Below, in pieces: positions 1 through 36,548 of a stretch of DNA of 36,548 nt. The position numbers were made by a program, and so were the translations under genes. The notes under the pieces were generated by a model. The model had not been told where the DNA came from and ran no database searches. It worked only from the letters and a program-made list of their open reading frames with translations. This stretch comes from Candidatus Nitrosopumilus sp. (lineage in GTDB: Archaea; Thermoproteota; Nitrososphaeria; Nitrososphaerales; Nitrosopumilaceae), in assembly GCA_029250275.1 (NCBI GenBank), contig JAPFBP010000009.1:1-36548 (forward strand), in the 5' to 3' direction. Numbering within the stretch: the first letter of the stretch is position 1; each line of letters opens with the position of its first letter.

Positions 1-62
1 TTGTTATTTTGACTTATCTTTGAATCTTCTGAGCTCATTTCAATTGATTCTAAATTCAGCAT
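1..62 (-). CDS. Start of a leftward gene, cut by the window edge
   Basis: An ATG at 62-60 on the minus strand opens a frame that runs without a stop to the left edge, giving about 20 residues starting MLNLESIEMSSEDSKISQNN. A second in-frame ATG lies at 38-36. A TATA-like AT-rich stretch (about 96-108) and an inverted repeat at 77-88 lie upstream, between the tRNA-Thr gene and this start. The visible N-terminus is polar and has no signal peptide or recognisable motif, so no function can be given. Being short, it could also be a chance frame, but promoter and operator-like sequence in the right place favour a gene. Confidence 0.5.
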   Translation of the reverse strand, partial: MLNLESIEMSSEDSKISQNN

Positions 63-76
63 ACTTATTCGTATTG

Positions 77-88
77 TCCGATTTCGGA
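77..88. promoter_or_regulatory. Inverted repeat, possible operator
   Basis: TCCGA-tt-TCGGA forms 5-bp arms around a 2-nt centre, unusually GC-rich for this AT-rich surrounding. It lies between the TATA-like region near 96-108 and the ATG at 62 of the leftward gene, where a repressor would block transcription. It could also fold as a small hairpin in the 5' leader. Confidence 0.3.
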
Positions 89-112
89 TTGAAGATATTT
101 TTAAAAATAAAG

Positions 113-186
113 AGCCAATGACGGGATCTGAACCCATGACCTATTGATTACAAATCAATTGCTCTACCAGGCTGAGCTACATTGGC
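113..186 (-). tRNA. tRNA-Thr(TGT)
   Basis: The minus strand folds as a complete cloverleaf: acceptor GCCAATG/CATTGGC, D stem GCTC/GAGC, anticodon stem ATTGA/TCAAT with loop TTTGTAA (anticodon TGT, reading ACA), and T arm ATGGG-TTCAGAT-CCCGT. The discriminator base is U, usual for archaeal tRNA-Thr. CCA is not encoded and no intron is seen. An AT-rich box around 195-210 could be its promoter. Confidence 0.96.
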
Positions 187-321
187 ACAAAATCAAATAA
201 AATTTTTCAAGGTTTAAAGTGTTACCAGTAGCCAGAATGTCTGGATTAACAAAAAATAATCCCGTAAAAACCGTAATTTCCTTCTCGGTTTTATTGGAAA
301 CTCACGTAAAGGAGATTAGAT

Positions 322-510
322 ATGAATAGTTTCCTTACAAAGAAAAAAGATAGCACTTCGTTTGATGAAGTATTATCTACTGCACCAAAAAGCACACAGT
401 CGAACAAGCGATATGGAATCAAACTACTTGGCAAAGATAATTGGAAATGCATACCACCACAAAGTTGGAGTTTGTGGGGTATCCTCGTATTGAAAAGTAA
501 ACAACTTTGA
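322..510 (+). pseudogene. Possible truncated tyrosine-recombinase N-terminus
   Basis: A 62-codon frame starts at an ATG preceded by a GGAG purine run. The first 35 or so residues (for example FDEVLSTAPKSTQSNKRY) are lysine- and serine-rich and loosely recall the SAM-like N-terminal DNA-binding part of archaeal tyrosine recombinases. From about base 435 the frame runs antisense to the zinc-ribbon tail of the next gene and its sequence becomes arbitrary. A remnant rather than a full gene is likely, since the catalytic R...HxxR...Y domain is absent. The tRNA-Thr nearby is a usual integration target, but it lies on the other strand and no attachment duplication was found. The family assignment is from impression only. 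Confidence 0.25.
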
Positions 511-582
511 TTTTTTACCGCATTTATTACAAAATTCTTGTTCTAATGTAGTATCTATATCACACTTTGGGCAGAGTTTGTT
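424..582 (-). pseudogene. Frameshifted C-terminal zinc ribbon of the TM2 protein
   Basis: Directly after the stop of the TM2 gene (581-583), a frame shifted by one base continues with NKLCPKCDIDTTLEQEFCNK, a rubredoxin-like knuckle pair C-P-K-C and C-N-K-C-G with 12 residues between. Skipping one T in GATTAAC at the TM2 stop would join HPWQD directly to NKLCPKC. This suggests an ancestral protein with zinc ribbons at both ends, broken by a one-base insertion, or a recoding site. After the ribbon the frame continues with unremarkable residues to a stop at 424, where the original end may have been lost. An overlapping separate small gene starting upstream (ATG at 654) is the alternative. Confidence 0.45.
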
Positions 583-1015
583 AATCTTGCCATGGATGTT
601 TGCCAGTCTGTTCAAGATGGTCATTGTAATGTTTACATTGTTTTCTAGCATCATATATCACCCAAATTGCAAATGGGATTAATATGATAAATCCAATTCC
701 AAACGTAACAAGTGTAATTATCGCTAAAACTATACCTACAATCAACAATACAATTCCACGAGTGATATTTCCAAGATAGATATGCCCAATTCCTACAAGA
801 CCAATTATTCCAAGAACTGTAAGAATTAGTGTTGTACCTTCAGATTTCCACTGCATTGGTCTTTGATTTGGATTATAATTTAGTGAGGGGGTACTGTAAT
901 TTGGTGAGTGGTTATTTGGTGGTGTGCCATTCACAACTGAACCACAATCTACACAGAATTTAGATTTAGATTCTTCAGGATTTTCTTTACCACATTTTAA
1001 ACAAATTGTACTCAA
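581..1015 (-). CDS. Zinc-ribbon TM2-like membrane protein
   Basis: A 144-residue protein from a TTG start. A TATA-like box on the minus strand (AGTATATCAC read on plus, 1036-1045) is centred about 26 bp upstream, so a leaderless TTG start fits. Residues 5-26 hold a zinc ribbon (CLKCG...FCVDCG). A Pro/Asn-rich linker follows to about residue 55, then two long hydrophobic segments (about 60-85 and 88-120) separated by a short polar turn with a G-HIYLG motif, as in TM2 domains. The tail is charged and ends HPWQD. TM2 proteins are membrane proteins of poorly known role. The downstream frame encodes a further zinc ribbon that this stop cuts off (see the 424-582 entry). Confidence 0.8.
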   Translation of the reverse strand: MSTICLKCGKENPEESKSKFCVDCGSVVNGTPPNNHSPNYSTPSLNYNPNQRPMQWKSEGTTLILTVLGIIGLVGIGHIYLGNITRGIVLLIVGIVLAIITLVTFGIGFIILIPFAIWVIYDARKQCKHYNDHLEQTGKHPWQD

Positions 1016-1381
1016 TATTTAGAATAAAATAATCTAGTATATCACGGTATTGAAATGTATGATGATGAACTATTTTCCTAAAACACTATTGATACAACGG
1101 TCTTTTATCATCTCACCCAATTCGAATGATTGAAGATACCCCATATTATTTTCACAATTAACTTATTTTAATGATGGGGGATGTCTGGTTTAGCATTCAC
1201 AAATCCTTTAGCTAACGAAACCTTTTTAGCTGATTATGTTTGATACTTACCATGAACGCCATTAAAGGCGACATTATGGCATCTGGTAAAGTGTTACCTG
1301 AGGTTAATTTGAAAATGATATTATTTTAAAATTCATGAAAACACAGTCAGTTTATAATAATGCCCTATTTTGATACCAATT
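1016..1381. other. Stretch without an assured gene
   Basis: It carries the promoter of the leftward TM2 gene (about 1036-1045) and that of the rightward small membrane protein (1351-1360). In between is a 25-codon plus-strand frame at 1252-1329 (MNAIKGDIMASGKVLPEVNL...) whose composition looks coding but which I cannot assign. It may be a gene scrap. Its segment TAAAGTGTTACC (1287-1298) is repeated at 215-226. Confidence 0.5.
1351..1360 (+). promoter_or_regulatory. TATA box of the small membrane protein
   Basis: TTTATAATAA is centred about 27 bp before the ATG at 1382, the spacing expected for a leaderless archaeal transcript. It favours the ATG over the TTG four codons upstream. Confidence 0.55.
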
Positions 1382-1612
1382 ATGAGATACATCGAACCAA
1401 ATCGAGTCAAGATTTTGATGATGATGTTTTTTGCTACTGGTGCAATCGGGATAGTTATTGGATTGTCTCCTATTTCTCCACCTTCTATGACTATGATGAT
1501 CACTTTCATGGGTGTGATTAACATTGGATTGGGTGCTTTCTTTACATTCATCTTTCTAACACAGATTCAAAGTCAACCTGATAAAAGAAAGAAGAAAAGA
1601 ACAACTGACTGA
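1382..1612 (+). CDS. Small two-helix membrane protein, unknown
   Basis: A 76-residue protein. After a short charged start (MRYIEPNRVK) come two hydrophobic helices, about residues 11-30 (with GAIGIVIG) and 38-62 (GVINIGLGAFFTFIFL), followed by a strongly basic tail with the run KRKKKR. The helix pair with a cytoplasmic basic tail predicts an inner-membrane hairpin. The ATG was chosen because the TATA box is centred 27 bp upstream; a TTG at 1370 would add four residues. An antisense frame at 1333-1551 is a shadow. No family is recognised. Confidence 0.65.
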   Translation: MRYIEPNRVKILMMMFFATGAIGIVIGLSPISPPSMTMMITFMGVINIGLGAFFTFIFLTQIQSQPDKRKKKRTTD

Positions 1613-1682
1613 GTATTATCTATAACTTTAAAATTTTCTAAAGTTTTACCTTCAATTAAGATATAAATAATAACTCTCTTTC

Positions 1683-2246
1683 ATGAATTCAGAAATGCTA
1701 AGCTTAGTTGCAAAGAATTTATTTCTTACAAAAGGAAAAGGGGTTCACGACGATAGGCTAACTAGTTTTGAATATGCTCTTAGGGATGCTGGTATTGCAG
1801 GAACCAATCTTGTTTTGATTTCAAGTATTTTTCCTCCTCAAGCAAAATTAATTTCTAGAAAAGAAGGTTTAAAAAAAATTTCACCTGGGCAAATTTTATT
1901 TACAATCTATTCAAAAAATCAAACAAATGAGCCTCATAGAGTATGTGCTGCATCTGTTGGTCTTGCTCAACCAAAGGATAAATCCAGATATGGATATCTT
2001 TCTGAATACGAATCTTATGGGCAAAATGAAATTCAAGCCGGTGATTATGCTGAGGATATTGCAGCCCAAATGCTTGCATCTTCTTTAGGAATTCCTTTTG
2101 ATGCTGATAAAGCATGGAATGAAAAGAGACAACAATGGTCAATTTCTGGAGAAATTTACAAAACTCATAATATTACTCAAGCTACTAAAGGTGATAAAGA
2201 TGGAAAATGGACAACTGTTTTTGCTGCCGCAGTTCTTTTATTGTAA
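1683..2246 (+). CDS. pdaD: Pyruvoyl-dependent arginine decarboxylase
   Basis: A 187-residue proenzyme of the PvlArgDC family, which converts arginine to agmatine and CO2, the first step of archaeal polyamine synthesis. The self-cleavage site is visible as ISS-IFPP, Ser47-Ser48: cleavage between the serines would give a beta chain and an alpha chain headed by a pyruvoyl group made from Ser48. Later blocks fit the family: SVGLA near residue 91, and YAEDIAAQMLASSLGI near 130-145, with an invariant-looking Glu in AED. A TATA-like ATATAAATAA (1661-1670) lies just upstream. An ATG four codons later could also be the start. Its stop directly abuts that of the convergent gene. The length is slightly above that of the Methanocaldococcus enzyme. 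Confidence 0.9.
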   Translation: MNSEMLSLVAKNLFLTKGKGVHDDRLTSFEYALRDAGIAGTNLVLISSIFPPQAKLISRKEGLKKISPGQILFTIYSKNQTNEPHRVCAASVGLAQPKDKSRYGYLSEYESYGQNEIQAGDYAEDIAAQMLASSLGIPFDADKAWNEKRQQWSISGEIYKTHNITQATKGDKDGKWTTVFAAAVLLL

Positions 2247-3395
2247 TTATTTTTTGTATCCTTTAAGATAAAACATTGCAGCTGCAATTGCAACTATTGT
2301 AATTATGATTACAACTATGATTGATTCATCAACTTCTAATTTTTCTGTTTGTAACTTTTTTCCTCCCAAAGAAAATTCTAATTCTTGATTACTAACAATT
2401 GTCTTTTCACCGAAAATATATTTGCCTTGAATTATTTGTCCTTCTTTAGGATCAAAAATCCATCCCTCTTTTGTTATGTCTAGAGGAATTTCTTCATTAT
2501 CTATGGTTTGAGTTTGAAGAATATTTCCATTAACATCTGAAAAGTTGGTGTTTTCAGTAGACAATATTACAACTTGAATAATTGAATTTAGAGGATAAAA
2601 TCCAGTAGAGAAATACTCTGATCTATACAATTCATCTGTTTTCAAAAATTCTAGTGGCTTGATTTTATCAATGTTTGATGCTATTCCTGAATAATTAGTT
2701 GACAGTCTTAATTGAAGTAATGATTTATTTTCTGATGGTATTATAGTAAACGTCATTTTTGCGTTCTCATCTGTTGAAAGATTTTTTGCAACATCATAAA
2801 ATCCTCCTGAATTTCTGATGATTTTTGGAATTAGAATGGATGATATTTTTTCATACATGGAATGGGTGTCTTCCATGGGCATTGTGTATACTGCAGAAAT
2901 AGTTCCTTTACCTGAAATTATTCCTGATGTTTGCAGAGATACATTTGCCTCATCACTAGGCTGAATGAATGTGGAGTGCAGTTTTGCTTTTGTGTCAAAT
3001 ATTCCATTTATTTCATCGATGAATTGATTTGATATTTTCAATGTTGAATTTTGTATTGCTGGAAAATTTTTATCTGCTGCATTTCTTTTAACATTTATTA
3101 TTATACATGATTCTCCATGAACTCCTAAAATACATTCATCTTCATTTGTTATAATTACTGCTGAAATATTACCATTTTCTCTAATTCTTTGTTCTAATTC
3201 AGATGGGATTTTAATTTCTTGAATACTTGTACTTTGTAATGTTATAGATGCTGTAACATTTTGAGATATTCTCTTATCTACAATAATTTGTGCGATTTCT
3301 TGAAACGTAGCAAGGCTCATTTCTTGTGAATATGCATAGTTTGCTGAAATTCCAATTAACACCATTATTGTAAAGAGAACAATCATTTGTTGCAT
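2247..3395 (-). CDS. Secreted, membrane-anchored protein of unknown function
   Basis: A 382-residue protein. Residues 1-23 form a signal peptide (hydrophobic core LFTIMVLIGISA, likely cut after AYS). A long Ser/Thr/Asn-rich extracellular part follows with many N-x-S/T sequons (for example NVTAS, NLSTD, NYSG, NFSD) and two cysteines close together (DEC-ILGVHGES-C near 86-97) that could form a disulfide. Residues about 357-377 form a single hydrophobic helix followed by KGYKK, so the protein should be anchored with a short cytoplasmic tail. No catalytic motif is seen. A cell-surface or S-layer-associated role is a guess from topology only. Confidence 0.75.
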   Translation of the reverse strand: MQQMIVLFTIMVLIGISANYAYSQEMSLATFQEIAQIIVDKRISQNVTASITLQSTSIQEIKIPSELEQRIRENGNISAVIITNEDECILGVHGESCIIINVKRNAADKNFPAIQNSTLKISNQFIDEINGIFDTKAKLHSTFIQPSDEANVSLQTSGIISGKGTISAVYTMPMEDTHSMYEKISSILIPKIIRNSGGFYDVAKNLSTDENAKMTFTIIPSENKSLLQLRLSTNYSGIASNIDKIKPLEFLKTDELYRSEYFSTGFYPLNSIIQVVILSTENTNFSDVNGNILQTQTIDNEEIPLDITKEGWIFDPKEGQIIQGKYIFGEKTIVSNQELEFSLGGKKLQTEKLEVDESIIVVIIITIVAIAAAMFYLKGYKK

Positions 3396-3528
3396 ATATC
3401 ATCCTTCCAAAAATGAAATTATTAAATTTACTCCTATTTCCATGTGAATGTTATTTGATTTGTTTATTTTTTATAAAAATAATTTATCTGGTAACTAATA
3501 TTCCAATAAATACTACTATCAAGATAGT

Positions 3529-4101
3529 ATGGCACTAATCTCTGTTCTCGCTGATCTTTTTCAAAACCCTATCATTCAACTAGTTGCTGTTTTGAGTGCT
3601 TTTGGGATAGGATTATTTCAAGGAATCATTATTGGGAGGGCAATACTTGTACGATTTCCTCGTTTACAAAATCATGTAAAAACTGTATCAGTTACAATGT
3701 TTATCTTATTTTTGATAAATGCTCTATTGAGTGTACCTCGATTCGCCTCACCTAAAAAAATTATCATTTCTAATTTATCTGTAAATAGTCCTAGCGAACT
3801 TACATCTTTCATTTTTTTGATATTTGGAGTGAATACTGAATTTCTAACTGTATTGGCAATTTCTGTCACCGTGATGAGTTTTGTTGTCTTGAAATTTACA
3901 AACCTTAATGTGGTAACCAAAGGATTTGTTTTCTTTTTTAGTGCATTAATTTTGATATTGACTGCTGTTAGTAGATTCACTGATCTTACTCCTAGTACTT
4001 TTGAAGTGTTGTTGTATTTCCTATATCAAATGGGAATCACTATTGGAATTTTGATGGGCTCCATCAGAAAAATTAAACCTAAAAAATTAAACTTCAAATA
4101 A
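3529..4101 (+). CDS. Multi-pass membrane protein, unknown
   Basis: A 190-residue protein with about five or six hydrophobic segments: residues 12-38 (a Gly-rich helix with FGIGLFQGIIIG), 53-70, 90-108, 108-122, 130-147 and 160-177, then a basic tail rich in lysine (RKIKPKKLNFK). No conserved polar or catalytic residues stand out, so neither transporter nor enzyme can be named. The start is the ATG after an AT-rich promoter region at about 3490-3513. A TATA box 10 bp past its stop belongs to the candidate small RNA. Confidence 0.7.
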   Translation: MALISVLADLFQNPIIQLVAVLSAFGIGLFQGIIIGRAILVRFPRLQNHVKTVSVTMFILFLINALLSVPRFASPKKIIISNLSVNSPSELTSFIFLIFGVNTEFLTVLAISVTVMSFVVLKFTNLNVVTKGFVFFFSALILILTAVSRFTDLTPSTFEVLLYFLYQMGITIGILMGSIRKIKPKKLNFK

Positions 4102-4110
4102 GTTCAAACG

Positions 4111-4118
4111 TTTAAATC
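4111..4118 (+). promoter_or_regulatory. TATA box of the candidate small RNA
   Basis: TTTAAATC is centred about 26 bp before base 4141, just outside the stop of the upstream membrane protein gene. It is the best promoter candidate for the structured segment downstream. Confidence 0.4.
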
Positions 4119-4140
4119 AGATTATGATTGTCTTGGAATT

Positions 4141-4203
4141 GACATCGAATTCAAACCGTTCGGGGAACAAGCTGGCAGTCCATGCGTTGGACTGTCAGCC
4201 CCA
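4141..4203 (+). ncRNA. Candidate structured small RNA with a 12-bp hairpin
   Basis: Bases 4171-4182 pair with 4188-4199 in a 12-bp stem (GCTGGCAGTCCA against TGGACTGTCAGC, one G-U pair) closed by a TGCGT loop. A further GGG (4163-4165) can pair with CCC (4200-4202), leaving AACAA bulged on one side. An alternative small hairpin GTTC-GGG-GAAC (4158-4168) overlaps the lower part. The segment is clearly richer in G+C than the surrounding DNA. It has a TATA box at the right distance and ends in an AT-rich run. No tRNA, SRP or RNase P features are seen. Archaeal termination does not need hairpins, so a plain terminator is less likely, though the spot lies between convergent genes. Confidence 0.45.
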
Positions 4204-4215
4204 TTTATCTAAAAT

Positions 4216-5988
4216 CTAGGTTAATGATGAGAGTGTTTTTACTTGTTCTTTGATGTAGTCAAAACCTTCTTGCCAGAATTTTGGACTTGTTATGTCAAAG
4301 CCGTATTCTGATAGGAGTTTTTCTGGTCTTTTAGAACCCCCTGCTTCAAGAATGCTCATGTATGCGGGAACAAAGTCTTTTCCTTCTTTTTTGTATCTTT
4401 GAAACAATGACAAAGCTAGTAAATTACCAAATGAATATGCATAACAGTAAAACGGTGTATGATAAAAGTGTGGAATACAACTCCACTCTATTGCAAAGTC
4501 ATCTGATATACTTACTGAGTTTCCAAATTGAACTTTGAGGTTTTGTAAATATGTTTTTGAAATTTCATCTATTGTGGTTCCCTCCCCAATCTGTTTATGT
4601 ACATCAACTTCAAAGATTGTGAAAAATGATTGCCTTAGAATTGTAGCATATAGATCATCAATTTTTCTAGATAACATTGCCTTTTTTTCATCATCAGAAA
4701 TTTTGTTTGACAAATTATCATACAACAATAATTCTGAAAAAGTTGATGCAGTTTCTGCTAATGGTAACGGGGCATCTTGAACAAGAATTGATCTATCTTG
4801 TGCTGCTTGACTGTGAACTGCATGACCTAACTCATGAGCCAAAGTAAAAACATCTCTTGATTTTCCAGTAAAATTCACCAATACAAAAGGTGTAATTTTT
4901 GGAGTAAGTGTACTACAAAAGGCACCGTCTCTTTTTCCTTGTCTTATGGCCGAATCAATGTGGTTTTCATTGAATATTTTTCTTGCATATTCTTCCAATG
5001 TACTGTTAAATTTTCCAAGAGACTCAAAAACCAATTTTACTGATTTATCATAAGAATAATTTTTTTCTTTAATGTTTGCTGCTGCTGGTGCATACAGGTC
5101 ATACCTTCGTAATTTTTTCATTTTTAACATTTTTGCTTTTTGAATAAAGAATTTTTGAAATACTGGTGAATTTTTTTTACAAACTGTGAGTAGAGACTCT
5201 ATAGTTTTATCATCTATATCATTTCCAATATTCCTCATTGAGATTGGTGATTTGTACCCTCTAATGTCAATACCTTCATCTTTCCAATTTTGGACAATAT
5301 TTTGATATATCTCTCCCACCACTCCTTTATTTTCAAAATATTTGGAAAGAATGGTTTTGTATGCTGTTTCTCGAACTTTTGGATTTGTACTTCTTACATA
5401 GTTTGTGAGTTCCTCACGTGTCATCACTTTATTTTTATTTCCAATTTTCATTTTATATTCATAGGAATTAGTTATCTTGTCATAGAGTTTTACAAGTGCA
5501 GATATCCCTGTTACATCTAATGTGTTTATGATTCGTTCTTCAGGTTCACTTAATGCATATTTTGCAAATAGTCTTTTATGTGAAAGATACTCTGTAATTT
5601 CACCTGCATCTTTCATGAGTCTTTTTGCATTTTTCTCATCGACTTTTATTTTCCACCATAAATCAAAAAATAAAATTTTATTTGATATTTCAGAACCAAG
5701 TTTTGACATCTTTGTCATTAGAGATGTTGCTTCATCTGATTGTGTATCTGATGAATATGATAATGATGCATAACCTCCAATCCTACTCATATTTTCAGAA
5801 ATTTTTTCTACTTGATGAAGAATGTCCATAAATTGTTTAGATGACATTTTTGGATTTAATTTTGATTTGATTTTTTCAAACTTTTTTGCCTGATTTTCTA
5901 ATTCTTGAATTTGTTTTTGAAATGCAGGGCTTTTTGGATTCTTCACTAGTTCTGATAGATCCCATTTACCTAACTGATATAATGACAT
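4216..5988 (-). CDS. pepF: Oligoendopeptidase F (M3B metallopeptidase)
   Basis: A 590-residue cytoplasmic zinc peptidase that trims short peptides. The zinc site is visible as HELGH at about residue 385 in the context TLAHELGHAVHSQAA, with the downstream glutamate ligand in LAETASTFSE about 25 residues later. The N-terminal third is helical with few motifs, as in the family. Toward the C-terminus, HFYHTPFYCYAYSFG carries the His and Tyr residues that shape the M3 active site. Length matches PepF (about 600). It starts at an ATG with an AT-rich promoter about 30 bp upstream. The gene faces TFB across a 218-bp divergent spacer and appears monocistronic. Confidence 0.95.
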   Translation of the reverse strand: MSLYQLGKWDLSELVKNPKSPAFQKQIQELENQAKKFEKIKSKLNPKMSSKQFMDILHQVEKISENMSRIGGYASLSYSSDTQSDEATSLMTKMSKLGSEISNKILFFDLWWKIKVDEKNAKRLMKDAGEITEYLSHKRLFAKYALSEPEERIINTLDVTGISALVKLYDKITNSYEYKMKIGNKNKVMTREELTNYVRSTNPKVRETAYKTILSKYFENKGVVGEIYQNIVQNWKDEGIDIRGYKSPISMRNIGNDIDDKTIESLLTVCKKNSPVFQKFFIQKAKMLKMKKLRRYDLYAPAAANIKEKNYSYDKSVKLVFESLGKFNSTLEEYARKIFNENHIDSAIRQGKRDGAFCSTLTPKITPFVLVNFTGKSRDVFTLAHELGHAVHSQAAQDRSILVQDAPLPLAETASTFSELLLYDNLSNKISDDEKKAMLSRKIDDLYATILRQSFFTIFEVDVHKQIGEGTTIDEISKTYLQNLKVQFGNSVSISDDFAIEWSCIPHFYHTPFYCYAYSFGNLLALSLFQRYKKEGKDFVPAYMSILEAGGSKRPEKLLSEYGFDITSPKFWQEGFDYIKEQVKTLSSLT

Positions 5989-6206
5989 CTGAGTTTGTTG
6001 CTTTGTAACTATTAAAAAATGAAATGGTGCTTAGGATATCTGTATAATTTCTGAAATTTATCTTAAAAAACAAAAATATTACTACAAATCTCCTTTTTAT
6101 GGCCTTTTTGAGAAATTATATTTAATCGATCTAGGCTCAATTTCCGCTAAAAATTATTAAAAAAATGGGTTATTATAGGAAATCAACAGCGCAATATTGA
6201 ATTCCT

Positions 6207-7139
6207 TTGGTTTTAGAAATTATTAAAGCAAATTCGACATGTGGTCGTTGTGGAAAAAATTCCATGTTGTCTGACAATGTTACTGGAGAGAGATTCTGTG
6301 GAAAATGTGGTTTTGTTATTACTGAGACTTTACAAGATTCTGGTCCTGAATGGAGATCATTTTCAAAAGAAGGCGGCGCAGATCCAACTCGTACTGGTGC
6401 GCCAACATCATTAGCAATGCACGATAGAGGACTTGCAACAATCATTAGTCCTATGAATAAAGATTCTTCTGGAAAACCTCTTACGTCAACAATGAAGAGT
6501 ACTATTGAAAGACTAAGAACATGGGATAGCAGAAGTAAAGTTAATGCTTCTTCTGATAAAAATCTCAGACAAGCCCTAAGTGAATTATCAACATTAAAAG
6601 ACAAACTTTCGTTATCTGATGCAGTTATTGAAAAAGCATCATACATTTACAGAAAAGCATTGGAGAAAGGTCTCGTCAAAGGTCGTTCTATTTCTGCATT
6701 AATTGCCGCATCTCTTTATGCTGCATGTAGGGATACTGAAACTCCTAGAACTCTAAAAGATGTTGCTGATGCAGGTAATATTAAGAAAAAAGATATTTCA
6801 AGATGTTATAGAATTTTACATCAAGAATTAGAATTAAAAATGCCAGTTGTAGATCCAGTACAATGCGTTGCAAGAATTGCAAGCTCAATTGGAATCACAG
6901 AAAAAACAAAACGATTTGCAGTTAAAGTACTTAGAGATGCACAGGCACATGAAGAATCTGCTGGAAAGGATCCAATGGGATTGGCCGCAGCAGCATTGTA
7001 TTTGTCCTGTGTGAAAAACGGTGAGGATAAAACTCAGCGAGATATTGCAGAAGCAGCAAATGTTACAGAAGTGACAATTAGAAATAGATACAAAGGCTTG
7101 CGATTAGACCAAAATATGGATACACTGGGAGGCAAATGA
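6207..7139 (+). CDS. tfb: Transcription initiation factor B (TFB)
   Basis: A 310-residue TFIIB homologue that bridges TBP-DNA and RNA polymerase. The N-terminal zinc ribbon uses Cys12, Cys15, Cys31 and Cys34 (CGRC...CGKC). The B-reader/linker (about 38-75) contains the conserved EWRSF and TRTGAPTSLAMHDRG-like stretch. Two cyclin repeats follow, about 115-205 and 210-300, the second with a helix-turn-helix in RDIAEAANVTEVTIRNRY that would contact BRE. A stop lies only 9 bp upstream in frame, so the TTG at 6207 is the earliest and natural start. TBP begins 4 bp after its stop, pointing to one transcript for both basal factors. Organisms of this group carry several TFBs. Confidence 0.97.
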   Translation: MVLEIIKANSTCGRCGKNSMLSDNVTGERFCGKCGFVITETLQDSGPEWRSFSKEGGADPTRTGAPTSLAMHDRGLATIISPMNKDSSGKPLTSTMKSTIERLRTWDSRSKVNASSDKNLRQALSELSTLKDKLSLSDAVIEKASYIYRKALEKGLVKGRSISALIAASLYAACRDTETPRTLKDVADAGNIKKKDISRCYRILHQELELKMPVVDPVQCVARIASSIGITEKTKRFAVKVLRDAQAHEESAGKDPMGLAAAALYLSCVKNGEDKTQRDIAEAANVTEVTIRNRYKGLRLDQNMDTLGGK

Positions 7140-7143
7140 AAAT

Positions 7144-7704
7144 ATGACTCAAACTAAACCTATAATTGCAATTGTAAATGTAGTAGCCTCTGCAACGATT
7201 GAACAAAAATTAGATCTTGTAGATATTACTAAAAAATTCCCTGCAGTTGAATATCATCCTGAACAATTCCCTGGTGCCGTTTTCAGACTTAAAAGTCCAA
7301 AGACTGCAACACTGCTTTTTGGCTCAGGAAAGATGGTATGTACAGGCGCAAAATCTCAAGAATTGGCAGAACTTGCAGTTTTTGAAGTAGTAAAAATTTT
7401 AAGAAAAGGTAAAATCAAAATCAAAAACGATCCTATAGTAACAATACAAAATATTGTATCTTCAATTAATCTTGGAGGTAAAGTAAACTTGGAGCAAGCT
7501 GCTAGAACCCTTCCTAGAAGCATGTACGAACCAGAACAATTCCCAGGACTAATTCACAGAATGCTTGATCCTAAAACAGTAATTCTAATTTTTGCATCAG
7601 GCAAATTAGTTTGTGTTGGAGCAAAACTTGAAAAAGATGTCCATCGTTCTGTTAACCAAATTCATGCTTTGCTTGAAGAAAAAGACTTGATGGTTTACGA
7701 TTAA
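7144..7704 (+). CDS. tbp: TATA-box binding protein (TBP)
   Basis: A 186-residue protein made of two imperfect direct repeats of about 90 residues, the TBP saddle. Each repeat holds the landmarks in the same order: PEQFPG (residues about 39-44 and 130-135), a hydrophobic strand ending LLFGSGK or LIFASGK, and the M/LVC-GAK turn. It nucleates the preinitiation complex by binding TATA boxes such as those seen upstream of genes here. It has no N-terminal extension and only a short acidic tail, as usual in archaea. It is translated right after tfb. Confidence 0.98.
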   Translation: MTQTKPIIAIVNVVASATIEQKLDLVDITKKFPAVEYHPEQFPGAVFRLKSPKTATLLFGSGKMVCTGAKSQELAELAVFEVVKILRKGKIKIKNDPIVTIQNIVSSINLGGKVNLEQAARTLPRSMYEPEQFPGLIHRMLDPKTVILIFASGKLVCVGAKLEKDVHRSVNQIHALLEEKDLMVYD

Positions 7705-8011
7705 AATCATATAGTATTCTTAAAATCTAAATTTTTTATTCTGGAAATTTTTTTTACCCCATAATTTTATTCATGAATATAACACCATTTCCAAATTTTT
7801 TCTGGAACTGCCTGCATTACAGAATGCATGTTTCTTCAAAGTGGTTTATTGCATGTTTACCAATTGATGAATTACAGCAACCCCCATGTCAGCATGTTAA
7901 ACACATTCAAAGTGCAACTACGGGGAGATTTCTTTATCACATTCTTTACAATTTTTTGTCTTTTGAGATATTTTTCTCGAGAAAGAAAAATGTTCACATT
8001 CTTTTTACATT
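7705..8011. other. 307-bp stretch without an assured gene
   Basis: Between TBP and the convergent pyrophosphatase gene. A poly-T rich first part is followed by a less AT-rich block (about 7795-7930) with imperfectly repeated elements: TTCAAAGTG occurs twice (about 7834 and 7906), GCATGTT three times, and ATTACAG twice. CCCC near 7880 and GGGG near 7922 could close a fold. A perfect palindrome TTTCTCGAGAAA lies at 7973-7984. Open frames here (80 codons and less) have no promoter at the right place and no protein-like composition. It may hold a small RNA or decayed sequence. Confidence 0.4.
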
Positions 8012-8551
8012 CTAATATTTTTTCAAAGTATCTTTGTATCTTTTTATAGATTCCATGATCACTATTTTGGACTCTTTTGCAGATTCCCACCCCAAAATTT
8101 CTACTTTCTTACCTTCCAAATCTTTGTAAACTTGAAAAAAGTGTGCAATCTCTGAACGATAATGATCTTCGATTTTAGTAATATCTGTAGTGTGCAAATA
8201 TCGTGGGTCATTTGTTGCAACACAAATAATTTTGTCATCCATCTGTCCATCATCTTTCATTTGTAGTAATCCGATTGGTCTTGCTTCAATTAGGATTCCT
8301 GGATATGTGGGATTTGTAACTAGTACTAGTGCATCAAGTGGGTCCCCATCATCAGACAATGTTTGAGGAATTAAACCGTAATCTCCAGGGTAATGAAATG
8401 GTGAAAATAATACTCTGTCCAATTTTATTATGTTGTGTTTTTTATCATATTCGTACTTGTTCATAGAACCTTTGGGGATTTCTACAATAACATTGACTAT
8501 TTCTGGAACATCATTACCTGATTCTATATCATGCCAAAAATTCTTGCTCAT
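8012..8551 (-). CDS. ppa: Inorganic pyrophosphatase (family I)
   Basis: A 179-residue soluble enzyme that hydrolyses pyrophosphate to phosphate and so drives biosynthetic reactions such as tRNA charging and nucleic acid synthesis. The metal-binding signature DGDPLD is at residues 68-73, preceded by KYEYDKKHN (substrate-binding Lys/Glu/Tyr) near 32-40 and HYPGDYGLIPQT near 53-64. The second acidic cluster appears as NDPRY near 119-123. Length fits the family. A TATA-like CATATACTG is about 28 bp before the ATG on the minus strand. It stands alone between an empty stretch and a secreted-protein gene. Confidence 0.97.
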   Translation of the reverse strand: MSKNFWHDIESGNDVPEIVNVIVEIPKGSMNKYEYDKKHNIIKLDRVLFSPFHYPGDYGLIPQTLSDDGDPLDALVLVTNPTYPGILIEARPIGLLQMKDDGQMDDKIICVATNDPRYLHTTDITKIEDHYRSEIAHFFQVYKDLEGKKVEILGWESAKESKIVIMESIKRYKDTLKKY

Positions 8552-8637
8552 TTTCTAGCTCTTCGTTTAGATATTCAGTATATGAATTCTATGCATTTAC
8601 TCTAACAACAAAGAGATAATCTGGAATGTCTTGTTGA

Positions 8638-9066
8638 TTATATCAAGTCATTATTATTTGGAATTACTTTGAATATTTTTACAGTATATTCTCCTTCAAA
8701 GATATTTACAAATTTTCCTGTATCTGAATCCATATTTCTAACTCTGAATTTGTATTCATAAGAGCCATCTCCTTTTGCATCTATTTGCGCAAAATGAACT
8801 GGATCTTCTCCTTTGTAAAATTGAATAATAATTGGATGTCTTTCAACAACATTAGATGCTTCACCTGTGACCGTTCCCCAAGGTAGTTTGTTATTTTGAG
8901 GAATGTTCATTGTAGTTACTGTTCTCTCTAAACTAATTTTTTCATTAATTGGAGTTACAGTAATTTGATTTGGTTCTGCTGAAATGTTACTTGGAATCAT
9001 GATTATTCCAAATATTGTCATAATTGATGCCATTAACACTAGATTTGATTTTGTACTCATTCCCAT
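8638..9066 (-). CDS. Small secreted beta-sandwich-like protein, unknown
   Basis: A 142-residue protein with a signal peptide at residues 1-31 (hydrophobic LVLMASIMTIFGIIMI, cleavage likely after ISA). The exported part is rich in beta-forming residues, and ends in a pattern with GEYTVKIFK that recurs in exported thaumarchaeal Ig-like or cell-surface proteins: alternating strands, a GDGSYEYKFRVRN turn and no cysteines. No enzyme motif is present. The start could be the first ATG or the one two codons later. Function is unknown; a cell-envelope role is inferred only from export. Confidence 0.7.
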   Translation of the reverse strand: MGMSTKSNLVLMASIMTIFGIIMIPSNISAEPNQITVTPINEKISLERTVTTMNIPQNNKLPWGTVTGEASNVVERHPIIIQFYKGEDPVHFAQIDAKGDGSYEYKFRVRNMDSDTGKFVNIFEGEYTVKIFKVIPNNNDLI

Positions 9067-9125
9067 GTCTATTTTTCGATGTTATTTAAAAAATTTGTTA
9101 TTAATTTGTACTTGTTTTGCTTTGA

Positions 9126-9257
9126 TTAGGGTAATTCTTCTTCCAAATCACAGCAAGCCTTGTGAACCCATTGGTCTTTAGAGTTTTTTAAAATCTCTTT
9201 ACCTGCTTTTATGACATCTCCACACTCTACACATTTTCCAGTAAATTTGGCTTTCAT
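9126..9257 (-). CDS. Small zinc-binding protein
   Basis: A 43-residue protein beginning MKAKFTGKCVECGDVIKAG. It has a C-V-E-C knuckle at residues 9-12 and a second metal half-site H-K-A-C-C near 33-37, the layout of a small treble-clef or ribbon. The frame is open for 45 further codons upstream, but the extension has no protein-like character. A TTAATTAAAA box about 30 bp before the internal ATG marks it as the likely leaderless start. The acidic tail is EEELP. Role unknown; such mini-proteins are often nucleic-acid or protein-binding. Confidence 0.6.
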   Translation of the reverse strand: MKAKFTGKCVECGDVIKAGKEILKNSKDQWVHKACCDLEEELP

Positions 9258-9562
9258 GGTTTTTTCTAATTTTAATCTAATTTTAATTAAGTTATTGATC
9301 AAATCTGCAATTAATATCCAATTTGTATCTGAATTTTCTTTATTTTTTAGAATTGTATTTAGGGGGAGATTCTTTGGATCATTTCGCTTCACTTTTCCTC
9401 TGGAGTACGTCCACAGGCTCTATTTGCCTTTTAGATTTTAATGATTATTATTTTACGCTTGAATAAAATTTGAGAATTTCAGATAATTTTCTATGAATTC
9501 ATCATTTTTTCAAATATTTTTTCAGTTAATATTTAATGACATGTACTTGTATGATATTGTAT

Positions 9563-10249
9563 ATGGATTCCACGGATATAGTAGATGATGTAAATTCTCT
9601 GCTAAAATTGGGGGTTGGTGATCCATATAGATTAGAACATATCAAACAGACCTATATTCAAAATCAAAAAATCTGGATCACTGATGAGAATTATCTAAAA
9701 CGTCTGAGAGAAAAATACCTCATCAAACATACTTCTGATATTCAAACTGATAATGAAATTGTTTTTGAAAATGAACTAGAAGATAAAGAAACTATTCATT
9801 GTTGGAAATGTGGAAAAAAAGGCCCACTAAGTGCTAATTTTTGTATGATTTGTGGTACTTCATTATTTGAGGTTGGCTCAACTAAACACATCACAAAATC
9901 TAAATCTTCTAATTCTATAAATTTCAAAAAATATATTCCATTGAAAATCACTATGTTGGTAGGAATTTCTGTTTTAATTTTGTTAATTCTTGGGACTGGC
10001 TATTCTCTAGGATATTTTGATAATGTATTAGACTCATCATCTGATAAAATTTCTACTGTAATTGAGAATGAAGTTATTTTTTATGGCGAATATGATCCAA
10101 AATGTGGTGATGGTTCTGTTCTTAATCCTGACACCAAGGAATGTGTACTTGGTATGGTATTAAACACAATAGATTCTGGAAAAATTCCTTCTAAATGCGG
10201 TCCTGGAACTATCTTTGACTCTAAATCTAATTCTTGTATTCCTGGGTAA
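9563..10249 (+). CDS. Zinc-ribbon membrane protein with SHOCT-like N-terminus
   Basis: A 228-residue protein from the ATG at 9563; an ATG nine codons earlier (9536) would add a Cys/Thr-rich MTCTCMILY that looks unnatural, and an AT-rich TTAATATTTAA sits about 30 bp before 9563. Residues about 12-60 (DPYRLEHIK...YLKRLREKYL) resemble the short helical modules found beside zinc ribbons in this group. A zinc ribbon follows (CWKCG...FCMICG, about 80-99), then a lysine-rich linker, one transmembrane helix (about 130-150) and an outside domain with four cysteines in two similar blocks, CGDGS-x9-C and CGPGT-x9-C, likely a disulfide-linked repeat. Function unknown. Confidence 0.7.
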   Translation: MDSTDIVDDVNSLLKLGVGDPYRLEHIKQTYIQNQKIWITDENYLKRLREKYLIKHTSDIQTDNEIVFENELEDKETIHCWKCGKKGPLSANFCMICGTSLFEVGSTKHITKSKSSNSINFKKYIPLKITMLVGISVLILLILGTGYSLGYFDNVLDSSSDKISTVIENEVIFYGEYDPKCGDGSVLNPDTKECVLGMVLNTIDSGKIPSKCGPGTIFDSKSNSCIPG

Positions 10250-10362
10250 TTAAAAAAAAGTGGACCTAATGGGAGTTGGTCCTATGATTGTCATTTTTTG
10301 AGTTTGTTTTCATTTCTGGTAATTGGCTTGTCTTTTTTATAATCTCTTGAATTTGTAAAATT

Positions 10363-11211
10363 ATGAAATATGCCCTAGATTATAAAAATACACCAAGAAC
10401 GATAAAATACGAATCTAGTCTTGCTGATGTTTTAAAAAAAATAATTGATGAAAAAAAGAGTAGGATTTTGGTTACTGAAAATGACAAAATTACTGGAATT
10501 GTGACTGAAAAAGATTTGGGGGTTTTTCTCCTAACTGATGATACAGAAAGAAAACTGAATGAGATCCCATTATCTACAATTATTAAAAAAATAATTTCTG
10601 TTGATGAAAAGACAAGTCTAATAGAATGTGCTGAAATAATGCTGACAAAATCAATTGGTTCGTTGGTAGTAAAATCAGAGGACGAGGTTGTTGGAATTTT
10701 AACAAAAACTGATCTTGTAAGATATTTTACTAAAACACATCCTAATGAAAAGATAGTTGGAGAGTACATGTCTCCATATTATGCCTGGCAATACTCTGAT
10801 ACCCCTCTATACAAAATAGTTCTAAAAATGATTGACGAAAAGATATCTCGAATTATACTTCGAAATCGTGAAGAAACCCCTGTGGGGATTATTACATTTA
10901 GAGATTTATTTGAACTGGCACTAAAACAAGGAAACTATGAAGACGTTCTTGATAATACTGATCCGGTAATATCCGTAATATTTCCAAGAAAAGGATTCAT
11001 TTCAGAATCTGGATTTGGTGGAAGTGTTAAGGTTGATGACATTATGAGCAAAGATATTGTTTCTGTAAATTATGATGATGATTTGGCAAAAACAGGAAAA
11101 ATGCTTTTGGAGAAAAATATCAATGGAGTTGGAGTCTTATCTAGACATGGTAATATTATTGGAATCCTCAGTAAGACTGACATTGTAAAATCTGTGGCAT
11201 TTTTAAAATAA
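10363..11211 (+). CDS. Protein with four CBS motifs
   Basis: A 282-residue protein built of two Bateman modules and nothing else. CBS motifs lie at about residues 17-60 (ending GIVTEKDLG), 82-125 (GILTKTDLVRYF), 145-185 (GIITFRDLF) and 230-280 (GILSKTDIV). The first two and last two should form ligand pockets for adenine nucleotides or similar molecules, making it a sensor or regulator. No enzyme domain is fused, and neither neighbour identifies the partner. It starts at an ATG after an AT-rich spacer of about 110 bp. Confidence 0.9.
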   Translation: MKYALDYKNTPRTIKYESSLADVLKKIIDEKKSRILVTENDKITGIVTEKDLGVFLLTDDTERKLNEIPLSTIIKKIISVDEKTSLIECAEIMLTKSIGSLVVKSEDEVVGILTKTDLVRYFTKTHPNEKIVGEYMSPYYAWQYSDTPLYKIVLKMIDEKISRIILRNREETPVGIITFRDLFELALKQGNYEDVLDNTDPVISVIFPRKGFISESGFGGSVKVDDIMSKDIVSVNYDDDLAKTGKMLLEKNINGVGVLSRHGNIIGILSKTDIVKSVAFLK

Positions 11212-11349
11212 TGTCTGGTCTCTTTAGTTTTGATACCTTGATGGAATAACTCTGGGGACTCTCTCACTAATCCTTTGAAATCCTTCTTTTGTTATCTTCA
11301 CTTTCTAATCCCATATGCGGATGGAACCATAAAAATAACATCAGGGTGG

Positions 11350-11444
11350 TGGACCGAATGGGATTTGAACCCACGACCTTTGCGGGAAGTTAATTCCTTA
11401 CGCAGTGTGAGTGCGTCATCCAAACCAAACTAGACGACCGGTCC
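11350..11444 (-). tRNA. tRNA-Val(CAC) with a 20-nt insertion
   Basis: On the minus strand: acceptor GGACCGG/TCGGTCC, D arm GTCT...GGAT, anticodon stem ACGCA/TGCGT with loop CTCACAC (anticodon CAC at 11409-11407, reading GTG), T arm GTGGG-TTCAAAT-CCCAT and discriminator A. Between the anticodon stem and the normal variable region AGGTC sits an extra 20 nt (11380-11399) containing a GGAA-TTAAC-TTCC hairpin. The usual explanation is a non-canonical intron in the variable region, known from other archaea. The local fold does not give a textbook bulge-helix-bulge, so an extended variable arm remains possible. Confidence 0.9.
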
Positions 11445-11537
11445 AACTTAATTACTGAAATGCTAGTTTTTTGTCTTTGCTATTGTGTGATATTGTAATT
11501 ACCATGCCTTTTTCTACTGATTTTAGAAATAATCCTC

Positions 11538-11786
11538 ATGTCTTTACAAGAATTTGATGTATTAATTGATAGAATGAAGTTGGCCTTTGAAGGTGCAGAT
11601 AATTTAGGGCAATATGTGGAAGCTGCTAAAGTCCTATTCCAAATGAATGAACAACTACCTGATGATCTACAATTGACTTTTGAAGAATTAGATGATCCAG
11701 ATGAAGCAAAATCTTTTGTCAAGCAATACGATGCTGAATTAAAGCATGCAATTGTAAATTATAGGCAAAGATTAATGATTTCTTAA
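11538..11786 (+). CDS. Small acidic protein, unknown
   Basis: An 82-residue, largely helical and acidic protein (LPDDLQLTFEELDDPDEAKSF as a central acidic patch is seen in part: EELDDPDEAKSF). It has no cysteines, no membrane helix and no known motif. The regular heptad-like spacing of Leu/Ile/Met suggests a small helical bundle or an adaptor. It begins at an ATG about 90 bp from tRNA-Val. L40e converges with it, the two stops being about 3 bp apart. Confidence 0.7.
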   Translation: MSLQEFDVLIDRMKLAFEGADNLGQYVEAAKVLFQMNEQLPDDLQLTFEELDDPDEAKSFVKQYDAELKHAIVNYRQRLMIS

Positions 11787-11788
11787 TT

Positions 11789-11956
11789 CTATTTCTTGAC
11801 GCCGAGATTTCTGTTCTTTAATCTCAAGTATGGATTTTTACATTTTCTGCATCGAGTTGCAGAAATATCGTTTCTAGCACCACATTTGAAGCAAATTTTC
11901 ATAACAAGACGTGCTTGTTGTGCAATTCTTTTCTTCTCTGGGTCTGTGACTGGCAT
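11789..11956 (-). CDS. rpl40e: Ribosomal protein L40e
   Basis: A 55-residue protein starting MPVTDPEKKRIAQQ and ending NRNLGVKK. It has the diagnostic zinc site CFKCGARN...CRKCKN (Cys28, Cys31, Cys42, Cys45) and a strongly basic composition. This is the archaeal stand-alone form of large-subunit protein L40e, which in eukaryotes is made as a ubiquitin fusion. It lies 31 bp downstream of sucD on the same strand and may be co-transcribed with the sucCD genes. It is short enough to be overlooked by length cut-offs. Confidence 0.95.
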   Translation of the reverse strand: MPVTDPEKKRIAQQARLVMKICFKCGARNDISATRCRKCKNPYLRLKNRNLGVKK

Positions 11957-11987
11957 TTAATTTTCTCCTCTCTCTCTCTCTTTTATT

Positions 11988-12905
11988 CTAATCGGATTTT
12001 TCCATTTTCCCAGCTAACAATACTGGTACTTCTGCAGGTCTTTTTGCTACTGGGATATTTGCTTTGTTAAACATTAACACTTTGGATTCTGCCGAACCAT
12101 AATTTCCCATAATTATTGCTCCTGCATGACCCATTCTTTTTTCTTTGGGTGCTGCTCTTCCTGCAATGTATGCTACTGTTGGTTTCTTAAATCCAATATC
12201 GATAATTCTTTGAGCTAAAATTTCTTCAGAGTCTCCACCTATTTCTCCAACTATCACTAGACCTTCCATGTCTGGAATATCTTTTACCATTTCAAATGCG
12301 TCAATTAATCTTGTACCATTAACTGGGTCTCCTCCTATTCCAATGGTAATTGATTGACCAAATCCAGATGTTGTAAGTGCATCTGAAATCTCATAGAGTA
12401 AAGTTCCACTTTTTGATAGTACTGCAATTTTACCTGCTTTGAAAGGCATTGGTGGCATAATTCCTATTTTGATTAATTCTGGAATCATTATTCCTGGAGT
12501 ATTTGGTCCAATTATTATTGCTCCTTTTTTATTTGCTAAATCTAATGTTTCCATTGTATCTCTGATTGGGACATGTTCTGGAATAGCTACAAGTAATTTA
12601 ATTCCTGATTCTAATGCCTCTTTAGCTGCAGATAAAAAGAATTTTGCTGGAACAAATACAATTGAAATTTTTGCATTAGTTGCATTTACTGCTTCTTGCA
12701 TTGTATTGTATATTGGAACTTTGTCTTCAAATTTTTGACCTCCTTTACCTGGAGTAACGCCTGCAACTATGTTAGTTCCATAGGCTATCATTTGTTTTGT
12801 ATGTAGTGAACCATATGCCCCAGTAATCCCTTGAACAATGACTCCTTTATTTTTATAATCTGAATCTCCTGGTTTTCCTTTTAACAAGTCAAAGATATCT
12901 GTCAT
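11988..12905 (-). CDS. sucD: Succinyl-CoA synthetase alpha subunit
   Basis: A 305-residue subunit. The N-terminal Rossmann CoA-binding domain shows GITGAYGSLHTKQM and VTPGKGG near residues 25-55. The C-terminal domain carries the phosphohistidine loop GHAGAIIMG near 258-266, the residue that passes phosphate between succinyl-phosphate and nucleotide. With SucC it interconverts succinyl-CoA and succinate with ADP or GDP; the nucleotide cannot be told from sequence here. Its ATG overlaps the sucC TGA by 4 bases (ATGA), so translation is coupled. Confidence 0.97.
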   Translation of the reverse strand: MTDIFDLLKGKPGDSDYKNKGVIVQGITGAYGSLHTKQMIAYGTNIVAGVTPGKGGQKFEDKVPIYNTMQEAVNATNAKISIVFVPAKFFLSAAKEALESGIKLLVAIPEHVPIRDTMETLDLANKKGAIIIGPNTPGIMIPELIKIGIMPPMPFKAGKIAVLSKSGTLLYEISDALTTSGFGQSITIGIGGDPVNGTRLIDAFEMVKDIPDMEGLVIVGEIGGDSEEILAQRIIDIGFKKPTVAYIAGRAAPKEKRMGHAGAIIMGNYGSAESKVLMFNKANIPVAKRPAEVPVLLAGKMEKSD

Positions 12906-14008
12906 TTATTTATCCCCATAACTGCTGCATTAATTGCCTCTTCGACAGAATCAAATATGTTGGTTCTAGAACCTCGTAGCATTTCTTTTGCTTTTTCTGA
13001 TTCAGTACCTTTTAGTCTTGAAAACACTGGCAAATTAATTAGATTATTTTCATATGCTTGGAGAAATGCCTCTGCGACAACTGTAGTTTTTACAATTCCA
13101 CCGTACAGGTTTACAAGAATTCCTTTTACTTTGGGTAATCTGCTGATTAGAGTTAAAGCTTCATACACTGATTCTGTAGTTGCACCGCCACCTACATCTA
13201 GAAAACATGCCGGTTTTCCTCCATTATCTGATAACATATCTAATGTTGACATTACAAGTCCAGCACCGTTTCCAACAACTGCTATATTTCCATCTAACTC
13301 TACTAAAGAAAATCCACTTTTTTCAGCTTGTACTTCATTAGCTGTTTTTTCTTGATATTTTTGTAATTCATCATGTCTGAAATTACTGTTATCATCTGTT
13401 ACAAATTTACCATCAAGTGCCATAACTGAATCATCTTGCATGATTGCTAATGGATTGATCTCTGCAAGTTCTGCTTCTTTTTCAATTGTAAGTTTTGATA
13501 ATTTTTTTAAAGTGTCTACAAATTGCTCTGCAGTTTTTCCTTCTAATTTCATTTCTTTTGCAACCTCTTTTGCTAATTCATCTGAAACATCCCCTAATCC
13601 GATTTCTTTGATAATTTGATTTCTAACTGATTCAATTTCTACCCCCCCTTCAGCTGATGCAATAATTGTATAGCACCTCTTTGAACGATTTAAAAATATT
13701 GAAAGATACAATTCTTTTTTAATATCTGCCATTTTTTCAAGCAAAATTGCTCTTGCCTTTTCACCCTTGATTACCAAATCCATGACTTGTGGATATTTTA
13801 ACTCAAATTCATCATCGTTTTGACATTTTTGAATACCTCCTGCTTTTCCTCTACCTCCAACAGGCACCTGAATTTTAATGACAAATGGATATCCTAATTC
13901 TTTTGCATGTTTTCTACCGTCTTCAATATTTGTAGATGAGATGCTTTCAAGTAGATTAATTCCATACTCTCGAAATAATTCCTTAGCCTGAAATTCAAGT
14001 AATTGCAT
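12902..14008 (-). CDS. sucC: Succinyl-CoA synthetase beta subunit
   Basis: A 368-residue subunit: N-terminal ATP-grasp nucleotide-binding domain (LLEFQAKELFREYG at the start, KIQVPVGGRGKAGGI near 45-60, EINPLAI near 195-201) and a C-terminal ligase domain with FLDVGGGA near 270 and NLYGGIVKT near 300. I chose the ATG at 14008; another ATG five codons upstream would add MHNFC, which is not expected at the conserved start of the ATP-grasp fold. It overlaps sucD. In this type of autotroph the enzyme belongs to the incomplete citric acid cycle and touches the succinyl-CoA pool of the hydroxypropionate/hydroxybutyrate cycle. Confidence 0.97.
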   Translation of the reverse strand: MQLLEFQAKELFREYGINLLESISSTNIEDGRKHAKELGYPFVIKIQVPVGGRGKAGGIQKCQNDDEFELKYPQVMDLVIKGEKARAILLEKMADIKKELYLSIFLNRSKRCYTIIASAEGGVEIESVRNQIIKEIGLGDVSDELAKEVAKEMKLEGKTAEQFVDTLKKLSKLTIEKEAELAEINPLAIMQDDSVMALDGKFVTDDNSNFRHDELQKYQEKTANEVQAEKSGFSLVELDGNIAVVGNGAGLVMSTLDMLSDNGGKPACFLDVGGGATTESVYEALTLISRLPKVKGILVNLYGGIVKTTVVAEAFLQAYENNLINLPVFSRLKGTESEKAKEMLRGSRTNIFDSVEEAINAAVMGINK

Positions 14009-14048
14009 GCAAAAATTATGCACTTTACGGTCTTTATTAATTATGATG

Positions 14049-14378
14049 TTATTTCAATTGTTCATCTAGAAAATCAATCATTTCTAAAAATCGATCTTTA
14101 CTTTTTCGTAATAATTCTTGAGGATATTCTTCAATTGTAAATACAAATTGTTGATTAAAATTTGGAACTAGAATTCCTCCTGATGTAACTATTTGCTCAA
14201 TGACGTATCCCTTGGTAAGTGTACATACAATTTCTTCATACGATTCCTCTTCTTCTTCTAATGTCTGTCGATACAAAACAATTGGTCTATTTGTTTTTGT
14301 AACTATGTTTGAGCCTTTTTCTAACAGATCTGATAAATGTTGAATTTGCCATGTATCAAGGCTAATCTGTTTTACCAT
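14049..14378 (-). CDS. Conserved-looking protein of unknown function
   Basis: A 109-residue soluble protein, acidic, with a glutamate run (LEEEEESYEE) in the middle and predicted alternating strand and helix. The start MVKQISLDTWQ and the segment RPIVLYRQTLE look well conserved in character, and a single cysteine is present. No motif links it to a known family. It lies 40 bp upstream of sucC on the same strand, but has its own AT-rich upstream region, so operon membership is open. Confidence 0.65.
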   Translation of the reverse strand: MVKQISLDTWQIQHLSDLLEKGSNIVTKTNRPIVLYRQTLEEEEESYEEIVCTLTKGYVIEQIVTSGGILVPNFNQQFVFTIEEYPQELLRKSKDRFLEMIDFLDEQLK

Positions 14379-14492
14379 ATTATCAATATGTGATTTTTAT
14401 ATTTAACCGTGATAAAACAACGCATCTTCACAACTTGTTGTGTATAAAATCATTTTAATTATGAAATTAAAATAAAGAAAATGATTTGGCAC

Positions 14493-15077
14493 TTAGGCCA
14501 TATCTAATGCTCTAGAATGTTTTCTTGTATGTGGTCTTTCACCTGCATACTTTCTTCGCATGTGTCCAGATGGTCTTCCATAGATTAGTTCTAGGAACCA
14601 TGACTCGTGCTCGATCTCTTCAGCTAGGATATCTTTTGCAATATCGTATGTTACTGGGTCTTTTCCAAATGTCATTTGGCAAATTTTATTCCAGTTGACA
14701 ATTGCACCCTGCTCTGCTTTGAGACATTTTTCTAGAATTGCTTTATGATCTGTTGGATTTGCTGGAAGTTGTAGGAATTCACAACCGGAAATTTTGATAA
14801 ATTCGGTTGCATCATTTGGGAGAATTCCACCTAATTGATAGATTCTCTCAAGACATGATTCGAAATGACTAAGATCTTCTAATCTTGCATCTTCGATGAT
14901 TCCTTTCAATCCTTCACCTTCCATACCTGTACAATGTGCTCTGAGGTTGGTAAAGTAATAGTATGCAGTAAATTCTACTGCTGCATTTTTGATTAATTCC
15001 TTTAACACCTCATCGACATCTAGGCCATTTTGTTTTAGAACGTTAATTCCAACAACATTTGGGGTTGATTCGGACAT
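14493..15077 (-). CDS. Dps-like / ferritin-like protein
   Basis: A 194-residue four-helix ferritin-like protein. Candidate di-iron ligands appear as E in NAAVEFTAYYYF (about 35), E-D-L-S-H in ARLEDLSHFE (about 67-71), E in KAEQGAIVNW (about 121) and E-x2-H in LAEEIEHESWF (about 151-154), the spacing of bacterioferritin and Dps-like proteins. Several cysteines (in AHCTG, ESCLER, SGCEFL, EKCLKA) lie close to helix ends; Dps-like archaeal thioferritins also carry cysteines near the metal site. The C-terminal tail is basic (HMRRKYAGERPHTRKH) and might bind DNA. The likely role is iron storage and protection from peroxide. Confidence 0.85.
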   Translation of the reverse strand: MSESTPNVVGINVLKQNGLDVDEVLKELIKNAAVEFTAYYYFTNLRAHCTGMEGEGLKGIIEDARLEDLSHFESCLERIYQLGGILPNDATEFIKISGCEFLQLPANPTDHKAILEKCLKAEQGAIVNWNKICQMTFGKDPVTYDIAKDILAEEIEHESWFLELIYGRPSGHMRRKYAGERPHTRKHSRALDMA

Positions 15078-15129
15078 TTGTTTATGGGATTTTTAATTGT
15101 AATAAAAATATTACATTCATTTTCAAAAT

Positions 15130-18100
15130 CTATTCAACCGAGATTCTGATTTTTTGGCCATCAATGTCATCTTCTTTGTATTCTTTACATGATTCTGTAA
15201 AGTTGACCTGTTTTACTCTGACCAAAAATGCTAATTCATCAGATTTCTCTTTCATCATTTCAAGTGACTCTTCATCTAATTCTAAAATTGATGCCACATC
15301 TAAAACATCTGTTGGAGTGTACCCTCTCTCTTTTCTAAGCGTTTGAAGTCTTCTTGCAATGTCTTTTACTAATCCTTTTGCCATCATCTCTTTGTTTCTA
15401 GATGTTGAAATAATTACCGTATAGTTGTCTCTTTTTGCAGTTGCAAAATTTTCACTTGCATCAAAGTCTATGATAAAATCTTCACTATCTAACGAGATTA
15501 TTTCTCCATCTATGTTGAAATCATATTTACCCTCTTTTTGCAATGACAAAATTATTTCATCTGGATTTGTTTCATTGAATGTTGAAACAAGTTTTCCCAT
15601 GTGTTGTTTTGCTTTTGGTCCTATACGTTTTCTTTCTAATTCTACTATTCCTTTAACTGGCAATCCTAGTTGTTTTAATTCTAAAATTTGTTCTAATCCT
15701 GATTCTTTTTCTGTTTCAATGATTGTAACTTTTTCAACATTAAGTTGAGATTGTAATAGTTCAGATAATGATTCAAGTTTATTTTTCTGACCTTTCTTTA
15801 CACAAATTTGTGCTTCATTGAGTGGCCACCTTCTCTTTAGTTTTCCTTTCATTCTTGCAGCCGATGATACTGATACTATATCTTTCATAATGTCAAATGA
15901 TTCTTCAATTTCTTCATTGACTAAATCTTCTTGATACGTTGGCCACTTGTCAAGTAGAATGCTTTGTTTTCCATTAAATGTGGATTGGTAAAGATATTCA
16001 CTAGTATATGGGCAAAATGGATGAATCAATATATCTAGAGTTTTGAGAACTTTGCTAAGAACTGCATAGATTGATAATCGCCTGTTTTTCTTTTCATCTT
16101 CTTCGTCCCATAGTTCTCCTCTAGTAATTGGGATGTAAATCTGACTCAGATTATTAATTATGAACTCATCAATTGCTTTTGCACCTTCATGGAATTTACA
16201 CGATTCATTTTTCTCAGTTAGAATTTGAATTAATTTTTGCAGTTTAGATAAGAGCCAGATGTCTGGGGATGTCAACAAGTCATTTTGCTTTGCCCATTCT
16301 ATTGTGTTTGTTTGGTCAAAATTATCATATTTGCTATTTTGTTGAAAGTACAAATGAAGATTGAACAGTGTGTTAATTACCTGATACGGTCTTGACATTA
16401 ATTCATCTGTGCTGAAACTTAATGGTTCAATTGGACTTGCTTTCCACATGAAATAGAATCTAATCAGGTCAACTGGATATTTTTGAAGCAATTCTGCGCC
16501 ATCAAGAACATTACCTTTGCTTTTACTCATTTTACCTCCTTTATCATCCAATACGTGTCCTTGAAACAAGAATGCTTTGTAAGGTGGAGTTGCAGCATTG
16601 TTTAAAATCACATTTTCAATAAGTAATGTGTATGCCCAACCTCTAGTTTGATCAATGCCTTCTGTGAAAAATGGTGCAGGAATTTCATTGGCATATTCTT
16701 CATCCGTTAATGATGAATATGGTGCAGAGCCACTGTTATGCCAAGTATCTAAAACGTATTCTTCTCTTTTTGTATTGACACTATTACATTTTTTACATTT
16801 TATTGTAATTTTGTCAATCCATGGTCTATGTAATTCAAAGTTTGGACCGTCAGGTAATTTGTCTGCAGAATCTACAATGTCTTTTCTTGTAAAAAACCAA
16901 TTTTTCTCACCACAATCTTCACAATTCCAAACTGGAAGAGGACAGCCCCAAATCCTTTCTCGAGAAATACACCATGGATGTCTCTCTTTGATAATCCCAA
17001 GAAATCTATTTTTTGGTTGTTCAAAAAAGTATTCTACACTTTCTGCAGCATCAATTGCTTTGTTTTCTAATCTGTCTAATTTGTAAAACCATCCCCTTCT
17101 TGCAAGCCAGACAATTGGATGGTGTGATCTCCAACATAATGGATACTTGTGTTTAATTTTACCAATTTTTACTAGAGCATTGCACTCTTTTAGATCCTCA
17201 ACTATTGTCCTGTCTGCATCTCTGACAAACATCCCTTGATATTTTCCTGCTTTTTCTGTAAATTTTACCTCATCATCAATAGGGCTGAAAATTTTGACTT
17301 TGCGTTTATTTGCAATTTTGATATCTTCCTCTCCGTTTGCTGGTGATAGGTGGACCAGACCACTTCCAGTACTAGCATCAACAAATGTCTCTGATACTGC
17401 AACATGATAATTACCTAGTTTTGAAATTTCTTTTAGTTCTGGAATTAAATCTAATAATGGATGAATGTATTTTTTCCCTTCAAATTCTGAACCTTTTACG
17501 GTTTTCTCAATTTCATATTTTTCAATTTTTACATCTGACATGAACTCTTCTAATCTTGTTTTTCCAATAACCCACGTTTCGTTTTCCACTTTGACATATG
17601 CATAGTCTTCTTTAGGTTGTAATCCCACCATTGCGTCAGTAACAAGGGTAAATGGCATTGTAGTCCAAACTATCAAAAACGCATCTTCGTCCACTAGTTT
17701 GACTTTGTAGTATAGTGATGGGTCTTTGACTTCTTCATACCCTTGATTTACTTCTGCATGACTAAGTGATGTTTGGCAACTTGGACAGTATGCAATTACA
17801 GTAAAGTCTTCTTCTAAAATATTATTTTCATATGCTTTTTTTAGTACTTGCCATTCTCTTTCAATAAATTCATCTCTAAATGTCCAATAGGCCTTTTCAT
17901 GATTAAATGACATTCCAAGCATCTCATCTACTTCAACCCATGTTTTGTTGAATTTTTCTACAACTTTTTTACATTCTGTAACAATTCTTTCTATTCCAAA
18001 TTCTTTGATGGCTTCACTTTTTCCTCCTGTAACTCCTAATTCTTTTTCAACTTGCAGTTCTATTGGGAGTCCTTGTGTGTCCCATCCTCCATTGAATATG

Positions 18101-18327
18101 ATTTTTTTTCCTTGCAAGGTGTTAAATCTATACCATAAATCTTTGATTACTCTGCCTCTAAGATGACCTGCATGTGGAACACCATTCATTGTTGGTGGGC
18201 CTTCAATAAATCGAATTTTTTCGCGTTCATCTGATGCAAAAATCTGTTTTTCCAAGTCAATAGTTTTGATATATTCTCTAACTTGAGATTCTATTGCCTT
18301 TGCATCAAATTTTGTGGAAAGTTCCAT
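15130..18327 (-). CDS. ileS: Isoleucyl-tRNA synthetase
   Basis: A 1065-residue class I synthetase that charges tRNA-Ile. The HIGH-type motif is HAGH (residues 52-55, in GVPHAGHLRGR). The KMSKS loop is exact (GKMSKSKGN, about residue 600). The editing domain lies between, with TTMPFTLVTDAM near 225. Extra cysteine pairs, CPSC near 184, CEDC near 468 and CKKC near 517, indicate bound zinc. The length and the long C-terminal extension match the archaeal/eukaryotic type of IleRS, the form associated with mupirocin tolerance. It starts at an ATG; the divergent purD promoter lies within the 86-bp spacer. Confidence 0.98.
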   Translation of the reverse strand: MELSTKFDAKAIESQVREYIKTIDLEKQIFASDEREKIRFIEGPPTMNGVPHAGHLRGRVIKDLWYRFNTLQGKKIIFNGGWDTQGLPIELQVEKELGVTGGKSEAIKEFGIERIVTECKKVVEKFNKTWVEVDEMLGMSFNHEKAYWTFRDEFIEREWQVLKKAYENNILEEDFTVIAYCPSCQTSLSHAEVNQGYEEVKDPSLYYKVKLVDEDAFLIVWTTMPFTLVTDAMVGLQPKEDYAYVKVENETWVIGKTRLEEFMSDVKIEKYEIEKTVKGSEFEGKKYIHPLLDLIPELKEISKLGNYHVAVSETFVDASTGSGLVHLSPANGEEDIKIANKRKVKIFSPIDDEVKFTEKAGKYQGMFVRDADRTIVEDLKECNALVKIGKIKHKYPLCWRSHHPIVWLARRGWFYKLDRLENKAIDAAESVEYFFEQPKNRFLGIIKERHPWCISRERIWGCPLPVWNCEDCGEKNWFFTRKDIVDSADKLPDGPNFELHRPWIDKITIKCKKCNSVNTKREEYVLDTWHNSGSAPYSSLTDEEYANEIPAPFFTEGIDQTRGWAYTLLIENVILNNAATPPYKAFLFQGHVLDDKGGKMSKSKGNVLDGAELLQKYPVDLIRFYFMWKASPIEPLSFSTDELMSRPYQVINTLFNLHLYFQQNSKYDNFDQTNTIEWAKQNDLLTSPDIWLLSKLQKLIQILTEKNESCKFHEGAKAIDEFIINNLSQIYIPITRGELWDEEDEKKNRRLSIYAVLSKVLKTLDILIHPFCPYTSEYLYQSTFNGKQSILLDKWPTYQEDLVNEEIEESFDIMKDIVSVSSAARMKGKLKRRWPLNEAQICVKKGQKNKLESLSELLQSQLNVEKVTIIETEKESGLEQILELKQLGLPVKGIVELERKRIGPKAKQHMGKLVSTFNETNPDEIILSLQKEGKYDFNIDGEIISLDSEDFIIDFDASENFATAKRDNYTVIISTSRNKEMMAKGLVKDIARRLQTLRKERGYTPTDVLDVASILELDEESLEMMKEKSDELAFLVRVKQVNFTESCKEYKEDDIDGQKIRISVE

Positions 18328-18413
18328 CTGGATTTTAAAATCTTTGTGGCATTATAAAGCTAAATTGATTTACTGATACTTGGATTATATAATTGGGGGA
18401 AAGATAATTTTTA

Positions 18414-19676
18414 TTGGTAAATATATTAGTGATTGGTTCTGGCGGACGAGAACACGCCTTGTCATGGAAATTATCTCAAAGCAGTAAAGTTGAAACTGTT
18501 TTCACAGCTCCTGGTAACGGTGGTACACAAAACAATATTTCAATAAATGTAGATGATTTAGATGGATTAGCAGATTTTGCTCAAAAAAATAATTGTTTTA
18601 CTGTAGTTGGACCTGAAGATCCACTAGCTGCAGGAATTGTTGATAAATTTAACAAACTTGGTCTCAAAGTTTTTGGACCTTCTCAAAAAGCTGCTCAGCT
18701 TGAATCAAGTAAGATATGGGCAAAAGATTTCATGAAGCGAAATGAAATTCCGTCTGCACGTTTTGAAATATTTGATGATGCTCAAAAAGCTCAAGAATAC
18801 GTGGAATCTCTTGCTTACAATGTAGTTGTAAAGGCTGATGGTCTTGCAGCAGGAAAAGGTGTTATTGTATGTAATAGTAAAGATGAGGCAATATCTGCGA
18901 TTCAAACAATTTTGGTAAAAAAGACGTTTGGTGATGCAGGAAATAGAATAATTATTGAGGAAAGAATTGATGGGATTGAAGCATCTTACATTGCTCTTTC
19001 AGATGGAGATGTTGCTATACCTATGGCTACCAGTCAAGATCATAAGAGAATTTTTGATAATGATGAAGGACCAAATACTGGTGGAATGGGTGCCTATTCT
19101 CCAACTGCAATTATTGATGATAATTTGACTAAAATCATCCAAGAAGAAATTATTGAAAAAACAATCCATGCTATGAAAAAAGAGGGTATTGTTTTCAAGG
19201 GATTTTTGTATGCTGGTATAATGATTAGAGATGGAAAACCATTTGTTTTAGAATATAATGTTCGAATGGGTGATCCTGAGTGCCAACCAATTACAATGAG
19301 GATGGATTTTGATTTGTATGATTATCTTGTAGCTAGTGTTGATGGAACCTTATCTTCCTTACCTCCGGCTTTTTGGAAATCACAATCTGCAGTATGTGTT
19401 GTGTTGGCATCAAAGGGATACCCTGAATCTTTTTCTAAAAATGATGAAATAATTGGATTTGATTCTGTTTCTGATGGGGTAATTGTTTTCCATGCCGGTA
19501 CAAAAAAATCTGGAGAAAAGATTATTTCAAATGGTGGACGCGTATTGGGTGTTACTGCATTAGGTGATAGTTTAGAATCTGCAATTACAAATGCATATGC
19601 TACAATTGAAAAAATCACTTGGTCTCAGAAATATAATCGAACTGATATTGGCAAAAAAGGTCTTTCTTATCTTTGA
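18414..19676 (+). CDS. purD: Phosphoribosylamine-glycine ligase (GAR synthetase)
   Basis: A 420-residue ATP-grasp enzyme making glycinamide ribonucleotide in purine synthesis. The N-terminus holds VIGSGGREHAL (residues 5-15). The ATP-grasp core shows VVKADGLAAGKGV near 137-149, QDHKRIFDNDEGPNTGGMGA near 212-231 and the metal-binding YNVRMGDPECQ near 280-290. The start is a TTG; a TATA-like GATTATATAA about 28 bp upstream supports it. Its last 10 bases overlap the convergent cyclo-ligase gene. Alongside folD and purN it forms part of a purine/one-carbon cluster, though on the other strand. Confidence 0.97.
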   Translation: MVNILVIGSGGREHALSWKLSQSSKVETVFTAPGNGGTQNNISINVDDLDGLADFAQKNNCFTVVGPEDPLAAGIVDKFNKLGLKVFGPSQKAAQLESSKIWAKDFMKRNEIPSARFEIFDDAQKAQEYVESLAYNVVVKADGLAAGKGVIVCNSKDEAISAIQTILVKKTFGDAGNRIIIEERIDGIEASYIALSDGDVAIPMATSQDHKRIFDNDEGPNTGGMGAYSPTAIIDDNLTKIIQEEIIEKTIHAMKKEGIVFKGFLYAGIMIRDGKPFVLEYNVRMGDPECQPITMRMDFDLYDYLVASVDGTLSSLPPAFWKSQSAVCVVLASKGYPESFSKNDEIIGFDSVSDGVIVFHAGTKKSGEKIISNGGRVLGVTALGDSLESAITNAYATIEKITWSQKYNRTDIGKKGLSYL

Positions 19677-20230
19677 GTTTGTATTATTTTATCTTCTGTA
19701 ATAATCCAATCCATTAATACATCGTGTTCTGATTTTGGAATTTTTTTAATGATTTGTTTTTCTAGTGTAAGGGAAATTGTTGTAACCTTGTTTTCTGCCA
19801 AAAACTTGTCATAGAATCCATGACCGTATCCTAATCTGACTCCTGTAGAATCTATTCCTACAGTTGGCACTAAAATTACATCTAGGTTGTTATCTGTTGG
19901 GCAGTCGTTTTTGGGCTCCATAATGTCAAAACTACCTCGTTCTAGACTTGAAAAACTGGTAATTTTTCTAAATTCCATATGGTCTCCAACCACCTTTGGC
20001 AAAAAGACTTCTTTGTCCTCACTGAGTAATTCTTGAATTATATCTTGAGTGAATATTTCACTTCCTATTGGATAATACGCTCCAATTTTTTGTGCATCTT
20101 TAAACGCATATATTTTTTGTAATTTTTTCTGAATATTTCCACTTGCAATTTTTAATAAATCATGAGATGTGTTATCTCTTGTTCTCAAAAGACGATTTCG
20201 CAATGATTCTTTTTCAGGATTTTTATCCAA
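19667..20230 (-). CDS. 5-formyltetrahydrofolate cyclo-ligase
   Basis: A 187-residue ATP-dependent enzyme turning 5-formyl-THF into 5,10-methenyl-THF. The family signature RLGYGHGFYDKFL is near residues 131-143, and an N-terminal K-xx-LR-RLL-R pattern binds ATP. YPIGSEIF near 52-59 and VFLPKV near 74-79 also fit. The TTG start at 20230 overlaps the 3' end of folD by 8 bases, so both are translated from one message. A second in-frame TTG lies nine codons downstream. Coupling with FolD suggests recycling of the same folate intermediate. Confidence 0.92.
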   Translation of the reverse strand: MDKNPEKESLRNRLLRTRDNTSHDLLKIASGNIQKKLQKIYAFKDAQKIGAYYPIGSEIFTQDIIQELLSEDKEVFLPKVVGDHMEFRKITSFSSLERGSFDIMEPKNDCPTDNNLDVILVPTVGIDSTGVRLGYGHGFYDKFLAENKVTTISLTLEKQIIKKIPKSEHDVLMDWIITEDKIIQTQR

Positions 20231-21083
20231 TTTGACTACCTAATGATGCCGCTGTGATTGTATTTTTTAATAGCATTGCAACTGTCATGGGTCCAACTCC
20301 TCCAGGAACTGGTGTTACAAATGATGCTTTCTGAATTATTTTATCATAATCTGAATCTCCTACTAATTTTTCTTGAAATCTTGAAATTGCAACATCTATT
20401 ACAATTGCTCCCACTTTGATCATATCTGATGTTAATGTGAATTTGTTTCTATCCCCAACTGCAGTGATAATGATATCTGCATCTTGACATAATTGAGTTA
20501 AATTTTTAGTTTTAGAGTGACATGTTAATACAGTGGCATTTTTTTCTAATAACAAATGATACAGTGGCTTTCCTACTAAATTACTTCTGTTAATCAATAC
20601 AACATTTTTTCCTTCCAAATCAATTTTATGATAATCAAACATCTCCATTATGCCTGAAGGTGTACATGCAACCAGTGCTGCTTTTTTCATAGCAAGTAAT
20701 CCAACATTATGTGGAGTTAAACCATCTACATCTTTTAGCGGTGATATTCTTGATATTATTGCAAATTCATCTAGTTGTTTTGGTAATGGAAGTTGGACTA
20801 AAATACCGTGAACTGTTCTATCTGAATTTAATTCATCAATGATTTTGGCTAATTCTGATTGTGTTATGTTTGCATCAAGTTTGTGGTCTTTTGTTGCAAT
20901 TCCTACTTCCTCACATGCCAGATGCTTGTTTTTTACATATGTGGCAGAAGCTGGATTATCTCCAATTAACACTGTAGCTAAACAAGGAGAAATGCCTTGA
21001 TTTTTCAACTCTTTTACTGCTTTTTTGACTCTGTCTTTGACTGACTGGGCAATAATTTTACCGTCGATTCTGACTCCTACCAT
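20223..21083 (-). CDS. folD: Methylenetetrahydrofolate dehydrogenase/cyclohydrolase (FolD)
   Basis: A 286-residue bifunctional enzyme that oxidises 5,10-methylene-THF to methenyl-THF and hydrolyses it to 10-formyl-THF. The active-site motif Y-V-K-N-K (residues about 50-54, in SATYVKNKHLACEEVGI) carries the catalytic Lys. QLPLPKQLD near 96-104 and the C-terminal PGGVGPMTVAMLLKNT near 258-273 are family signatures, and a Rossmann segment with NRSNLVGKPLYHLL binds NAD(P). It is the first gene of the folD/cyclo-ligase unit. It supplies the one-carbon pool used by PurN nearby. Confidence 0.97.
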   Translation of the reverse strand: MVGVRIDGKIIAQSVKDRVKKAVKELKNQGISPCLATVLIGDNPASATYVKNKHLACEEVGIATKDHKLDANITQSELAKIIDELNSDRTVHGILVQLPLPKQLDEFAIISRISPLKDVDGLTPHNVGLLAMKKAALVACTPSGIMEMFDYHKIDLEGKNVVLINRSNLVGKPLYHLLLEKNATVLTCHSKTKNLTQLCQDADIIITAVGDRNKFTLTSDMIKVGAIVIDVAISRFQEKLVGDSDYDKIIQKASFVTPVPGGVGPMTVAMLLKNTITAASLGSQIG

Positions 21084-21176
21084 GAACTGTTTTTTGATTT
21101 GTAGATATTTAATCCTTGGAATTCTGAGATGAAAATCTAGGAAAAGAAATTAAGTAGCTATTTTTCTAGTTATATC

Positions 21177-21461
21177 ATGTTTGTAATGATTGCAGATATT
21201 CAACTAAAAGATGGCGTTGAAGAGGACTTTAAAAGTTGGTTTACAGAATCAAACAAAGTACTATGTAACTTTCCTGGATTCATCTCAAGAAAATTCTTAA
21301 AATCATCTGACGGTAGCTATAGAATTCTTGTAGAGCATGAAAGCAAAGAAACTTTTATCAAAATGCATCAAAGTCCAGAACATGAAAAAATTCATCCAAC
21401 TGGACATTCTTTTATGAGTGCTGATCCTCAAAGAAAAACATACACCGTAGCTGCTGAATAA
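21177..21461 (+). CDS. Antibiotic biosynthesis monooxygenase-like protein
   Basis: A 94-residue ferredoxin-like (dimeric alpha-beta barrel) protein. The ABM pattern is seen in VMIADIQLKDGVEEDFKSWF at the start, then FPGFISRKFLKSSDG and RILVEHESKETFIKMHQSPEH with the trailing helix. Such proteins may be monooxygenases, heme-degrading enzymes or mere small-molecule binders; the histidines in HQSPEHEKIHPTGH cannot settle which. An alternative ATG lies three codons downstream. A cupin gene starts 2 bp after its stop, so the two probably work together. Confidence 0.8.
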   Translation: MFVMIADIQLKDGVEEDFKSWFTESNKVLCNFPGFISRKFLKSSDGSYRILVEHESKETFIKMHQSPEHEKIHPTGHSFMSADPQRKTYTVAAE

Positions 21462-21463
21462 AA

Positions 21464-21784
21464 TTGAAACTAGAGTATGATTTAGATACATATCTAGAAA
21501 AAATAAAAAACAATAATTCGTATTTTCAGACTTTTATTAACAAGGATAGTTTAGCTGCTGGAGTTTTAGTTTTAAAACCTGGTGATGAGGATACACAAAC
21601 TCCCCATGATAGTGATGAGGTATACTATATCATTTCAGGTGATGGTTTTTTGAAAATTAAAGACAAGGATTACAAAGTTTCAAAAGACAAACTGTTCTTT
21701 GTAGCAAAAGATGTGGAGCATTTTTTCCATGGAAATACAAAGGAACTAAAAGTCTTGTACTTTTTTAGCGGACCTGATTCTTAG
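21464..21784 (+). CDS. Small cupin-domain protein
   Basis: A 106-residue single-domain cupin from a TTG start. Motif 1 appears as PHDSDEVYYIISGDGFLKI (about 50-68) and motif 2 as DKLFFVAKDVEHFFHG (about 76-91). The metal ligands appear reduced: the first motif has one His and the Glu of the usual H-x-H-x3-4-E-x6-G, and the second keeps a His (VEH). It therefore might bind a metal weakly or act as a binding protein. It sits 2 bp after the monooxygenase-like gene. Its end overlaps the convergent purN stop by 4 bases. Confidence 0.82.
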   Translation: MKLEYDLDTYLEKIKNNNSYFQTFINKDSLAAGVLVLKPGDEDTQTPHDSDEVYYIISGDGFLKIKDKDYKVSKDKLFFVAKDVEHFFHGNTKELKVLYFFSGPDS

Positions 21785-22398
21785 CTGATTACAGTCCTTC
21801 GACCTGAGACTTTGATTTTCTTTCTTGCAAAAAGATTTACTGCTTCTGGATAAATCTTATGTTCTTCTTTTAGAATTCTTTTAGATAATGTTTCTTCTGT
21901 ATCTTTCTCGTTTACTTTGACTACTGCTTGGATGATTACTGGACCTGTATCCATTCCTGAATCTACAAAATGCACCGAACATCCAGACACTTTAGATCCA
22001 TATTCTAAAGCCTGTTTTTGAGAATTCAGTCCTGGAAATGCTGGAAGTAAAGCTGGATGAATGTTGATTATTCTGTTTTTGTATTTTTTTACAAATTCTG
22101 GACTTATAATTCTCATAAATCCTGCAAGACATACAAGGCCATTTTTTGGTGTAACTCCGTATTTTGTTAGGATGGTAATAATTTCTTTATCGTACTCTGC
22201 TCTACTTCCTTTGAAGTCTTTACTTTCAACCACTTCAATTTTGACTCCTAACTTTTCGGCAATTTTTAGACCTTTTGCATCATGTTTGTTAGAAATTACT
22301 ATTGCTGGATTAATTGGAATCTTTTTTTTCTTAATTGCCTTTAGGATTGATTCCATATTGCTTCCGCGACCTGAGATTAGAATTCCTAGATTTAGCAA
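21781..22398 (-). CDS. purN: Phosphoribosylglycinamide formyltransferase
   Basis: A 205-residue enzyme transferring a formyl group from 10-formyl-THF to glycinamide ribonucleotide, the step after PurD. Signature parts are SGRGSNMESIL (residues 9-19, phosphate binding), the catalytic N-I-H-P-A-L-L-P-A-F-P-G (about 111-122) and GCSVHFVDSGMDTGPVI (about 139-155) with the catalytic Asp. It begins at a TTG. A TATA-like element at 22425-22433 on this strand lies about 31 bp upstream and may be shared with the divergent MBL-fold gene. Confidence 0.96.
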   Translation of the reverse strand: MLNLGILISGRGSNMESILKAIKKKKIPINPAIVISNKHDAKGLKIAEKLGVKIEVVESKDFKGSRAEYDKEIITILTKYGVTPKNGLVCLAGFMRIISPEFVKKYKNRIINIHPALLPAFPGLNSQKQALEYGSKVSGCSVHFVDSGMDTGPVIIQAVVKVNEKDTEETLSKRILKEEHKIYPEAVNLFARKKIKVSGRRTVIS

Positions 22399-22424
22399 CT
22401 AGTCAATACTAAATCAAACCTGCA

Positions 22425-22433
22425 ATTTATATC
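22425..22433. promoter_or_regulatory. TATA-like element between purN and the MBL-fold gene
   Basis: ATTTATATC reads GATATAAAT on the other strand. Its centre is about 31 bp from the purN TTG and about 28 bp from the TTG at 22457 of the rightward gene, so one element could serve both. Confidence 0.35.
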
Positions 22434-22456
22434 AAATCCAACTAATTTTGTTTTCA

Positions 22457-23440
22457 TTGCCTAGCAAAGTCAGGATGACAAAAAATGGAATTCTATGTGA
22501 TGTTGATGATAAACGAGTCTGCTTGGATCCAAAAAACAGTGACGTTAACGGAATTAATTTTGTATCTCATGCACATTCTGATCATCTTCCATCAAAAAAT
22601 GGTGGAACTATTCTATCCTCTATTGAGACTAGTGAAATAGCTAATCTTCGAGGATTTAAGATGGAAAATCATATTGAATCCCTTGATAATTTTTCTCTGA
22701 TTGACAGTGGCCATATTTTAGGTGCAAAAGGATTGCTTTTTGATGATATTTTCTATACTGGTGATGTTTGCACTAGAGATCGTGGATTTCTCAAAGGAGC
22801 TAAAATTCCAAAATGTAAAACGCTAATCACTGAGTGCACATTTGGTCTACCTGAATTTGTTTTCCCTAAACTTGAGGATACTCTAAAACAAGTAAATGAA
22901 TTAATTTCTGAACTTTATGGGAAAGGTGTTCCGGTAATTTTAATGGGTTACCAATTAGGTAAGGCACAAACAATTACGCAATTTTTTGGTCACTGGGGTC
23001 CACTATATCTTCATGATTCTGTAAAAGATATGAATACATTACATCAAAAATTTGGTGTATCTTTAAATGATGGAATTGGACATACTGAGGCTGAAAAAAA
23101 TGGTTTACTTGAAAAAAAGCCTTGGGTTATGGTTGCACCGTTGATGTCTAGCAAAAATAAATTTGTTCAAGATATGAAATCAAAATATGGTGCTGTAACT
23201 ATTGGATTTAGCGGATGGGCACAATCAATGAAATATTCTTTTGGGAGACGAACTGATTATTCAATTCCAATTAGTGATCATTGTGATTACAATGAATTAA
23301 TTCAGATGGTTGTACAATCTGAAGCTGAACAAGTATACACAATACATGGTTTTGTAGATGAATTTGCTGAGGACTTGCGTAAAAGAGGAATTAATGCACA
23401 ACCATTACTAGAAAATTCGTTGGATAATTTTACTTGGTAA
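22457..23440 (+). CDS. MBL-fold exonuclease/RNA-processing-like protein
   Basis: About 327 residues of a metallo-beta-lactamase fold nuclease-like protein. The HxHxDH site is HAHSDH about 40 residues in; further metal-site blocks are DSGHILGA, YTGDVCTRDRG and the late SDHCDYNEL. YQLGKAQTITQFF in the middle and IHGFVDEFAEDLRKRG at the end match the group annotated as mRNA 3'-end processing or ligase-associated exonucleases. The start is uncertain: TTG at 22448, TTG at 22457 or ATG at 22475. I favour 22457 because the TATA-like element lies about 28 bp upstream. Its stop region overlaps the convergent Cys-rich gene by 11 bases. The substrate cannot be read from sequence. Confidence 0.85.
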   Translation: MPSKVRMTKNGILCDVDDKRVCLDPKNSDVNGINFVSHAHSDHLPSKNGGTILSSIETSEIANLRGFKMENHIESLDNFSLIDSGHILGAKGLLFDDIFYTGDVCTRDRGFLKGAKIPKCKTLITECTFGLPEFVFPKLEDTLKQVNELISELYGKGVPVILMGYQLGKAQTITQFFGHWGPLYLHDSVKDMNTLHQKFGVSLNDGIGHTEAEKNGLLEKKPWVMVAPLMSSKNKFVQDMKSKYGAVTIGFSGWAQSMKYSFGRRTDYSIPISDHCDYNELIQMVVQSEAEQVYTIHGFVDEFAEDLRKRGINAQPLLENSLDNFTW

Positions 23441-23666
23441 ACTCGTTACATTCACAATTATTTGCTAGACATGATTCTAAATTTCTAATATGGTCATGGG
23501 AAAAATGTTTACATTTTTCATTCTTGCAAATTCTTCGTTGAGCTTCTTTCTGTACCACCGTTTGGGCAATTTCATTTGCTTTGTCTTTTGAATATCCTTT
23601 TTTATCAATATAGAAATGAACCACTCTATTGTATAGCATCTCTGGATTGAATTGTTTTTCTAGCAA
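23430..23666 (-). CDS. Cys/His-rich small protein, unknown
   Basis: A 78-residue protein. An N-terminal helical part (residues 1-45, with MLYNRVVHFYIDKKGYSKDK and ANEIAQ) leads to a C-terminal metal-site-like half: C-KNEK-C-K-H near 47-54, then H-D-H, then C-LANN-C-E-C near 67-74. The pattern C-x4-C-x-C/H thus occurs twice, as it does in the microprotein encoded immediately upstream. The TTG start overlaps the microprotein's stop codon (TTGCTAG), an arrangement typical of coupled translation. An ATG nine codons on is another start. Zinc binding is an inference; the family is not recognised. Confidence 0.7.
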   Translation of the reverse strand: MLEKQFNPEMLYNRVVHFYIDKKGYSKDKANEIAQTVVQKEAQRRICKNEKCKHFSHDHIRNLESCLANNCECNEFTK

Positions 23667-23764
23667 TATTGTCTCTTCCTATTCCCTCTTCTAAAACTTG
23701 ATCCCTCATGACAGTCACATTTACAAGATATATAATTACAAAACCCTTGATTGTTTTTTACCAT
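23660..23764 (-). CDS. Cys-rich 34-residue microprotein
   Basis: A 34-residue frame beginning MVKNNQGFCNYISCKCDCH and ending KRQYC. It has five cysteines and one histidine (Cys9, Cys14, Cys16, Cys18, His19, Cys34), spaced C-x4-C-x-C-x-C-H, and a basic second half with RRGNRKR. This is a plausible zinc- or metal-binding mini-domain. It has a TATA-like AAATATCAT about 22 bp before the ATG, and its stop overlaps the start of the next gene, which repeats the same C-x4-C-x-C spacing. The coupling and shared motif argue that it is real despite its size. Function unknown. Confidence 0.6.
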   Translation of the reverse strand: MVKNNQGFCNYISCKCDCHEGSSFRRGNRKRQYC

Positions 23765-23869
23765 GCTCCAATTAGGCAATTATGATATTTGAAGGGCTCT
23801 TCTTTTTGAGTAATCATTTGTTTAATTAAAATCAAAAAAATTAATATTTTACATCTAAATTTTTGAAAA

Positions 23870-25147
23870 TTATTTTAAAATTACTCCTATATCCATTAGA
23901 TTTGTGTGGGTTGGATTTGTTTTGATGTTTCCTTTTTGTTTTTGAAAGAATCTCCCCGAATCACTATTTTTGAGAAATTCTTTCATTAAATCTAAATCCA
24001 TTTTCACATTCTCTGTTATTGCTCCTGCAAAAACGGAATTACCGTCTACTCCATCAGTTCCTACCGATGAAATTACCATTTTTTTCATTTTCTGTGTATT
24101 TTTTAATAATCTTAAAACTAATTCTTGATTTCTTCCCCCCATTCCTTTTCCAAGAACTTTGACTGTTGTTTCTCCTCCAAAAATGATACATGTTTTTTCA
24201 CTCTCTGAAATTTTTTCAAGTATTTTTGTAACTGCTTCTTTAATGTCTCCAAAAACATGCATTACATCAACTGTATATCCACTTTTTTCTGCTTTGTCTT
24301 TCATTTCATTCAAACAATCATCATTATTTGCGATGACATAATTTTCAATTCTAGCTTTTTTTGGTGTTTCTATTTTTTTTTCATTCATTCTATTTTCTAA
24401 AAGTGTTAAAACTTCATCAGGCATTTTCCATCTTATTTTATATTTAGATATAATGTCTAATGCATCTGCATATGTTGTGTCATCCATGTATGTTGTACCT
24501 GATGCAATAGATGAAAGATCATCTCCTTCAACATCTGACATTACTAATCCTACTCCTTGGCATTTCATATTCTTAACAAGTTTACCTCCCTTGATTTTGG
24601 ATAGGTGTTTTCTAACACAATTAACTTCTTGAATAGTAGCTCCTGATTTCAACAGTACATCTGTGACATGAATCTTATCCTCTAGAGTGATATCATCCGG
24701 TAATGCTAGCAACGATGAACCTCCTCCCGAAACTAGAAAAATTATCAACTCATCACTCCGCTTGTTTTGAACGAATTTCATGATTTCTTTTGCTGCTTTT
24801 ACACTGGTTTGATCTGGCTTAGGATGTCTAGAATTAAAAATTTGAAATTTTTTACTTTTCATTACTGATTTTGAGCCTTTAGGAATTACTATGATTCCAC
24901 TTTTTATTGGAATTATTGCATTTAGTGCTCTGGTCATGGTATCGCCTGCTTTACCAAAAGCTACTGAATAGATGCTTGAATATTTCTCAAAATTAAAAGA
25001 TTTACCGTTGATTTTAATTTCATTAGGGGTCACAAATTTTGGAATGATGTTTTCTGGATTTGCTGCTTGTAATCCTGCTTCTAAAATTTTTAAACAATCC
25101 TTTTTCTTGTCTGTAGTTGCCAAATCATCGAAATTTTGAATAATCAT
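23870..25147 (-). CDS. gckA: Glycerate 2-kinase (MOFRL family)
   Basis: About 425 residues of the GckA/TtuD-like glycerate kinase family, which makes 2-phosphoglycerate from glycerate and ATP. Visible blocks are the substrate/nucleotide part VSGGGSSLLALP near 145-156, VNCVRKHLSKIKGGKL near 178-193, and the C-terminal MOFRL domain with FGGETTVKV..GKGMGGRNQELVLRLL near 330-353, then SVGTDGVDGNS and GAITE. The ATG at 25147 is preferred over one 12 codons upstream, as the TATA element is centred about 27 bp away. The gene diverges from the alcohol dehydrogenase across 51 bp. Confidence 0.92.
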   Translation of the reverse strand: MIIQNFDDLATTDKKKDCLKILEAGLQAANPENIIPKFVTPNEIKINGKSFNFEKYSSIYSVAFGKAGDTMTRALNAIIPIKSGIIVIPKGSKSVMKSKKFQIFNSRHPKPDQTSVKAAKEIMKFVQNKRSDELIIFLVSGGGSSLLALPDDITLEDKIHVTDVLLKSGATIQEVNCVRKHLSKIKGGKLVKNMKCQGVGLVMSDVEGDDLSSIASGTTYMDDTTYADALDIISKYKIRWKMPDEVLTLLENRMNEKKIETPKKARIENYVIANNDDCLNEMKDKAEKSGYTVDVMHVFGDIKEAVTKILEKISESEKTCIIFGGETTVKVLGKGMGGRNQELVLRLLKNTQKMKKMVISSVGTDGVDGNSVFAGAITENVKMDLDLMKEFLKNSDSGRFFQKQKGNIKTNPTHTNLMDIGVILK

Positions 25148-25166
25148 GCTGTCCTCAATAATGCAA

Positions 25167-25181
25167 GATATAATAATAATC
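25167..25181. promoter_or_regulatory. Shared TATA element between gckA and the alcohol dehydrogenase
   Basis: GATATAATAATAATC is centred at 25174, about 25 bp before the rightward ATG (25199) and about 27 bp before the leftward ATG (25147). As both starts would be leaderless, a single AT-rich element could direct transcription both ways. Confidence 0.5.
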
Positions 25182-25198
25182 AATGATGCCTTTCATTC

Positions 25199-26143
25199 AT
25201 GAATACAGTACGCATTCCAAAAGTTATCAACTTTGGAGAAAATGCACTTGGTGAAACAGAGTATCCAAAAAACGCCCTAATTGTAACTACAGTTCCGCCA
25301 GCACTATCGGACAAATGGATTGCAAGAATGGGAATTACAGATTACATGTTGTATGACCAAGTAAAACCTGAACCATCAATGGATGACGTCAATGCTGTTA
25401 TTTCACAATTCAAAGACAAAGACCCATCATGTCTAATTGGGCTTGGTGGTGGAAGTTCTATGGATGTAGTAAAGTATGCTGCACCTGAGATGAAAAAAAG
25501 TAAAATCTTAATTCCAACAACATTTGGAACTGGAGCTGAAATGACAACTTATTGTGTTCTGAAATTTGATGGTAAAAAGAAATTGTTACGTGAAGACCGA
25601 TTTCTAGCTGATATGGCAGTTGTAGATTCCTATTTCCTAGATGGAACTCCACAACAAGTCATAAACAGTTCTGTCTGTGATGCATGTGCACAAGCTACTG
25701 AAGGCTATGATAGCAAACTCGGTAATGACTTGACAAGGACTCTATGTAAACAAGCATTTGAGATTCTATATGATGCAATTATGAATGACAAGCCAGAAAA
25801 CTATCCGTATGGATCAATGTTATCTGGAATGGGCTTTGGTAATTGTTCTACCACTTTAGGACATGCATTGTCCTATGTGTTCTCAAATGAAGGTATACCT
25901 CACGGATATTCATTATCCTCTTGCACTACCGTTGCACACAAGCATAACAATTCAATATTCTATGATAGATTCAAAGAGGCTATGGGAAAACTAGGCTTTG
26001 ACAAATTAGAACTTAAAGCTGATGTTTCAGAAGCTGCTGACACTGTAATGACAGATAGAGGACATTTGGATCCGAATCCAATTCCAATATCAAAAGACGA
26101 TGTCATAAAATGTCTTGAAGATATCAAAGCAGGTAATTTATAA
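25199..26143 (+). CDS. Short iron-type alcohol dehydrogenase, possible semialdehyde reductase
   Basis: A 314-residue member of the iron-containing alcohol dehydrogenase superfamily; relatives usually have about 380 residues, so it is a compact form. The dinucleotide site is GLGGGSSMDVVKYA near 82-95, followed by IPTTFGTGAEMT near 104-115. Metal ligands are the Asp in VCDACAQA near 162 and His in TLGHALSY and GIPHGYS near 222 and 235. The residue four after that Asp is Gln where relatives often have His. From established knowledge, the Nitrosopumilus malonic semialdehyde reductase of the 3-hydroxypropionate/4-hydroxybutyrate cycle is of this superfamily, so this gene is a candidate for that role. 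Confidence 0.85.
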   Translation: MNTVRIPKVINFGENALGETEYPKNALIVTTVPPALSDKWIARMGITDYMLYDQVKPEPSMDDVNAVISQFKDKDPSCLIGLGGGSSMDVVKYAAPEMKKSKILIPTTFGTGAEMTTYCVLKFDGKKKLLREDRFLADMAVVDSYFLDGTPQQVINSSVCDACAQATEGYDSKLGNDLTRTLCKQAFEILYDAIMNDKPENYPYGSMLSGMGFGNCSTTLGHALSYVFSNEGIPHGYSLSSCTTVAHKHNNSIFYDRFKEAMGKLGFDKLELKADVSEAADTVMTDRGHLDPNPIPISKDDVIKCLEDIKAGNL

Positions 26144-26236
26144 AAAATTCAATATTTTTTACTTTTTTTCTATTTTCTTGTTAAACTGCGAAATTGGCAG
26201 ATTGATGAAACTTTTTATTCTAATAATCTAACGTAA

Positions 26237-27343
26237 ATGCACTTGGCAGATAAAAAATTGAAATTTGGTATTCAAAACGGCTTAAACGTTGCAAGAGCTG
26301 GTTACACTGAAGATCAAATTTTAACAGCGTGTATACTTGCCGATAAAACTGGTTATGATTCAATTTTCTATATGGACCATACAAACGTCCCACAATGGAA
26401 AAATGCAATTGTTTTGGATCCTTGGGTTATGTTATCTGCAATTGCTGCAGTAACAACCAATGTAGAGATAGGAACCTGTGTAACTGATGCAATTAGAAGA
26501 CATCCATCAAATATTGCACTAGCTACAATTTCTCTTGATAGAATTTCAAAAGGTAGAGCTATTCTTGGTATTGGTGCTGGTGAGGCTCAAAATTTAAAAG
26601 AATTTTGTATACCTTTTGAAAAACCCGTTTCTAAATGGGAAGAACAAATTGAAACTATTCATAAATTATACGAATCAACTCCGGATAATACAGTAGATTA
26701 TGACGGAAAATATTATCAACTTAAAGGCGCATGTTTACAAGCACCTCCAATTAGAAAGCCACGTCCACCTACTTACATGGCAGCTGGTGGTAAACGTACA
26801 CTAGAATTAACTGGAAAACTCGGTGATGGATGGTTACCAATTGGTTACACTCCTGAACTCTTTGAAGATCACGCTGCACAAATTAAAGTATCTATGGATG
26901 CAAACAATCGAACTCAAGAAGAGAAGGATAATTTCGAATATGCTCTGGACATTGATGTTTACTTTTCTGAAGATGCTGAAGAATCATGGGCCAAAATGAA
27001 AGAAGCAGTAAAAGTTAGTTTATTCAAGCCTGAAATTTTACGTGTTCACGGAATAAAAGAAATTGAAGGATTTGATTTTGTAAAATACTTTACAGAATAT
27101 TCAATGTCTGATCAGAGTTGGATTGTAAAGATGAGAGAAGCTGCAACAAAACTACCTGATGGTGTTGCACGTTCATCAACTGCAATAGGTACTCCTGACG
27201 ATATTATTCCAACCTTTGAAAGATTCATGAAAGCTGGTGTAAATCACTTTGTGATTAGATTCTGGGGTAAGAATTACTTTGGCTCTATTGATAAATTTGC
27301 AAGCCATGTAATGCCTGCATTACGTGAAAAAGCCAAACAATAA
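26237..27343 (+). CDS. F420-dependent luciferase-like oxidoreductase
   Basis: A 368-residue TIM-barrel protein of the luciferase-like (LLM) superfamily, similar in layout to F420-dependent methylene-tetrahydromethanopterin reductase. Visible blocks are the N-terminal strand KFGIQNGL, DSIFYMDHTNVPQW near 40-53, EIGTCVTDAIRRHPSNIA near 78-95, LDRISKGRAILGIGAGEAQN near 101-120 and KPRPPTYMAAGGKRTLEL near 175-192. The cofactor is probably F420 or FMN; the substrate is unknown, and a true Mer role is unlikely to be provable from sequence. It stands alone after a 93-bp spacer, with AT-rich promoter sequence before the ATG. Confidence 0.85.
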   Translation: MHLADKKLKFGIQNGLNVARAGYTEDQILTACILADKTGYDSIFYMDHTNVPQWKNAIVLDPWVMLSAIAAVTTNVEIGTCVTDAIRRHPSNIALATISLDRISKGRAILGIGAGEAQNLKEFCIPFEKPVSKWEEQIETIHKLYESTPDNTVDYDGKYYQLKGACLQAPPIRKPRPPTYMAAGGKRTLELTGKLGDGWLPIGYTPELFEDHAAQIKVSMDANNRTQEEKDNFEYALDIDVYFSEDAEESWAKMKEAVKVSLFKPEILRVHGIKEIEGFDFVKYFTEYSMSDQSWIVKMREAATKLPDGVARSSTAIGTPDDIIPTFERFMKAGVNHFVIRFWGKNYFGSIDKFASHVMPALREKAKQ

Positions 27344-27350
27344 GACGTTC

Positions 27351-27372
27351 TTTACTATAACATACAGTAAAT
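27351..27372. repeat. Split inverted repeat upstream of the small acidic gene
   Basis: TTTACT (27351-27356) and AGTAAA (27366-27371) are inverted around 9 nt. The same arms with the same flanking ATA, C and TCAT bases recur upstream of the plastocyanin-like gene, with 5 nt fewer between them. It lies about 30-50 bp before the ATG at 27403, just upstream of where the TATA box would be. Confidence 0.4.
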
Positions 27373-27402
27373 CATTTAGTTTACCTCGTTTTAGGTATTG
27401 TA

Positions 27403-27633
27403 ATGGATGAAGACCTTCCTGAATCAGTAAAAAAATGCCTTGATATTTTGGAAGAAAATGTGGGCATTTTGGCTAATCTTGAATTTGATTTAGATGATGA
27501 AAAAGAAGATGAATTGACTCCTGATATGAAATTACATAATCTGTATGATATGACTGAAGATGTTGCAGAATCTGCTAAACTAAAACGTGCAGAATCAAAT
27601 TTTGCAAGACGACAATCTGAAAATTATTTATGA
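27403..27633 (+). CDS. Small acidic helical protein, unknown
   Basis: A 76-residue acidic protein, mostly helical, with an Asp/Glu-rich middle (FDLDDEKEDEL) and a more basic C-terminal helix (KLKRAESNFARRQ). There is one cysteine. No motif is recognised. A split inverted repeat that also occurs before the plastocyanin-like gene sits upstream, suggesting a shared regulator. Its last 6 bases overlap the end of the convergent gene. Confidence 0.6.
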   Translation: MDEDLPESVKKCLDILEENVGILANLEFDLDDEKEDELTPDMKLHNLYDMTEDVAESAKLKRAESNFARRQSENYL

Positions 27634-28041
27634 TTTATGTGGTCTTTTCTTTTTTGTAAATGATTTAGATTTACGTTTGTTTCTTTGTTTTTCTATTCTT
27701 TTTCTAGTTCGTTCTGTTGCATTAGTTGAACCTTGAATAATTTTTGTTTTACTTCCATCCTTTAACATTATCTGTTTTCCTTTGAATCTATATTCAATAT
27801 CTCTGCATTTGACGTAATATTTTTTGAGGCAGAAAAATATTCTATTGTTTGTCCCGTGCATTTCTTGAACTTCTTTTGATTTTTTTAATTCATTGAGAAT
27901 ATTTCGAAGTAATCCTCTGTCAATATCTGTAATTCTATGTAATTCCCTAAACCAGATGAATTTTGATGCAGCCCCCCATTCTTCTAAAAGATTTAGGGTT
28001 GCATTGATGGCTTTTTCTCGCTCTTCATCAATTTCATTCAT
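27628..28041 (-). CDS. Winged-helix-like basic protein, possibly nucleic-acid binding
   Basis: A 137-residue protein. Residues about 8-75 form a helix-helix-strand layout (NATLNLLEEWG..., ITDIDRGLLRNILNELKKS as recognition-like helix, then EVQEMHGTNNRIFFCLKKYY) typical of a winged-helix fold. A strongly basic tail follows, KRIEKQRNKRKSKSFTKKKR, expected to bind DNA or RNA. It has no metal-binding cluster and no enzyme motif. A transcriptional or RNA-binding role is an inference from fold and charge. Confidence 0.6.
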   Translation of the reverse strand: MNEIDEEREKAINATLNLLEEWGAASKFIWFRELHRITDIDRGLLRNILNELKKSKEVQEMHGTNNRIFFCLKKYYVKCRDIEYRFKGKQIMLKDGSKTKIIQGSTNATERTRKRIEKQRNKRKSKSFTKKKRPHKS

Positions 28042-28155
28042 TTCTTATGTTGAATTAATCCTAGATTTAGCAATTTACATTAATGAAGAATTTGGATGAA
28101 AAAAGTCACGTTTTAGAATGTTGGTTGTTTTTGATTATTTTTGTAATGATACTCT

Positions 28156-28248
28156 ATGGGCACAGATTTTAAAACTGAATGTAATGAATTAGAATGTAGA
28201 ATCTTGGAAATTAAGGAAATGGTCAAAGAATTAGATGACGAAGAATGA
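28156..28248 (+). CDS. Possible 30-residue acidic mini-protein
   Basis: A 30-residue frame beginning MGTDFKTECNELECRILEIK and ending KELDDEE. It would form one amphipathic helix with regularly spaced Leu/Ile/Met, and carries two cysteines five residues apart. The ATG lies about 20 bp after an AT-rich GATTATTT. It ends 2 bp before the convergent gene's stop. It may be a real leaderless small gene; the AT-rich background makes chance frames of this size common. Confidence 0.4.
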   Translation: MGTDFKTECNELECRILEIKEMVKELDDEE

Positions 28249-28250
28249 TT

Positions 28251-28475
28251 CTATTTCTTTGATTTTGATTTCATTTCTTTAATCCTGGATTTAGTTACCT
28301 TTACTGACTGTCTTTGATTATTTTCCATCTTGTTTGCTATGGAATCAATCTGGTTGATAATTTTTGCTTGTAATTCTGGAGAATCACTTTTCAATAATTT
28401 TACTTTTAATTTTTTTAATTGATTGGAATATCCTTCAAAATCATCTCTTAAATCATTTAGATATGGATCATTCAT
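28251..28475 (-). CDS. Small coiled-coil protein, unknown
   Basis: A 74-residue, almost wholly helical protein. Heptad spacing of hydrophobic residues (DFEGYSNQLKKLKVKLL, QAKIINQIDSIANKM) predicts a coiled-coil or two-helix hairpin. The C-terminus is very basic (SRIKEMKSKSKK). It has no cysteines and no known motif. An AT-rich promoter lies before its ATG within the 76-bp spacer from the divergent flavin-binding gene. Confidence 0.6.
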   Translation of the reverse strand: MNDPYLNDLRDDFEGYSNQLKKLKVKLLKSDSPELQAKIINQIDSIANKMENNQRQSVKVTKSRIKEMKSKSKK

Positions 28476-28551
28476 AATAATTTTTTATTTACCTTATATT
28501 TTAGGGATTTCAATGCTCTGGATTTATAATATTATTTTACTGAATTAATTT

Positions 28552-29184
28552 GTGCAGTTAACTGGAATTCTTCAGATTAGATCATATGATAAAGTAAAGG
28601 AATTTTTGAATGAAGAACATGTTGGACGTATAGCAAGTATAGATGTGAATGGGTTTCCACAAATCATTCCTATGAATTTTGTATTTCTTAATGATGCAGT
28701 TTACATGCATTCTCATGTAAAGGGTGAGAAGTTAGATAATATTTCTAGAAATAACAAGGTTGGATTTGAGGCTGATAGAGAATTAGAATTTCTGCCATCT
28801 TATTTTGAAGACCCACATAATGCATCTTTAGCTGATACATTATACATCAGTGTTGTAATAAAAGGAATGGCTTTCTTCGTATCTGATAGAGAAGAAAAGA
28901 CACTTGCTCTAAATGGATTGATGAAAAAATATCAGCCTGAAGGACAATATGATCCAATTCAATCTGATATGCGAGTTTTAGATGCTGTAAGTGTATTCAA
29001 AGTTACTCCCCAAACAATTCATGGCAAATACAAAATTGGTCAGCATATGAGATCTGGAGATAGATTGAATTTGGCACAAAAAATCCTAGAGAAAAAATCA
29101 CCATCTGCTTTTGAAACTTTGAAAATTATGGGTTTTGCGGTAACTGAAACTGGTCTTAAGATGATTGATGAGCCTGTATGGTGA
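28552..29184 (+). CDS. Pyridoxamine 5'-phosphate oxidase-like flavin-binding protein
   Basis: A 210-residue protein of the split-barrel FMN-binding fold. The N-terminal half has the typical run: EFLNEEHVGRIASIDVNGFP near 17-36, then PMNFVFLNDAVYMHSHVKGEKLDNI near 41-65 and N-NKVGFEADRE near 68-77. The C-terminal part (after about residue 140) is helical. Members bind FMN or F420 and reduce varied substrates or act in heme or coenzyme metabolism; the substrate here is not evident. It uses a GTG start with TTTATAATATT centred about 27 bp upstream, consistent with a leaderless transcript. Confidence 0.8.
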   Translation: MQLTGILQIRSYDKVKEFLNEEHVGRIASIDVNGFPQIIPMNFVFLNDAVYMHSHVKGEKLDNISRNNKVGFEADRELEFLPSYFEDPHNASLADTLYISVVIKGMAFFVSDREEKTLALNGLMKKYQPEGQYDPIQSDMRVLDAVSVFKVTPQTIHGKYKIGQHMRSGDRLNLAQKILEKKSPSAFETLKIMGFAVTETGLKMIDEPVW

Positions 29185-29313
29185 GTTTGAATTTATTCAA
29201 ATTTAATCAATTTTCAATGAATAATTTTTAGATTTAATTCTTAGATGATTGCTTTCTAAATTTTTTAAATTGATGCCTTGTTGACTTGTTGTTTTTATTT
29301 GACAAGCGTTAGC

Positions 29314-29319
29314 TATAAG
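29314..29319 (+). promoter_or_regulatory. TATA box of the uvrBAC operon
   Basis: TATAAG in GCTATAAGTT is centred about 27 bp before the TTG at 29344. It decides the start of UvrB: the longer frame from 29278 would begin upstream of the promoter. Confidence 0.5.
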
Positions 29320-29343
29320 TTCAGTTTTCAGAGATTGTATCTG

Positions 29344-31296
29344 TTGGAACAAATATCTCATTTTGAATTGACATCTGATTATGCCCCTACTGGAGATCAA
29401 CCCCAAGCTATTGATTCATTGGTAAAAGGCGTAAAGAAAGGAACTGTTCAAACATTACTTGGAGTAACCGGAAGTGGAAAGACCTTCTCTGTGGCAAATG
29501 TTATTGCAAGAACTGGAAAAAATACACTAGTAATTTCTCATAATAAAACTCTTGCAGCACAACTTTATTCTGAACTCAAACAATTTTTTCCAAAAAACAA
29601 TGTTGGCTATTTTGTATCATACTATGATTATTATCAACCTGAAAGCTATCTCCCTCAAACAGATACCTATATTGAAAAAGATACACAAATCAATGAAAAA
29701 ATTGAAAAGATGAGATTAGAGGCAACTGCAATGTTGCTTTCAGGGGAACCAACAATCATTGTGTCAACTGTCTCTTGCATCTATTCTCTTGGTAATCCAA
29801 AGGATTGGGGAGATTTAGCTGTTACAATTAACACCGGTGATGAAATTAAAAGAAGTGAAATAATTCGACGATTTGTGGATGCAAGATATGAAAGAAATGA
29901 TACTGAAATAGCACCTGGAAATTTTAGAGTTAAAGGTGATACTATTGATGTCACTCCTGCATATTCTGAAGATTTAGTTAGAATCTCTATGTTTGGAGAT
30001 GAGGTAGAAAAAATTACAATTTTAGATCACGTTTCTTTAAAAGAAAAAAAGAAAGTATCTCAAATGAAAATTTATCCTGCAAAACATTATCTTATTGCAA
30101 AAGATGTTCGTAAAAAAGCTGTTAAATCAATTAGTGATGAATTAAAAAAACGATTACCTGAACTAAATGAATTAGAAAAACAAAGACTTGAGATGCGAAC
30201 AAAATATGATTTGGAAATGATTGAAGAATTGGGGTATTGTTCTGGGATTGAAAATTACTCTAGACATTTTGATGGACGAAAAGCAGGTGAAAAAGCATTT
30301 TGTCTAATGGATTTTTTTGGTGATGATTATCTTTTGGTAATTGATGAGTCTCATGTAACATTACCGCAACTTCACGGAATGTACAAAGGTGACCGTTCTA
30401 GAAAAAATGAGTTGATTACATACGGGTTTAGATTACCTAGCGCATTTGATAATCGACCACTGAAATTTGAAGAATTTGAAGAATACATACAAAATACAAT
30501 TTTTGTTTCAGCAACTCCTTCTGAATATGAGAAAAAAATTTCATCTCACATTGTTGAGCAACTTGTAAGGCCTACTGGCTTACTTGACCCACAAGTTGAG
30601 ATTAGGTCTACAAAAAATCAGATGGATGATTTAATCAAGGAAATTAACAAAAGATCTGCTAATTCTGAACGAGTTTTAGTCACAACTTTGACTAAGAGGA
30701 TGGCTGAAGATTTGGCTGAATATCTTTCAAAAAAACATGTTAGGGTCAGATATATGCATTCAGAAATCGAGGGATTACAGAGAACTGAGATACTTAGGCA
30801 ATTACGATTGGGTGAATTTGATGTTCTTGTGGGAATTAATCTTCTTCGAGAGGGCTTGGATCTTCCAGAAGTTTCTCTAGTTGCAATTTTAGATGCTGAC
30901 AAGGAAGGATTTTTGAGGAATTTTACTAGTTTGATTCAAACGTGTGGTCGAGCTGCAAGAAATGTGAATGGAACTGTCATAATGTATGCTGATAAAACAA
31001 CAAAATCTATGGAAAATACTATGAGTGAAACTAAACGTCGTAGAGAAAAACAAATTCAATATAATAAAGATCATAATATTATTCCTAAAACTATTATCAA
31101 ATCTGTCCCAGTTCAAGAAGTTGCTTTAGATGATTCAAAATTAAAATCTACACATGATCTTACAACTGAAATAATTGATTTGGATACTCAAATGAAAAAG
31201 TATTCTGAAGAGTTAGATTTTGAACGCGCAATTGAATGTAGAAATAGAATAAAAAGACTAGAAAAGGAGATTGAATATAAAAATGACCGAAAATAA
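29344..31296 (+). CDS. uvrB: Excinuclease ABC subunit B (UvrB)
   Basis: A 650-residue helicase-like damage-verification subunit of nucleotide excision repair. The start EQISHFELTSDYAPTGDQPQ matches the family, as does the Walker A GVTGSGKT (residues 40-47). The damage-probing beta-hairpin is in YYDYYQPESYLPQTD (about 93-107), and the DESH box is near 335. C-terminal helicase motifs include GINLLREGLDLPEV and QTCGRAARN, and a UvrC-binding UVR motif (EELDFERAIECRNRIKRLE) lies at the end. The TTG at 29344 is chosen over an upstream one at 29278 because the TATA box lies between them. UvrA overlaps its 3' end. Confidence 0.97.
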   Translation: MEQISHFELTSDYAPTGDQPQAIDSLVKGVKKGTVQTLLGVTGSGKTFSVANVIARTGKNTLVISHNKTLAAQLYSELKQFFPKNNVGYFVSYYDYYQPESYLPQTDTYIEKDTQINEKIEKMRLEATAMLLSGEPTIIVSTVSCIYSLGNPKDWGDLAVTINTGDEIKRSEIIRRFVDARYERNDTEIAPGNFRVKGDTIDVTPAYSEDLVRISMFGDEVEKITILDHVSLKEKKKVSQMKIYPAKHYLIAKDVRKKAVKSISDELKKRLPELNELEKQRLEMRTKYDLEMIEELGYCSGIENYSRHFDGRKAGEKAFCLMDFFGDDYLLVIDESHVTLPQLHGMYKGDRSRKNELITYGFRLPSAFDNRPLKFEEFEEYIQNTIFVSATPSEYEKKISSHIVEQLVRPTGLLDPQVEIRSTKNQMDDLIKEINKRSANSERVLVTTLTKRMAEDLAEYLSKKHVRVRYMHSEIEGLQRTEILRQLRLGEFDVLVGINLLREGLDLPEVSLVAILDADKEGFLRNFTSLIQTCGRAARNVNGTVIMYADKTTKSMENTMSETKRRREKQIQYNKDHNIIPKTIIKSVPVQEVALDDSKLKSTHDLTTEIIDLDTQMKKYSEELDFERAIECRNRIKRLEKEIEYKNDRK

Positions 31297-34102
31297 ATTG
31301 AAAATTAGAGGTGCACGACATCATAATTTAAAAAATTTAGATATTGATATTCCAAAAAATAAATTAGTTGTAATTAGTGGATTATCTGGTTCTGGAAAAT
31401 CTACTCTAGCATTTGATACTATCTATGCTGAAGGACAGAGAAGATATGTTGAATCTCTTTCCTCATATGCTCGTCAATTTTTAGAGATGATGGATAAACC
31501 TGATGTCGATTCAATTGAAGGACTTTCTCCCGCAATTGCCATACAACAAAAAACTACCAGTAAAAATCCTCGTTCCACTGTTGGAACTACTACAGAAATT
31601 TATGATTACATGAGATTGTTATTTGCAAGAATTGGTATTCCTTATTGTACTAATTGTGGACGTAAAGTATCTACCCAGTCAATAGAACGAATATGTGATT
31701 CTGTTCTCAAAGATTTTTTAGGGGAAAAAATCTTCATTTTGGCTCCTATTGTTCAGAGAAAAAAGGGAACATATGAGAAATTATTTGAACAAATCAAAAA
31801 GGATGGATATTCTAGAATACGCCTAAATGGTGAAATTTTGAGCCTTGATGATGACATTCCTCCTCTTGATAGGCAAAAATGGCACAATATTGAGATTGTA
31901 GTTGATAGAATTATTGCTGAAAAATCTGAGAGATCAAGACTCTTTGAAGCCATACAAACTGCAATCAAAGCCTCTAAAGGTGATGTGATGATTGCAATTG
32001 AGAAATCTGAAAAGATTTTCTCGCAAAATAATGCATGTCCTTATTGTGGATTAACTGTAGGTGAATTAGAACCAAGATCTTTTTCATTTAATTCTCCTTT
32101 TGGTATGTGTAAAACATGTAATGGTTTGGGAGTAAAGATGGAGTTTGATGAAGATTTGGTTGTACCTGATAAAACTAAATCTATTTTGGATGGTGCAATT
32201 GTTCCTTGGAGTGGACGATTTTCTGCATTCAGACGTCAAGCATTAAGAGCAGTAGGTAAAAAATTTGGTTTTGATTTAATGACTCCTTTTGATAAAATAA
32301 AACCCAAACATCTTAAAATAATTTTACATGGTACAGATGATTTAATTGATTTTACATATCGTTCAAAATCTGGAGATTCTTCTTGGCAATCTACAAATAC
32401 GTTTGAAGGTGTTTTATCTAATTTGCAACGAACTTTTATGGAAACTGATTCTGAATCAAAAAGAGAATGGTTAAAACAATTCATGCGAGATACTCCTTGT
32501 AATTCATGCAACGGTAAAAAATTAAAACCTGAATCACTTGCAGTTAAAATTAATGAAAACGGAATAATTGATGTATGTGATATGTCTATTGATCATTGTT
32601 ACGATTTTTTTTCTTCACTGAAATTAACTGAAAATGAACAATATATTGCAAGAGATGTTCTAAAAGAGATTAGAGAACGTCTTGAATTTTTAATGAATGT
32701 TGGATTAAATTATTTGACATTGAATAGATTAAGTTCAACATTATCTGGTGGTGAATCACAACGAATTAGATTGGCAACTCAGATTGGTTCTAATTTAACT
32801 GGAGTATTATATGTGCTTGATGAACCTACAATTGGATTACATCAACGAGATAATGCTCGACTAATTAAAACGCTAAATAAGCTACGAAATCTGGGAAATA
32901 CAGTCATTGTTGTAGAGCATGACGAAGAGGTTATACGAAATTCAGACTGGATTATAGATTTAGGTCCGGGTGCAGGTGTACATGGAGGAAACGTTGTTTT
33001 TGAAGGTACTGTAAATCAAATTCTTAAAGATAACAAATCTGTAACTGGTGCATATCTGAAAGATAATTCATTAATTAATTTAGTTGATAAAATTCGTAAT
33101 CGTTCAGGTTCTCTGATTATAAAAAAAGCTTCTGAAAATAATTTAAAAGATATTGATGTTGAAATTCCTTTGGGTCTTTTTGTTTCTGTAACTGGAGTTT
33201 CTGGTTCTGGAAAATCCACTCTGATTAATGATGTTCTGTTAAAAACATTAGAAAATCATTTTTACAAATCCAATGTCAGGTCTGGTGTTCATAAGGAAAT
33301 TTCAGGTTTGGAAAATATCGATAAAGTAATTGCCATAGATCAATCCCCTATTGGTAGAACTCCACGTTCAAATCCTGCAACTTACATTGGTGCTTTTACC
33401 CCTATTAGAGAACTTTATGCAAATACTGCATTATCAAAAGAACGTGGATATGCACCAGGTCAATTCTCATTTAATGTTGCTATTGGTAGATGTTTTGCAT
33501 GTGATGGAGATGGTGTAAAGCAAATTGAAATGCAGTTTTTGTCTGATGTCTATGTAAAATGTGATGAATGTAAAGGAAAAAGATACAACACTGAAACTTT
33601 ATCTGTATTGTATAAAGGGAAAAATATTTCTGATATTTTAGATATGACTGTTTATGAGGCATTAAATTTCTTTGAGAATATTCCTACAATAAAACGAACT
33701 TTGCAAACTATGTATGATGTTGGATTAGGATATATCAAACTTGGACAATCCTCTACCACTTTATCTGGAGGTGAGGCTCAAAGAGTTAAACTTGCATCAG
33801 AACTATCAAAACGAGGAACTGGAAAAACACTTTACATTTTAGATGAGCCTACAACGGGTTTACATTTTGCAGATGTTCAAAAATTATTAGATGTCATTAA
33901 TCGTCTAGTAAACTTGGGAAATACTGTGGTTGTAATTGAACATAACATGGATGTTATCAAAAATTCTGATTGGATAATTGATCTTGGTCCTGAAGGTGGT
34001 GATGAAGGCGGTAAAGTTGTGGCTACTGGCACTCCAAAAGATGTTGCAAAAGCACCTGGAAGTTACACTGGAACGTATTTGAAGAAATTATTAAAAAAAT
34101 GA
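31283..34102 (+). CDS. uvrA: Excinuclease ABC subunit A (UvrA)
   Basis: A 939-residue ABC-type ATPase that finds DNA lesions and loads UvrB. Two Walker A sites are visible, GLSGSGKST (residues 33-41) and GVSGSGKST (near 638-646). Two ABC signatures, TLSGGESQRI and TLSGGEAQRV, precede LYVLDEPTIGL and LYILDEPTTGL. Zinc sites are CTNCG near 118, CPYCG...CKTCNG near 250-280, and CFACDGDG...CDECKGK near 737-763. The ATG at 31283 is preferred over a TTG four codons upstream. It overlaps uvrB by 14 bases, and uvrC overlaps it by ATGA. Length is that of bacterial UvrA. Confidence 0.98.
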   Translation: MTENKLKIRGARHHNLKNLDIDIPKNKLVVISGLSGSGKSTLAFDTIYAEGQRRYVESLSSYARQFLEMMDKPDVDSIEGLSPAIAIQQKTTSKNPRSTVGTTTEIYDYMRLLFARIGIPYCTNCGRKVSTQSIERICDSVLKDFLGEKIFILAPIVQRKKGTYEKLFEQIKKDGYSRIRLNGEILSLDDDIPPLDRQKWHNIEIVVDRIIAEKSERSRLFEAIQTAIKASKGDVMIAIEKSEKIFSQNNACPYCGLTVGELEPRSFSFNSPFGMCKTCNGLGVKMEFDEDLVVPDKTKSILDGAIVPWSGRFSAFRRQALRAVGKKFGFDLMTPFDKIKPKHLKIILHGTDDLIDFTYRSKSGDSSWQSTNTFEGVLSNLQRTFMETDSESKREWLKQFMRDTPCNSCNGKKLKPESLAVKINENGIIDVCDMSIDHCYDFFSSLKLTENEQYIARDVLKEIRERLEFLMNVGLNYLTLNRLSSTLSGGESQRIRLATQIGSNLTGVLYVLDEPTIGLHQRDNARLIKTLNKLRNLGNTVIVVEHDEEVIRNSDWIIDLGPGAGVHGGNVVFEGTVNQILKDNKSVTGAYLKDNSLINLVDKIRNRSGSLIIKKASENNLKDIDVEIPLGLFVSVTGVSGSGKSTLINDVLLKTLENHFYKSNVRSGVHKEISGLENIDKVIAIDQSPIGRTPRSNPATYIGAFTPIRELYANTALSKERGYAPGQFSFNVAIGRCFACDGDGVKQIEMQFLSDVYVKCDECKGKRYNTETLSVLYKGKNISDILDMTVYEALNFFENIPTIKRTLQTMYDVGLGYIKLGQSSTTLSGGEAQRVKLASELSKRGTGKTLYILDEPTTGLHFADVQKLLDVINRLVNLGNTVVVIEHNMDVIKNSDWIIDLGPEGGDEGGKVVATGTPKDVAKAPGSYTGTYLKKLLKK

Positions 34103-35685
34103 CTTTTAATATTTCAAAAATTATCCTCCCTACTGATCCTGGAATTTATTTGATGAGGGATTCTGATGGGAATATTATCTATATTGGCAAAGCAAAGAAT
34201 TTGAAAAATAGGGTCAAGTCTTATTTTAATCAAAACCAAAATTATAAAACTCAGAAATTAGTTGAAAATATTTCTGACATTGAATTTGTTTTAACTGATA
34301 ATGAAAGTGAAGCATTTCTTTTAGAATCAAATATGATCAAAAAGTATAGACCTCGATTTAATATTGAATTAAAAGATCAACAAAGATACACCTATCTTAG
34401 AATCTCTGATGAAAAATTTCCTAGACTGTTGGTTTCAAGAAGAACTAGAGATGGAAAATTTCTGGGCAAGGGAAAAACTTTTGGTCCATTTACTCAAGGT
34501 AGTTCAAAATTACTTACAATCGGTACTTTGAGAAAGGCATTTCAAATACGAATTTGTAAAACTCTTCCAAAAAAAGTTTGTTTAGAATATCATTTAGGAA
34601 ATTGTGAGGGCCCATGTGAATTCAAAGATGCACAAGACAGATACCATAAACATGTTGCAGCATTAGAAGATGTACTCAAAGGGAAAAATAAAACTAAAGT
34701 TTTTACAAAAAAATTAGAAGAAGAAATGCAGCAAGCCGCAGAATCCCAACAATTTGAGCGTGCAAAAGATATTCGTGACACGTTGATTAGGCTTGGTAGT
34801 TTACAAACTAAACAAAAAATGGAATATATTGAAAATTCTGATGAAGAATATTTCGGTATATGTATACAAGAACAATCTGCTGCTGTAATGAATTTTAGAA
34901 TGATTAATGGTGTGATTAGAGATAGTGATAAATTCTTTTTTGATTTGGTTGGAGATAATTCATTTTCAAATTTCTTGTTTCAGTATTATTCCACACATCC
35001 AATTCCAAAATTTATTCTGGTTAGTGAATTACCTGAGAATCAAAAATTATTAGAATCATTACTTTCAGAACAGTCAGGATTTAATGTTCAAATTTTATCC
35101 CCTACAAAAGGCAAGAAAAAAGACATTATTCATCTAATTTTGAAAAATATCAAATTAATTCATTCAAAAGGAGGAGACCCTGGATTGGTTGAATTAAAAG
35201 AAATTCTAAATTTGGATGTCATTCCAAATATCATTGAATGCTTTGATATTTCTAACCACGGTGAAGAATTTGCAGTTGGTTCAATGTCAAGATTTGTTGG
35301 CGGCATTCCTAATAAATCTGGATATCGAAAATTCAAAATAAAAACAATTTCGGGACGAGATGATTTTGCAATGATTGAAGAAATTGTTAAGAGACGATAC
35401 TATCGATTACTGGAGGAAAATTCTGAACTTCCTGATTTAATTGTGATTGACGGTGGTAAAGGACAATTAAGTTCTGCAATTAATGCTTTAGAATCACTTG
35501 GTTTGAATTTACCTTGTATATCTTTGGCTAAAGAAAACGAAGAAGTCTATTTACCTAAAAATAAAAATCCAATCATAATTCCAAAATACAAAGCATCTCT
35601 AAAAATTTTACAATATGCTAGAGATGAAACTCATCGATTTGGTGTGGCATATAATAGAGCGATAAGGAAAAATAAAATAAAATAA
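34099..35685 (+). CDS. uvrC: Excinuclease ABC subunit C (UvrC)
   Basis: A 528-residue endonuclease subunit making both incisions around a lesion. The N-terminal GIY-YIG nuclease shows GIYLMRD and IIYIGKAKNLKNRV (residues 15-39) with the catalytic Arg38. A cysteine region (ICKTLPKKVCLEYHLGNCEG-PC, about 154-174) and a UVR motif (FERAKDIRDTLIRLG) follow. The RNase H-like nuclease shows ECFDISNHGEEFAVGS near 380, VIDGGKGQL near 450 and ARDETHRFGVAYNR near 506. It ends right there: the C-terminal helix-hairpin-helix pair of bacterial UvrC (about 600 residues) is missing. It overlaps uvrA by 4 bases. Confidence 0.96.
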   Translation: MTFNISKIILPTDPGIYLMRDSDGNIIYIGKAKNLKNRVKSYFNQNQNYKTQKLVENISDIEFVLTDNESEAFLLESNMIKKYRPRFNIELKDQQRYTYLRISDEKFPRLLVSRRTRDGKFLGKGKTFGPFTQGSSKLLTIGTLRKAFQIRICKTLPKKVCLEYHLGNCEGPCEFKDAQDRYHKHVAALEDVLKGKNKTKVFTKKLEEEMQQAAESQQFERAKDIRDTLIRLGSLQTKQKMEYIENSDEEYFGICIQEQSAAVMNFRMINGVIRDSDKFFFDLVGDNSFSNFLFQYYSTHPIPKFILVSELPENQKLLESLLSEQSGFNVQILSPTKGKKKDIIHLILKNIKLIHSKGGDPGLVELKEILNLDVIPNIIECFDISNHGEEFAVGSMSRFVGGIPNKSGYRKFKIKTISGRDDFAMIEEIVKRRYYRLLEENSELPDLIVIDGGKGQLSSAINALESLGLNLPCISLAKENEEVYLPKNKNPIIIPKYKASLKILQYARDETHRFGVAYNRAIRKNKIK

Positions 35686-35704
35686 GAAAAAAGGATTTTT
35701 TTTA

Positions 35705-36286
35705 TTAGTTCACTGTAACACTGCCAGTCATCCATGGATGAACCATACAGAAGTAATCGTAACTGCCTGCGTCATTAAAGGTAAATGCAAAAGATGCACT
35801 TGCCATGACTAGACTGCTATCAAATACGCCAGATGGGCCATTTGCTGGACTACCGCCAGTTACTGTATGTGCTGCTGTGTCGACATTCATCCATTCTACT
35901 TTATCTCCAGCATTAATTGTGATGTCTGCTGGTGAGAAACATGAATTCTTTTCTTCACATCCTGGAACTGAAGTACCTTTTGGCATATCAACACTATGTG
36001 TTGTTGGTCCTGTTGGTTTATCCATCGTGGTTTCTTTTTCATTAGTTACCTCGATGCTAACTTCATCTTCAATTACTACAGCTTCTTTCTCCTCCATATC
36101 TCCAGATTTCACTTTTTCAGAAATATCTGCACCAAATTGATCTGCCTGAGTTTTTGTTGGAACAGAAGATACTGGAGTTGTATTTGTTGGAGTGTCTTGA
36201 ACTGCACCCATAGAGACTGCAATTCCTAAAAATATAGCTGTAATTGCAATTGCAATTACCATTCCAGCTTTGTCTAAACTTATCAT
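35705..36286 (-). CDS. Exported plastocyanin-like copper protein
   Basis: A 193-residue protein with an uncleaved or cleaved signal helix at about residues 8-30, a long acidic and Thr-rich linker to about 95, and a C-terminal cupredoxin domain. Type 1 copper ligands fit His in DTAAHTVTGG (about 140) and the C-terminal Y-F-C-M-V-H-P-W-M: Cys, His three residues on and Met three after. An extra Cys pair (GCEEKNSC, about 109-116) may be a disulfide. The organism group relies on such copper proteins for electron transfer at the cell surface. Before the ATG there is a TATA-like region overlapping an inverted repeat. The linker may be a spacer. Confidence 0.92.
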   Translation of the reverse strand: MISLDKAGMVIAIAITAIFLGIAVSMGAVQDTPTNTTPVSSVPTKTQADQFGADISEKVKSGDMEEKEAVVIEDEVSIEVTNEKETTMDKPTGPTTHSVDMPKGTSVPGCEEKNSCFSPADITINAGDKVEWMNVDTAAHTVTGGSPANGPSGVFDSSLVMASASFAFTFNDAGSYDYFCMVHPWMTGSVTVN

Positions 36287-36298
36287 AATTGATCTATG

Positions 36299-36316
36299 AT
36301 TTACTGTATAGTAAAT
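36299..36316. repeat. Inverted repeat in the plastocyanin-like promoter
   Basis: ATTTACT-GTAT-AGTAAAT has 7-bp arms around a 4-nt centre. On the coding strand it overlaps the expected TATA position, about 13-30 bp before the ATG (36286). The same arms and flanks occur at 27351-27372 before another gene. It could be a regulator site, or a TATA element that is symmetric by chance. Confidence 0.45.
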
Positions 36317-36425
36317 AAATCTAATTGTTGAAAATATGAATAATTTAAAATTTTTACACCTCAGGAATTATTCCTCTAATTATTAAAATAACCAAAAATA
36401 TAATTTTCAAAATATCATTTTTCGG

Positions 36426-36548
36426 CTACCTAGAAATCATCTGCAAAACAACAGAAATTAGACACATTCTGTGACAATTGTAAGCCAAAATTCGATACAG
36501 TAATTCTTTTGTCTTCATGGAAGGGTAATACGATTTAGTCTCAGATCC
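36426..36548 (-). CDS. C-terminal end of a probable transposase (partial)
   Basis: The minus strand from the right edge is open for 40 codons to a TAG at 36428-36426. It reads GSETKSYYPSMKTKELLYRI and continues LAYNCHRMC. The combination of a Glu-Thr-Lys, basic residues, then a hydrophobic helix with L-x-Y-N-x-H-R is a usual tail of DDE transposases of the IS4/IS5 kind. The gene continues off the window. Between it and the plastocyanin-like gene are about 110 bp with AT-rich sequence, where an IS end should lie if the call is right. The family call rests on a short stretch. Confidence 0.4.
   Translation of the reverse strand, partial: GSETKSYYPSMKTKELLYRILAYNCHRMCLISVVLQMISR

Follow-up and report, generated by a model that had tools for sequence, protein, structure and literature searches.

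On the minus strand of a 36,548-nt stretch of DNA from Candidatus Nitrosopumilus sp. (contig JAPFBP010000009.1, positions 1 to 36,548; the whole stretch that was analysed, here called the window), a cysteine-rich reading frame of only 34 codons runs into the start of a second small cysteine-rich gene. The locus raises the question of whether so short a frame encodes a functional protein, and whether the two genes form one unit making two related metal-binding mini-proteins, as the original prediction had it. The features are as follows.

22448..23440, plus strand: convergent metallo-beta-lactamase-type nuclease gene (RMMBL, PF07521, 7.9e-5)
23430..23666, minus strand: 78-codon gene with a TTG start, encoding a helical hairpin (residues 8-44) and one zinc-finger-like domain (from translation, homologues and predicted helices)
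23660..23666, minus strand: 7-nt stop/start overlap TTGCTAG (from the sequence; conserved in all 17 group-A loci that were tabulated)
23660..23764, minus strand: 34-codon gene for a Cys-rich micro-protein (from translation, homologues and pN/pS)
23669..23692, minus strand: purine-rich stretch encoding RRGNRKRQ (Shine-Dalgarno-like string match)
23785..23793, minus strand: TATA-like box TTCAAATAT preceding the 34-codon gene (from motif conservation)
23870..25183, minus strand: glycerate kinase-type gene (DUF4147 + MOFRL; PF13660 4.5e-73, PF05161 5.9e-29)

The 34-codon gene

Translation of the frame from 23764 to 23660 gives MVKNNQGFCNYISCKCDCHEGSSFRRGNRKRQYC followed by a stop codon, with cysteines at positions 9, 14, 16, 18 and 34 and a histidine at 19, as had been read from the DNA. 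The layout is C-x4-C-x-C-x-C-H ... RRGNRKRQYC. Homologues are found in 42 of the 95 congeneric genomes and in 14 genomes from two sister genera (g3 and g4), the genomes compared being largely metagenome-assembled. The strong homologues (group A) come from 26 of the genus genomes and a diverged form (group B) from 16 more, while the 14 genomes of g3 and g4 carry a third form (group C), the named loci being mostly Nitrosarchaeum. An extended-profile search for a wider range found nothing beyond genera g1, g3 and g4. Across the three groups M1, C9, C14, C16 and R26 are invariant and H19 and R25 nearly so (at least 90%), and the length of 29-34 residues is conserved down to approximately 32% identity. 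The expectation that the cysteines would be invariant thus holds for C9, C14 and C16, and for the core Cys/His residues of the 78-residue protein, but not for C18, which is Asp in group B, or for C34, which occurs only in group A.

The pN/pS of the 26 group-A copies is 0.187 in frame versus 1.81 and 0.79 in the other two forward frames. In the coupled set it is 0.165, versus 0.123 for the 78-codon gene, and in group B (14 copies) it is 0.42, which is weaker but still below 1. Codons 20-26 display unusually little synonymous change in group A (pS 0.17 versus about 0.5 over the gene), and the DNA of codons 20-27 (GGATCAAGTTTTAGAAGAGG, 23684-23707 on the minus strand) is nearly invariant there; it is a possible RNA or DNA element within the coding sequence.

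Since the ORF is short, and is missing from the closest relatives as judged by similarity of the 78-residue protein and the nuclease (L185-L187), it might be taken for a chance open frame or a conserved non-coding leader. The pN/pS, its specificity for one frame, the invariant Cys, His and Arg residues and the length kept at low identity make this highly improbable. Nor was a decayed frame seen: the relatives without the 34-mer lack the entire gene and have a different promoter in its place. At the sequence level this reading is already refuted, and the frame is, by the same kind of evidence, a genuine micro-protein gene under protein-level purifying selection.

Neither the 34-mer nor the 78-residue protein matches any Pfam or NCBIfam model, and the motifs CPxCG, CPxCx and CxxCG are absent from both. 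The 34-mer is shorter than 70 residues; the 78-mer is longer. When it comes to known systems, the C(P)XCG micro-proteins of Haloferax volcanii (HVO_2753 and HVO_0758; PMC11241148) are likewise very small, have few conserved cysteines that are predicted ligands, and are often overlooked in annotation. The 34-mer differs from them in its pattern, C-x4-C-x-C-x-[CD]-H followed by RRG, within 29-34 residues, and no sequence match was found. By its sequence it is an archaeal predicted-zinc micro-protein of a non-CPxCG type. Of 14 C(P)XCG proteins from Haloferax, five were free of zinc (PMC11241148), so that metal binding is not to be assumed in such micro-proteins.

The 78-codon gene and its zinc-finger-like domain

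The second gene is present in 84 of the 95 genus genomes (54 of the 56 good ones) and throughout the family, while no relatives outside the family were found in the order sample or the phylum sample (300 genomes). Both genes are consequently conserved in relatives, as had been anticipated, and both are under purifying selection. Among 55 diverse members of the 78-residue family, F6, Y19, A30, N31, A34, E41, C47, C52, H54, H59, C66, C71, C73 and F76 are invariant. The cysteines and histidines follow the order C-x4-C-x-H-x4-H-x6-C-x4-C-x-C, then -x2-F. Two metal sites had been proposed from the spacings C-x4-C-x-H and C-x4-C-x-C; both spacings exist, but as all seven ligands are invariant across the 55 members they appear, more simply, to be the two halves of a single zinc finger and not two mini-sites.

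An AlphaFold2 model shows a confident helical hairpin (helices 8-22 and 27-44) and a finger of lower confidence, and with the model trustworthy for the hairpin only, no significant fold match was found in PDB or BFVD. A profile comparison with solved structures gave no relative (best E 1.1), and Pfam searches with the 55 members gave scattered weak matches (best E 0.0027). In ligand order and spacing, residues 47-76 resemble phrog_6114 (E 0.0024, a weak match) and proteins of approximately 200 residues from Nitrosopumilaceae (E 1e-4 to 1e-3). These fingers are of the C-x-C-G-H-x4-H...C...C-x-C-x2-F type found in phage and archaeal proteins; however, they stand in other protein contexts, and the hairpin of residues 8-44 is not part of them.

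Some observations were made along with these searches. A conserved Nitrosopumilaceae protein of about 200 residues (L161-L167) has the same finger, CSCGHEAQDHDEGDDDVCLYNDCSCKAF, and a sub-threshold Pfam match to FAM221 (E 0.009). A diverged relative of the 78-residue protein (L177; G192 C1:142001-143389) is apparently split by a frameshift and may sit in a mobile element. The 78-codon frame is broken by a frameshift or stop, with the micro-protein frame intact, in Ca. Nitrosopumilus salaria BD31 (L257, 3001-3235) and in L100 (G085), which may reflect either a real loss or a fault in the assemblies.

The 34-mer and the 78-mer had been proposed to be related. They have a spacing in common, and the Cys motifs do align, but hhalign gives a probability of 2.65% and BLASTP an E of 0.51, so that homology is not demonstrated.

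Junction, promoter and probable coupling

The overlap between the end of the 34-codon gene and the TTG start of the 78-codon gene, read originally as TTGCTAG, is present in the sequence, and in group A the junction is taTTGCTAG with the same 7-nt overlap. In group B the junction is TAATG, or the stop codon stands immediately before TTG; the distance is 0-1 nt in all but one locus (L094), which has a longer overlap. In g3 and g4 the kinase gene is followed by the micro-protein gene, a gene for an AsnC ligand domain (RAM, PF01037, 2.6e-12) and the 78-codon gene; here the micro-protein gene ends at the start of the RAM gene, and the RAM gene usually ends at the start of the 78-codon gene. These packed gene orders make the micro-protein the first gene of a tight predicted message in several clades. 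A stand-alone Lrp/AsnC ligand-domain gene is seen in the neighbourhood in L116, L119, L173, L176 and other g3/g4 loci, and also, in part of group B (L247, L248), near the 78-codon gene; relatives of this gene reach approximately 20 copies per genus genome.

The glycerate kinase-type gene lies upstream on the same strand, 105 nt before the ATG of the 34-codon gene. The TATA-like box that had been noticed before this ATG (TTCAAATAT, 23793-23785) is indeed present 21-29 nt upstream of it, and the motif [TC]T[CG]AAATA is found in 26 of 26 group-A copies. Among 82 genus loci, 17 are coupled in the A manner and 16 in the B manner, while 49 have the 78-codon gene alone. As judged by simple string matches, which were used for both the TATA and the ribosome-site tests, a TATA-type box stands 20-60 nt before the 78-codon start in 45 of the 49 solo loci versus none of the 33 coupled ones. 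With the second promoter missing from all 33, the coupled genes are probably transcribed together, and termination-reinitiation would then link their translation. A match of at least 3 nt to GGAGGTGA occurs in all 33 coupled loci, and 31 of the 49 solo loci have none; the purine-rich stretch at 23669..23692 may serve in ribosome binding ahead of the TTG start, although the RRGNRKR codons partly fix the same bases and the signal is therefore not independent.

In archaea, reinitiation at short gene overlaps is an established process (PMC6728339; PMC10666635), and such termination-reinitiation pairs often encode subunits of a complex (PMC10666635). The pairs described have, like this one, a short overlap on the same strand, and the second gene is expected to depend on translation of the first (PMC6728339; PMC10666635). 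Their overlap is commonly -4 or -1 nt, whereas here it is 7 nt with a TTG start, and the first gene has 34 codons.

The 34-codon frame might also serve mainly as a cis-acting leader ORF that controls ribosome entry to the 78-codon gene, with a functionless peptide. It always comes first, with its end overlapping or touching the start that follows, the downstream gene has no promoter of its own in coupled loci, the peptide is rich in Cys and Arg, as would suit for instance cysteine- or arginine-sensitive stalling, and the pS of 0.17 at codons 20-26 hints at a nucleotide-level element. However, the frame also occurs apart from the gene it would control. In eight genomes it stays after the kinase, and the 78-codon gene is 1-11 kb away, on another contig or not found; the displaced genes have, in the cases examined, mostly their own promoter. 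The pN/pS of these separated copies is 0.20. In L056 the end of the peptide, QYC, is kept through TAC TGC TAA, where a synonymous change has destroyed the overlapped TTG. Both the selection on the separated copies and the L056 allele argue for a functional peptide and against a pure leader, and g3 and g4 place the same peptide before a different gene. A leader with no use for its peptide is accordingly considered unlikely.

The separated alleles also bear on the history of the locus. Scars of the lost 78-codon frame, consisting of its first 10-18 bases (TAGAAAAACAATTC), follow the stop codon of the 34-mer in L043, L047, L049 and L052. The kinase adjoins the micro-protein gene in most loci that carry the latter, the eight split ones included, and the nuclease gene, which overlaps the end of the 78-codon gene by 11 nt, is a conserved neighbour. 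Mapped on a tree of the nuclease, the state of the 34-mer (A, B, C or none) requires 11 changes, so that a single insertion or loss is unsupported. The nearest relatives of the window (L185-L187) have no 34-mer and carry the solo promoter; together with the 11 changes this indicates that gain and loss of the 34-mer are frequent. That coupled, solo and separated alleles occur as a mosaic points to recombination between the conserved flanks as the probable route.

Proposed function and related micro-proteins

The claim that the genes form one unit can thus apply to a part of the loci only. Two diverged clades keep the genes overlapping or abutting, and the promoter of the 78-codon gene is missing only when the genes are coupled, while 49 of the 82 loci have the 78-codon gene alone and eight genomes have the 34-mer with no adjoining 78-codon gene. 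Since the 78-codon gene occurs without the micro-protein in more than half of the genus, the closest relatives of the window included, joint function is not obligatory.

It could then be that the micro-protein is an independent metal-binding or metal-buffering protein, the overlap reflecting genome compactness with no functional link to the 78-residue protein. That the genes are found apart, in the 49 solo loci and as eight separated 34-mers, is in keeping with this, as are the absence of demonstrable homology between the two proteins and the occurrence elsewhere in these genomes of other micro-proteins with the C-x4-C-x-C-x-C-H pattern. It does not account for the adjacency, which is found again in diverged clades with three kinds of junction, nor for the fixed 7-nt overlap of the group-A junctions, and full independence is thought to be rather improbable.

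The explanation that is preferred, and that as a whole is held with reasonable though far from complete confidence, is that of a functional single-metal 34-mer encoded on one transcript with a reinitiation-linked 78-residue protein, the two serving as a joint accessory regulator. A short transcript would start at the TTCAAATAT box with the 34-codon gene first, and ribosomes finishing this gene would restart on the overlapping TTG to produce the 78-residue protein in linked amounts. The 34-mer would hold a single metal ion (zinc, most likely), with C9, C14, C16 and H19 as ligands and C18 as an additional or alternative one in most members; metal binding by the 78-mer is likewise predicted from its residues. 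The arginine-rich tail of the 34-mer, given its charge of +5 and by precedent, is likely to contact nucleic acid, and the two proteins probably cooperate in a small accessory regulatory role at this locus, where the sister genera also have a stand-alone Lrp/AsnC ligand-sensing protein.

A nucleic-acid-binding regulatory role is suggested here by analogy. In Halobacterium salinarum the gene of Brz, a small zinc-finger protein, lies directly upstream of the gene that it regulates and in the same direction, as here (PMC2253796). Brz has a CPxCG-related motif, and the abstract and section consulted do not describe a stop/start overlap (PMC2253796); it is taken as a functional precedent for an upstream zinc-finger regulator and not as a relative.

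The C-x4-C-x-C-x-C-H module is not confined to the 34-mer. As a DNA pattern it has at least one site in 29 of 40 genomes, some of the sites being low-complexity or out-of-frame chance matches, and the reversed pattern has mostly none. A second micro-protein family of 33-35 residues, MDKEWLRVKSGRSKGCKDCxxHRCIPSSCNCDCHK, contains the same module. A single copy is present elsewhere in the genome of the window (G000 contig C52:22780-22812, L278), and other genomes carry the family at the locus considered here (L245 2364-2471, L257 2630-2737, L205 and L210); several genomes have it on the opposite strand, between the kinase and the 34-mer. A third type, ...FGFKCIMNKHDFCEHSSCKCLCH..., is found upstream of the 78-codon gene at the same locus in Nitrosomaritimum-like genomes (L225, L236, L240), sometimes as two copies on opposite strands. 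It may be, though this is put forward tentatively and is doubtful at present, that the 34-mer belongs to a set of at least three hitherto unrecognised Nitrosopumilaceae micro-protein families, two of them often at the same locus, which share this metal module and have zinc-finger and AsnC partners, and which would make up a class of regulators confined to ammonia-oxidising archaea. In the literature library that was searched, no paper turned up on small ORFs, on leaderless starts or on micro-proteins with zinc in Nitrosopumilus.

Comparative genomics thus indicates that genes of 30-35 codons in ammonia-oxidising archaea can be real, conserved and under selection, and yet be without a Pfam or NCBIfam model. 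The coupled, solo and separated alleles constitute a natural experiment on termination-reinitiation and on micro-protein function in Nitrosopumilaceae.
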